A stretch of DNA of 64,000 nt from the NCBI RefSeq assembly GCF_000003815.2, contig NC_049997.1:16231189-16295188 (forward strand), read 5' to 3'. Both the position numbers and the translations under genes were made by a program. This document shows, piece by piece, positions 1 through 64,000 of this stretch. Position 1 is the stretch's first letter, and each line of letters starts with the position of its first letter. A model generated the notes under the pieces. That model did no database searches. It saw only the letters and a program-made list of their open reading frames with translations, and was not told where the DNA came from. This DNA is from Branchiostoma floridae (lineage: Eukaryota; Chordata; Leptocardii; Amphioxiformes; Branchiostomatidae).

Positions 1-1221
1 GCAATGTTCACATTTGTACGGTTTCTCTCCAGTGTGCGTCCTCGTATGCTTCTTTAGAGAGCACAGTTCGCTGAATTCTTTGCTGCACTCCTCACATCTG
101 TAAGGTTTTTCTCCAGTATGAGTCCTCATATGGCTCGTCAGAGCACCCAGCTCAACGAACTGTTTGCTGCACTGTTCGCATTCGTACTGCTTTTCACCGG
201 TGTGATACCGCATATGCCTTTTCAGATAATTCAGCTGACAGAATCGTTTGCTGCACTCCTCACATTTGTAAGGTTTCTCACCGGTGTGAGTCCTCATATG
301 GCTCTTCAGAGAACCCAGCTCACAGAACTGTTTGCTGCACTCCTCACATCTGTATGGTTTCTCACCGGTGTGAGTTCGCATGTGAATCCTCACAGAGTAA
401 AGCTCGCTGAATTGCCGGCCGCACTCCTCACACCTGTAAGGTGTCTCACCGGTGTGAGTCTTCATATGGCTCTTCAGATGACCTGGCGTTCTAAACTGTT
501 TGCTGCACTCCTCACACCTGTAGGGTTTCTCACCGGTGTGTGTCCTCATATGAATCTTCAGATAACCCAACCGACTGAAATGTTTGTTGCATTTGTCACA
601 ACTGTAAGGTTTTTCTCCAGTATGAGTCCTCATATGCATTTTCAGAGAACCCATCTCACTAAACTGCCTACTGCACTCCTCACAGCGATAAGGTTTCTCT
701 CCGGTATGGGTCCTGATATGCTTCGTCAGATCACTTGGGTCACTGAACTGCTTGCTACACTTTTCGCAATTGTACGGTTTCTCATCGGTATGAGTACGCA
801 TGTGTCTGTTCAGATGATCAAGTTGACGGAACTGTTTGTTGCACGTGCCACACGTATAGGGCTTCTCACCGGTATGAGTACGCATGTGTGTCCGTAGAGC
901 ACCCAACTGACTGAACTGTTTGCTGCACTGCTCGCATTTGTAAGGCTTCTCTCCGGTATGAGTCGTCATATGCCTCTTCAGAGAACCCGACTCACTAAAC
1001 TGCCTGCCGCACTCCTCACATCTGTAAGGTTTTTCTCCAGTATGAGTCCTCATATGCTTCTTCAAAGAACTCAGTTCACTGAACTGTTTGCTACATTCCT
1101 CACATTTGTAAGGTTTCTCACCCGTATGTGTCCTCATATGTCTCTTTAGATTATCCAGCTGACTGAACTGTTTGCTGCACTCCTCACACCTATAACTTTT
1201 CTCTCCAGTGTTGGTTGCCAT
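1..1221 (-). CDS. C2H2 zinc-finger protein, 3' part beyond the window
   Basis: The minus strand is open from an ATG at 1221 to the left edge (407 codons) and encodes a short leader (MATNTGEKSYRCEEC) followed by about 14 tandem C2H2 fingers with standard 28-residue spacing (C-x2-C-x12-H-x3-H) joined by TGEKPY-type linkers; a further finger is cut by the edge. Such poly-finger proteins are nuclear and usually bind DNA; no KRAB, BTB or SCAN domain is visible, so activator or repressor role is unknown. The coding exon begins at 1238 after a TTTCTGCAG acceptor, 17 bases before the ATG, implying a non-coding first exon, which I place at about 4125-4240 (2.9-kb intron). It is the mirror-image partner of the zinc-finger gene at 6635-7585, sharing the acceptor and leader sequence. 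The plus-strand open frames over it are shadows. Confidence 0.92.
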   Translation of the reverse strand, partial: MATNTGEKSYRCEECSKQFSQLDNLKRHMRTHTGEKPYKCEECSKQFSELSSLKKHMRTHTGEKPYRCEECGRQFSESGSLKRHMTTHTGEKPYKCEQCSKQFSQLGALRTHMRTHTGEKPYTCGTCNKQFRQLDHLNRHMRTHTDEKPYNCEKCSKQFSDPSDLTKHIRTHTGEKPYRCEECSRQFSEMGSLKMHMRTHTGEKPYSCDKCNKHFSRLGYLKIHMRTHTGEKPYRCEECSKQFRTPGHLKSHMKTHTGETPYRCEECGRQFSELYSVRIHMRTHTGEKPYRCEECSKQFCELGSLKSHMRTHTGEKPYKCEECSKRFCQLNYLKRHMRYHTGEKQYECEQCSKQFVELGALTSHMRTHTGEKPYRCEECSKEFSELCSLKKHTRTHTGEKPYKCEHC

Positions 1222-1539
1222 GTTGATCAAATCTGACACTGCAGAAATAACATTGGAAAAAATGTTTTAGAGATTTTATTAGAAATTAATAGTTGCCAGC
1301 ATGTACGGACATTTTGCATTAGTAAAAATGTGCACGTGGCGACAAAATCCAAGTAAACATTACATGTTATTCTTTAGTACTATCTATGTAGTATCAGCTG
1401 TCAGCTGAAAAGAAAAAGAATTTGGCCAAACAGGGACAAAGTAGTTACGGGTTTTGAGTAAGTCTTTTGCAGTCTAGCCAGTGGCAGAACAGTTAACTCC
1501 TAGGCCAATTAACTCCTACTAGACTACCACTTTTGCTAA

Positions 1540-2452
1540 ATTCCCCTATTACTATTCGGCCAGGCGGGATAGAGACTAATGTTTACAATGGTTTATGACC
1601 GAGACAGCAAATCACGATCACCAAATTTGCAGGGAAGGTTGTGCTCATCGAGTTTTATAATTCCTGCAATTTTTATATGATTATGACGTAATATGACGTA
1701 ATTATGACGTCATTAATTGATATTTTTGGCTAAAACCGGGAATTCCCATAATACCTAAATATCTCACTCAAAAAGTTACCAATAAAGGTTTCTTATTGAT
1801 ATTTAAGTGTTATGAGACTTCTGTTGTCAAAAGTCGACGCAACGACGTCAAAATGACGTCATAGAATGACGTCATCTGTAGTTTAGCTATCCGCCATCTT
1901 GGATTATCAACCTTAAATTTTTCAAGATACATTTTTTTTCAACATGTAACGCTAAAACCCCTTGGAAATGGATTAAAAACGTTCACATGAATGTTTTCCG
2001 TAAGAAAATACCACGTAGTGATGAAATCTGAGTGAAAATAAACTTGTTATACTTTAAATCATGATATTGTCGGGTATATCTTGGATTTTGACCAGTTACG
2101 TCATTTCATTAGCATAATTTATGAATATTCAATCATAAATGTTTAACTAAGATGTGTTGGGTATTAAAGATATATGAAAAGAAGTTAACTTTAGGAAGAA
2201 AATCTTAAAACCCCATTGTGTAAACCAAAATTAGTGATTTTCGTAAAATTTGCTTTTCAGAAACCCGTTGCCATGGCAACACGAAAAATCATAAACTTCC
2301 TAAATTTTTTTTAATTGTTGCCAACATTATTTTAGGAAAACTCACCAAGTTTGGTAGTTCTAGCACAAGCCGTTTGGTAGCTATAGGGGGTCAAAGTTGC
2401 CGCGGCCACTTTTAGCACCCCCCCCCCCCCCCCCAGTCTGGATAGGGTTAAT
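1540..2452 (+). mobile_element. MITE family A, copy 1
   Basis: Shared features with copies at 10026-10739, 11998-12538 and 15191-15727: repeated TGACGTCA-type blocks, a block reading GTTGCCATGGCAACACG, then a C-run and an end reading AGTCTGGATAGGG, near-inverted to CCCTATT...GG ends. No coding capacity. The left border is approximate; the segment is absent from the matching right arm of the zinc-finger inverted duplication, which supports insertion. Confidence 0.6.
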
Positions 2453-4124
2453 AATTCGGGAACAAGATGGAAGGTGTTAGAAGTTACAGAGGCTACTGGT
2501 TGAAACCTGTTTCGTCAACTAGTATGAAGCTGCAGTACCATTATAGATCACAAGTCGGCTCTTCTGTACCGGCTGCTGAACCAGCACTCAAATGACAACA
2601 GCTAATGTTCACTCATATAAATATTATGTTACCTACGGACAATTTCCCGGCATATAGTACACTAAAACACTAACAAATAACTGGTTCAGTAGGTAACAAG
2701 TCTGTTTGCCTCATTCCATAGGTTTCATACACTTACGACAACATATGTCGCAATAATGCTGTTGATTTTGTTTTAAAATAGAGTTAGAATGATTCAAGTA
2801 CATTTTGTCACAATGTATAGTCAGGTTTAGATATCGAAATGGATAGATTTATACCTGAAGGCTTTTACAGGTGCTAAGACGAACCAACGATCTGTCTTCC
2901 ATTTTAGCATCTGCTTTGACACATGTATTAGTCTCCAAGCAGATGTGACTTTAGGCTCAGTGTCGTGTTTTGACGTTTTCATGCGTCTTTCTAGTGTCCT
3001 TTTCTGTCTCTGTTTGCCATCATCATATATATGAAAGTTACGCATAAAAAGAATCAAACATACTATAATAAGGCCTAAACCGGACCCAACATCTGCTTGG
3101 GGTTAATGTTAATATGTTGCCTAGCCCACCAATGGCATTGGAAGTATTCACCGATACACACCTCACAATACACATCCCAGATGGCTGATTGTGACCCAAA
3201 ATTATAATTTAGCCTCCGAAAAGACCTGAAAGTTATCCCCGAATTCCGATGCAAGACAAAGGGGTGGAAAGGCAAATAGTCGACTACTTTGCATTTTGAC
3301 AATAGAGGCATATTTCAGACGATGGCTTTGTGTTGCTTGGCTTCGTGGCGAAACATTGGTATACACACTTTCTGTGCAGACAACAACTTTGCGGCATAAA
3401 AACCTGGCTCAAATGATGAAAATCGGACTCAACGCTCCCCCATCAATAGTAGTAAGTAAACACTGGAGGAAGGTCGCAAAGAAGGCTAGGAGGGGTGTCA
3501 AAATGAAAAGAAAATCGCAGCCGCTACTACTACCCCCACCTCTCCGACCGATCGAATTTGGGTATAGACCACTTGAGAACAGACAACAAGAAAATATATG
3601 GCTTCCAACGTACGATTCGTGCCATCTTACATAGACTTTGGCAGGGTCAGCTGGTCATTTGGTATACCGGCAAAACATCTTTTATGTAACAATAGCGTAC
3701 GCATGCAGAATTGTTATTCTTCAAATTTCTTATAACAAAAACAAACCAATAGGTTTTTGACCCCGGTGGTGTTATTATACAAGGCTCATCAAATTGTAAC
3801 TAAGTATCGTTACATAACTTGCAAACAGAATCAAACGTTGCACTAAATCTAACAGAATGAAGTGGAATTTGCTGGATGTAAATTTGAATCTTACGGCATA
3901 AACAATCCAGTATGTAATGTTGTAATCATGGAATTTGCGTCGTCAGTCTACTCAAGGACCTTGGTCTACTGTTCAGTAATTTTGAAAGGTCGACCCAAAA
4001 CGGCGCGCTAAGACAACTTTGCCTTTTTGTGTGCGTAGTTCGTATCGTTTCTTAGCTACATGTACTACTAACAATACACAGCTACAAGACAAGAGCTTAG
4101 AGATAGAATTAAAAACAGTCTTAC

Positions 4125-4330
4125 CTTGTGAATGTTTGTGGGAACGGCTCGCTTTCAGGCAAGGAAATATAAGTGAATCCTCTTGCTCGGACGGAGAACT
4201 GTGTATGTGTCCGCTCACAGCGCTAGCTTCACATAGAATACCGGAAAATTACGTACTCCGCTATTATGCAAATCCAACTTGCTGTGGCCAATCAGGGTCC
4301 GTTGCTGAAACGCCCACGTGACGGTTTTCA
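4125..4330 (-). promoter_or_regulatory. Promoter and non-coding first exon of the left zinc-finger gene
   Basis: On the minus strand a good donor (CACAAG|GTAAGA) lies at 4125/4124. Upstream are an octamer (ATGCAAAT, near 4265), a CCAAT box (4287-4292) and a CACGTG E-box (near 4316). The same set in the same order occurs in mirror image at 4960-5158, which supports a conserved promoter and first exon. The transcription start is not defined; the exon is inferred from the donor and from the matching right arm. Confidence 0.6.
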
Positions 4331-4959
4331 GAACCAACAGGTGCTAATTAGCATATAAACCTTGTCTTGACTTCATTTCACCTTAGTTTGTTTACAATTG
4401 GACGATATCAAATTTGCGACCTTGGGGGGAGGGCGCTGATACTCTGGACGAATATTTTGAATATTTTGTGCCAGACACAATATACCGTATAATTTCCCTA
4501 GTTATATAATATATACGATGTCCTTTGTTGAACAAGGGTCGGTAAATATCATGTACTATTATGTGATGATATTTAAATCCATTTCGCCGTTGCGGTTGTA
4601 ACATTACACGGGAAAACAGTTTCACTAAAACAACGAAGTCAACAAATCATATCATTTTTAAGCTCCGTAAAAAACTATCCAAAGCAAAGATGTTTCATAC
4701 AGATTGTTAAAAAATAGTAGACAATAAGGAAGAAAGAAACAAAGGTACTAGTATACCTTTGATCAATTAAGGAGAGACATCTCCATTTGCAATACCACGC
4801 TGAAAACGTAAATAAATAATCGTGGACACTGATCTCCAATGAGATTTTGCCTTCATTCTTATCTATTTGTGTGTTGTTGTTTTCTCAGTAAAAGATGATT
4901 CTCATGAATTGATTAAGAAACTGAAAATTATAAATGGATTAGTCTGAAAAGAGGACACC

Positions 4960-5158
4960 ATCACGTGAGCGATTCAGCAACGAGCCCTGATTGGTCACAG
5001 CGAGCGGGATTTGCATAATCTCGAAGTACGTCATTTGCAAGAGCATTCTATGTGAAGCTAGCGCTGTGAGCGGACACGTACTCTTCTGCGTCCAAGCAAG
5101 AGGATCCACTTATCTTCCTGTCTAGAAAAAGCGACCCGTTCCCACAAACATTCACAAG
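4960..5158 (+). promoter_or_regulatory. Promoter and non-coding first exon of the right zinc-finger gene
   Basis: Mirror copy of 4125-4330. In plus orientation it has CACGTG (near 4964), an inverted CCAAT (ATTGG, near 4991), an inverted octamer (ATTTGCAT, near 5010) and a donor CACAAG|GTAAGA at 5158/5159. The next exon begins at 6616 after TTTCTGCAG, giving a 1457-bp intron in the 5' untranslated region. The two promoters face away from each other across about 0.6 kb of non-matching DNA (4330-4960). Confidence 0.6.
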
Positions 5159-5326
5159 GTAAGACTGTTGCTGTTAATTCTATCTCTTATTTGGTATTTG
5201 GTGTGTATTCTTAGCAGTAAAAATGATGCGAAATCGTAGCCTCCTCCAATGGCCTCTCTGGGGGGCCTTGGTGTAAGTTGTTGGGGGTGGGGGCCGGTGG
5301 TGGTGGGTGTTGAAAAAAATCATTCT

Positions 5327-5479
5327 ATTCGCGATTTTTAACCGGGAATACGCCAGGAAAGGAAAAATGTCAGGAAAGGAATATATACCAGGAAGCTTGT
5401 TCTGGCCCCTGGTATATATTCCTTTACCAGCATTATGGTTTTCCTTTCATGGCATAATTTCCGGTTAAAAATCGCGAAT
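5327..5479. mobile_element. Foldback MITE
   Basis: A 153-bp near-palindrome whose ends ATTCGCGATTTTTAACCGG are inverted, with inner arms (AGGAAAGGAATATATACCAGG-like) around a short loop at about 5395-5405. It sits in the 5' intron of the right zinc-finger gene. No coding capacity; target duplication not clear. Confidence 0.65.
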
Positions 5480-6152
5480 CAGCCTCGCCGGCTTTCTACG
5501 AGTGCCAGTGGTTACAAGTATTTGTTGGGGGATCGTTCACTCCGATTTTCAACAGTTGGGCCAGGTTTTTATGTCGCAAAGATCGTGTCTGCACAGAAAG
5601 TGTGTACTGTGTACATGTACAAAGGTTTCCCCATGAAGCCAAGCCATTGTCTGACATATGCCCGAGTCTCTATTGTCCTAATGCAAAGTAGTCTTTTCAT
5701 TTTACTTGCCCTTTTGTCATGCAACGGAATTCGGGCATACCAAGGAGGTTGAAAGAGGGCATACGTTCCAGACCCTTTTATCCCCAAGCAGATGTTGGGT
5801 CCGGTTTATGCTTTATTAGAGTTTGTCTGATTCTTTTTATGCGTAACTCTTCTATATATGAGGAAAGTGACCCTAGAAATAACGGGACAATACGTATAAA
5901 AACGACTAAACACTGAGATGTGCTTGGAAACTAATACCCCCTAGGGTGTTGGAGTGGAAGTTATATGAACGTTGTTTTGTCTTGGCATCTGCTAAAAGCT
6001 TTTCAGGTCCAAATTTATCCAGGTTTGATTTCTAAACCTGACTGTACCTTCTTACGAGATAATCCTCTAAACAAAATCAACTGCATTATTGCGACAGATA
6101 CTGTCGTAAGAAAATGTTTGAAACAAACTTATTTTATTTACTACTGAACTAG

Positions 6153-6191
6153 ACCAAGGAGGTTAAATAAAGAAGGATTTAACCTCCTTGA
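6153..6191. repeat. CCAAGGAGGTT hairpin
   Basis: CCAAGGAGGTTAAAT and its inverse are separated by about 8 bases. A similar hairpin is at 22144-22171, and a single arm occurs near 5739. Confidence 0.6.
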
Positions 6192-6634
6192 CTAGGGCTG
6201 AGGCACAGTATTTGCTAGCGTGGTGTTTTAGTGTAATATATGTCAGGTAATTATACGTAGGTGACATTATATTTGCAGGAGTGTCAACACTCATTTGGAT
6301 GTTGTTATCAGTGCTAGTTATCTTAGAAACTTCAAGCGGTACTAAAGCGCCGACTTGTAATTCATAATGGTACTGCAGCCTCGAACGGATGAAGATATAC
6401 TTAGTCTAGTACTAGTTCTTGCCATTAAACAAGTTGACGGAAATAGTACTTGCTGTTCCTGTAATAACATGTAATGGTTAATTTCAAACTTATATCACCA
6501 ACGTACACTTTTTTCTTGTATAGTATATAATAAAACGCGGATCTGTCAGTATATGCTAGCGACTATTTATTCCAAGTAAATGTCTAATACACAATTTCCA
6601 TTGATATTTCTGCAGTGTCGGAGATTTGACCAAC

Positions 6635-7585
6635 ATGGCAACCAACCATCTCAAACAATGGGAGACCAGGGAAGGAACTTCAAAGGATCTTCCGCGTACC
6701 CAAATGTGTATCGAGTGCGACATTCAGTTTCCTAATGTTGGTGAGTTTATAAAACATCTGCGCACTCACACTGGAAAGAAACCTTATAGGTGTGGGGAGT
6801 GCAACAAACAGTTTAGTCAGCTGTGTAATCTGAAGAAGCATATGAGGACTCATACCGGAGAAAAACCATACAAGTGTGAGGAGTGTAGCAGAGAGTTTAG
6901 TCATTTGTGTTCACTGAAGAATCATATGAGGACTCACACGGGTGAGAAACCTTACAAATGTGAGGAGTGCAGCAAACAGTTCAGTCAGCTAGGTAATCTG
7001 AAGAATCATATTAGGATTCATACCGGAGAGAAACCTTACAAATGTGAGGAGTGCAGCAGACAGTTCAGTGAGTCGGTTTCTCTGAAGAAGCATATGAGGA
7101 CTCATACCGGAGAGAAACCGTACATGTGTGAGGAGTGCAGCAGACAGTTCAGTCGGCTGGGTTCTCTGAAGAAGCATATGAGGACTCATACTGGAGAGAA
7201 GCCGTACAAATGTGAGGAGTGCAGCAGACAGTTCAGTCAGCTGTTCTATCTGAAGACACACATGCGGACTCATACCGGGCAGAAGCCCTATACATGTGAG
7301 GAGTGCAACAAACAGTTCAGTCAGCGTAGTTCTCTAAAGAGCCACATTCTGACTCATACGGGTGAGAAGCCATTTAGGTGTGAGGAGTGCAGCAGACAAT
7401 TCAGTCATCTGAGTTCTCTAAAGACCCACATACGGACTCATACGGGTGAGAAGCCCTATAGGTGTGATGAGTGCAGCAGACAATTCAGTCATCTGGTTTC
7501 TCTAAAGATCCACATTCGGACTCGTGTGAGATTAGCCCTATATAAGTGTGATGCAGCAAACAGTTCAGTCAGCTCAGTTCTCTAA
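6635..7585 (+). CDS. C2H2 zinc-finger protein with a damaged last finger
   Basis: ATG at 6635 (an upstream in-frame TTG is not used as start) opens a 316-aa protein: leader of about 20 residues, then ten C2H2 fingers. Finger 1 (CIEC...HLRTH) is slightly divergent; fingers 2-9 are canonical with TGEKPY linkers. In finger 10 the last zinc-binding His is replaced by Arg (HIRTR) and the following linker is degenerate (VRLALYKC). An eleventh finger is broken: compared with its neighbours four bases are missing near 7554, the frame shifts and a stop follows at 7583, while finger-like sequence remains readable in another frame to about 7605. Probably a nuclear DNA-binding protein. It is the inverted duplicate of the gene at 1-1221, which has more fingers in its visible part. 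Exon start 6616. Confidence 0.92.
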   Translation: MATNHLKQWETREGTSKDLPRTQMCIECDIQFPNVGEFIKHLRTHTGKKPYRCGECNKQFSQLCNLKKHMRTHTGEKPYKCEECSREFSHLCSLKNHMRTHTGEKPYKCEECSKQFSQLGNLKNHIRIHTGEKPYKCEECSRQFSESVSLKKHMRTHTGEKPYMCEECSRQFSRLGSLKKHMRTHTGEKPYKCEECSRQFSQLFYLKTHMRTHTGQKPYTCEECNKQFSQRSSLKSHILTHTGEKPFRCEECSRQFSHLSSLKTHIRTHTGEKPYRCDECSRQFSHLVSLKIHIRTRVRLALYKCDAANSSVSSVL

Positions 7586-7640
7586 AGACCCACATTCGGA
7601 CTCATACCAATCACATGGACCCAATTTACAGATTTGCGAT

Positions 7641-8690
7641 AGCAAAACCTGTATTGTTTTCGTTGTAATGTATGAGCGCTGCCATTTTGTTTTACGGTGT
7701 ATGACGGGAAGGGTGGCACTGACAGATCAGTGTGTTGTATGAAGTGATGGGATGGGATGACTAGGAAATGTGATCTTGTGGTCTTGTTTAAACTAGATTA
7801 GGTACACCATCTTTGTTTTTATCTAGTGGCGTTTATGAAAGAAATGTCACGACCATGTTTCTAATGACTAGGTGTGTTGTAAATACCTTGCTGTCGTGAC
7901 TTGTGAATCTATGCAACAGGCACTACTGTTTTTAAAGAACCAGCTACTTAATATTACTTCCAGGCAGTGTGTACAGATAAAGGGACAACAAAAGTTATGA
8001 TGTGACCAACAGTGAGGAATATACGACAATTTGAGATTTCAATTGCATGCTCTCTAGCTCTGTTCTTGATTGTACATATTGCATTTCGTTGTGTACCCTA
8101 AAAGTTCACACATATATTGATGATTAGTTCTGCAGTGTGATAGCTTACTTTAAAATCGCACGGCATGTATACCGTAGGCAATCCAGCTAGCGCTGTCACA
8201 TGGGCCCTATTCATTTATTTATATTTATATAGCAAAACCTGTACTGTTTTCGTTGTCATGTATGAGCGCCGCCATTTTGTTTTACGGTGTATGGCGAGAA
8301 GGGTGGCGCCATTTTGGACTTGACGGATCAGTGTGTTGTATGAAGTGATGTGATGGGATGACTAGGAAATGTGATCTGGTGGTCTTGTTTAAACTAGATT
8401 AGGTACACCATCTTTGTTTTTATCTAGTGGCGTTTATGAAAGAAATGTAACGACCATGTTTCTAATGAAGAGATGTGTTGTACATACCTTGCGGTTGTGA
8501 CTTATGAATCTAATAGATTCATTACATTGTAACACGCATCACTGTATGTTGTCATAGAACCAGCTACTTAATACTACTTCTAGACAGTGTGTATAGATAA
8601 AGGGACAACAAAGGTTATGATGTGACCAACAGTATTGGGAGAATACGACAATGTGAGATTTCAATTGCATGCTATCTGTTCTTGAATATA
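7641..8690 (+). repeat. Tandem duplication downstream of the zinc-finger gene
   Basis: About 450 bp from 7641 (AGCAAAACCTGTA) recurs from 8231, a 590-bp period, with small indels. It lies just 3' of the gene at 6635-7585 and is probably its 3' untranslated or flanking region. The second copy is interrupted at 8691 by a transposon, so the first copy serves as an empty-site reference. No coding sequence seen. Confidence 0.75.
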
Positions 8691-9839
8691 CCGGTGTGAC
8701 AGCGATCTCGCCCCCCCCGTGATCTCGCCCCCCCGGGGGCGAAATCACTAGCGATCTCGCCCCCCCCCCGGGGCGAAATCACTAGCGATCTCGCCCTCCC
8801 CGGCTAGTGATCTCGCCCCCCTACCTAGCCCCCCTTTAGCGATTTCGCCCCCCCCCCAAAAAAAACGGGTTTACATGACACTTTAAAAGTTGATTGGTAT
8901 AAATCACAAAATGTAGTTTCAGAATGATATAAGTACACGAGTTTGATACATAACTCCATTCATAGTATCAATATTAACGTAATTACATGGTAATAAGATA
9001 GTTGAACTTGTTTCAGACAAGGAGGGTTTGGTCCCTTGTATTCCCATTATTGCATATACCTGAGTCTTGACATAAGATGTATTTAATTGTATTCACCTGT
9101 CCTCAAGCAACCTATATATCTCCAATATGAAGTCTCTACCATGAAGTGACCACAAAAGAACTATGTAATGTCTTTATTAATTATGCAAATATTAGGTATT
9201 AATTAGAATAACGCACATTTTGGTATATGCACCTGGCCAAGGGATATCTTCACCTCCAACATGACTGTTTTTTCTAGTATTTAGGAACTGATGCATTTAC
9301 CCGTGTTTCTTAAAACAGGTACTTTACCAGTGTTTGTGTAGCATTTAGCAACAGCTATATCAACTTGCGCGTAGATAGTGTTTATAATGAGAAACTATTA
9401 TTTACGTACGTGTGTTTTTGTTAGTGCTTTGGAAATGTTTCCAGCACAAGAAAGAAAACACTGTGACAAATTGAAAACTTATAGCTGACGTATTCCGTAC
9501 CATAGACGGTGTTGATTTATACGTTCGCAGTAGCACTGTTTTTATGCCACCTCAGCTGCAAAAATTGTCTTTTTCATTTCAATGTCATGTTTGCACCGAA
9601 CAATATAGTATCGACTTTTGAGGTATGACATCTTTTGGTACGGTAATAAGGTGCCATATAGGTACCAGGTAACACACCATATACGTTACTCCCCAGGTGC
9701 AGTATAGTACCAGGTAGCGCACCTGTAATATGTAGTAGCCAGCTGCTCTGGGGGGGGGGGGGGGGCGCGAAAACGCTAAAGGGGGGCGAAAACGCTAGTG
9801 ATCTCGCCCCCCGGGAGGGCGAGATCGCTGTCACACCGG
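8691..9839. mobile_element. TA-flanked transposon with GC-rich ends
   Basis: Ends CCGGTGTGACAGCGATCTCG are exact inverted copies (8691 and 9839) flanked by TA (8689-8690, 9840-9841). Sub-terminal DNA has several GCGATCTCGCCC-type units with C or G runs and repeated GCTAGTG spacers on both sides. The 1149-bp element has no transposase frame, so it is non-autonomous; the TA target fits Tc1/mariner or related groups, but the family is not identified. Confidence 0.8.
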
Positions 9840-9925
9840 TACATCTTGGATTTCGGGGCAGAAGAGTGTTATCAAAATCTTGGGATGTTTCGGGTTTTTT
9901 ATTCCCACTGCATAAATTTGATTAT

Positions 9926-10025
9926 NNNNNNNNNNNNNNNNNNNNNNNNNNNNNNNNNNNNNNNNNNNNNNNNNNNNNNNNNNNNNNNNNNNNNNNNNNN
10001 NNNNNNNNNNNNNNNNNNNNNNNNN
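9926..10025. other. Assembly gap (100 N)
   Basis: Exactly 100 undetermined bases, a conventional placeholder of unknown true size. Frames crossing it are meaningless. Confidence 0.99.
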
Positions 10026-10739
10026 AAGGGTATTCTCAGAAAACTTCAAGTTATGCTACGAAAATGTAACAACAAGTGCAGATAACAGAATAATAATGTT
10101 TATTATGACTTGCGTTGCCAATAGCAACATCAATGACGTCAAAATGACGTCATAAAATGACGTCATGCACATCAAAGATATGAGTTGGGCTCCGCCATAT
10201 TATATCCACCACCTTGAATTTTTAAAACTACTTTTTTTGCAACAAATAATCACAAAGGGCAATGGAAAGAGACAAACTTCATTCATTTAGATGGTTTTTG
10301 ATGAAAAAATACCAGGTAGTTACAAATTTTAAGGGATAATTAGCTTGTTATTCTTGATCTGGCCATTCGGTCCGCCATCTTGGATTTTGGGCTGATGACG
10401 TCATCAAATTAGCATGATTTATGCATATATAATTATGAAAGATATGCTAAATAATATAAGATTTTATTTATGTAACAAAATAGCAGTAATATAGCAAATA
10501 AATGTGAAAAATACATTGTTAGAACCAAAAATAGTGATTTTTTGCAACACTGCCTGTCAACAAACGGTTGCCATGGCAACACGAAATAATCGAAAATTTG
10601 TCAACCTTCGTAAAATTGTTGCCAACAATATTTTGGGAAAACTCACCAAATTTGGTGGCTCTAGCGTAAGCCGTTCTGGCGTTATAGGACATCGAAGTTG
10701 GCGCAGCCCTCAAAACCCCCCCCCCCGGTCTGAATAGGG
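10026..10739 (+). mobile_element. MITE family A, copy 2 (left end lost in the gap)
   Basis: Same TGACGTCA blocks, GTTGCCATGGCAACACG block and GGTCTGAATAGGG end as the other copies. Its start is hidden by the assembly gap. Confidence 0.65.
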
Positions 10740-11063
10740 TTAATACATCAATAAAACCTATTACAATCATTGATAAAGGCATTATCCATAACAACCCCTG
10801 ATTGTTTGGCGAAGGTATGTGTTTCGTGGAACTCTTGTATTGATAGATATTCCTTCGTTGATTTGAATCATTTTCAGATGATTTTTGTCTTGATGAAGAT
10901 GGCAAATCGGTTGTGCTTTCAATATGATCTTTAATTTACACCGTGAAGTATAGCCCCTACACAGCTACGCATAATGACATCGGGTAGTGTGGCAATATCA
11001 ACCCAAGAAGATCTTTGGCCTAAAAAAATATAACATTATTACTGATATTTAACGCTTCATAAA

Positions 11064-14000
11064 TTATCTGACCGTAGCCGTCCTTATGAGATGGTCTGCC
11101 AGCTGGTGCAGATCCAGGTCCCTCAGACACCGCTCCAGTACAGCCAGGCTGGCAGCAGGACCGGCTCGCTCTCTCCATCTTATCAGCGTCTCGTACATCG
11201 GTTCGTCTGGACAGTCGGTTTTCATAAAGATTCATCATATAAACGAAGCTGTTAGCTAGAGAATTGTTTAACAGAAAGTACGGCTAACTTCATTTACATC
11301 GTTACAAAGTAAGAGTTATGAAACAAACAGTTTTTTCTCAATAAAGGACTCTTTTTACACAAACATTGTTTTATCTCCACAGACGTTTCAGTGACCGTCT
11401 GTCATCTTCCTCAGGGCAATTCTGACTGGTTCACATTGCACTGCAGGTATTTGTCGCTGCTTACAGTTACAGATGCGGTCACAAACGTATTTACATATTA
11501 TATACACTGATTGCCCATAAGATGCGCCACAAATGTAAACACATGTAAACACAAACGTAAACACAAACTTTTTCTTCCTTCTTAGTATAACTGCGAGTAT
11601 GACCTTCCTGACTAGCGGACTAACGGATAGTTTCTAAAATAGATTGATTTTGTTGACTCGTATTACCAGGGAAACTTGTAAGCCAGTATAACAAGCCAGT
11701 TATAGTAATTTGAAGTGTAATTTGAAGTTAAGTCAGAGCCAAAGAACTTGCATTGTTCAAATCATTATCATACCTTGACGTCTTTTATCTCCTGATTGTT
11801 GAAACCTAGCCGCCGGGCGATGTGTTTCCATTCCGCTGGTTTGACTTTCAGTGCCAGACGACTGAACGCTAGACTGAGATCTGCCGGAATAAAAATCGGT
11901 TTCATGCGTGTCGATATTCTACTAGCGTCAAGACAATAATGCCACTTACCATATAAAACGTTGCGGATCTACCAGTTAGAAAATTCGCAACTTTCACCCT
12001 TTTCAGACGGGGCTTTTTTTATCATCCCCGGACGGAGTGGGGTTGTTGGGGATCGGCGTGGCGGGGCTTTTGAGGCTCTTAAACGACGTATTATATAACC
12101 ACCAAATTTTCAGGGAATGATCTAGACATAACATCTAATAATTTCAAGTTTGACGCTATTATGACGAAATATGCTGCAAAATTTGCAGATAACAGAATGA
12201 TAATGTTTGTTACAACTTGTGATGCCAATAGCAACATCAATGACGTCAAAATGACGTCATTAAATGACGTCATGCACATCTTAGACACCAAATAAACGTG
12301 ACAAATACATTGTTAGAAAGAAATTAGCGATTTTTTGTAGAAAATGCATTTCAACAAACGGTTGCTATGGCAACACGAAAAAATGGCAATTTTTCAAACT
12401 TCGTGAAATTGTTGCCAACAATATTAAAGGAAAACTCATCAAATTTAGTGGCACTATCATAAGCCGTTCTAGCGTTAAACAGCATGATAGTTGACGCTGG
12501 CCTCAAAAGCTCAAAAGCCCACCCCAGTCTGAATAGGGCTAAAAGCACGTAGTGCCTTACTTTATGAGTATACCAAATTCTACGAAAAATGTAAGAATCT
12601 TCCTTCTAACTTCTCAAAATTATCATACCTCTCATACTTCATAAGATTTCAAATTACCTTGCGTTGGCCTGCTTTCAATCGGTTCTTGGTCCATTGGTTG
12701 TTTTTGCGCTACACCAGCTGTTGATGCTGTCCCTGTTGATCAAGATTGTACCGGTGAAGCACATTTTAAAATTAGAAGACCAGCTTACCACTACCACACA
12801 TGTAAGAACTATTTGTACTCATGATCATTTATGCCCCACAATCTCTAGCTAGATCATATATAAATTTTGCTGATACTATTATGCCCATAGTGTGGTTATC
12901 TTAGCCTAGCCGCGTGACTCTGATTCTGCAATGTGAGGGATAGCAACATGCCCAACAACAAATAGCTGCGAATTATTCAAATACGACTGACATGCGTAAA
13001 TGCTTTTTATATATTTATATATTCGCTAGATACTGGCTAAGGAGATAACATACATTCATTTATGGGTCTGCATTTCTATGGAAAAGTTTACCTCAACTAT
13101 TTTGTAAATGCCAGTCACCTTTACTAGTGTCCGTTGTGTTTCCAGTTTTGTCGCATTCTAGGCTGACTTGTTGCAGCATACGTTGTTCATATGTCTCCCT
13201 TTTATCCCTTAACTTCCTCTGCAGTTCGGCCTTAAGTTCCCCTAAAGCGGTCCCCATGATGTTAGCTTCACCTACAGCTGTTTAGCATTAAAAATAAAGC
13301 TTTTTAGTTCGTAGTGACATCCTTGAATTTCAAAAACAAACGTTTGTGTATGCACTGATTAAAAATAGAAACCTGCACTAGTCTGAGCAAATCCTTTTGG
13401 ATGTGCTTCCGTTTTTCAAATTTGGCCATTTCTTTAGTTTTGTTTCTTTTTGTTTCATTTAATGATTTATTATCTTTTTTGTTTTCTTTAGCCAGAGTAG
13501 CCCATCTCAGTGTGAAACACTGCTTAACAGCTGTGCCCTGAAAGATACGAGGGGCATTCAATAAGTAATGTCCCTGACCCATTTCCCATAGCAGGAGATT
13601 AATGAAACTTGGCACAGTTATTAGTCTTTCTCTTCATAGGAACCACCCAGAGTTTTGCATTTCTCCCATCATTTGATGTAGCTCTGGACACCGTTCTTGT
13701 AGGGCATCCCAGGTTGGTCCTCCGACAGATGCCTCATCAATGGCAGAAGAGGGACGACCAGGTCTGGGAGCTGTTTCCACAGACTTCCGACCTTGTTTGA
13801 ATTCAGGATGCCAGCGTTTTACAAGGTCATATGATGGGGCATCATCACCATAAGTTTTTTTCATTTCATCAAAAGTCCCCTTTGGTGTGCGTCCTTTCAA
13901 ATACAAAAACCGGATCACTGCGCGACACTCAACTTGCTCCAATTCACACCTGGTCCATTTCGCACCTGACTAAGTTCAAACACCAGTAAATCAGTAACCA

Positions 14001-16734
14001 CAATTAGTTCAGAGCTGTTTTTTGCAACACAACCCATAGAGATATGACTCATTACACATGCAAAGTTTCATCTAGATCAGACAACTGGAAGTGGGTCAGG
14101 GGCATTACTTATTGAATGCCCCTCGTATACTTGTAACAGTAACAAATTCATGACATGCAGCAAATACGTATACAAAACGTAACTTGGCAGAGCCATGATC
14201 CATAGTTATAATCCATATTCCGGTCCGGATCCGGTCGCAAAGTGAGGTCTGAGGTCAGATCTCAATTTCATAATGATTGTAGCTGTTTTCATTGTTAACG
14301 TTCATTGTCATTCTATATTCTTTAAGCAGAAGACGCTATACACTATATGTTGTCGATACAACAAACTCATTCAGATTCATCCTGAAAAAACTGAAATATT
14401 TTATCTTCGGACATTGAAGAGATTAACAAATGTCCGTTGTTGCTTTTATATTCAATTTTTGCTTTTATGTTCCATTCTGTCTTTTCATATTTTTCTAAAA
14501 ATAAGATTATTGAAATTGCCTTTGATACCTTTTGGCAAACAAATGTAGTCGATCTACCGTGTGCACAAAAGATGGGAGGTTTATCGTTTTAAGAAAGTTC
14601 AGAACATTGCTAGAATCTGTTGAATATGTAACTTGATTTACCGACCATTAACGTGTGTGATTGTACATCTCGGACTTCATCAGTTTCTTTACCTGCTGTC
14701 GAGGCCGCATTCTCCTTTTGTCCATCTCGTTTTGTTCCTTCTGTAGCAAACAAGTTTAAGTGATAAATCGACAACGTATAAAACGATATAAACCACTGAA
14801 ATAATGTAATGTGACATATTTTAATACACGGGAAAAGAAAATGACAACACACCGAATATTTCAGAAAACCTAGGCAGACGGCAGTCGGTACCGTCCTCGT
14901 AGCAACACGGTATACAAAGAAGGGGTAGATGTATTGGATATCAGATACAGCACTTAGTTGTTCTCTATTTTGGTTAATATTTACTGTAAAAAGAGCAAAC
15001 ATGGAGCGGTAGCCAATCTATATCCAACCGTATTGGGCTGAAAGTTTGGATATGGAGGTATGAGGTATGATAACTTTGAGAAGTTAGAAGGAAGATTATT
15101 ACATTTTTCGTGGAGTGAGTGAGTGAGTGAGTGAGTGAGTGAGAATTTGATTACTCATAAAGTAAGGCACTAAAGGCTAAAGGCTTTCAACCCTATTCAG
15201 ACGGGGGGGAGGCTTTTGAGGCTCGCGTCAACTTTCATGTCGTTTAACGCTAGGACGGCTTACGCTAGAGCTACCAAATTTGATGAGTTTTCCTAAAATA
15301 TTGTTAGCAACAATTTCACACGAAGTTTGAAAAATTTGCCATTTTTTCGTGTTGCTATGGCAACCGTTTGCTATAGCATGTTTGATAAAAATCGCTAATT
15401 TCGGTTCTAACAAATTGAATGTATTTTTCACGTTTATTTGCTATTTTACTGCTATTTTCTTACTCAATAATATCTTATATAATCTAGAATGCATTCTAAA
15501 ATAAAATTTCATAATATTTTGCTAATTTGATGACATCATCAGCCGAAATCCAAGATGGTGGGCGTTACGACCAGGTCACGAGTAACTAGCTCATTATCTC
15601 TTAGAATTTGCAACCTTATATTTTTTTCATCCAAAAAAAATAAGTGAATGTAAGTGAGTCTATTTCCATTGCATTTTACGATTATTTGTTGCAAATTTTT
15701 TTTTGGAAAATTCAAGGTTTTGGATATAACTAACCTTTCTCTGCTTCCTGTTTTAGGAAGGCCATGATAGCACCGGTACCTTGTTCGCGCACATCCTGTG
15801 GAGGGTATGTCAGGGGGTTTCCAGAAACATCCAAGTCATTCAGCTTGCCTGCTTGATGAAGAGCGGTTGGGAGCTTGGTGATGTTGTTGTTGCTTATGTC
15901 AAGTTTCTCCATTGCAGGCAGTTCACACAGGACTTCTGGGAATGCGTCGAACTTGTTGTTCAGCAGATGAACCACAAGCAGGTTGTTCATGTGAGCCATT
16001 GTGCTTGGCAGGGTTTTAAGGAAGTTACATTCCAATGACAAGAGCCACATGTTTGGTAAGTTTCCCACTTCATCTGGAACAAAATCAAACTTGCAGCCAC
16101 CAGCCCACAGCTCCTCCAGTGCCTTCAGCTGCAGCACCTGTCTGGGGAACTCATCAAACTGACATCCGGAGATACAGAGAGTGTTCAGCTTAGCGAGTCG
16201 TGCGACATCATCGGGGAGACTCTTGATGGGGTTATTACCGACACTTAATTGCTCGAGGTTGTACAGAAAGCAAAGGGCTTGCGGAAGCTCTGTAAACTGA
16301 TTATCGGAGATGTACAGTTTTTTCAACTTCTGTAGCTTTTCCAAACTAGGAGGCAAACTGGAGAGCTTGTTATTATTGGTAGTTAATACCTCTAGGTTGG
16401 GCAGAGAACAAACGCATTGAGGAAGCTCTGTCAGTTGATTACCATCAATTAATAGGTTTGTCAAATGTCGCAAGGAACCGATCACCCGTGGCAAACTTGT
16501 CAATATGTTGTCTTCAACTTCCAAGTGGTGAAGTTTCCGCAGACGACAGATTCCTTCCGGGATACTGGTTAGCATGTTTTTGGACACAATTAGAAACTCC
16601 AGGTCAGTGATGTCAAACACCTCCTCCGGGATGGACGTCAGACCCTGGTCACTAAGGTCTAGGAAAAGGCGGCCTCCAACGGTCTTAGGCTGGAGGTTTA
16701 GCCCTTCCGCCATGTTGGAACCCTTCTTCTGCAT
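11064..16734 (-). CDS. Leucine-rich-repeat and death-domain protein
   Basis: Six coding exons on the minus strand: 16734-15735, 14740-14693, 13277-13119, 12732-12658, 11880-11774 and about 11206-11064 (stop TAA 11064-11066), roughly 510 aa. Exon 1 (333 codons) holds about 11 short LRRs with 23-residue spacing (LPxxIxxLxxLxxLxxxxNxL type), residues about 20-310. Three small exons then encode a polar, partly coiled-coil linker (ELKAELQRKLRDKRETYEQR). The last two give a death domain: LALKVKPAEWKHIARRLGF, then LIRWRERAGPAASLAVLERC and LHQLADHLI. LRR-death-domain proteins are cytoplasmic adaptors in cell-death or innate signalling; the exact role here is inference. Introns 1-4 are all phase 1. 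The junction into the last exon does not resolve: the CCAG at 11207 is off by one base, while an internal AG at 11190 keeps frame but shortens the domain. An ATTAAA lies near 10930-10935. Confidence 0.85.
11998..12538 (+). mobile_element. MITE family A, copy 3 (both ends visible)
   Basis: Begins CCCTTTTCAGACGGGG and ends CCCCAGTCTGAATAGGG, imperfect inverted termini of a 541-bp element without coding capacity. It lies in the intron between the 12658-12732 and 11774-11880 exons of the LRR-death-domain gene. A flanking block at 12540-12640 recurs inverted at 15056-15185. Confidence 0.7.
13548..14125 (-). mobile_element. Internally deleted mariner element
   Basis: A 578-bp element with inverted ends CGAGGGGCATTCAATAAGTA and TA target duplications at 13546-13547 and 14126-14127, as in mariner elements. 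A minus-strand frame from an ATG at 13942 to 13634 encodes the paired-type helix-turn-helix N-terminal region of a mariner transposase (ECRAVIRFLYLKGRTP, DDAPSYDLVKRW) and then runs into unrelated sequence: the DDD/DDE catalytic part is deleted. It is non-autonomous and lies in an intron of the LRR-death-domain gene. Confidence 0.9.
15110..15142. repeat. (GAGT)n microsatellite
   Basis: About seven GAGT/GTGA units, present in the right arm of the intronic inverted repeat but not in the left, so gained after duplication. Confidence 0.85.
15191..15727 (-). mobile_element. MITE family A, copy 4 (inverted)
   Basis: Reverse orientation copy starting CCCTATTCAGACGGGG at 15191 and running through the inverted GTTGCCATAGCAACACG-type block to about 15727, within about 8 bp of the splice donor of LRR exon 1 (15735). 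With copy 3 and the flanking block it forms inverted arms of about 0.65 kb. Confidence 0.7.
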
Positions 16735-16814
16735 AATCTAGAACAAAAGTATATCAATGATAATGCCCCCAATGCGCACTTGGGTTGACATGCATGACCA
16801 AGACTTAAACGCAT

Positions 16815-16831
16815 ACGCGCGCGCGCACACA

Positions 16832-16862
<31 letters not shown>
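16815..16862. repeat. (CG)n(CA)n microsatellite
   Basis: A short CG run followed by about 20 CA units in the first intron of the LRR-death-domain gene. Confidence 0.9.
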
Positions 16863-16868
<6 letters not shown>

Positions 16869-17280
16869 GTATACTGCATTTTGGCAGCCATGGCATTTTC
16901 ACTTTCACTTTCACTTTAGTTGACTGGTGACAGGGCAAAGAACCACACTCTTATCGTTAGCACATTTCATGGAGGTTTTTTAACACGAGAGGTTCAGTAT
17001 CAAAAGGCTGTTAGATTTCACTTGACAAAAAGGACCATATCATAAACACGACAGTGATGCGTTTGGAGGGGACATACGTCAGTATCTTTTATTCAATCGA
17101 AGTGACGCCGCCGTAAGGTTTCCCACCAAAGAAACTGCTATATAGATATAACGTTGCTAACCTTTTGGTGCAAATACCAGTACTCTAATACATGTAACGT
17201 ATACGTAGCTACTAGCTAGTTTTATCATATCTTTTCTGCGTATGTAGTATGAAGATATTTAGATCTGAATTATTTAAATC

Positions 17281-17700
17281 CTACTCCAGACAGGAGTTAC
17301 AGACATCATCACAGCAGTAAACACAGCTAAACACCGCTGAGCAGGACACGTAGTGAGGCAACAGGGCAACAGGTGGACGCTATGGGCCAAGGACCGGAGT
17401 GGACTCCCAGAGAATGGGGGGAGGGGTGACACAGAGAAGGCTGCCGTGCACCGCTGGGCAGGACACGTAGTGAGGCAACAGGGCAACAGGTGGACGCTAT
17501 GGGCCAAGGACCGGAGTGGACTCCCAGAGAATGGGGGGAGGGGTGACACAGAGAAGGCTGCCGTGCATCAGATGGAGCTACAGCTTGCAGAAGCATCTAG
17601 GCCCTACTTGGCCACAGACTGCGAGATGCAGAAGAGACTGGAGCGGGTCAAGCATGGGAGTAGCTCCTCTGAGAGAGTAACAACGCCCTGCCATGAGAGA
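17281..17700 (+). mobile_element. LINE-like 3' ORF fragment with an internal tandem duplication
   Basis: Plus-strand translation gives ITAVNTAKHR, a stop, then AGHVVRQQGNRWTLWAKDRS, resembling the GHVxR...RW motif at the C-terminus of many non-LTR retrotransposon reverse transcriptases. A 117-bp unit (17341-17457) is repeated almost identically at 17458-17574. There is no reverse-transcriptase core; it is a remnant in the 5' intron of the LRR-death-domain gene. Confidence 0.5.
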
Positions 17701-17740
17701 TATATAGATACATCTTAAAAATAAAAGCAACGTGGCATAC

Positions 17741-17816
17741 CTGTATAGTCTTGGTTGTATTCGTCCTCACTTTGACGGCGTCCTGAGTCCGCACACCAAC
17801 TGCCAGTATATATAGG
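17741..17816 (-). promoter_or_regulatory. TATA promoter and 5' exon of the LRR-death-domain gene
   Basis: On the minus strand a TATATATA box (17807-17816) precedes an initiator-like CTCAGG (near 17785) by about 25 bases, followed by a short exon ending at a good donor (ACAG|GTATGC, 17741/17740). The coding exon starts at 16737 after TTGTTCTAG, three bases before the ATG. Inferred from motif spacing only. Confidence 0.5.
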
Positions 17817-17879
17817 CGGGTTCCCTTACACAAAAGAGCATGAGTTTACGACAAAAGCTGATCCTGAATAATAGATGAC

Positions 17880-20515
17880 TTGCGGGCCCAGACTCATCAG
17901 GTTAATGGTAAGAGCTAATTTCACTGGGTTGTCATTAGCTATGAAGCGGAAAATTACCGCAGAAAAGGTACAAAAGATATTGAACTTTTGACGTGGTAAT
18001 AATGGTGCTGCAGCACAAATAGTTTGAGCGTTCTATTATGTATGTATATGTAGTGTCTACTCATAACTGTTTTCTTAACTGGCGCCATTTTGTACCGTTA
18101 CCGTACTTTTACCACACAATCCTTACAAAAATCCTTTTACTAGACAGTAAGTGCTTTTAAACCGTCAGGATGAAACACAGTCACAAATAACAAAAGCTGT
18201 AAACCGTCAACATGTTGAAAACACAACTCTCTCACAAATGACCTGTTGATTTATAGTTTTGACATCTCTTAAAAGCGTCACCAAATGGAGTCGTAATAAA
18301 AGCAGTACTAAAATAACAAAAGACCGACCACACAATTGGTATTTTGAAGCTGGGTGTTACAGGTAAGGGTTGTAGGCATTTTTAACTACCCTGTCAATGC
18401 TAGTTTTCTTATGGACTAAACTTCATGTAGATATCTTTTGATTGCATTTTTGAGCATAATTCCTACATATAAGAATATAAACGAACGACTATTAGTGTTC
18501 CTTGCCCTGCAACTGTTTTTTGTAGTCCATAATTACTAATTTCTGACTTCATGACAAAGATTCTAAAAATGATTTTAAGAAAGTATTTTCTAGCTCTGTG
18601 TCAGATGGTTTACAACATGATTGTACGTCGTTCTGTGGATAATATACTAGTATTCTTATCAATAATATCTTGTGACGACACTGTCATTTCTATTTGTACT
18701 AAAACTAATTATTCGAAGTTAATGACGTTAAGATTGGCATAGACAGCATCCGATTTGTATTCGTGCTTTACACAAGTTGCGATGATTTACTTAATTAAAA
18801 ACAAACTAAAACCAAGACATTGTTTAAATTGTGTTTATTTCGTATTTCATGTTAGTTTTCATTGGCAGTTCACAATACTAGCCTTCCTGTCGCATTTGAT
18901 ACATAAATAGACAATATTAATCATGTCGTGAATGTTTAATTAGAAGTTTCTATACGTTTCTAGACAGCTTGAAATGAATAATGACAACCGGGTAATGTCT
19001 TTAATACCCCGGTCACACTATCCTCGATCTTCGGGCGTATGGATGGAAGATCGGCCATATTTAAGACCGACCACGGCGGTCGGTTGCTAGGGTATTCTTT
19101 CCCGTTGCTATGCGAGTTCGACAGAGGCCTACTATTTGCTAACCGTAAAATATTTCAAAATAAACAAAATGTTATGACAAGGAAGATGTATTCAAAATAA
19201 GATTAAATTCGCAATTTTTGATAGTTTGAATCTTCCCGTTTGAATTGAGATAGCTGTTTTGTTGCGATTCTGCTTCCAAAGACGATTATTTTCTGTTTCA
19301 AGGAAGGCCTTCAATTTGACCATACTCTTGATAAGATGGGCCGCAAGTGCCATGTCAAATTCTCGATTTTTGTATTTTTCGTCATCTGAGAGGCAAATAA
19401 AACTTTCTGTTTTGGGGATTTTTTGATTTTTAATTTTAAGCAAAGTTACAGTCAAAAATATGCGTAAAATGGCATTTTTCGCATTTAATTACCAATAATC
19501 AAAAATCCCAAAAACAGAAATCTCGGGAAAACCGTTGCGGTCATTTTGAGCCGTCAATGAGTTATGTTGGACTCTTCTTGGTGGAGATCTTAAACGATGT
19601 TTGCACGCATGTCATGCCACACGAATAGCAGGAGGGTGTAATTGATACCGGTGTAAACAATACTTATGATATTCAAGATCACCAACAAAAACGCCAGTAG
19701 CTTCGTTACATATTACAGGTCCGCAACAAACTGAAAGCATCAATGTACTGTCCAGAAAGTCGTTGATATTGGTTAAAAACATTTTTCGCCTGATTCAAGT
19801 TAGTTGGGGGAAAATGGCCAGAAAGCACTGTTTTGCCTGCAATGACCGCAGATGACCTAAATAGAACACGGGTTCGGTTCGAATTATGTCAGATCGAACA
19901 TCGTGGAAGAAGGTTCGAATTCGGCTAAACAATGGGAGGTTTTGAGCCCGTATTTGACCACCGTGGACAGGTTTGCGCGCATTTTTCACCTGAAAACCGT
20001 CCCTGTCACATATAAGCCATACTTTGTACCTTGTACAATTGTTGTGCAATAAAGTTATTATTATAAGCTAGACTCGGGCGATTGCCGCAGACTCGTCGTC
20101 CGATCGATTTTCAAATGTGACAGCGGTAACGTTATAAAGCGTACGATGTTTACAGAGAAATAGAGGAATGGCTTATTTTCGGTCACTAGTTAAACATGAA
20201 TACTGAATACTGAATACTATATGAAACGTCTTAGAACGTCTCTCTCTTTAGAAAATTTTTCCAGATCCTTGATGTATTTTGTACTACGAACGGTTGTACG
20301 TGTATGTTTAAACTTCATCGACGTACCACAATCTTTAATGGTTAAAAAAATCTACAAGTTGCTGTATAATATTGTTCTCCTAGGAATGATCAATGTGGAC
20401 AGGTGGTCACTAGAGACATGATTGTGTCCGAATAATTAAAAATTGTAAATGACCACAAAAAAGTGTCACGTTGGCCAGGTGGTCACTAGTACAGTTTTAC
20501 ATAATCTTTATCACA
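17880..20515. other. Intergenic stretch, no gene recognised
   Basis: AT-rich DNA between the LRR-death-domain promoter and the 3' end of the EML gene. The open frames here are short and lack motifs. A segment from about 19008 (CCCCGGTCACACT) to about 20131 (inverse of a related end, GTGACAGCGGTAACG) may be a degenerate transposon with weakly matching ends; I could not prove it. A possible EML polyadenylation signal (ATTAAA on the minus strand) is at 20334-20339. Confidence 0.5.
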
Positions 20516-20519
20516 ATCT

Positions 20520-23500
20520 TTAGTTGTTCAAAAACAAGCTATCTACAAGTTGCTGTATGAGTTTGTTCTCCTCCTGTACGGGGTCTGGCGGCGGTTGTGG
20601 GGACGTGTTCCGGCTAGCCTTGTCCGGTGAGCCCGGTCTGCTCGTCTGTGTTGCCGCGTCCGTCACAGCCGTCCTTCCCCCATTTCTACTACCTGGCTCC
20701 TCCGGTAAAAACTCTTCTATAACCGATAGCATACTTGTGGAAGAGTTTCTAGATTTGGTAGGAGGTTTGTAGTAGTCTTTGTGAGTCCTTTTTGTGGAGT
20801 GTTTTTGGGCGGGTTGAACAACTTGCCATTGGATGACGCTGCAGTCCATGCCGCCGGTAGATATCAGCCAATCATCGCCGTGTAAGAAGGACACTGATGT
20901 CACGTGACTGCCATGTCCCGGATATACGTGACCTGGAGCCTGAAAGTCGTGCGATAAACGTAACATGGTCGAGACATAGGCACATCTTACCTTAACCTGC
21001 TTTTTGACACTTAGATTCTCTTATCTGCTACTATCATCATCGACACAACTTTCACCAAATAAAACATAAACTCATCTTTGATAAGTATATCTCATGAAAG
21101 CGTAATACAGAAGTAGTAACCACAAAATGGTTCCTTTTGCAATTTAACAAAGCTAGTTCACCTTTATCCGCGGATAACCTACATCCGTTGCACACTAGGT
21201 GTGTGGTGTTTATTAAGAGATATCAAGCCTGCGGACGGTGTTTTCAAATTTCCTTATTTTCCAAATCACTGTCCGTCGACTTGGCATGCCTAAATATTCT
21301 GATTTTAGAAAACAACGGATATAGGTTACCATGCGGATAAATGTGAGCTGGCCTTACATGAATCCATTATTTATTATTATTGTTAAGTGATTCACGACCC
21401 CATACACTCTATAACAGCATACACGCCATAACAGTAGCATACACGCTATACCAGCATACATTCTATAAAGTTAACAGCAAACACTTTATAAATATGCTTT
21501 TTTAAGTGAAACGTTCGAATGTAGTTTATCTATATATAGCAATATACATAATGATATTATTTTAAGATGTTGGAACTCCTCACCTGAAACGTACTACACG
21601 GGAAGCGGAACAGGTTGACCTTGCCGTGTGTGTCGGCTGATGCCAGCAGTGCCCGGGAACCTGAGGCGGAGCAGGACAGGATGTCATGTCCGTCTGCACC
21701 CTGCTGCCACATGCCGAACACGTGGAACCCGAACACACACGTCTGACAAACAAACAAACAAAAAAACAAATAAATAATAGTAAATAAAGATGTCATGTCC
21801 GTCTGCACCCTGCTGCCACATGCCGAACACGCGGAACCCGAACACACACGTCTGACAAACAAACAAACAAACAAACAAGCAAAAAGTAGTAAATAAGGAA
21901 ATAACATCGGGAACCAAATGATTTTTCCGTTCAATTTATCTTCATAAAAAATGCAGTCGCGGTCGAAAATTCATTTGTCTAAATCACAGATGAAATTCAC
22001 TTCATTCTAACCAACAAAATTAAAGACCTAAAAGGTTGAAACTGAAATAAATACTAAATATGCTTTCATCATCATCATGGTTTATAATGTGCTTTAACAT
22101 GTATAATGTATAATTCAGCTGATGTTAATATGACCGTTATAGTCCAAGGAGGTTCTTTTTAACCTCCTTGGTCAAACTTATAAGTAAGAAAAAAGTTACT
22201 TGAACAACTGGATATGATTTTGGAAATGATCAGACATTTCAGGTAGAATTCACTACCTTCCGTCAGTGTCAACAGTGTATTTGGCGCATCTTACTACCTG
22301 GATGTCAAACTTTCATCAAAGTACAGACTTTAATTTTTGACGGAACATTTGATGCATTTATGCGATTGTCATTAGCCTGGGCGTGTTGTGCTTGGGTCGC
22401 TCCCCTAAGGCACACTTCCTACCAACACAGCGTACCTTAGAGGAACGACCAATTCACAACACGGCTGGATTCCAGGCTAATTGTCATACGTTATTCAACG
22501 ACACGTATGGAAAGTCCAAGATAAATGTATTAATTGAAATCAAGTAGTCTGTGTAACACAAACTTTGCTGTCTGGGATTGAAAGTGGCCCATCCGGTCAG
22601 ATGTTGGGCGATCTCTATAAGCGAGATTTTATCAGGCTAGAAATCAAGATGGTAGGAAATGTTAGTGTTTGTCTTACTTGAGTGTTCCAGGTGACGTCAC
22701 GCATGGCCGACTTGAACTGCAGCTGACTCCTAGCGGCCACGTCCCAGTACAGCAGCTCATAGTCCCCGGATGTACTCTGCATGTAGCGGCCGTCAGTGGA
22801 GAAGTCCAGGTGCGTCACGAAACTGGAGTGCCCGCTCAATCTGCAAGTTGGCGTTTTTATCCATAGTAAATTTAATAATTGCATCACCATTTCTTACGAA
22901 CTTGAACATATGCTAATCTGAGTAAGCAACCGATTTTTTTACTGATATAAGTTTGAAACAATCTGCAAAGAGTCCAAATAATCTTATACAGTAGAAGCCA
23001 GTTAATTGCACAACGGGTTAACGCACACTTCTGTTAACTGCACGGAATCCCAAATCCGGTGCGGCCCAGCTAGATAACTTCGGATTATTGCACCAGCCGG
23101 ATAAACTAGCAAATAGGCCGTGGAATTAAGCAGCTTCTATTGTGTATATTTCATAGATAACAAACCAAAAAAATGAAGCCAATCAAACATTATCACCGAT
23201 TCAAGGACATAAAGTTTCATACCTAGTTGTTTTCTTGTAACTTTTCCCGTGGTTTTCCACGTTGTACATGTAGATGTGGTTGTCGTGTGACCCAATCGCC
23301 AGGATAGCGCCATCTGGCGAGAATCGCAGGCAGTCCAGCTGTTTCTTGTCTTCACCAGCCTGGTTTTCTTCAATAATTGCGGCAGAGGAGGCGTCAATAC
23401 AGTACCACCTGCAGAGAAAGATATGTATCCAAGAAAAAATTATTGCAAATACATGTCGTAGGGCTAATTGCAAAGTACAAGCATCGCATACACATGTAAT

Positions 23501-26206
23501 AGTGGAACATACAGTGAATTGACTGATATTATGATCTACATCCAACGTTAAATTATGCATTATAAAATATAACCTTCTTGGTGCTATACTTTTGTTGGGC
23601 TTGAAGCTCATAGCTCTTCTGTATGTGGGTTCTTATTACATTTTACAAGCAGTATCGTTTAACGTTTTCTCATGATCTGAAATAGTGAGAACAACACAAC
23701 ATCTACCCTCCATAGCCTCTCTGGGACCTTGTTTCGGCTCATAATACACTTTTGCCTGCCATTTCTTTTTTAACTGGGTCGCTGATTGCCGGTCGTCGCT
23801 GATTACTGGTCCCGTAGAGCCTACATTGGAACGGCGAGCCAGTAATCAGCGACGGCCAGCAAAAGTGCATTATAAGCCGAAAAAAAGTCCACAGAGAGCC
23901 TGTTATAGAGGCTAATGTTAGTGTGATCAAGTAGTAAACAGGACACTATAGCTGTTTACATACCTTCCAGCAGTTGTTCCGATCAGAAGAATTTCTTCAG
24001 TAGGATGAAACTGGGCAGACTGGGCCGCGAACTAGGTTACACATATAAAAGGAGTGTTTTATGAATATTTTACAATACCATGTATTGTATGAAAGAATCA
24101 CAGAGTTAATTTTTTAATCATAAGCATGAAATATCACACGACAAAATATTTAGTTGTACCATGAATTGTTAAAGCTGACTTAGAATGTAGATCTGGATAG
24201 CTAATGGACTAAGGGTTACGATTTTGATTAATTTTGTTGTTTTCATGTAAACATGTCTTTGTATATATCTTCTGTTATGTTACAACATCCTGTATTACTT
24301 CATTTACAAGTTGATACAAGTTTTCTTTAAATTTTCATCGCAATATTGATGATTTTTATTGTTTTGTGCACTGTGACACGTTGAAAATCACTCTGGCAAA
24401 ATGTCTGAAAACTCAATAAGTAAATAAATAAAGTATATTTAAGCATTTTTAATGAAATATTTTACCTTGATCTGAGTTCTCCATACCGGCCGGTGTGTTT
24501 TACTCTCCCACAGTACCACCAGCCCGCTGTAGTCACATGTCACGAACTGGGGTTTCCTAGGGTGGGCTGCAAGGCCCCACAACTCATCCGCATGGCCCTG
24601 TCAAATGGAGATTCAGAAAGATGTAAAAAGTCCATCTTAAAGTAATACATTTTAGACATTTGTTTTGGAATCTTTCTGTGATGTTCTGTGGTACACGTAA
24701 TTTTCTTAGGTCTTCTTCATAGTTGTCTGGGCAGTAACTGAGCAAGAATAGAGGTCCCGTGTTTGAGGAGTGCCACACCTTGAGCACGTCAAAGAAATCA
24801 CCACAATTATCGAAAAGAGTAGGGGCCCTTCAGGTACGTATGAGTGAATCAATCAAATCTGTTCGGACATGGAGCTTGTCAGTACAAACTTTATGTGTTA
24901 CACCATGAGGCGGTCTATCGGATATGCAAAGCAAACAAACAGTGAATCCGACTTACTTTAGATACGGATTCTACCGTCTCCAGATCCAATGTCCAATGGC
25001 AGAGCGCGTTAGAGAGAGTGCCAAGAAACAGACCGTTCCCAGAGAACATCTGACATTTGTCTGCCGTACAGATAGACCTCACGCCACCTAGCGATTTGTC
25101 GAGCTAAAGCAACAAAGAGAAAACATCTGAGTTGAACTGATTCGGTACAGAATGCACAATTATACTGTAAATAGCTAACTTTATTTATTTTTTTTTTATA
25201 AATTTCAAGAAAAAAATAATCTATCATTTGATAAAATTGACAGGATGACTCAAAATACGTTTAAGCATATGTCCTCATACATTCACTCATTTGAATTATA
25301 CCCTGTTATCAACCCGAAATGGCAGCTCCAAGCCTCCGGGATTCATGCGAATGTTTATTTCAAAGTATATCACAGAAAGACACGAAAAATATTCATTTCT
25401 CGCCATCTATCAGGTGCAAACTGGAATGATATGTCCCTCACGTTATGTCTAGAAAAAGATGTAGTACAGTAGACGCCGCTTAATTGCAAGGCCTATTTGC
25501 TATTGAATTTCGTGCAATTATCCGGCTGGTGCAATAATGCGAAGTTATCTAGCTGGACCGCACCGGTTTGGGATTTGGGGATTCCGTGCAGTTAACAGAA
25601 GTGTGCGTTTATCCGTTATGCAATTAACTTGTTTCTACTGTATTGAAAAGTGTTAAGACAAATATGCTACTGTATTCCTTACCTTACACTCCCGTAGCGA
25701 TCTGGTGTAAGACCTATCCCACAACACCACGCGCCTGTCCTTCCCCCCTCCCGTGACCAGGGTACCCTCTGACGTCACACGCATCGCCATGATCCCGCCT
25801 TTATGGGCAGCCGGGTTGGCATGGCTGATTCTGTTACACCCTGTGGAAATAAAAAAATTGCATAAAACAAACAACTTGTATGCTGGCCTCAGGCTTCTTT
25901 GCTCAGTTATCCTCTTTGAAAGATTTGTACAAAATCACCCCTGCAGTTCAAGAGCATGACGCTCTGGGCCCGAACATACACCGCTTCTTTCTGACATCAA
26001 ATGTTATCTTCCGCAACAAAAATCAAAACATTTTATTGGTTCGTCCTGGACAAATATACGGAAGTTCTTCTGCAGTACCAAGGAAAGCCGACAGAGGGCC
26101 CCAAAACGACAATGACAACGCCTCCTCACACACTAAATATCATTACAATCGATCTAGAGGTTACACTGACCGTATACCATAAAAAGGACACACACACACA
26201 CACACA

Positions 26207-26244
<38 letters not shown>

Positions 26245-28966
26245 CAATACCTAATTTTTTACGGAGGTGATAAGATGGCAATCAGAGGCGGCAGAATCTA
26301 CAAATTGCACGCCATCAGACTTTATAACATAATTATCCATGCTGCTTTATTATTAGATACACAGCTTCACATCCAGAAACACAAACAAATAGCCAGTCAC
26401 AGACACAATAGAAAAACTACTGTTTCCTCCCCTTGTTAATTCTTTTTTTGTGTGTTTAAAAAAACTTACCTTTCTTCCATACCAAAATGCTTCCCTTGGA
26501 ATCCCCGGTTATGACGTCACCATTATCGCCGAAGTCCAAGCAATGAACAAACTTGGCCTGATGCTCCTACAAATGAATATAGAACACAGTAATGTGATAC
26601 CAAAATAGGCAGTTATTATCTATATGTAAAATTGTCAATACATTAAACAAGTAACGTTATATCATAAGAAGAGAACAGTACACATCATTGTTTGCTTTAA
26701 AGAAAATTCTATGCAGATCAATTAATTCTGAAAACAGTGGCAAATTATATAGAACAAAAATTCCTTTACTATTTTCAGAACTAGTCAAAATGTATATACG
26801 TAAACATACACTTGGGATTCGCTAGCCAAACAAAATACATAAAATTGTATGTAATTTGTCAGTATCTTAGAATATCTAATTTTGCTGTCTGACAAACCAT
26901 TCATAAATGCACAATCATTTTCTACTGATGAGAGAACTACTGTAAATGCTGAAATGTTCGCGGTTGATTAATGTTCGCGGTTTTCGCGGTGACCACTTTA
27001 CCGTGAATGAACTTAAAAACCACCGCAAACATTTTTCTATTATGGTATTAGACTAGACTGCAGTGTCTATGGTGTTACCGCGAACTTAAATCCACCGCGA
27101 AAAGTCCTTTTTCCCGCAACGCGCGAAATTAAATCCCCGCGAACTTAAATGCATTTACAGTATGTCGAATAATAAACCATTTGGCTTGCCCCTGAGGCGT
27201 CGCCAAAAAGTACCAAACTTACCGCAAACAGTCCTTTCTTCATGGTTAGGAAAGCCTTGCTGCTGGATCCTGCCGTTATTTTCTTGATAGTCCAGAAGCC
27301 GAGATGGTTCTTTCCGGCCGTTACCATCATGTCGCTGTCCATCGGGTGGAAGGCGGCCGTCTCCAACAGGTCTCGTGTGGCCTGTGCATCAAAATAAAGA
27401 ACATGTTTTACATGGGCAGTTAAAACAATGTAAGGAACGCATCTGTGCCTAACATCGAAGGCTTTTGTATAGTCTCCAAATATTTGAGCATCTTGACAAA
27501 TTAGCATTATATTCTAGCAATACTTGTAGATTAAAAAAAAAACTAAAAATCATAGACCCACGTTTTCCCTCTCATTTTTCCGTGTTAATTTCAAACGCAA
27601 GATTCACTACGGCACATTTTATGAAGGATTTTGGTAAACGAGTAAGATAGCTTTTTAAGTTTTTTTATACATTAGAGTGATAGCAACAGTGATATAAGAT
27701 GGACAATAGTCTCCAAAGAAATCTGTTTATTTGTTTCGACAACTCGGAATACCTTTCATGATTTATACTTCTCTCCAAACCCTTAGGGGTGAGATATGAC
27801 TGTCAATATTACTTACCACTGCTTCACAGAGTAAATGTCCATTTTTCCAGTCCCAAACTGTCATAATTTTTCCCGGCGAGTCGTCAACTGCCAGAACTCG
27901 GTCGCCACCATCCTATAGAAAACACATAAAGTTACGTTAAAGTTAATAGCTTGAAAGTCAGTAATCTGTTTTAAAATTGGTAGAAAAGACCCCCCTGCAT
28001 TCTGATTATGAGCGCCATTTTGAAATGCACTCTCGCGAGAGCTCAATTCAGCGAGAACGTGCGTTAGCTTGCACGAAAGCGAGGACGTGCCCCTAGAGGT
28101 CACGTGAGACTAACCGGACATTTTGACTAATCTAAATCGGTAAATGCAAGGACGTTATACACCAGTACACCCAATAGTTGTTCGATAACATAAAATCCCA
28201 ACCGCTGGCAAAAAGATTAAAACCGTTTTGTTGGAAGGAGTATGCACCTGAGCTGGACGTGAAATTCATTTTTAATGGTGTATGCCTTTCATCCAAGCTG
28301 GATTGCGTGTGACATGTAGGTTTTGTTTACCCATCAACAGTCAAAGTCGCATGAAATAACAACACATCCGTAAAGCAACAAAATGGCGTCAGAGGATGCA
28401 AAAGAAACTTCCCCCACTTCTACAAGCCCCGAATGTACCGAAACTTGGGACTGGGTCCGCCTGAATGTCGGCGGGACGATGTTTGAGACCACCCGGACCA
28501 CCCTGGCCCGGCTCAACAGCCAGTTTCTGGACAGACTGCTGGCCGAGGACTCGGGCTTCTCTCCGCCTGCTGACGGAGTCTACAGGATAGACAGGGACCC
28601 GGAGGTGTTCAGGGTTCTACTCAACTTCGCCAGGTAGGGCGTGGCAAAAATTTTCTTCCGTTATGTTGACAAAATTTACCCTGCAGTTTCAGCAAGCCGC
28701 TAGGGGGCCCAAACATACATCACTTATTCCTTACATTACAAGCTATCTGCCACCCAAAAATCAAGACCATAGCATGTCCAGGTCAAAAGATTTTTAAAAA
28801 AAGTTCTGCTGCAGTACCAAGGTCACACACCAGGGGGGCGAATATCGACCTTGACCTTTATCTTTCCAACACCTACCCACATACCAAATATCATTAAAAT
28901 CCATCTGGAGGTTCTAAAGTTATGCTGACCACAAATATCCAGAAGCACAGACACACAGACACACAG

Positions 28967-29000
<34 letters not shown>

Positions 29001-32000
29001 TATCTTCGATTTTCATGGAGGTAAAAAGAATTAGTCTCATTGCAAACCATTAGACAGCTAACTTTGATGTTAACAACCCGCAGGAATGACCGCCTAACCC
29101 TGACACCACAAGTGACGTCAGACATGATACTGGCTGATGCAGGGTTCTACATGCTCCGCCAGGGGGCGCTGCAGGAGGCAATAGAGGGCCTGCAAAAAGA
29201 AAAGACCACTTCGGCCCGAGGCCAGGGAAGGAGATTTTCTTTTCATGGCGTTGGGACGGGGCATCATAATGGGCTAATTTTCGAACGTTTGTCCACTTCA
29301 GTTCAGTACAGTTCCGGTTCATCCAGCAGATATAAATCAATGTGCTCTGTTGGTGCGTGCAACACAAAGGTGTCAAATGAGGATATCGGAGATTTTGTAC
29401 AAGTGTGCATCTCTTGCGATCGAAAATGCCCAGTAAAGCACAAATATAGGGCTGAGTATGGAGAAATTGTAGCAGTAGAGTGGTGCCACAAGTGCCTGCG
29501 ATGTCTGGAATGCCAGGGGGCCGTTTGTTAAGAGAACATCTTTTAAAACAGCATGGCTCTATGATCTGTGGCACATTCAATGATGAAAGCATTGGCAATC
29601 TAAGGGTTTCTTAAATTGACTGTTCACGATACGTCGGTGCAGGTTAGACATTTTAGTACATAATAAGCACAATTTAGTACCAAATAATGTTACTCAAGCA
29701 TATGGCTATGATTTTTGAAACAGTCAGACGTTTCATACAACGTCCGCTCTTTGTCGTCAGTGACACTGACGTTTCAAGATAGATTTTGACGTATTATGTA
29801 TTCATGATACTTAGAAGTACTATATCAAAAAGACTATTGTAAACAAGACGACATAGTTCTGTAGAACAAGGGTGCGTTTAAGTCATGGGAAATGGAAGGA
29901 ATTCTTGAGAATTGAAAATCACTATTACAACGTAATATGCATGTATCATACTCAGCAATATTAGAAGGTATGTATACATAAAGTGTATACATACCGCCTG
30001 AAGGTAGGTATACATAAAGTGATAATTCTATGGCACTAAGGTAAGGTAAATGGTTTGAAAACAAGTATTTCTTTTCAATTGATAAGAGTGCAATTGAAAA
30101 GAGTACACAAGATAATCTAATGTATTAAATATCACACAGGAATGCATTATATACACCTAATCATTTGCATTATGGCATTTATGTTTGTAGTTAAGGTCCT
30201 AAAAATAAGGAATATTTTAGTTAGCCATGTTATATAGATGGGAACAATAACCTGTACTTCTCGCTTCTTTAGGATTGTATACAAATACATAAATTGCTAT
30301 TAAAAGGCAACTTGGAAATTTTCAGTTCTAAAAAGCTGCTGTCATGTTTTCATTAGAAAAAGTGCTTGTTCTCAAGGCTTTATGACCATGTATTACATAG
30401 CGAAAAGTGTATAGTTTTGCAAAGTATGAAATCAAAGAAACAGCATTCAATATCCATTCATTGATTTGATTGTGAAAAAAACAGCACCTAACAACTAATA
30501 AAGTTACCCTGTACTCCAAATTTGCCATGTAACTTTGATTCTGGACTTTTATGCATGGTGCAACCGAGGATAACCACCTTGGTGCAACAGGTCTTGTTTT
30601 CCCGTCAACAGCCAAATCACGTCAAAAGTCCAGTCATACGTGAAGCTTGTTACACAAAACAGCATGGCATCAGTAGCTGCCAGTGTTGTATATGTCCAAG
30701 AAGAAGAAAGTCCTGGCAACTTCAACAACGTCTGCTGCAACCCATGCACAGATGTGCCAAAACGGAAAATTGGGACCTTACACGTTCTAGTACACCAGGG
30801 CATGTTTGGAAATGACCGCAGTGGATGCTGGTCTGATGATGACTATTCTAATTCAGGGGAGTCTGTGGGCATTGGGGACGAGAAACGGGGCCTGGAGCCA
30901 AGATGCTGGCCGGTTTGGGCCCTAGCTGAAATGTGCGGTGTAGTACCTATTTTACCACCGTTTGCCCATCAACAGTCAAAGTAACGTGAAACTACACTCT
31001 GTTATAGTTTCGCCCTTTCTTTCATGAATATTAATGTAGAGCCATCCGCTGAAGTCTTGTTGGGCTTGGTGCCAAACTTAAGGAGCCGCACTATGCTATG
31101 CCATGATAAAAAGGGCGAAACTATAACAGTATATTGTTAGCCATTGAAACAGTCTGGCATCCGGGCCGAATGCGTGGTATGACAGCTAGGTTATTTGTTT
31201 GGCCATCAACAGTCAAAAATTGTGTGAAACTACATCCTGTCATAGTTTCGCCCTCTACTTCTCATGAGTATCAGTAGCAATCCGTTGAAGTGGCACAACA
31301 ACAAAATGGCTTCAGAAGAAGCAAACGCAACTTCCACCACTACAACCCCCGAATGTGCCGTATTGGGGGACTGGGTCCGCCTGAATGTCGGCGGGACGAT
31401 GTTTGAGACCACCCGGACCACCCTGGCCCGGCTCAACAGCCAGTTTCTGGACAGACTGCTGGCCGAGGACTCGGGCTTCTCTCCGCCTGCTGACGGAGTC
31501 TACAGGATAGACAGGGACCCGGATGTATTCAGGGTCCTGCTCAACTATGCAAGGTATGGCGTAGTAAAAAGTATCACCTGCACGCGAGTTTTTTTTTAGC
31601 ATGTATGACCACTAGTTTCCGTTACATGTCTCCATATGGTGACTTATCGTAGGCTACATGGATATAAGCTTGTTCACCATTCCGAGTGCAACGACATGAA
31701 TCTTGGTGATACGTCAAAGGCAAAAGCCTCTGAGGCATAAACAAAACACGGACGGATGTTGTTACGGCCTTCTTTCCACTAGACAGAGAATGCGCTTCGC
31801 TCTCACGGTGACCTAAACAGGATACGTGTCTTTACCTTTGACATATAACCACACTCTCGCTGGGCTTAAGTTCTCGCAATGGTAAACATAACGGACTTGT
31901 TGTTATGTTGCTTTTAGGTGTCGCCTGTAATTTGATTTGTTACGTAATAGCTCTTTCCTGAGAAGATAAACAAACTGTGATGACTGATGTCCAAAATTCA

Positions 32001-35000
32001 GACCAAATCCCAAAATCAGCAGCAAATAAGATAAATTTCATATTCAGCAGGATAAACAGTAAGCCTTATTGTAGCCTCATTTGGAAATGCAGTTGATATT
32101 TGTATATAGCTTTTCTTGTAAACAATCCACAGAAACGGCCGTCTCCTCCTGTCACCACAAGTGACGTCAGACATGTTGTCTGCTGCTGCAGAGTTCTACA
32201 TGCTCCGACAGGGGGCGCTGGAGGTAATAGAGGGACTGAGCAAAGAGACAAGTTCGGCTCGAGTACGGGGCAGAAGATACAAAGTGCCCGCAGAAATTTC
32301 GATTCAATGCGAAGGGACAGACCATCACAATGGACTGATCTTTCAAAACTCCCGTAATTACCCTTACCAATATCAGAGAAGATGTTCCATTGACAAGTGC
32401 ACGGCTAAAATGTTTGATGAGGAACCCCAACAATTCAGGCAGATGTGTATCTCCTGCCATCGTTATGTTGTAGTAGAACAGAAGCCTGTACCAGCGAGGG
32501 GCACAATTGTAGGTGTAGAGTGGTGCCACAAGTGCCTGAGATGTCTCGATTGTCAAGAAACCATCTGCCTACCGTAAGAATACACATGACTGTATAGCCG
32601 GCCAAGACGGCACAGTCCTATGGCAGTACGATGGGGTGAAGAGATTAAAAACCATAGGTAGGATTTGTCGATGAAGGTTAGACATCCAGGTAATAAGATA
32701 CGCCAAAAAGTAGTTACTCAAGCAACTGGATATGATTTCGGAAGGTACGATTTATTTTGACAAGCTAAGTTTGCATACTACATTAGTAGGATTTATTTTG
32801 ACAAGTTTGCGTTTCAAGCCACAATATTTATCATATTTCAAGACATGGAATACATTAATTATTGTATCCATAAAGGCACACATTTTGGACGTTGGTCTTT
32901 AGGGATATCAAAACAAGCCACAAACTTTATCTGTTGGAGAACAATAGCCTGAACGCTTCACTTCTACATTGCTATCAAAGCGACATCTTCATTATTAGCA
33001 AAATCACTTGTTCTGAAGCTATATGGTTATATATATTGCATGGGTAAAATGTATAGCTTTGTAAGATGTTAATCTAAACAGCAGCTAATATTCATTGACT
33101 TGATTGGAAATAACAATATCAAACAACTATTAAATGCAAAGTTATCCGCTTTTCCGTGTTGCATCTTGCAACTTTACTTCTGAACTTTTATGCACGGTGC
33201 AAAAAGTCTTCTTGTTTACCCGTCAATAGCTTAAGTCACGTGAAATGTCACGTCATCCATCGAGCTTGTCCAACAAGAAGCTAGATCAAGTCACGGCAAC
33301 TTTGACAATGTCTACTGTAAGTCCCGGAGGTCCTGAAACGGGGGACTGCGTCCGTACCTGTTCTGTACAATATTGCTTGTTATTTTGATTACGGAAAAAA
33401 AACGTTCTTGATGCTGAAGTTGAACTGTCTCCTTTGCCAATGGAGTCTGTTGTAACATTACATTGGGGGCCTGTTGGACCGAGGAGCCGAGAAGTTGTCC
33501 TATGTAGGCCCTTGAAACAGTCTGACTGCGGTATAACAGCTAGGTTTCGTTTGCCCATCAACAGTCAAAGTCGCCGATCTATTTACCAAAAATATTGATA
33601 TAGAGCCCTTGACGTGGCATAACAACAAAATGACTCGGGCTTCTCTCCGCCTGCTGACGGAGTCTACAGGATAGACAGGGACCCGGATGTGTTCAGAGTT
33701 CTTCTGAACTTTGCCAGGTAAATTCACTGTGTCTAGGGCACAGCATTGCAATGTTGAGCCCAAACGAAAATGATTTGCGTGTGAGGTGGTTAAGGTTTTA
33801 TACATTAAACGCAACCATATGGACATGTTTTATTGTGCTGAACAGTCCCAAAGCCATTTTCAATCACTACGTCACTAACGAACTGAGGCTGGTCATATGA
33901 CTAGCTGACCAAAGTTGATTCGTGGATTCAACGGCTTGTTTGTATCTGGGAAGGGTATACATTCATTCGGAAGTTATGGTTTAATTCTAAAGCTTACATG
34001 CACCCAAAAAGGGTATTTGGGGGTTGTTGACTGTATGATGTTACTCAGTCCATGAGGTGTTACAAAAATTAAATTTGTGATATCATTGTTAAGACATATG
34101 CTATTTTATTTTTCTCGTGGTAACCTAGAGGACCTTCATATCTCATACGTCGTTAGACATATATACACAAGCTGAAACGTACTGCTAAATGGACCTGGAA
34201 GCACAATAATTCCTCTGTGTTAAATAATGAATACGGAAAATGAAATATGGGCATTGATGAACAATTCAAGTTGTATGCATATTACAGTACATGTTGTATG
34301 CATATTACAGTTGTATGCATATCACATAGCTGATGGGAATAGGCTGGCTTAACCCCTTTCTTCTTCTTCCGTCGAAACGTTTCAGGCAACACATACTACT
34401 TTTCAGCGGTATTTGAGAACTACCAAGCTCCCTAGCGAATCACTTTGGGGTTTCAATGTGATTGCTTGCTTGGGATTGCTTGTTATACATGATACTAGTA
34501 TTTCCTTGACACACCCTCAGGAATGGTCAACTTCTCCTGTCGCCACTAGTGACGTCAGACATGCTGTCTGCTGCTGCAGAGTTCTACTTGCTCCGACAGG
34601 GGGCGCTGGAGGCAAGAGAGGGACTCGGCAAGGAGACGACAAGTTTGGCTTCAGGACAGGGTAGCAGATACTTGCCCGAAAAAGTTTTAGTGCAACACAT
34701 AGGGAAGGAGCACCACAATGGTCTGGTTTTGAAATATTCGTCCGGATGGAAGGCAAGATGTTTAAATGACAAGTGTGCGATAGAATTTATTGGTCGACAG
34801 ACCGAATTCAATCAGATGTGTATTTCGTGCCATCGTTATATTCTGATAAAACAAAATTCTATATTATCGGAGGGCGTCATTTTTGCTGTGGAGTGGTGTC
34901 ACAGATGTCTGCGGTGTTTTGATTGTCAAGAAATCATCTGTCTTCCGTAAGAAGAGATATTACATATATTCTATAACGGCATAGCATTGTTGATACATGT

Positions 35001-38000
35001 ACTAAGGGTAGGGTAAGGCAATGGGTTAGGAATCAAAGAATGAGTGCAGTACTGTGTTTGTATCATACGTATTTTTTTAACGACTGTATGTACGTACACA
35101 TACAAGTGAATGGCAACGAAATGGGTATGTGTCATTCAAGATGTATACTATAACAAAATCAATTCTGGTATTTACAACCTGTCATAGAATTAACTGATGC
35201 AATAGATGTTATGGGGTATTAGGTGTAAGGGTGTTTTAATTTAGTTTGTATTTAATATACAGAAATTGAACTAATAATTACATTATTACAACATACGATT
35301 CATAAGCACAATACGCTAAGTACATCTAGTTGTGAAAGGATAAGGATACTTACCGAGACCGAAAAAGACACTGCGCAAACTCCAAATTGTAGCTTTCCTC
35401 CGCCAATCACAGCCAATGTCTGTAAGGTTTTGGAGTCCCACACTCTAACATGAGGCTGAAGTAGAGAGAAAATAGAAACATTTGGTTTAAAATAATCGTA
35501 TACAAACTAGTGGTCTCCATATCAAGGTGTGTGTGCAATGTTGTAAAAAGGGGATTCTTACCACATTTTTGTCATTTTTGTACTATTACCAATAAATTGC
35601 TCTGCTATTTAAATTTATGCAACGTCATATTGTTATGCTATTCACGTAAAAGTCGTATCCATTCAGTTCCTGTAAACATTAAAGAAGTACTTCATGAAGC
35701 TGTGGTGAACAAAATAAAATGTGGAATACTTCAGCAGATCAAGCAAAATAAATATTGTCACTAGATTCTCCCACAAACAGTCTAAGTAGGCTAATATTTT
35801 AAACCAACGTTATAGCCCCTTACCTTGTACCAGTTGGGATCAGGAGTTCCATAGAATCCGTCAAACTTTTCGTATACAGAGATCTGAAGGGAGAAATAAC
35901 AGTTTATATATCTACCGTAAAGTGAGTTATAGTAGGTAATAATTCATTCAATAAAATTCGTTAGGGCGTATATTCATACAAAACACCTTCAAGGTCGTGT
36001 ATGCTATCATTCGGACCAGATGTAGTGCCAAAATGGACAGTTGCAACCAGTATTTTAACCTGTTTTCTGAGGATTCCATTTGACCCTTTCTTCTACTACC
36101 AGAACGAGAAGAAATATGGCGTCTGTTCATGGGAAATTCCAAACAAACCAAGCAAAGCAATTTGAACTAAGACTGCCTTTCGCTCAGAGCTCTTTCACGT
36201 GCACAATCATTTTGGATCGTCATTACCCTCACCTGTTCTCTCCGGTTGACCCCCATTACCTGTCCGCTCGTCACCAGGACACCCGCGGGATGGACCGCCA
36301 GACTGAAGTGTGATAACAACAGATATGCTATATTACAGAGCACTAGAAAGGCTCCGCTCCTGTGGCGTTACCAAAAAGGGCACTCTGGGCCCGATAGAGC
36401 ATTTTCCAACAATGTCATTCCATTCATATCCTTATTTGGAGAACAACTGTTATAAACTCAGTGATAGCCTGTAGAAATATAATAATATACATCATTTGAC
36501 AGATCCCATTGCATGCTGGGAACGGCAGAGTATTATGGGTAACACACGAATAAACTAAAATGACAGAGGCGTCATGATAATGATTTTGTTTGATGTTTGA
36601 AAAGGTTTGAAACAGTCCCTGGCCAAAAAAGTGTACCAATGTCAGAGAATATTCCAAGGTCAAAGACGATGTGAAACACAAATTTAAAACAAAGAATCTA
36701 TTGTTCGGTATACTACATTTTTTGTGTACATGTGTTCAGTCATATCCCCAACCTTCCTGACCACATAGAAAAAATACCTCCTTGCCTTATTTTCTATCAC
36801 TAATAGAGGCTATGACACTAATTTGTCAGACCATGTGGCAGCGTCCTTCAGCGATCTACATGCAAAGTGCATGCAAAACGTACTATCGTTGCTATCCACA
36901 GACATATCGCTAGAGGGCACAACTGTGTGGTCTCGCCAAATCAACTTGGCCTTACCATTGTATACTGGAGTTGTGCCCCAGGTAGTGTCTCTGTGTGCCG
37001 GCTCTAGGGTCGTACAGCACCGCGACTGACGCGATGTTGTAGATGATCTCACCGCTAGCGAGCTCGTGTAGGTTATCGGCACAGTCACGGCCACGGTAGC
37101 CGTATCTGAACAAAATGTTAAGCTCATGACAAAACAAGACAGCGGATAAAATAGAAAGACGATACGAAATAAGGCACAAAAGAAAAATAATGGTTTACAT
37201 TAATAGTAAGACCGAATTTTTACCATACAACGTGATTGTATTGCAATAAGTATAGTTTACCTAAGATTAAGTAGAGTATAAGTATTCAAACGTTGTAAAG
37301 GTTGGATCATTTTATAACTGTCAAAATTCTGTATGATTGTAGAAACGAGGGTACGTAGTCCATGAGTGTATCCATTTGATGAAACACCTCATCCCAACGT
37401 GATGCTTGTAAGAAAATAAGCTGTAATTTGGGGGATCACCAATGGAAAATTTTTCCTAAGCGACGAAGGAAGGTATACTTAAAATGAGTTGATGGTTTTT
37501 TTTTAATACTCAAATCGCTAGTTTGTATTAGAGACTAATTGCAATACTCAACTAAAGAGGGTTTATCAAATAGTCCTGGATTCGTTGAAAATTGGACACT
37601 GACAGTTTTTATCCCATAGCTTATGGTTGAATAAAGATTTGAATACAGAACTGTCTAAAGAGCTTTGAGGATATTAAACGATCCTAGTGAGCGAGGGGTC
37701 ATTGACCTGCTAGACAACAAAACAGTACCTTTAAAGGTGAAGGCCCCTAGGCTATATTACAAAACACGTCTGAACATGTTATGCAAATCGAGACGATGGT
37801 CGAGACTAGGCCGTTTACAAGTCAGGGGCCTTCACCTTTGACATATTATCCACAATCCCAGTCGCCACACATGCGCACTAGTACTCGGAATAGCGAATAA
37901 GCTTAGTCGTTCTTTCCATAAATTGTGCAAAGTGCAAACTTGCCCAATATGCCAGTGAGATATCTCTAAGCCTAGCCATTTTGAATACGCTTTATAAGAT

Positions 38001-41000
38001 CATCCTGGATTCGTTGAAGATTAATTTCGGCGCTGATGATTTTTATTCTATAGATTATGATGGAATAAAGACTATTTAATGTGTTTATGGGGTACTTAAG
38101 GATGTTGATGAGCAAAGGTTCATTCACCTATCATAGAACAATTCATTCACCTAGTAAACCCAATTCAGTCTGTTCTAGGAGGCAGACAATCTAATGAGCG
38201 ATTTTGAATTTCAAGCAATATTTAATACAGTTATTCAGCTATAAACGTATTTCATACTTCTAGCACACCCGTATGACCATATCGTTTAATAGTATGAAGC
38301 AAAATATCTTTGAAAAGTTTATTTCCACATTTTGAACCTGAAATCTCTGTTTGTTTGTGTCTATTTATTTGTTTGTTTATTTTTCCACATCAAAGGATAC
38401 ACCCATTCTGCACGTAGCATTTCAGTTGGCAGAGTCGACTCCTTTTTGGCGCCTTGGTCTGCTGAATCGGAGGGCGCGAACATGGTGATGGGGCGGCCTC
38501 GCAGGTACTGACGAAACACTCCATTTTGTCCTTGCGTGAAGAAAACAACATTGTCATGTAATTAGTTATCTAAAAGGTAAAGATAACGGCAGTCTTATGG
38601 CCGTTTTGAGGTCGTATGGAGCAGTGGGTTGTTATCCACTGTGTCTAGGACACTGTATTGCAAGGCGGAGCCCATCCCTCTCCTTCCACTGCCTTTTACA
38701 TCCCCAACCGAAGGCAGGTACCGGTTTTTACACCTGGGTGGAGCGATGAAAATCGTGTAAAGTGCCTTTCTCAAGGGCACAGTGGTTCTCTGGCTGTGGA
38801 ATTTGCTAATAGTCACGCGGCTATTCGGCGCTACAATTAGTAATTACGATAATGCATGTCCACTTTAATTCAAGGATAAGATGAAGGTTTTCAATTATTT
38901 CTTTTGTGTATCATCATCATCATTTGTCATCGTCATGATGAGGTGCATCGTTTTGCCAATGATATATATTTCGTGTATAATTTGAAAAAAAAAAAACAGA
39001 CTCAGAATGGACACGAATATCAGTTTTTCTTGACACTTACACAGCCGGCTTAAGCTATTAGTATATTGTACAAACCTGTTCTAGTTTATAGCAATGTAGC
39101 GATTAATGAGAAGTATACAATGTTATACGTTTTTCGACCCATTTGGTAGCTTTTCTTATCGGCCAGACGTTTCAGATAGCATCAATTATCTTTTCTAGGT
39201 CACTTACGAAAGATAATGGGTGCTACCTTAACATGTACTACACCATGCTATGTGATTTTCTATGTGTACATATTGTATATGATGTATATATATATACGAT
39301 GAACATTTGTAGATTTGTAACCATTTTGCTATGTTAATGATAGTGGTTTTATATTGACAATGTTTACTGCAATGATTTTATATGTAACTTAACATGTATT
39401 GTTCTCTCCCAGGGCTAGCCCTTGGCAATAGCCTATGGCTACATTTGCTTGAGTAACTTTTGTATTGTGTGCGGGTAACTTTGTCGACCCACAAACTGGG
39501 ACTCGAATTAGCTACAGACAAGTAAGCTTGACATAGATGCACAAAAGGTCAATGACCGAACATCTTCCATATTTCGACAAAGAACATAAATACTATTACT
39601 AAGTCTTATTTACCTTTGGCTACAAGACAGTTCTAAACATAACGTTAGAGTTTGAACCGAAAGAAACGTAGCCAAAACAATAACATTAGTGCCCTTGGTT
39701 TCTAAAAAGGCCTGATTATTGTGTTGTACGGATAACATCAATTGTCCTTCTCCCCACCCCCAAAATCGACCATACTCTGTTAATCCATCAAAACAGTTGG
39801 AAAATGAGCAACTATATGCAGTAGATTGGGAAAACATCATTAAATGGATAATGATGTCGTAGAATCAAATCCATAATAAAGTAGAAAAATTAGTCAATTC
39901 CACATTATTCCCAAGATGGTATTTCTTGCCTTTTGTTCCAACATTTAAGAAATATTCCTAACATTCTAACTGTGATAAGTAACTGTTTATAACTGTTTTT
40001 AACATCTGTATGATGTTCTAAATATTTTCTACAGAATTCATACGTATTAGAAACATTTCTAGCATCAAATGCATCATTTATGTTAGTTTCTAAACTGTTC
40101 CAATACACATTCATCAGTTGTGATCACATGTTCGAACATTGAAACAATATTGAGATATGAAAGAACATAGTATGTGTGTTCAGTCATTTGTTCAACCTTC
40201 CTTGCCACTTCGATCTTTCAAGAAGGCAACTATTTTGTCCATTTTTTTCTTCACAAGCTCGCATTAGTTTTGGGGTCCCCAGAGGATGCCATCCATATAA
40301 TAAAATCGACACGCCTTAACGTACAGTCACATTGTTCTTTTACCCAAGGACGCTATCTCATATAATCAAACATAATGTCCTTGTTTGTAAGGGCAATGAC
40401 CCGTAGCTCAACGTTTGGAGATAAACACCAGTAGTCAACAATTACACATCTGGACAATAAAGTTTCCAATCTACACCGACACGAAATGTACGTTAACACG
40501 GCATGCCACGAAGTCATTAAATGAAATGTATTCAGTGTTTTTGCATTAGATCTACTTTCTGATAAATGTCCGTTCAAATTATGTTTTGCATGATGTTACT
40601 AAGGTCAATGACCCGTATCTTCGACGTTTCGACCTAACCACAAATCTTCAACATGCTTGACTACATTTGTTGTTGTTTTATGTGAAGAAGATTTAAATCT
40701 ATATACCCGGCTACGAAATGCATGAAATCTACAAAAACGTGGCCAGAAAATGACATGTTTTCTGTGTCCCTGCATTCATTTCTTATAAATGTCCATTCAA
40801 ATTATGTTTTATACAACGTACGCAACTAAGGCCAATGACCCGTGTCTTCAACGTTTCGACCTAACCACAAATCTTCAACATGCTTGACTGCGTTTAGAAC
40901 ATGTTTTGTAAAGACACCTGCACTATGAAGAAAGTGAATCTACACTGATACAAAATTTACGTTAACACCACTGTCACTAAAACGTAGTCAGAAGAAGAAA

Positions 41001-41967
41001 TGTTTCAGTGTATATTTGCATTAGATTTAAGATAAATGTTCTGTCACCTTGTGGTTTTATACGACAAAAGTAACGTCCCATAGATGTGTACACTATGATT
41101 ATCTATTGTCCTGGGGGCTCTGTATGCTGACGGTTGAAAACATCATTCGTAAGTAAACAAAGAGATACGCCAAAAAACAGTTACTCAAGACAGTTTCCAA
41201 AAAACATATCCAGTTGCTTGAGTATACGTAACTGCTTTTATCGTATCTTATTACCTGGATGTCTAACCTTTATTGACGTAAACAAGGAGATGTTTGTGGA
41301 ATCATAAATTTCATATTTTAATCTCGCATGCCTCAACTCAGTACTCAGCAGTTAAATTATACAAACGCTATGAAATATTTGAATTGAATTACCGGTAGAA
41401 TTTTAGAATATAAGAACATTTACCTATTGGCTTGTCAGTAATTTCTTGCTTCTTGAACTCAACAGATGACCCCGACATGCGAAGCGTTGAAGTCGATTCC
41501 GAAACAAATCGTCTCTGTTTGGCCATTTCTGCAGTTTTATCCCCCGTCAGGTTGAAAATAGGCAGAGACTGCCCTCTCAAAAGAGGCTTCGGTTTTGGTG
41601 GCATTTTCTTGCTCTTTTCTTCGTTCTTTTCTCCGGTTAGGTTGAAAATTGGTACTGATTCAACTCTCAGTAGCGGTTTGGGCTTTGGCATCTGCTTGCT
41701 CTTTTCTTCGGTTTTCTCCCCCGACAGTTTAAAATTTGGTGACGATTCAACTCTCAGTAGCGGCTTGGGCTTCGAGGTTCTCTTCAACTGTGGTGAATTC
41801 GTTGCTTTCGAGTCTTCAGTAGAAGATTTGGCCACTGGCTGACGGTGTTGTTGTTGCAGTTGTTCATCACTGGCCTCTGCGATGACCTCGTTCAGTTTGA
41901 ACGCAGGCATGGATTGTCCTCTTATTAGAGGCTTAGGCTTCAGTTTTGCCTTGGTAGGGCCATTCAT
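20520..41967 (-). CDS. EML: EML-family microtubule-associated protein (HELP plus WD40 propellers)
   Basis: Seventeen minus-strand coding exons in consistent phase give a complete 937-aa protein: 41967-41424, 38530-38401, 37105-36956, 36302-36260, 35883-35824, 35455-35354, 27912-27817, 27381-27223, 26566-26470, 25840-25683, 25103-24957, 24597-24466, 24031-23964, 23408-23223, 22840-22678, 21742-21584, 20939-20520 (stop 20520-20522). Residues 1-181 are basic and low-complexity, with four copies of a KPKPLLRxxSxPxFxL motif. Residues about 184-275 form the HELP segment (GQNGVFRQYLRGRP, WVYGYRGRDC, QRHYLGH). WD repeats follow to about 839 (VTVWDW-like, SGDYELLYWD, STGGMDCSVIQW), enough for the tandem propeller of this family. 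A Ser/Pro-rich tail ends the protein. EML proteins bind microtubules; no N-terminal coiled coil of the vertebrate EML1-4 type is seen. The ATG follows a likely acceptor near 42003, so a 5' untranslated exon lies upstream, unlocated. Confidence 0.95.
21789..21851 (-). pseudogene. Partial duplicate of an EML exon
   Basis: Sixty-three bases matching 21680-21742 (the acceptor side of the penultimate EML exon) with one substitution that changes His to Arg, preceded by the same acceptor and AAAC repeats. It has no donor: the copy runs straight into TTTATTTACTA. A decoy acceptor upstream of the real one, created by a tandem duplication of about 107-110 bp. Confidence 0.85.
22989..23142. mobile_element. 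CAGTAGA-ended MITE, copy 1
   Basis: Begins CAGTAGAAGCCAGTTAATTG after TA and ends in a degenerate inverse (GCTTCTATTG). Internal text (GCACAACGGGTTAACGCACAC, GGTGCGGCCCAGCTAGATAA) matches copy 2 in opposite orientation. TA target and CAGT end suggest a pogo/Tigger-type derivative; family assignment is inference. Confidence 0.65.
23733..23882. mobile_element. Foldback MITE
   Basis: About 150 bp with inverted ends TTCGGCTCATAATACACTTT and inner arms TCGCTGATTACTGG around a loop at about 23810-23835. In an EML intron; no coding sequence. Confidence 0.7.
25467..25640. mobile_element. CAGTAGA-ended MITE, copy 2
   Basis: A 174-bp element with ends CAGTAGACGCCG...GTTTCTACTG flanked by TA (25465-25466, 25641-25642), inverted relative to the copy at 22989-23142. 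In an EML intron. Confidence 0.8.
25925..26270 (+). repeat. Dispersed repeat with a CA-microsatellite tail, copy 1
   Basis: Shares order and text with 28665-29030: CCTGCAGTT..., a block AAAAATCAA..., TTCTGCAGTACCAAGG, ACTAAATATCATTA..., GAGGTTA..., a (CA)n tract (26190-26247), and an end with GGAGGT. A diverged fragment of the same type is near 45890-46085. Probably a SINE- or MITE-like family; origin unknown. Confidence 0.65.
26940..27160. mobile_element. MITE with CTGTAAATGC ends
   Basis: A 221-bp element with inverted ends CTGTAAATGC and TA target copies (26938-26939, 27161-27162). The interior repeats GTTCGCGG / CCGCGAAC on both arms. Intronic in EML; no coding sequence. Confidence 0.8.
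28010..28110 (+). promoter_or_regulatory. TATA-less promoter-like cluster upstream of the BTB gene A
   Basis: Contains CGCCATTTTG (YY1-like, near 28013), the palindrome TCTCGCGAGA (28031-28040, typical of TATA-less, often bidirectional promoters) and CACGTG (28101-28106). It lies 100 bp from an EML exon and about 280-370 bp before the ATG at 28383, so it is likely the promoter of the nested plus-strand gene. Confidence 0.5.
28383..29531 (+). CDS. BTB/T1 (KCTD-like) protein with Cys-rich tail, gene A
   Basis: Two exons, 28383-28633 and 29084-29531 (AG|G split Arg codon, GT-AG), encode 232 aa. Residues about 22-115 are a KCTD-type BTB/T1 domain (WVRLNVGGTMFETTRTTLA, FLDRLLAEDSGF, YRIDRDPEVFRVLLNFAR, GFYMLRQGAL). 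The tail has a conserved HHNGL motif, then a C-x4-C pair, CISC, and WCHKCLRCLECQ. The last part resembles the first zinc finger of a LIM domain with Cys in place of His and no second finger; I do not recognise the whole. KCTD-type BTB domains oligomerise and often bind cullin-3; that this protein does so is inference. It lies inside an EML intron on the opposite strand and is the first of three tandem copies. The intron contains a dispersed repeat with a CA tract (28665-29030). Confidence 0.85.
28665..29030 (+). repeat. Dispersed repeat with a CA-microsatellite tail, copy 2
   Basis: Same family as 25925-26270, ending with (CA)n at about 28955-28997 and CATGGAGGTAA. It fills most of the intron of BTB gene A. 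Confidence 0.65.
30590..30984 (+). pseudogene. Degenerate first-exon unit of the BTB family
   Basis: Upstream sequence (CCCGTCAACAGCC...ACGTCAAAA, then GCTTGTTACACAAA before an ATG at 30664) matches the leader of the other BTB copies, but the following frame (MASVAASVVYVQEEE...) has no BTB motif and ends at 30982. A related decayed unit is at 33217-33560. Probably remnants of extra tandem copies; a real short gene cannot be excluded. Confidence 0.45.
31006..31130. repeat. Inverted repeat with TGTTATAGTTTCGCCCTTT arms
   Basis: The arm at about 31009-31028 is repeated inverted at about 31110-31129. A direct copy of the left arm (TGTCATAGTTTCGCCCTCT) stands upstream of the BTB gene B start at about 31237. 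Confidence 0.6.
31306..32577 (+). CDS. BTB/T1 (KCTD-like) protein with Cys-rich tail, gene B
   Basis: Exons 31306-31553 and 32133-32577 (split Arg codon AG|A) encode 230 aa. The start is placed at MASEEANAT by alignment with gene A; an in-frame ATG at 31264 would add 14 residues. Residues about 20-115 are the BTB/T1 domain, almost identical in DNA to gene A from about 31368 to 31553. The tail keeps HHNGLIF, CSIDKC, CISCH and WCHKCLRCLDCQ but otherwise differs strongly from gene A. No membrane segment or signal peptide. Function unknown beyond the family statement for gene A. Confidence 0.85.
33630..34950 (+). pseudogene. BTB/T1 Cys-rich copy C: truncated first exon, intact second exon
   Basis: The first exon is gutted: after ACAACAAA the sequence jumps to the codons for DSGFSPPADGVYRIDRDPDVF, with donor at 33717. 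Most of the BTB domain is deleted and the ATG at 33630 is out of frame (stop after 14 codons). The second exon (34521-34950, acceptor ACCCTCAG) is fully open and encodes RNGQLLLSP..., HHNGLVL, CLNDKC, CISCH and WCHRCLRCFDCQ, with every conserved cysteine. Either a recent pseudogene, or exon 2C is used by splicing from the first exon of gene A or B; the frame would be kept. Confidence 0.75.
37550..38115. repeat. Degenerate direct duplication in an EML intron
   Basis: A block of about 140 bp (TCCTGGATTCGTTGAA..., TTTTTAT..., ATGG...GAATAAAGA) at 37570-37715 recurs at 38000-38130 with many differences. No coding sequence. Confidence 0.55.
38621..38800 (-). mobile_element. SINE fragment (body), inverted
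   Basis: Reverse match to the body of the SINE at 54966-55255 (AACCCACTG..., CTAGACACAGT, AAAAGGCAGTGGAAGGAGAG-type text). Head with the tRNA part is absent. Confidence 0.65.
40391..41065. repeat. Tandem repeat, about 220-bp unit, three copies
   Basis: Units start at about 40391, 40602 and 40828 with GGYCAATGACCCGT, followed by CAACGTTTCGACCTAACCAC in units 2 and 3, and each ends with an AAATGTCC-TTCAAATTATGTTTT-like block. In an EML intron; no coding sequence. Confidence 0.75.
41155..41275. repeat. Foldback of the ACATCCAGGTAA repeat family
   Basis: Arms GAGATACGCCAAAAAACAGT and an inverted counterpart ending ACCTGGATGTCTAACC. Relatives with the words AGACATCCAGGTAA, ACTCAAGCAACTGGATATG and CAGACGTTTCAGA occur near 22180-22310, 29635-29775, 32670-32760, 48288-48520 and 63195-63375. 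Confidence 0.6.
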
Positions 41968-43325
41968 GGTGAAAATCCCACCTTTTCTTCCCCAGCTGAC
42001 ACGTAGGAGGTTCAAAAAAGAGATGTCAAGAACTCGGTCGTGTCATTGGTTGTTAGATACTACCTGGCTTTCCTTAGTGAGACCTAGGTTGAACTGATCC
42101 GTCCAACCGATTTGTCAGTTACAAAAGGGACATTAGATGTGTCACATTGTAGGACCGGTTGGGCTGGTATCTAGGGACGTCCCTCGCTCACAAAAGTGTG
42201 CAGAAATTAGAGATTAGCGGGAGAAAGGGAGTGGGTTAGAGGCAAGAGAAACGGTTGAGTGCCGTCTAAATGCTTGATGAAGCCATGCGGGTTTGAAGCA
42301 ACAAAAATGTTCCAGATTAAAAAAAAAACATAAACAGGTATAATGTGACAAGAAATTCACAAGCAACTGAAGCTAAGATTTTAGATAAATACAGACACAG
42401 GTATGTAATAAACTACGTACCAAGTAGTATTCACATATTAATATAACAGAGTTCCAAGTAGTTTTGCGAATTTTCTTATATCCTGTATTTACATGCACAT
42501 CCGACCTAGGATCTTTCATTGATGAAAGCTCCTTGATTCAACACTGTAGTGCTGACGAATTTCAGCATTGGAAAGTGCTGACACATATTATGTACAGATG
42601 TCGAGCAATAAAGTTCATCATCATATAATATTTTCCGCCCTCGAAAAAGAGTACAGTGGTGGTCTACTCTGAGATATTGTAATTATGATATGTTAGTTTC
42701 CAAAACAAGTCAAGAGCAACGCATCTTTTGGTTATTATACTTTCGTTTCTATCTGTCACATAGAAATTAAACTCATAGGCCTAAGTGAGAAAATGTTGTG
42801 TTTCCGATTAATGCCCCGACGTCCATTGCTGAGGTCACTTTGACCATTGAACACCTGGAATATATACCAGTGCGGAAATTTGTGGTTTTCGTAAACTTGC
42901 AACTCTAAAGCTGTTGATAGCTGACCAGTACTAGGGGGTAGTAGTGTACGTATGGCCTTGCATGATCTACAGATCTCTAAACCCCAACCTTTTGACCTAG
43001 CCTTTGTTTCCACAATATTTCGTTCGGGGCCTGCAAATGTCGGGCAGGTCGCTAGGAGCGTGATTTAGCCATGTCTTCTGACCTCCCTGTATTTCATTGA
43101 CGTCGGTTGGACTGCTAGACAAAAATGCTTTCTCCATATTGTCCTGTGACATCATAGCAAACGTCTCTCAAAAACCTTTCTTACGAGAAGCAGAAAAGCA
43201 AAGGTCATCAAAACTTGCAATTGTTTGTAATATACAATGATAATGTAGAGTTGCATCTCAGAAGAACAATTTGTCAATTTTGTTGTTAAGCAAGTCACTG
43301 TGGAAGGTTCTGAAGTGGTTACCAT

Positions 43326-43733
43326 TAGGGCTGGGTATCGGTACATTGTACCGCGGTACAAAACCGATTTTTCATATTGGACCGGTCCATAAAAAAACGG
43401 ACCTGAAAAAATTAAGCGGACCGGATGTTGGACCGGTTAGAAAATAAATAGATTATTTTATCAGGCATTCACACGTTTTGCCGCTTGCAGGTGGAAGAAA
43501 ATAACAAGAATGAAGTAGAGTTTATAGTAATTTCTACCAAGTTTGACAGCCAATCGTACAGGTGTATTTAGCGTCGTAGGGTTTTAAAACGCCAGTGTAA
43601 ATCTAATACTCCACCAAACAGATTTCTTTGTAGTGAAATGGACCGTTGGTATGAGTCATACTGAATCAGGCCCAGATTCAGGTCCGGACCTGATCCTCTG
43701 GACCTGAATTTTCTGTACCGGTACCCACCCCTA
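43326..43733. mobile_element. Non-autonomous hAT element (TAGGG ends)
   Basis: Inverted ends TAGGGSTGGGTAYCGGTACA and an exact 8-bp target duplication GTTACCAT (43318-43325 and 43734-43741). End motif and 8-bp duplication are diagnostic of the hAT superfamily. 408 bp, no transposase. A diverged relative is at 62567-62770. Confidence 0.9.
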
Positions 43734-44550
43734 GTTACCATGGTTTCTACCAGTATATGACGTAATAGGGGGGGGGGGGTTGTATAACTGGTAATTTACT
43801 TGTAAATTCAGGAATCAAGAACTGAAAGTATGATTTGTAATACAGTATAAATGTTCAATATCATCATAAGGGTCTATATTTTGTATAAACATTTATGTTC
43901 CTCAAAAAATATCTATGAAGGTTGTTTGTAATCAATAAATGTTGTATTCTAGTGTCATAAGCACTTTAAAGGAGCATGATTCCACTCCACACGGGAGACT
44001 ATTTTTTTCCGATAGATATTAATTTTAGGAAGTGATAACTGCATACTACTTCACATTATACGATAAAGTACCCAGTTGCACCACATGCCTCAAAAGCATT
44101 CAGTCTTCTACTAATTATATATAACTCCCCAAGTACCCTCTAATTGAATTAATCCTATGGCTGAATACAATGCAAAGCTTTTAACGGTTACAAAACTAAT
44201 TTCAGGTTCGCTAAGAAATCTCGTCTTGTTCTTGTATTCTTTGCTATCTTATGAGCAATTTGCCTTCTCGGTGTGCTTAGCGTACCTCATTTATTCCAAA
44301 AATATGTACGATAAACAGTGTTTTTGCGTATAGGGAATGCATGGGTAGGGTCTGCATGGGTTTAGTAAGTGTCAATATTGTAAACATCACGTAATTCATC
44401 CCAAGGTGAATTCCACAAAATTCGGCTGATTATGTATTCATTGCCACATTATCTATTGGAAAACAAGACTCCCTTCTGGAGTGGAATGCCCCTTTTAACA
44501 CACACATCATATCACACAAGTCTATTTTATGTACCACATGTTATAGCACC

Positions 44551-45609
44551 TTTATTAACAGCCCATATGTACAGTCATATTGAAGGAGCATTGAAAGAGA
44601 GTTGGTAGATTTTGATGCGTTTACATGTATAAGTACAGTACAACAAACAATCCTGCATTTTTACAATTCAGATAGCTATTTGCATATGTCAATCATTTCT
44701 CCAGTAAGGAGATTTGCTGTTTTCATCAGATCCTGAGAGGGCTATGTACAATTTTTTGAATGTCAAATTTGTTTTCCTGACACTATACTGTGATTTTCCC
44801 TGGGAAAGATTAAAGATGCGTAAAAAAACAGTCTTTGATATACAGCTGCTGTTCTTAATTTGCTATCTCTTAAAAATGTAAACATGGCTAAGACATTGCT
44901 CCATTGTCTTAGAGCAGCAAAGTGAAAAAAATCATTTCTGAAAAGCACTTGTGGGAATTATAATGATACTTCCTATAAAAATTTGCTGCAAAGAGTAAGA
45001 ACATTTTTGCACACATTTCTGTTTATAACAGAACTTGAACAGTCAAATAGCTTGACAGTTAAAAGTCAGTATTTACATATTTCATTTGTTAAAATTCCTA
45101 TTTCTAAACCAGGTTTAAAACGTGCAACAGCCCTTAGTGAGAAAAGAAAACTTTGAAATACTTTTTATCATGCAGCAACAATATTCAGCATCAAAAAGAT
45201 GTCACTATTTTTAGTAGGATTTTCCTGTTTGACAAAACTGTGCAAGGACAAATATCTATTGGGAAAAATATACTCATCCATGCATCATATTAGTCATATA
45301 CACATACATGTGCTACCAGTTATAGTGCATTAACTGGCATTAACAGCATACATGCACTTACATTTTGTAGCAACAAGATCTGAACAATTTTTGGTTTGTT
45401 TTAGACTTGCATAGAAGAAAAATTCTCATAACAACGATAACAGTTGCAAAAAAATTGCACTGCATATTGATAAAAGTTCCAAAACCGAACAACAGAACAG
45501 AATCTATGACTACAATTCAGGTGCTATGTTTCTTCTATCCCATAAACCATCAGCATTTTTTTAAATAGTACTAGTATGTACAATTAAAAAAGAGTTCTTC
45601 TTGTGAAGA
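44551..45609 (-). other. Probable 3' untranslated region of the Bcl-G-like gene
   Basis: Downstream of the stop at 45610 the minus strand is AT-rich and without motif-bearing frames; AATAAA on the minus strand at 44551-44556 is a plausible polyadenylation signal, giving a 3' region of about 1.05 kb. Inference from position only. Confidence 0.4.
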
Positions 45610-48600
45610 TCAGTCGATCTCGGATTCTCTGGATTCAGCTTCTGACGTCTCAGTGTCGGGGTCTTGTTCTTGCTCCGTTAGCTGACCCTGCAGAAAAATA
45701 ACAAAAATTCATGTCAATCAAAATCTATTCATTCATCTATTAATCTTTTAGCGTAAAATAGGTAGTGAACTGACATATTGACAATTCAAAATAATTTTTC
45801 TTAACAGTAATTTTTGCACTAAAAAAAACAAACAAAAACATAATAGAACTCTACGAAGCTATCATTACACAATATATCGTTTACAAACAAACACACTACT
45901 GCAGCACTGTGGGAATGACCTACAATGTCAATTTTCCACCATGACCTTTGTCTCCTTGATTGCAAACTTCCTACCAAATATCATGAAGATCCATCAACTG
46001 TGCTTCTCAAGTTATGCACACATGCGTGTACAGCCCAAACAATAGCTCAACCGAAAACATAACCTTCTTGACAAAGGTACTTACTGTATGCGTCATAGCA
46101 GACCATACCACTCATGAATGCCATCTAGTGGAATAAAATAGTACTGCAGTAAAAACACAACGACCTACCCATCCATGACTGGCTATCCATCCAGCGAAGG
46201 TGTTCTCCAAGTACTCCAAGCAGAAGTTACGGAGGACCCTCGCGTAGTCCGTCGTCACGCCGACCGTCTTGATGGCGAATTTTGTGAAGCCGAACACCAT
46301 GGCGAGTTGGGAGAGCTCGATGTCCCTTCCGGAATCGCGGTGTACGATGGCTTGTACGCGGGTTGCCATCTCCTTGAACTGTTCATACGTCATGTTTTCT
46401 CCCATTTCGTTGCGTAGTTCGACTGGGATAGGCTGATTGTCCTAACACAATAGAAGAATGAAATTGAACTTTTATTACACTCATTTATTGGGGCTTAAAA
46501 CATTTATGAAAGAATTGGTATAAAAGGGTAATAATTCAGATTCGATTACTAAGGGGACCACTATATCTGGTGAGTAATTATAACCGTGAATCATACGGGA
46601 TCATATTTGTTTACTTTTCAAACCATATATGGCACACACACAAACATATAACAGCTGCAAATTGACCTCCATGACCCATTCGCAGACTATGACATCATAC
46701 ACAGGAACTACTAAAGTTCTGCCTAAGGCCACCCCACTGTCAAGGCCAACCTAAATCGCATGTTACATCATCTGATAACTGTATATGGCATAATTAGTCT
46801 CTATGGATTTTGAAATAGCCTGCTATCTATTATAGTGTTTACCTCAGTAAGGTCATTTACTGTAAAATATGTTATGTTTGAAAAAGATTCTGAAATAGAG
46901 TCTCTAGTAGTACTTAACTATTTCTTGTTTGCAATTAGTAAATCCAATTACTGTATATAAATAATTCATTTTTGTCAGTTTCTCATAAGCTACTATCATT
47001 ATGCTAATCATAAATAATAATCATAAATCATAACTCATCAAGGTAGGAGCTATTGAGTCATAATGCTAATAGACATATAGACATTTACAATGTAATGAGT
47101 GTTTTACATGAATGGTCAATTTGGTAACAACAGTAATAAAAAACTACACAAATACTTTATTGTGGCACATATGGGTATCATCCAATATTATCATTATTGG
47201 TTTGACCAATGTCCTGTCATGTTTGACGAAAACAGAATATTTGCTATATAATATACAATGTCTTGCAATCTTGTATGGTTTTAATAAGAAGTCTTGTACA
47301 TCAATTAAGCTATGCATTCTCAAATAGAAATTAAAACTCTAGATAGAATTCTGATTCCTCAAACTTGAGTGTCATGGAAGTGGAAAAAATCTAAGCATCT
47401 AAACTTTTTAGAAAGTTGATATCGGGAATCGAACCCTGGATAGTTGTTCAGTTTGTACTTACATGGTTGAGCCTGACTCCGTCATCCTCCTCGAGCAGTT
47501 TACACAGGTAGCTGGCCATGGCCTGCTCCACTGCCGTGATCTCTGTACCGCTCGCCGTTCTGCTGGGAACTGTACAACATGGGAAACAAAAAAACAATGT
47601 ACAGTCAGGCAAGGCATTCAGAGATGGCAGACTTCATTACATTCTTTATCTATACTGCTTTGCAACACTTGATTTCTATTCATTTATTTATCAACCTTGT
47701 AGGGTAGTTCCACCTACTCATAGACAGGAATAGCAGCATAGGATGTAATAAACATGCACTCAATGCAAGGCCATCCTCTGTGATGGATAAAAATCGACAT
47801 GTAAAGAACATATAATAAAACTGTCTTCCTTGTGTAATTTTTCACCAAAACAGATGCCGTTGAACAGCTTAGACTACTGGTCAGCAAAATTTACACCTCA
47901 AAATGCAGGAAATATCGTTTCAGAGGGTCTAGATTTTAAAATTTTTCTAGGAAGCATGACCCTGGACTCCCCTAGGAATGCTGCGCCGGTGCTCAATAGG
48001 ATTCAAAATCAAGGTGACGGAAAATGATTTCAGGCTGGCTACAACCCTGTATAAAAACAATAACGTACCTTCTAAAGTGGACGAAACGCCACCAGAGGCA
48101 CCTTGGGGGGCACCGCTCGGACTGGGAGTTGAGTTAAAATGGCGTTCCAGAATGTCGTCCCCCATCTGACCGATTCTAGCTGCGATCATGTCTAACAATT
48201 TCTCCCTCTCCTCCTGCGTTCTCTCATCTGGTGTCCTCCGGCCATCTGCTTTAAACAAACAAACAAACAAACAATACTATAGCAAATATGTAGACATCCA
48301 GGTAATATGATACTGCCTCCAGCTTTTGAATTTTTCTGTCCCATTTGTTTGTGTGCCTATGTTGTTGTTTTTCCCTGTCAGATCTGTCATTTAAATCTGT
48401 CATAAATTTAAGATTTTTGGGACAGATATCATGGGGCAAAAAAAAATATGGTCGAAACAATGTTTCTATTCTGGGACCAAGGGATAGGTCCTGGTAAGTT
48501 AAAAGACATTTCAGATAGCATCTGCTATGTATTTTGTTAAGTGACTGAGAAAAACTTGGCAAGCAAATATTTCAAAATCATATTCGGGATCTTTGAAGAA

Positions 48601-49576
48601 AAGAGAAGATTTAGTTACCTGGACTGTCAAGTCCATCAATGTCGACATCTGATGAAAGCCCTCCTGGCCGATGTACCGACGCTAGTCCCAGTGTGGTTGG
48701 TCTTGTCATTCCACCTGGTGGCGGTGGCGGTGGCAATGCCATCCTAGGATCCAACACCTCATCTGGATCTAGCGATTGCGTACGATACGAAGACTGCGGC
48801 GATTCCTCCTCTGTTGAATTGTCTAAAAGCTGCGTGTCCGTGCTGTGGCGGTCGCCTTCGCGAGAACTTGCACGCGACTGACTGCTCCCGTACACTCCGT
48901 GGAGTTTTATTGAACTGTCGCTTCCCGGCGACTGAGAGTCCGAAGAGTCTTTTGGGCTGTTTTTACTTCTTCTTAGGCTGAAACGCCGCCTTATCGACTT
49001 GCTGAAGCTTTCAGTTCTCTTTGGTTTCGCACCCTTTTCAATTGTACGATGGTGATTGTCTAGGGTACCGTCTTCTGAGTCAGGTTTGAATTCTTCCGAA
49101 TTTTTCTTCTTGTTTTTCTTTGAGCTCTCGTACGTGAACACGCTTTTGAGCCAGCGGTGGAATCCTGATTTTTTCTTCTTTAGTTCCTCGGTTGCTTTCA
49201 CTTCGTCGGGTTGCTGGTTGACGCGGTTGTGACGGTCGCTGTCCCACGTTCGCCTTCGATGGATGGACTCCATGATTGGGTGTTCCAGAGCCTTGCCGAA
49301 ACTTCCCGTGCGTTTGAACCCGGCATGTCCGTTCTGATGTTCGCTAGGAGAGAACCCATTTGCCGTAGGTTTCGTCGGAGAGTTAAATCCGCTTGCGCCG
49401 GGGGTTGGCGTTGTCGGACTCATAGAAGGAGCGATGGTTTGCCCGAGGGGGGACTTATCGGTGATACTGAGGTGTCGTTGGAGGAAACGATCCAACACGA
49501 TCTGGATTTCCTCGCGACCGAGGGGAACGCTGGTTTCTTTCCTAAGCTCAGGTCTTGGTGATGTTTTACTCTCCAT
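45610..49576 (-). CDS. BCL2L14-like: Bcl-2-family protein resembling BCL2L14 (Bcl-G)
   Basis: Five minus-strand coding exons, all phases consistent: 49576-48619, 48245-48069, 47569-47463, 46441-46169, 45687-45610 (stop 45610-45612); 530 aa. Exon 1 (319 codons) is a disordered, Ser-rich, basic region with KKKSGFHRWLKSVFTYESSK, comparable to a motif in the Bcl-G N-terminus, and a proline run. Exon 2 carries a BH3-like segment (IAARIGQMGDDILERHF, about residues 340-357). Exon 4 contains a helical Bcl-2-fold core (ELSQLAMVFGFTKFAIKTVG, BH1 region) and a BH2-like FAGWIASHGW (about 496-505), matching the Bcl-G pattern YLKENFxPWIQxHGGW. No C-terminal membrane anchor; the tail is acidic (EQEQDPDTETSEAESRESE). 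Bcl-G is linked to apoptosis and mucosal biology in vertebrates; function here is inference. Coding exon acceptor at 49614; 5' untranslated exons not located. Confidence 0.85.
45890..46085 (+). repeat. Fragment of the CA-tail dispersed repeat
   Basis: Shares CTGCAGCAC, GACCTTTGTCTCC, CCAAATATCATGAAGATCCAT and AAGTTATGC-type words with 25925-26270 and 28665-29030. Lies in the last intron of the Bcl-G-like gene. Confidence 0.5.
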
Positions 49577-49699
49577 GGCGGAGCGGTGTCGCCTTACCTT
49601 CCGCTGTATTGCAACTGTTTGGGAACAAAAAGATGATATTGTTACATCAGAGCAACACTTCAAAAGTGTAGGAAAAGTCAAATGTTATATGTAACAATA

Positions 49700-52600
49700 G
49701 TTCACCTTCGTCCATATCCACTCTTTTTGAAGTCAGAATACATATGAAATTGATGGACAATTATTTCAAACCGCAATACTTTGAGGTTATCTTAAAAGAT
49801 ATCCTGAAATATGCTGTTAACAAAAACTATGGATATACCTCGTGATAAAGGTAAACTAGCATAGTGTTTAGGTCAGTACCTGAACAGCTTACAAGTGACT
49901 ACATGTACCTTTACGCAAGGAAAACATGGCCAAGGTAACCATGAGTACTTGTGTAACCACGAGTGTTTGTATGTACTGGCATTTTATACAGTCTCAGTGA
50001 CAATTTTCAATACTAACTGTTAACGCAGACATTAAGAATCCTGTCTATAGTATAGTGACCACTTATCCACATATAGACCACATCTTGTCAGTCCCTGAGT
50101 GGTTTTCTTGGACAGTTACTCAACATCTGTACAATCGACACAGAAAAGAGCAATACTTTTCACCACACGCTTCTTTCTAAGAAGAGAACAGGACGCTAAT
50201 TTTCCAACGTCATACCAGACAATGTGCACAATTATCAATAGAATAAAACAATTAAATATTAATGTAACATATACAGGAAGTCAACATTCAGCATTGGCAT
50301 GAAACAGCAAAAAAGAAAACACTGACAAAAACAATCTACAACTTATAGTTCTTCTAAACACGCGGTCTTAGAAAACAAGAAAGAAAGCTACCTGCTTCTA
50401 ATAAACTTGTCAAGTCAAAACCTTGCTTCAAAGAAACTTGATAGAAACTGCCTGAAAAAACTGTACGTAACTCTGTGAAAATCTCTTGTTGTTCTGTCTC
50501 TTTGTTTGGAAAACAAACAACGATGTGCTTGCTAAAAACATGACATCATAGGAGGATATTTTTTACCATTAACTCCAGACAGGTGTATGACTAATCAACA
50601 AGCAATTTTCTGCTTCGTTGACGTCCATAAAACAAACATGCTGTTTGTTTGATTTGTAAACTTTGACAACTCATTCCAAATAGACATTCAAAATCTAGTT
50701 TCTACAATAATATATGTCACACATACTAAAAAAAAAAAAAAAGTTTTTGCAGGAAAAATGGTCCATCTCTTTATGATTTTACTCTACTATATCCACCAGG
50801 AAGTCATTTGTAAAAGCCAGACAGGTGCTTTTGCATATACATGACTAACAAGAATCATTTTCTACTTGACTAGACAAAGACATAAAACAACTTCCTGTCC
50901 GATTCTCATGACCAAACAAGTTGGACAGGAACCCCCTATTTTCGCATGGGATGAGCCAAAAGAAGACTGCAAACATGTGGGAAACGTGATACCATTAATG
51001 ACGTGAGGGGGTGGAAGGCTTGGGTGTAGAAAATCCCCAGGATGAATAGACAACTTGTAGTCAGCATAAAACCTTATCAGTGATGATGTCATCACCTTGA
51101 ATATACAATTAGATCATCTTACCTTGAAAGAAAAAGAACAAGAGATGTATTTGTCTCAAAAATTCAAACTCAGACAATTTTAAGTTCATCATTAGAGGCT
51201 TATTTGTTCAAATCAAACTCAACTTTAACAAACTATGAAGTAGTTTTTGGGGGAAAGAAACTATCAAATTTTAGCCTTTGAACATCATGTAAAAGTTTGG
51301 CATGACATTGACCAATAACAATTTTACATTCTTTATAAGCAAATTAGCTAAACTTTTACCAGGCTACCTTGTTTTTGACAGTGTTTGAGAGACATTTACT
51401 GTCACAGATAGTGAGTGAGTGTGAGTAAGTTCTACGTGTTTATTGATAAACAGTGACCACATTCTGAACTGTTGCTTACCGTCAATTCGAATGAGATACG
51501 CCACATTTTACCACTTAATCTTGTTACTGAATCTTACTTGTAAGCTAGAATTGTAACATTTGCCATGACCTTTCTGGAAAAGAGTACCCCACCAAATCAT
51601 ACGGATGTCACATGTAGTGCTCAATACTTTTGTAGCTAGAAAACTAAAATCTAATGGACTTATAAAAGGCACTAGGGTGTGACAGAAATTCTTTCTCCTA
51701 CAAAAAATAAACAGCTTTCACTTTCAAAGCTTTCAGATACAGCTCCAAAAATTCTTACTTTTCCATGTAAGACAATGTCAAGTTTTCTAACTCACAAGAC
51801 AACAAAGAAAAAAAACAAGCTCTAAAGTACTCTCAGATCCTAAATTTTGTTTAAAGATTGTTTAAAATCTGAGTCAGACTCTACTGTGAAAAACATTGAA
51901 GTTTCCTGACTCACAATTCCATAAACCAAAGGCAAAGTGAAAAAATTCTGCCAATCAGTACTCCAAAACATAAAATGAAACTAAATACATCAAGCAAAGG
52001 GAAAAATTGTAACCTTTATCCATAAAAAAAAAGGAACCAATCTTACTGTACAATGTATTAGACAAAGTTTTCATGTTTCAACATGCAAATCAAGAAAAAC
52101 AAGCCCTACAAGCTATCAACTGAATAAAATCTAGAAAACTCCCATTTACTTTTGGCTTTAACCTACAAACTTGTACCAAAACCTGTACCAAATTTAACTG
52201 TACCACAATCATATAAGACACTTTAGACAGTGTTAAACAAATCCTAAGAGTAAGACTCTGGAAAGAAAATCTACATGTAAGTACAAAAAAAGCAAGAAAA
52301 ACAACTACAGCACGGCCTCTTAGACGCCACAATGATTCAACCCGTGCGTACCGACAAAACAAGTATCGTGTGTACCTCTGTCCTTTGTCCCGCCCGATAC
52401 TTGTTGTAGCACCATTGTCAACGACCCGCTTCTTACTCACAGACTGACCAAACTCTTACCAGAACTTCTGCCCCAACCTTTTATATGAGCTAATTATGTA
52501 TGCGTAGGTTTCAGGTGTCTATAAATAACTGCTGATGTAGCAAGGCCCCATGGGAGTCAGGGAAGTACCCTGCGTCACAGGATGTCCTTATATGGTAGTC

Positions 52601-54960
52601 AGGTGAGTGGGTTGTGCAGCGTTTACCTGGAACGTACCATTCTTGGAGGGACGTGCCCAGATTTGCCTCCGGGGCGTCATAACGTCAACTTGTCGTCAAG
52701 GACCTTTGCTTGACAAGGCACGATATCGATTTGAATGCACCATGAATTTGAAGTTCAACGGAAATGACTAGAACAAGGAACCAATAATCTAAAGTAACTT
52801 CTTCAAAATAAAACTTATGATTGAGAGAGAATCAGAAAGATCATGATATACATTACACTATGTACATTACGTACAATTACAACTACACAACTTTTTACAT
52901 CAATAATTATGTATGCTATTAAATAAAAACCAAGGGCATTATATAGTGTATACTGTATAGCCAATGACCTATTAAATGTGCTTGGCTAAACCAACGATGA
53001 AACTTGATGTAAAACAATTTCTAACAAAAGACACTTTAAGTTAAAGTGTTGTTTTTGCTTGCAAACTACAGCAGTGTCATAATATGTTCCATAATTCTAC
53101 GACCTTTTTCGAAACAGTGAGTCCTACAAAACCCCATGGATAACATAAGATATCCCAACAGCAATATTGATTAGCAATGTACTATAATTTCCCAAACTTT
53201 TTCAAAACAGTGGATCATACAAAAACTTTCCCACCACACAGAATGCTACCCCCCCTTTCTATACACAATGGAAAGTCCCACCAGCTGACTACACACTAAA
53301 GGGGTCAACCATTAACTCAACTGACTTCACGTACGTTTGTTTGAACCCTCTTGGAATGTGTCAACTAGTAGCCACATATTTTCCCCTTTACTCAATCGAA
53401 TTCTAACACGGTCTAGATTAAGACAAAGCGTGGGAAAGTTTATCTTACAATTAGTGTGCCACGGTGTACTGGAGTTTATTTTGAATCAGGTCCGTGGCTT
53501 TTCTATTTTTTGTTGGCGTAGATTGTCGCTGGAATGTTGGTGTGGTAGGATCATGGTTTAATTCAGGGCGATGAGCCATGTGTAGTTTACGTTGGAGAGT
53601 CCTTTCTGTAACATTATCCGCTTACGCATGAATAGGGCTTGTGCCAAATTTCTGGTGTTTTTAACAGTGAGTCATTGAAACATTGTAAGAAGAAACCACG
53701 AGTACAAACCACTAACCAAAAGACTACATAGCCTTGAATGTAGCCTTAAAAATATACATGTAAGAGAGAAAATAATCTATAGTATAGTGAGGTCTTCAGG
53801 TCTAACTACTAGATAGAGATATCTTTTATTATGCTAAAGACTATATAACCAGTTTTGCTGGTTTGAAAAAAAGTGAGACAGTTCTTGGAAAGGCCACTGT
53901 ACCATTTTAAGTTTCTTGTTTCTGAATCTTTGCAAGAAAAAAATGGATCAGGCAAGCACGTGTCCTGTGATATATCCAAATGCTACCAATGTGACAGAAA
54001 CTTTAAAGTCAGGTGAGAGTTTCAAACAATGGCATGCATTGCAATATGGGAAACCTGTAACAAAGATAGAGAGCCAAGAACTTCAGTTCAACTGTTGGAG
54101 CCAAAATATGCCCCTTTGTCATCTGAGGGTTGATTTACACTATCTATGGAAGGTTTCAGATGGCTAAGAACAAAAAAGAATATAACTGAAAGATTTTTTG
54201 TTGTTGCAAGTCCTGACCTGGTTCCTGACGTTCAGTTGTTTTTTACAACTGAACTTAAAACATTTTTGCAATACAAGTCCAGTTCTGGTCTACAGGATGC
54301 AGCAAGCTATTCATGAGATTTTTCAATTTTTTTTTTCAAATCAGAAACAAATGATGAAGTTTCTAAACTCTTGAATGCTACAAAATCACTAAATCACATG
54401 CTTTTTAAAAAAGTTGCTCAAATTCAAAATAATCGTAATCATTAAGTGTTGTGCAATGAGTTATTGACTTTGACTCATCAGCTGTTTTTGTCTGTATATT
54501 GAATCTGTGATTGCATCACAGTTCACACCATTTAGAATAACAAAGGCACTTGCAAAAACAAACAAAAACACTTTATGTAACAACACAGAAAAGAAACTTC
54601 CCAAAAATACACTAGCCTGGGCAAGACACCATAACAAAACAAAGTCCAATTTCGTCGGATGAACTTTGTAACTTTTTAACATTCTAAAATTGGCTGCAAC
54701 CTAAAACAAAAAGTCTTCCCCAAATGATGTCATATGTTTTTCACACTTTTTCAAACAATGGACTGGTAGAACATGGCATATATAATTTTCTTTCGGACAC
54801 TAAACCAACAATGTCCCTATATCAACACAGATATGCATAACAAGTGAATGATGTCATCATTCGTTTAAAAGCTGCATAATGATTGAAAAGAAGGGTGTAA
54901 AGTGCAAAACCTTTTTCTTTGCTAAAAATAATCTGTACATGATAAGGTGAAAAAAAACAG
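49700..54960. other. Non-coding region upstream of the Bcl-G-like exon 1
   Basis: A/T-rich, with many short A-runs and no frame carrying recognisable motifs. It probably contains the 5' untranslated exon(s) and introns of the Bcl-G-like gene; minus-strand donor-like sites exist (for example near 51120 and 57911) but none is decisive. Confidence 0.4.
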
Positions 54961-54965
54961 TCATG

Positions 54966-55255
54966 CTCTAAAGTGGGGTTAGTGTGGCAAAGTATTTGGC
55001 CCAGAACCATGAGGTCAAGGGTTCGAATCTTGTCATGCTACCAATCTTGTGCCCTTGCTTTAGGAAAAACGAATTTAAAACTCTACATGTAGGTGTAAAA
55101 ATGAGTACCAGTGACTTTGGTTGGAGAGATAAAAGTAAAGGCAGTGGAAGGAGAGGGCTGGGCTCCACCTTCCAATACCGTGCCCTAGACACAGTAGATA
55201 ACAACCCACTGTTCCTACAGCCTCATAAAAGCTATGGGACTACCTTTGCCTAGAG
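54966..55255 (+). mobile_element. tRNA-derived SINE
   Basis: The head has an A-box-like TGGCAAAGTAT (near 54985) and a near-perfect B box GGTTCGAATCT (55020-55030), i.e. an internal RNA polymerase III promoter, followed by a body with AAAGGCAGTGGAAGGAGAGG and CTAGACACAGTAGATAACAA. Inverted relatives are at 38621-38800 and 60860-61085. No clear tail or target duplication. Confidence 0.7.
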
Positions 55256-55259
55256 TTTT

Positions 55260-58200
55260 ATTCATAAATTGATGAAAAAGCAAGAAAGCTCAGACAAGAG
55301 AAAATAATTATAACGGTGACGTAAACAGGATTATGTCAGCTTTAGTTTAGGTTGAAATAAACACCCGGGCAAGAACGGACATGTTCAAAAGAATACAAGT
55401 AACAAGATAATGACATATCAAGTGACAACAAAAAAGTAACAGTTTTCCTCGAAATGAGTCTAAATTACATGTAAGAGTAGAATATTGATCCAACTACTTG
55501 ACCTTTTCTTTCAGAATCAGTTCTAAATTGATGACCAAAAAAGTTTAAAAGCTCCTTGTTCTGACGGATATACGTAGAATAAAAGTTGGAAGCACTGTTC
55601 TTTTAAAACATTATCACAGTCCAAAAAGAAAACACATACAATGTATATTGAACATTTAAAATAATTTTTTCCTAATTTTTTTCCATCCCACTCAGTCATC
55701 GTTTGGGAGACTAAGTTGTTAATTTTTGTGGCTAAAGCAGTCATTTTAAGCATAGAAAAATACACTTTTGTAAACCTCCTGTTGTAAAGATATTTTGGAA
55801 GGATGGATGGAGTGAAATTTTCTTTCTTGGACGGGTCCTGGATACATAACATGTATATGAGATATTGTTTTATTTGAATGAGTTAAGGGCATATGTATTA
55901 ATTCAAACAAATACGGTAGCCCTGAAAACGTGAAACCCAATCTTTTGAGGCAAATAAAACATTTCGCCTGCTTGATTCTCTTTGATCCAGGCATGCCTAG
56001 ACTTGCATAAAGAATAAAACATGATTGAAGTGAATGTTGTTTTTCTATGTTTTGCAGACCAATCATAGAAATCACGCATTTTCTCGGTGTTATGAAACCG
56101 TTTGGGGTTTCCGAACGATTTCGACATAAGTTTCTTGATTTACGCAAGGGTTAGCCACTTGTTTTGGGACTTTGGATTTTGTTTAAACTTCTTATCTATT
56201 TGTTTTATCTAAAAGTAGTTTATCTTAGAGTTTCACTGTTTGGAGCTGAAAAGAACAGGTACAAAGACTTGGTAGGATGCCATTATCATCTGTTTCCACT
56301 TGTCAAGGGTTGATGTCATTGCAATAAGGAACTTTGGGCAAGTTTTGACTTGCTAAAGGAGAATTTTAACAGTATTATTGCACTTGTCTAAAGATACAGG
56401 GCTAGCCCTTTGTAATAGCCATAGGCTAGTTGGGCAGCCCTGGCTGTGTGTTCGGTGCAGCCAAACCAATAAATAAATAAATATCAACTTACGACAAGTT
56501 CTAACTTGCCAAAGCCAAAAAAGGCACAGATTTTAACTACTTTAAGGATATGTTTTGAAAATGTTCTACAAAAACAAGCATTTCACTATTGCAATCATAA
56601 GTCGAATCATTTCTTTCAAAAGAACGAAATTAAAGACATTTTCGAAAGAAAAAGAAAACACACCTAAACTTTCATGAAACACCAACTGTCAATAAACTCT
56701 ATGAAGAGGTAGACACAAATGTTGGTTGTGATGTGAATAAGTTGGCCAAGAATTTCAATCATGGCATGTTTTCGTTCCTTCCTTTTTATGTTTTCCAAGG
56801 AAATACCACACATTTTGTAGATACAACATATTTCACACCAGAGAGGGAAAAATGAAGGAAAACCAAACTGTTCCTGGCTCCTCACAAATATCTGGTACCC
56901 TGGGGTTTGTGGTTTTCCGCTTTGTTAATTCCTGGTCAGATTCCCAGACCCTGACTGCTGCTACAACTGCTACTGGTCTTTTAACACTTCCTATCTCAGG
57001 GGAGTCTTCATTAGCCAACCCCTTACAGCTTTAAAACAACTCAATACAGGAGTCCATAAATATAACGGCATTAAAACAAACAAGCTTGAAAGAGAGAAAG
57101 TTTACAACAACAAAAAAGAACTGTATAACGATTATACATGATAGTTTTTTTAACAGAAAGATTGCAAGAACATGGTAAAAACATAATATACATTTTGTAG
57201 GAGACACACATGTGACAATTTAAAGTGACTAACATTATTGTAAAAGTGGGACTACTCAAATACTAGTGTTAGCTTTTTGTAGTAAAAAACTTTGAACTTT
57301 TTTCTGTTTCACCCCACATTCATTGTTTTTGGGCACAGTTTTTATTTTATTTTCATTGTTTTAAAAATCTGTTATTTTCAGTAAATTGAAAATTGATGAA
57401 AAGACAAATTGTTTGGAAAAACCGGGTACAATTTTTGTCCATTGAACATGCGGGCTACAGTGAAGCCACATTGCAATACTACTTTACTAGCTAACAAAAA
57501 AACATAATGCTAAATATCCTCAGTCTAACTCTTATGTAGCTTGAGCTTTTTTCATCCCTCAAACCGCAGTGATATTTTAAAGAGATGTAAATGATTTCTC
57601 TTGCTCTGGTTCAACTAATTCTAGTCAAATATTGTCACATCAAGTTAATCAGACTACAAAAATAAAATTCTTTTCTCCTGAAGCAACCCAGAGACATACA
57701 ATAGTCCAACAGACTAAACAGATCTGACTAAGAAAAAAGGATTCTTACCCTCTTCCTTACACAAACACTTAACAGAACCACAAAAACCACAAGATTGTGT
57801 ATTCCTTGTCAACAGGAACTGAGGGCTTTCAAAACAGTGTATATCAAGTAAGTAACTAAATTCTTTGCCAAAACAAGAAAACGGAAAGAAAGAAAACATT
57901 GTTCTACTCACTTTGTATCAAAGTAACAAGAGACTTGAGTTCGGGAATGTCAGAAAGATACAGACAAACTGTTTCTGCTATGTCCATTTTGTCCACATCT
58001 GTCCGAGAGTCTCTTAAAGTTGATACTAGTACTATTATCTGGCATGTAAGTCCTCTGGCCCTGGATTTTTATGTAAAACATTCGTGGGGAATTCCCTGAA
58101 CATATGCTTTGTGTTCATTTTGAACATGTCTGGCTATGTCCCTTTTTACCGTAAAATTGGGACTTTTTTGTGCTGTTTGTTCAAGGGGTCGTTGCGGGTC

Positions 58201-59850
58201 AACGGTAAATTTTACGGTTAATACCCTTTGTTAAAGTGAATTTTGTCACACTTTCTGATATAAAATCATTTCATTAAAATTCTTTTAAATTCTTTCAATT
58301 ACTAATATTTGGACCAGTGCAGTACCACACAAATATACATTGCACAGGAGAGGTCTTTCATTATACATTGTATTTTGCCTAAATTTGCAGAGTTACGGTA
58401 ACAAGGACAAGACATGAGTAAGAGACTGGGACTTTGCAGGGACTAATTCATTGTATCAACTTCCCATAAAGACTATCAAATATCATGTAGTACTGATAAT
58501 AGGAATATGCAGTCAATGAGATACCTTCCATATATAATCTGGGCATATATTTTCCCACACAACCAGTTTATAAAAAGCCATTAACTTACACATATACAGT
58601 GATGGCCTGTGATTGTTAAATATACTATCATTATAAATTACGTTTTATATTAGTAACTAGTTTCTTATAGACCATATCCCTGGCCCAGCAGTTGAATCAA
58701 ATGCCTAGGCTTGATAAATATTTGATAAGAAAATGTCTGAATATTAAACTTTGATAAGTTGCAGAGCAGTGAAAAATAACCAAAATCTATTAAGTCTTCA
58801 ATGGCAATGATTAAAGCACATGTAATTAGCATATTTTAACTATTGAACTTGGAATCGAAACATTTTCTGTAACATACATGCAAATCTACATAAATTCATA
58901 TGCAATATTATATACATTAAAGAGACGGCTCAGCAAATGTCCAATCTAAAAAATATCATACAATGTATGATGCCAAATACAAATTTGCATTCATCCAGTA
59001 TACCGGTATGGTTATGTCCTAATGAAGCCATAGATTATTGAGCCCCTACTTTTGTCAGTCTAATTCAATCAGCAAACATGCTAGCATAGCCCTATAGGAT
59101 ATAATGAATTTGGCTTGATCTAATCAAGTCTAGGCCCAATGACGTGATAAGACTACACTCTCCTTTTTCTTCAATCTTGAAAATCATGTTCAAAAATTAA
59201 GAAAAAATTGTTTAACCTTTGCTAGCTAGCTAAAGTAGATATTTGACACCAAATTTGCATTGGTTATGACTATATGAGGTTTGGTATTAGGGAGAGGTCC
59301 GAGAGGGTTAATCCAGAATAAATCTTTCGAAAATCTACAAGTAACTTCAAATCACCCTGTTAGTGTTGCCTTCTTATTTGTCAGCGTCTGTGTGTGTCTG
59401 TAATTATGAACACTAACTCCAGTTTGGCCTGATTGATTGTCTTGACATTTGGTATGTGGGTAGGTCTTGATGAGACCCTGAAATGATCATATTTTGTCCC
59501 CACCCCCCAACCCAACTGTTTTCAATGCAGCAGAACTTCCAGTTTGATATGTAAAATTTGTGTTCTGGACAAGCTATAGCCAGGATGTTTGATTTGTAGA
59601 TAGCTATATTGTGGTTGGGAAGAAGTAAAAAAAAGTTTGGGACCTCTACAGTCTACTTTCATTCTGATATTAATGCTTACAGGTTACAGTTTTACTATAA
59701 CTATGAAACATTGAGACGTTAAACAGAGAAAAGTAGATACACCTATATTGTGCGACTTTACTATATCTATAAATATGTCTTCTCAAGCATACGATAAAAA
59801 CATGCAAAATATGATTCCCCTAATCCCATATTTTTACACTTCAGCACACA
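55260..59850. other. Non-coding region, no gene recognised
   Basis: AT-rich DNA with short frames lacking motifs. A dispersed block (GGGCTAGCCCTTTG, AATAGCC...) near 56400 matches another near 39413. Nothing else identifiable. Confidence 0.4.
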
Positions 59851-59855
59851 CACAC

Positions 59856-60583
59856 CAGGGCTCGAAATTCATTTTTGGTGCACTGGTGCACCCAGCTTAA
59901 AAAATTGGGTGCACCAAAAAATTTTTGGGTGCACCACTTAAATTTAAGTAATAACCTAATAGCGAAACTTAGTTACAAGCCATAAAAGTACCATGACAGA
60001 CATTTTTATTAGGCCTAGGAAAAAAAATGTTGTGTTTCCTGTTTCCCTACCTACCCTAAAAAAACCTGCCGACCCTAGACTTTTTTTTGGGTGGGCAGTG
60101 GAGTCACATAGCTTCCAGTTTAGAATTTTTATTTGGCCTGCTTCCTATTAAAGTAAAACACTGCTTGTCCCATCTAATGAAGGATAAATGTATCTATCAT
60201 GCACAAAATTAAAGTTTGACATTGAAAGACAAGTGTCATCATACCTTTCAGTTTACTTTGTTCAACTGTATTGTAAATATGTATCACTAGAATTTTGGCC
60301 AGCCTAAAAAAAATACAAGAAAAAAAAAAAGATAATCCCTACCTACCGACCCTAATTTTTTCAGGACTGAAACAGGAAACACAACATTTTTTTTCCTAGG
60401 CCTTATCTTTCTAACACTTAGATGTCAATAATATGATGTATACTAGTATATTTTGATATCCTTACATACATAAGCCTAAGAAAATATTTGGGTGCACCCT
60501 GTGCACCCACAGAAAATAATTGGGTGCACAGCTCCAATTTTGGGTGCACCTGGGTGCACATGCACCCAGTATTTCGAGCCCTG
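59856..60583. mobile_element. Non-autonomous hAT element (CAGGGCTCGAAAT ends) with a nested insertion
   Basis: Inverted ends CAGGGCTCGAAATTC / GTATTTCGAGCCCTG, with multiple TGGGTGCACC units on both sides. Flanks (ACACACAC / CACACGAA) are compatible with a degenerate 8-bp duplication in a CA tract. 728 bp without transposase. Confidence 0.8.
60011..60403. mobile_element. Nested MITE inside the hAT element
   Basis: A 393-bp insert bounded by inverted AGGCCTAGGAAAAAAAATG ends plus matching GTTGTGTTTCCTGTTTC inner arms, lying wholly inside 59856-60583 and so younger than it. Interior has CCTACCGACCCTA-type words near both arms. Confidence 0.75.
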
Positions 60584-60859
60584 CACACGAATTTCATTCA
60601 GTAAGTTTATTGAAAAGCACAAAACAAAAATAGGATGATTTATTACTAAGTCTGCCGTCTATCCCCAGGGACTTAACCTTTGACTCTTTAGGTCGTAAAT
60701 ATAATATCACACGATCCACACGCGATTCCAACCACCCACATAGCTACACATGAGTCACGAATGTCAATAGGGACAGACGAACTGCAGAAAATTCATGAAA
60801 ATAAATTTGGAGAAATATGATTATGAAGCATAAAAAGGCTTATCATTTAAACACAGGGC

Positions 60860-61085
60860 AGAAGGTGGAGCACAATCCTCTCATTCCACTGCAGTTTTTA
60901 CCTCCCCAACCATTTAATCACGGTCAGGTGTTGGTAACTACATTTTGTACATGTATTTTTACACCTGAGTAAAGTAAGGAAAGTTGTGTGAAGCCACTTT
61001 CTCAAGGGTGCTTGATTGGTAGCATGACATGTCACAGGATTTAAAACCAAGACCTCTGACTTCTGAGCCAAACAATCTGCAGTTA
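60860..61085 (-). mobile_element. SINE copy, inverted
   Basis: Minus-strand relative of 54966-55255: TTTTAAATCCTGTGACATG (decayed B-box region), the AAAACTGCAGTGGAATGAGAG-like body and the word CTTGAGAAAGTGGC. It abuts the hAT element at 61103. Confidence 0.6.
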
Positions 61086-61817
61086 TGACATTATGATCAC
61101 ACCAGTGTTTCCGCCAGAGGGGCGTCCACGGTCCACCCGTCCATTGACGGTCTCATTTCGTTTTGGACGGCTTGAACGCAAACAGAGGCCGTCCTCATAA
61201 AAAAAAATGCGACCCACATTTTGCCGAGAAATCTGTACAAAGTCGATAAATGTAAACCGCAGTTTTGTGTTTTGTATTGAAGCTAGACGCTTGGGGACGC
61301 CGTCCACAGTCAGAAAGCCGCTTACTGTTTGTTTTGCTATTGTTATGATTGTTGACAATGTCTGTCGGCGCCCTTTCGCATACGATAATCTCATTAAAAC
61401 CTGTTTTTCAAGGTCTCAGTTAAGCGAATTTTCCCTGCCACATTTCGAAAACTTGGCGGTAGGTCGATCTCGCTATTACACTACAAACTAATAGTTGTTA
61501 TTGGGAGAGATAACTTAATAAGAAAACACACTAACTTTGTCTAGATATTAAAAACTTTAGTCTCTGTTTTTATCATCAATCATCGTAAAACAAAACAAAA
61601 CACGATGATCAGAAACATGTGCCCACCGGGTGCTTGGCACGGGAAATCCCCGACCTCGTTCAAGTTCGTTATCGGCAACACAGCGGAAAAATAAAGTGTT
61701 CACATAAGAGGTGATGGACGTAAAAAACATCAAGTATAACTTTGGTTCCTTTTTATATGAGTTTTGAGCCCGCAAAATCTCCGAAAACGGCAGAAATTTT
61801 AGGGATAAATACGCATC

Positions 61818-61945
61818 AAAAATGGCGGTCAGTAGCTGTTGTGTATCCTAGCCAATCACAGCGCTAGTTTCCCGTGACGTCGCTAGCTTTCCCAGATCTC
61901 GCGAGAAGTCACCACGTGAGATTACGGGATTTCGGCCGCCATTAC
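61818..61945. promoter_or_regulatory. CpG-rich promoter-like cluster inside a hAT element
   Basis: AAAATGGCGGTC (YY1-like, 61819-61830), CCAAT (61852-61856), TGACGTCG (CRE-like, 61875-61882), TCTCGCGAGA palindrome (61897-61906), CACGTG (61913-61918) and an inverted YY1-like GCCGCCATT (61936-61944) within 130 bp. No TATA box. Such sets mark broad housekeeping promoters. Direction and target gene unknown. Confidence 0.55.
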
Positions 61946-62226
61946 GCTCACTGTCGCCGATAGACGATGTTTTTCGTCATTTCTGAACGCAAATTTCTCG
62001 ATCTATGGAAGGTTTTAGATGATTTATAAGTATACTACAACATAAAAGAGAATACATACAAATGCTATTTCTTTTTTGAAAGTCCAAGAACCGTTTCTAG
62101 AACTTTTTAAAAGTCGTAGTACCCGTTCGGTGCGGCATACCGGTACGCGGCACAGATCATAACACTTCGGCACTGAACTTAATCGGACGTTAGTTGTTTT
62201 GTTTTTTCTTGCGACAGTTAACCATT

Positions 62227-62335
62227 AACTTTAATTTTCGAGATTTTACAATTAAATTTAATTTTCGCGGTTTTACAATTAAATTTAATGTTCGCGGTTT
62301 TGCAATTAAATTTAATTTTCGCGGTTTTCGCGCCC
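62227..62335. repeat. Tandem repeat, about 29-bp unit
   Basis: About four copies of TTTTCGCGGTTTTACAATTA followed by AATTTAAT, within the hAT element. Confidence 0.8.
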
Positions 62336-62566
62336 CAAGGTGGACGGCCTCCCAGCTGAGGTCTGGCGGAAACACTGGATCACACGTAAACTAAAGCTCC
62401 GCCAATTTACTAGCATTTGGCAAAAATGTTAAACTTGTACTCTAGGCTAATCTAGGCTTTTTGCTTTGACGTCTTTTCAGGCATTTTGTCAGCATTTCTA
62501 TCTAAAGTATTTTGTCAGTTTTTTGTTTGAATCCAAGAAACAACCAATTTTTTGGGGGTCCGAGTC

Positions 62567-62770
62567 ACGTTGGGTTGGGTACTGGTAGTACAGAAAATTT
62601 TGGTACTAGTACTGGTATGGTCCAGGTCCAGAGGATCAGGTTAAGGTCTGGACCTAATTAATTGTCTGTGAAAACTTGTGAATGGGCAATACTCCAAACA
62701 ATGGTCCATTTCACTACAAAGGAATCTGACGGTGTATTTCAACTTCTACTGGCATTTTAAAATCCTATCT
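62567..62770. mobile_element. Decayed relative of the TAGGG-ended hAT element
   Basis: Text such as TTGGGTACTGGTAGTACAGA, CCAGGTCCAGAGGATCAGG, GGTCCATTTCACTACAAAGG and CTGGCATTTTAAAATCC matches the inverted 3' half of 43326-43733. Ends and target duplication lost. Confidence 0.65.
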
Positions 62771-62801
62771 TCATGTAATCGTGTATTTTTTTCCAAACCA
62801 G

Positions 62802-62888
62802 TCCAACAAGAAAAAAGGTTACACTGTACCCACGCCGAGTGCAGACGTTATTGAGATACTTGAGTGGATTGATTCCAAGAAGGCTCAG
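62802..62888 (+). CDS. Possible coding exon of an unidentified plus-strand gene
   Basis: A strong acceptor (TTTTTTTCCAAACCAG, 62786-62801) precedes 29 open codons reading SNKKKGYTVPTPSADVIEIL then EWIDSKKAQ, ending at CAG|GTGGCT. Read on, the frame stops at TAG after 20 more residues, so it could also be a terminal exon. Composition is protein-like (amphipathic helix DVIEILEWIDSKK), but no family was recognised and the partner exons are not seen. Confidence 0.3.
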
Positions 62889-63194
62889 GTGGCTACACAT
62901 ACTTTACCACCAGGAAGTCACCTTTGTCATGAACTTGGAGTCACCTGTTAGGCAGTGCCTTTGTTATACAAATATTGCATCATGGGGAGGAAATCTGATA
63001 CTATTTGAGAAATGACTAAGAATGATTCCCAGACAAATATACAGAATGACAAGTACAAATTTGAATATGAACGGATACGTGTGGCCATGCATGCATGTAC
63101 ATCGTACTAGTAGTACAATGTCTTGTTAATAATTGTTTGCTCAGGCAAACAGTACAAAGTGTAGAGTCCTTGCATACGTCGATAAACTGTTAGA

Positions 63195-63375
63195 GTGTAA
63201 GTTAGACATCCAGGTAAGGAGATACTCGATACTAGCAAGTTTTGTCCAGTTGCTTGAGTAAATTTTATAACAACTAAGACTATCTCCATCACATTCTGAA
63301 GAGAGGACAGAAATACTCCATCAACTGGACAAAACTTGCTACTGGTCAGACGTTTCAGACAGCAACCGCACTGTC
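63195..63375. repeat. Foldback copy of the ACATCCAGGTAA family
   Basis: Words TTAGACATCCAGGTAAGGAG, GCAAGTTTTGTCCAGTTG and its inverse CAACTGGACAAAACTTGC, then CAGACGTTTCAGACAGCA. No coding sequence. The rest of the window to 64000 shows nothing identifiable. Confidence 0.6.
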
Positions 63376-64000
63376 TCGTCAACATTTTTAAAGTAAACTC
63401 TACTTTTTTTAAAGAATATACAGTCTACTTTTTTCAAGACTATACAGATTCACGACCACTTAATACACTGACGACAAGACAACTACTGTTCCCTTATATT
63501 AAGTTATTGCCAAGAAAGTTGTAGTGACCTACTGTGACCTGATTTTGTCTGTGACAAACTAGTTTATGAGTACATGTGTGAAAAAGCAGTTCTTTTTCTG
63601 ATGCGAGGCAGTTCATTTGGTTTGAACTACATCAGGTTGAATGAACATGAAACAAGTGTAAAGCCGTTCACAGTTAATAAAGCTATGCCCTATGACGCAG
63701 GAGGAAATTTTCATTTAAAGAAATTTGGACCCAATTACATGTTGTAAGATACGGCATGGGGCTATAAAAATAAGGGCATCACTAGTAGACAATTCTTTGG
63801 AAACACAATTTGTGGTCAGGGGCTGTTCTATTCATAACATTACTGTCAGAAATTGAGGAGTAAATCTAAACTAATACAATCGTAGAGCAATTCATAATGA
63901 AATTGGGGAAAACTGGTAGCTCAAGTTATCTAATAGTACTTCCCTGGTACAGTAAAGAAAAGCATGGCGAAAATACGTAGAAGAAATGGCCAACATACAT

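Follow-up and report, generated by a model that had tools for sequence, protein, structure and literature searches.

A tandem cluster of KCTD-type BTB genes with an uncatalogued cysteine-rich tail in a lancelet genome

Our analysis of a 64,000-nucleotide stretch of Branchiostoma floridae DNA (hereafter the window) points to two probably working KCTD-type genes, U1 and U2, accompanied by a truncated copy, U3, and we lean towards the view that the two genes encode BTB-assembled proteins displaying probably zinc-stabilised, partner-binding tails. What we describe, a KCTD variant whose Cys-rich tail is uncatalogued, is a real but modest local novelty and not a new system. The more interesting part is not the fusion of BTB domain and tail but the homogenised BTB exon set against a diverging tail exon.

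Results

Gene units

The features of the cluster are collected in Table 1. U1 and U2 are two-exon genes with GT/AG splice sites, and in both the spliced frame stays open up to the stop codon. A preliminary description of this DNA had counted three tandem two-exon units; the count holds for U1 and U2, which are intact, and fails for U3, whose truncated first exon has 86 nt left. Exon 1 of U3 is missing 160 nt relative to U2 and 163 nt relative to U1, and the loss, which is out of frame, took the start and half of the BTB domain. The ATG at 33630 lies in another frame, and the exon-1 remnant is preceded by two in-frame stops. Because its first exon is without these 160-163 bases, U3 reads as probably a broken copy. 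A U3 product, if made, could not contain a whole BTB domain unless an undetected upstream exon supplied it. An assembly error could instead have produced the apparent deletion.

Table 1. Positions of the cluster's features and of the flanking host exons, numbered from the first base of the window
Feature	Position	Strand	Basis
U1 exon 1: start and first two thirds of BTB_2 domain	28383..28633	+	splice sites, Pfam
U1 exon 2: BTB end, then Cys-rich tail, stop codon	29084..29531	+	open frame
U2 exon 1: start and first two thirds of BTB_2 domain	31306..31553	+	genome profile search
U2 exon 2: BTB end, then Cys-rich tail, stop codon	32133..32577	+	open frame
U3 exon-1 remnant: last 86 nt of the BTB exon, without in-frame start	33632..33717	+	alignment to U1/U2
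U3 exon 2: open frame, nine shared Cys retained	34521..34950	+	translation, alignment
U1 tail, just before HHNGL to last residue	29256..29528	+	
U2 tail, just before HHNGL to last residue	32317..32574	+	
U3 tail, just before HHNGL to last residue	34705..34947	+	
157-nt tract of U1 BTB core, identical to 31367-31523	28447..28603	+	
157-nt tract of U2 BTB core, identical to 28447-28603	31367..31523	+	
EML-like host exon upstream of the cluster-bearing intron	35354..35458	-	PDB match
EML-like host exon downstream of the cluster-bearing intron, in phase with 35354-35458	27817..27912	-	

The BTB domain and its identical core

The N-terminal domain had been described as a BTB/T1 domain of KCTD type, and database matches bear this out. 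Exon 1 of U1 matches Pfam BTB_2 with E 3.4e-12, and the genome search with the same domain recovers U1 (8.5e-11) and U2 (5.9e-11). When spliced U2 is compared with the PDB, the top matches are the BTB domains of KCTD17 (5e-17) and KCTD5 (1.3e-16), and among the 60 of 90 matches listed none extends beyond residue 119, where the BTB ends. In U1 and U2 the domain spans exon 1 and the beginning of exon 2. As regards KCTD membership, an N-terminal BTB_2 is thus present in U1 and U2, and the first half of the domain is absent from U3.

Within the BTB core, U1 and U2 share a tract of 157 identical bases, and the first 56 nt of the U3 remnant are identical to the last 56 nt of this tract in U2. A gapped alignment of the two first exons gives 228 identical positions in 248, or 71 of 91 outside the tract; in exon 2, 294 of 420 aligned bases are identical. 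For an identical run of 157 bases, the chance probability is about 3e-4 if divergence is 5% and 7e-8 if it is 10%. A sister gene elsewhere in the genome (see below) differs from the tract at 21 of 155 positions, so that the DNA of the tract is free to vary. Since the BTB core holds 157 identical bases while exon 2 is strongly diverged, the pattern suggests gene conversion between tandem copies, which is the simplest account and probably the right one. A recent duplication restricted to the exon-1 piece would leave a similar pattern.

The cysteine-rich tail

The tail is about 90 residues long and, in U1 and U2, lies C-terminal to the KCTD5-like BTB_2. The preliminary description held that the tails share a set of motifs while most other residues differ, as we also find: HHNGL, C-x4-C, CISC and WC-H-x-C-L-R-C-x2-C-Q are common to all three exon-2 products, nine cysteines are invariant among them, and the alignment of the tails, three paralogues of one genome, has 29 invariant columns among 79 ungapped ones. 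Invariance is concentrated in the columns that hold cysteine (9 of 10, against 20 of 69 for the others; Fisher p 3.6e-4), and in this alignment the tail cysteines are more conserved than the other residues. Judged solely from the conservation and spacing of these cysteines, the tail is likely to bind zinc.

Synonymous differences exceed nonsynonymous ones in all three pairwise comparisons of the tails (pS/pN 0.76/0.32, 0.85/0.36 and 0.57/0.28), synonymous change being saturated for the two pairs other than U2-U3. For U2-U3 the constraint appears moderate, because dN/dS is 0.45 by NG86 and 0.79 by YN00. The substitution pattern indicates that exon 2 is under purifying selection.

What the tail resembles

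The preliminary description called the family undescribed-looking and its architecture unfamiliar. Profile searches of Pfam and the PDB agree with this description, as they returned no named domain and nothing convincing for the tail, the preceding BTB_2 being the recognisable part. With the three tails as queries and E up to 10, a setting at which HMMER's filters discard most matches above about 0.1, Pfam gave no recognised domain and no LIM match. Its weak rows, UCH_1 (6.4), Fer4_10 (0.56) and NinD (9.2), were taken as chance, as was a Fer4_10 row (E 0.025) obtained with a 42-residue piece of U1. The sole PDB profile match to the tails, papillomavirus E6 (E 0.72 and 0.57), was also put down to chance. 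AlphaFold2, given three sequences only, returned pLDDT values of 35.7 and 45.9 in two predictions, both below usable confidence.

The tail stretch W-[C]-x2-C-[LF]-R-C-x2-C matches the LIM core, which is also visible in the 18 LIM domains, hand-picked among the near full-length, stop-free ones of the genome's 74 LIM matches, from which we built an HMM. Its best-domain scores are 6.2 bits for U2, 6.9 for U3 and 0.3 for U1, and its alignment covers finger 1, with Cys for His, together with the first Cys pair of finger 2. In a control in which every cysteine stays in place and all other residues are permuted (n=2000), the real score was reached by 74 shuffles for U2, 53 for U3 and 593 for U1. Beyond the spacing of the cysteines the LIM-like signal is thus weak, being slight in the U2 and U3 tails and absent from U1. 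An HMM of FLYWCH, an unrelated finger, built from six of the genome's 11 matches (two of which carried 30 extra upstream bases), scored 2.0, -0.2 and -1.6 bits for U2, U3 and U1, reached by 43, 131 and 571 of 2000 Cys-fixed shuffles. Since for U2 this score is about as rare in shuffles as the LIM score, the LIM signal is not specific. A FLYWCH/WRKY-like reading of the C-x4-C stretch, for which FLYWCH was the one profile tried, is unsupported, given the low scores and the lack of a Pfam match. Of the proposal that the tail is related to one LIM finger, the register with finger 1 therefore stands; the relationship itself is left with nonspecific scores close to those of Cys-fixed shuffles and no Pfam LIM match. 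Set against the two fingers and eight ligands of a LIM domain, the tail offers one finger-like stretch and one Cys pair, and its chain stops 5 (U1) or 7 (U2, U3) residues past the pair that resembles the second finger.

Distribution and a sister gene

The genome searched comprises 513 Mb in 431 contigs, with the window on contig C19. Searched with U2 exon 2, it yielded the three copies in the window plus two weak matches (E 1.48 and 2.35); with the U3 tail, it yielded those three copies and a single weak match (E 3.11). Both searches score the best candidates only and give lower bounds, and within that scope no tail copy was found outside the cluster. The matches at E 2.35 and 3.11, on contigs C1 and C19, look like chance. 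At the DNA level the pattern WCH[KR]C[LF][RS]C, allowing up to two mismatches, occurs at 36 genome places against 29 for a control pattern, and without mismatch at three, all within the window. Of the 33 mismatched places, six were checked by translation in the matching frame, and inspection by eye showed no comparable open tail in any of them. In collections of viral and prokaryote contigs no relative was confirmed.

The match at E 1.48 comes from the BTB half of the sister gene (locus L012, at about 20.101 Mb of contig C3). Over 62 aligned residues the protein encoded by its first exon shares 94% identity with U1 and 90% with U2, and its intron position is the same. Unlike the cluster genes, it stops some 30 residues beyond the BTB when read without further splicing. 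A tblastn search of roughly 4.6 kb of downstream sequence with U1 and U2 (E up to 0.05) returned no tail. The tail may have been gained in the cluster or lost from the sister gene.

Genomic setting

The two host exons of Table 1, when joined, match EML1 (4ci8) with E 3.8e-15, and on this evidence the cluster sits antisense within a single intron of an EML-like (WD-repeat) gene, which we take to be a gene for a microtubule protein. A 37-nt motif has six copies, at 28325, 30596, 30960, 33214, 33549 and 35765, with 62-100% identity to the reference; five copies are located 5' of units or between units. These copies may be repeated 5' regions or remnants of them, and the one at 35765 (62%) may be chance. 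A 141-nt piece around a further, related stretch upstream of U2 has at least two genome places, the two found both lying inside the cluster; as the piece is confined to these in a lower-bound search, a dispersed repeat was rejected as the source of the 5' region. Upstream of U2 there is also an inverted repeat (30990-31026 and 31102-31138), with 37-nt arms that are 84% complementary. Elsewhere in the window, inspection by eye picks out long open frames of C2H2 zinc-finger repeats at 1-1266 (minus strand) and 6605-7582 (plus strand) and a leucine-rich-repeat open frame at 15733-16737 (minus strand).

Discussion

How might such proteins work? By analogy with KCTD5, the KCTD5-like BTB would form a homo- or hetero-oligomer, and the oligomer would then display several small Cys-rich tails, probably stabilised by zinc. 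The tail would most likely be the part that recognises a partner protein. If gene conversion keeps the BTB domains alike, the paralogues may co-assemble as their tails diverge, and homogenisation of the BTB may indeed serve such co-assembly. An assembly-domain exon that is homogenised, apparently by gene conversion, next to a tail exon that diverges is a layout that may allow mixed assemblies. With the tail, the list of domains known after a KCTD-type BTB would grow by one small Cys-rich module.

A role in ubiquitination can also be considered. According to PMC10856315, the alpha2-beta3 loop makes most CUL3 contacts; section 18 of that paper suggests that a proline within this loop could account for the lack of CUL3 binding by KCTD1/15. 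Placed by alignment to KCTD5, the presumed CUL3-contact loop of our BTB domains is FSPPADG, which holds the pair PP. Because of these two prolines, we rate the possibility that the U1 and U2 proteins act as CUL3 ubiquitin-ligase adaptors no better than even.

Several other readings of the tail bear on the proposal of BTB-assembled, tail-displaying proteins. A bolder version of it, which we find somewhat unlikely, makes the tail a new zinc-binding domain on a KCTD BTB, possibly restricted to lancelets; gene conversion would hold the BTB core identical, paralogues would thereby co-assemble, and the mixed oligomers would carry differing recognition tails. It is doubtful that the tail is instead a diverged LIM-type finger, a treble-clef with Cys for the first-finger His that was captured after the BTB: the W-[C]-x2-C-[LF]-R-C-x2-C stretch fits the LIM core and the HMM aligns it in the register of finger 1, but some Cys-fixed shuffles reach the scores of all three tails, FLYWCH is about as rare for U2, Pfam yields no LIM match at E up to 10, and the remainder of finger 2 is absent. 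We think it improbable that the tail is a strongly diverged version of the canonical KCTD C-terminal domain and no new module at all. It does occupy that domain's place after the BTB, and PMC13361646 reports that the BTB is the defining element of the KCTD family and that the C-terminal domains are highly diversified. However, the match to the longer KCTD5 chains ends at the BTB, spliced U2 has no recognisable KCTD C-terminal domain among the PDB matches listed, and none is seen in the sister gene.

The whole cluster could also be a young, decaying family of duplicates without function, its open frames being recent leftovers. Half of the BTB exon of U3 is gone, partial copies of the 5' region lie within the intron, and the genome searches, which give lower bounds, brought up three tails only, as would suit decay. 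The tails nevertheless have pS of 0.57-0.85 against pN of 0.28-0.36, their frames are open and their cysteines are retained, and we consider wholesale decay a poor prospect.

We found no paper on a BTB_2 domain followed by a Cys-rich tail among the titles and abstract openings of the open-access literature. According to PMC4284660, new domain pairs are gained by lancelets at a rate above 10 per million years, with 941 candidate novel domains being conserved between two lancelets but missing in vertebrates. Given this reported speed of gain, a fusion of BTB and tail is not very surprising.

Among known systems, the LIM domain (PF00412) shares with the tail the Cys spacing of finger 1 and the W-x3-C-[FL]-R-C-x2-C core; the tail departs from it in having Cys for His, an incomplete second finger, an extra upstream C-x4-C and a score near that of Cys-fixed shuffles. 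Another comparison is with the KCTD2/5/17 group. The BTB_2 of U2 is nearest to KCTD17 and KCTD5 among solved chains, and both the group and the cluster have a short C-terminal region after the BTB. In the cluster, unlike the group, this region is Cys-rich and does not match the C-terminal region of KCTD5, and the presumed CUL3-contact loop carries a pair of prolines.
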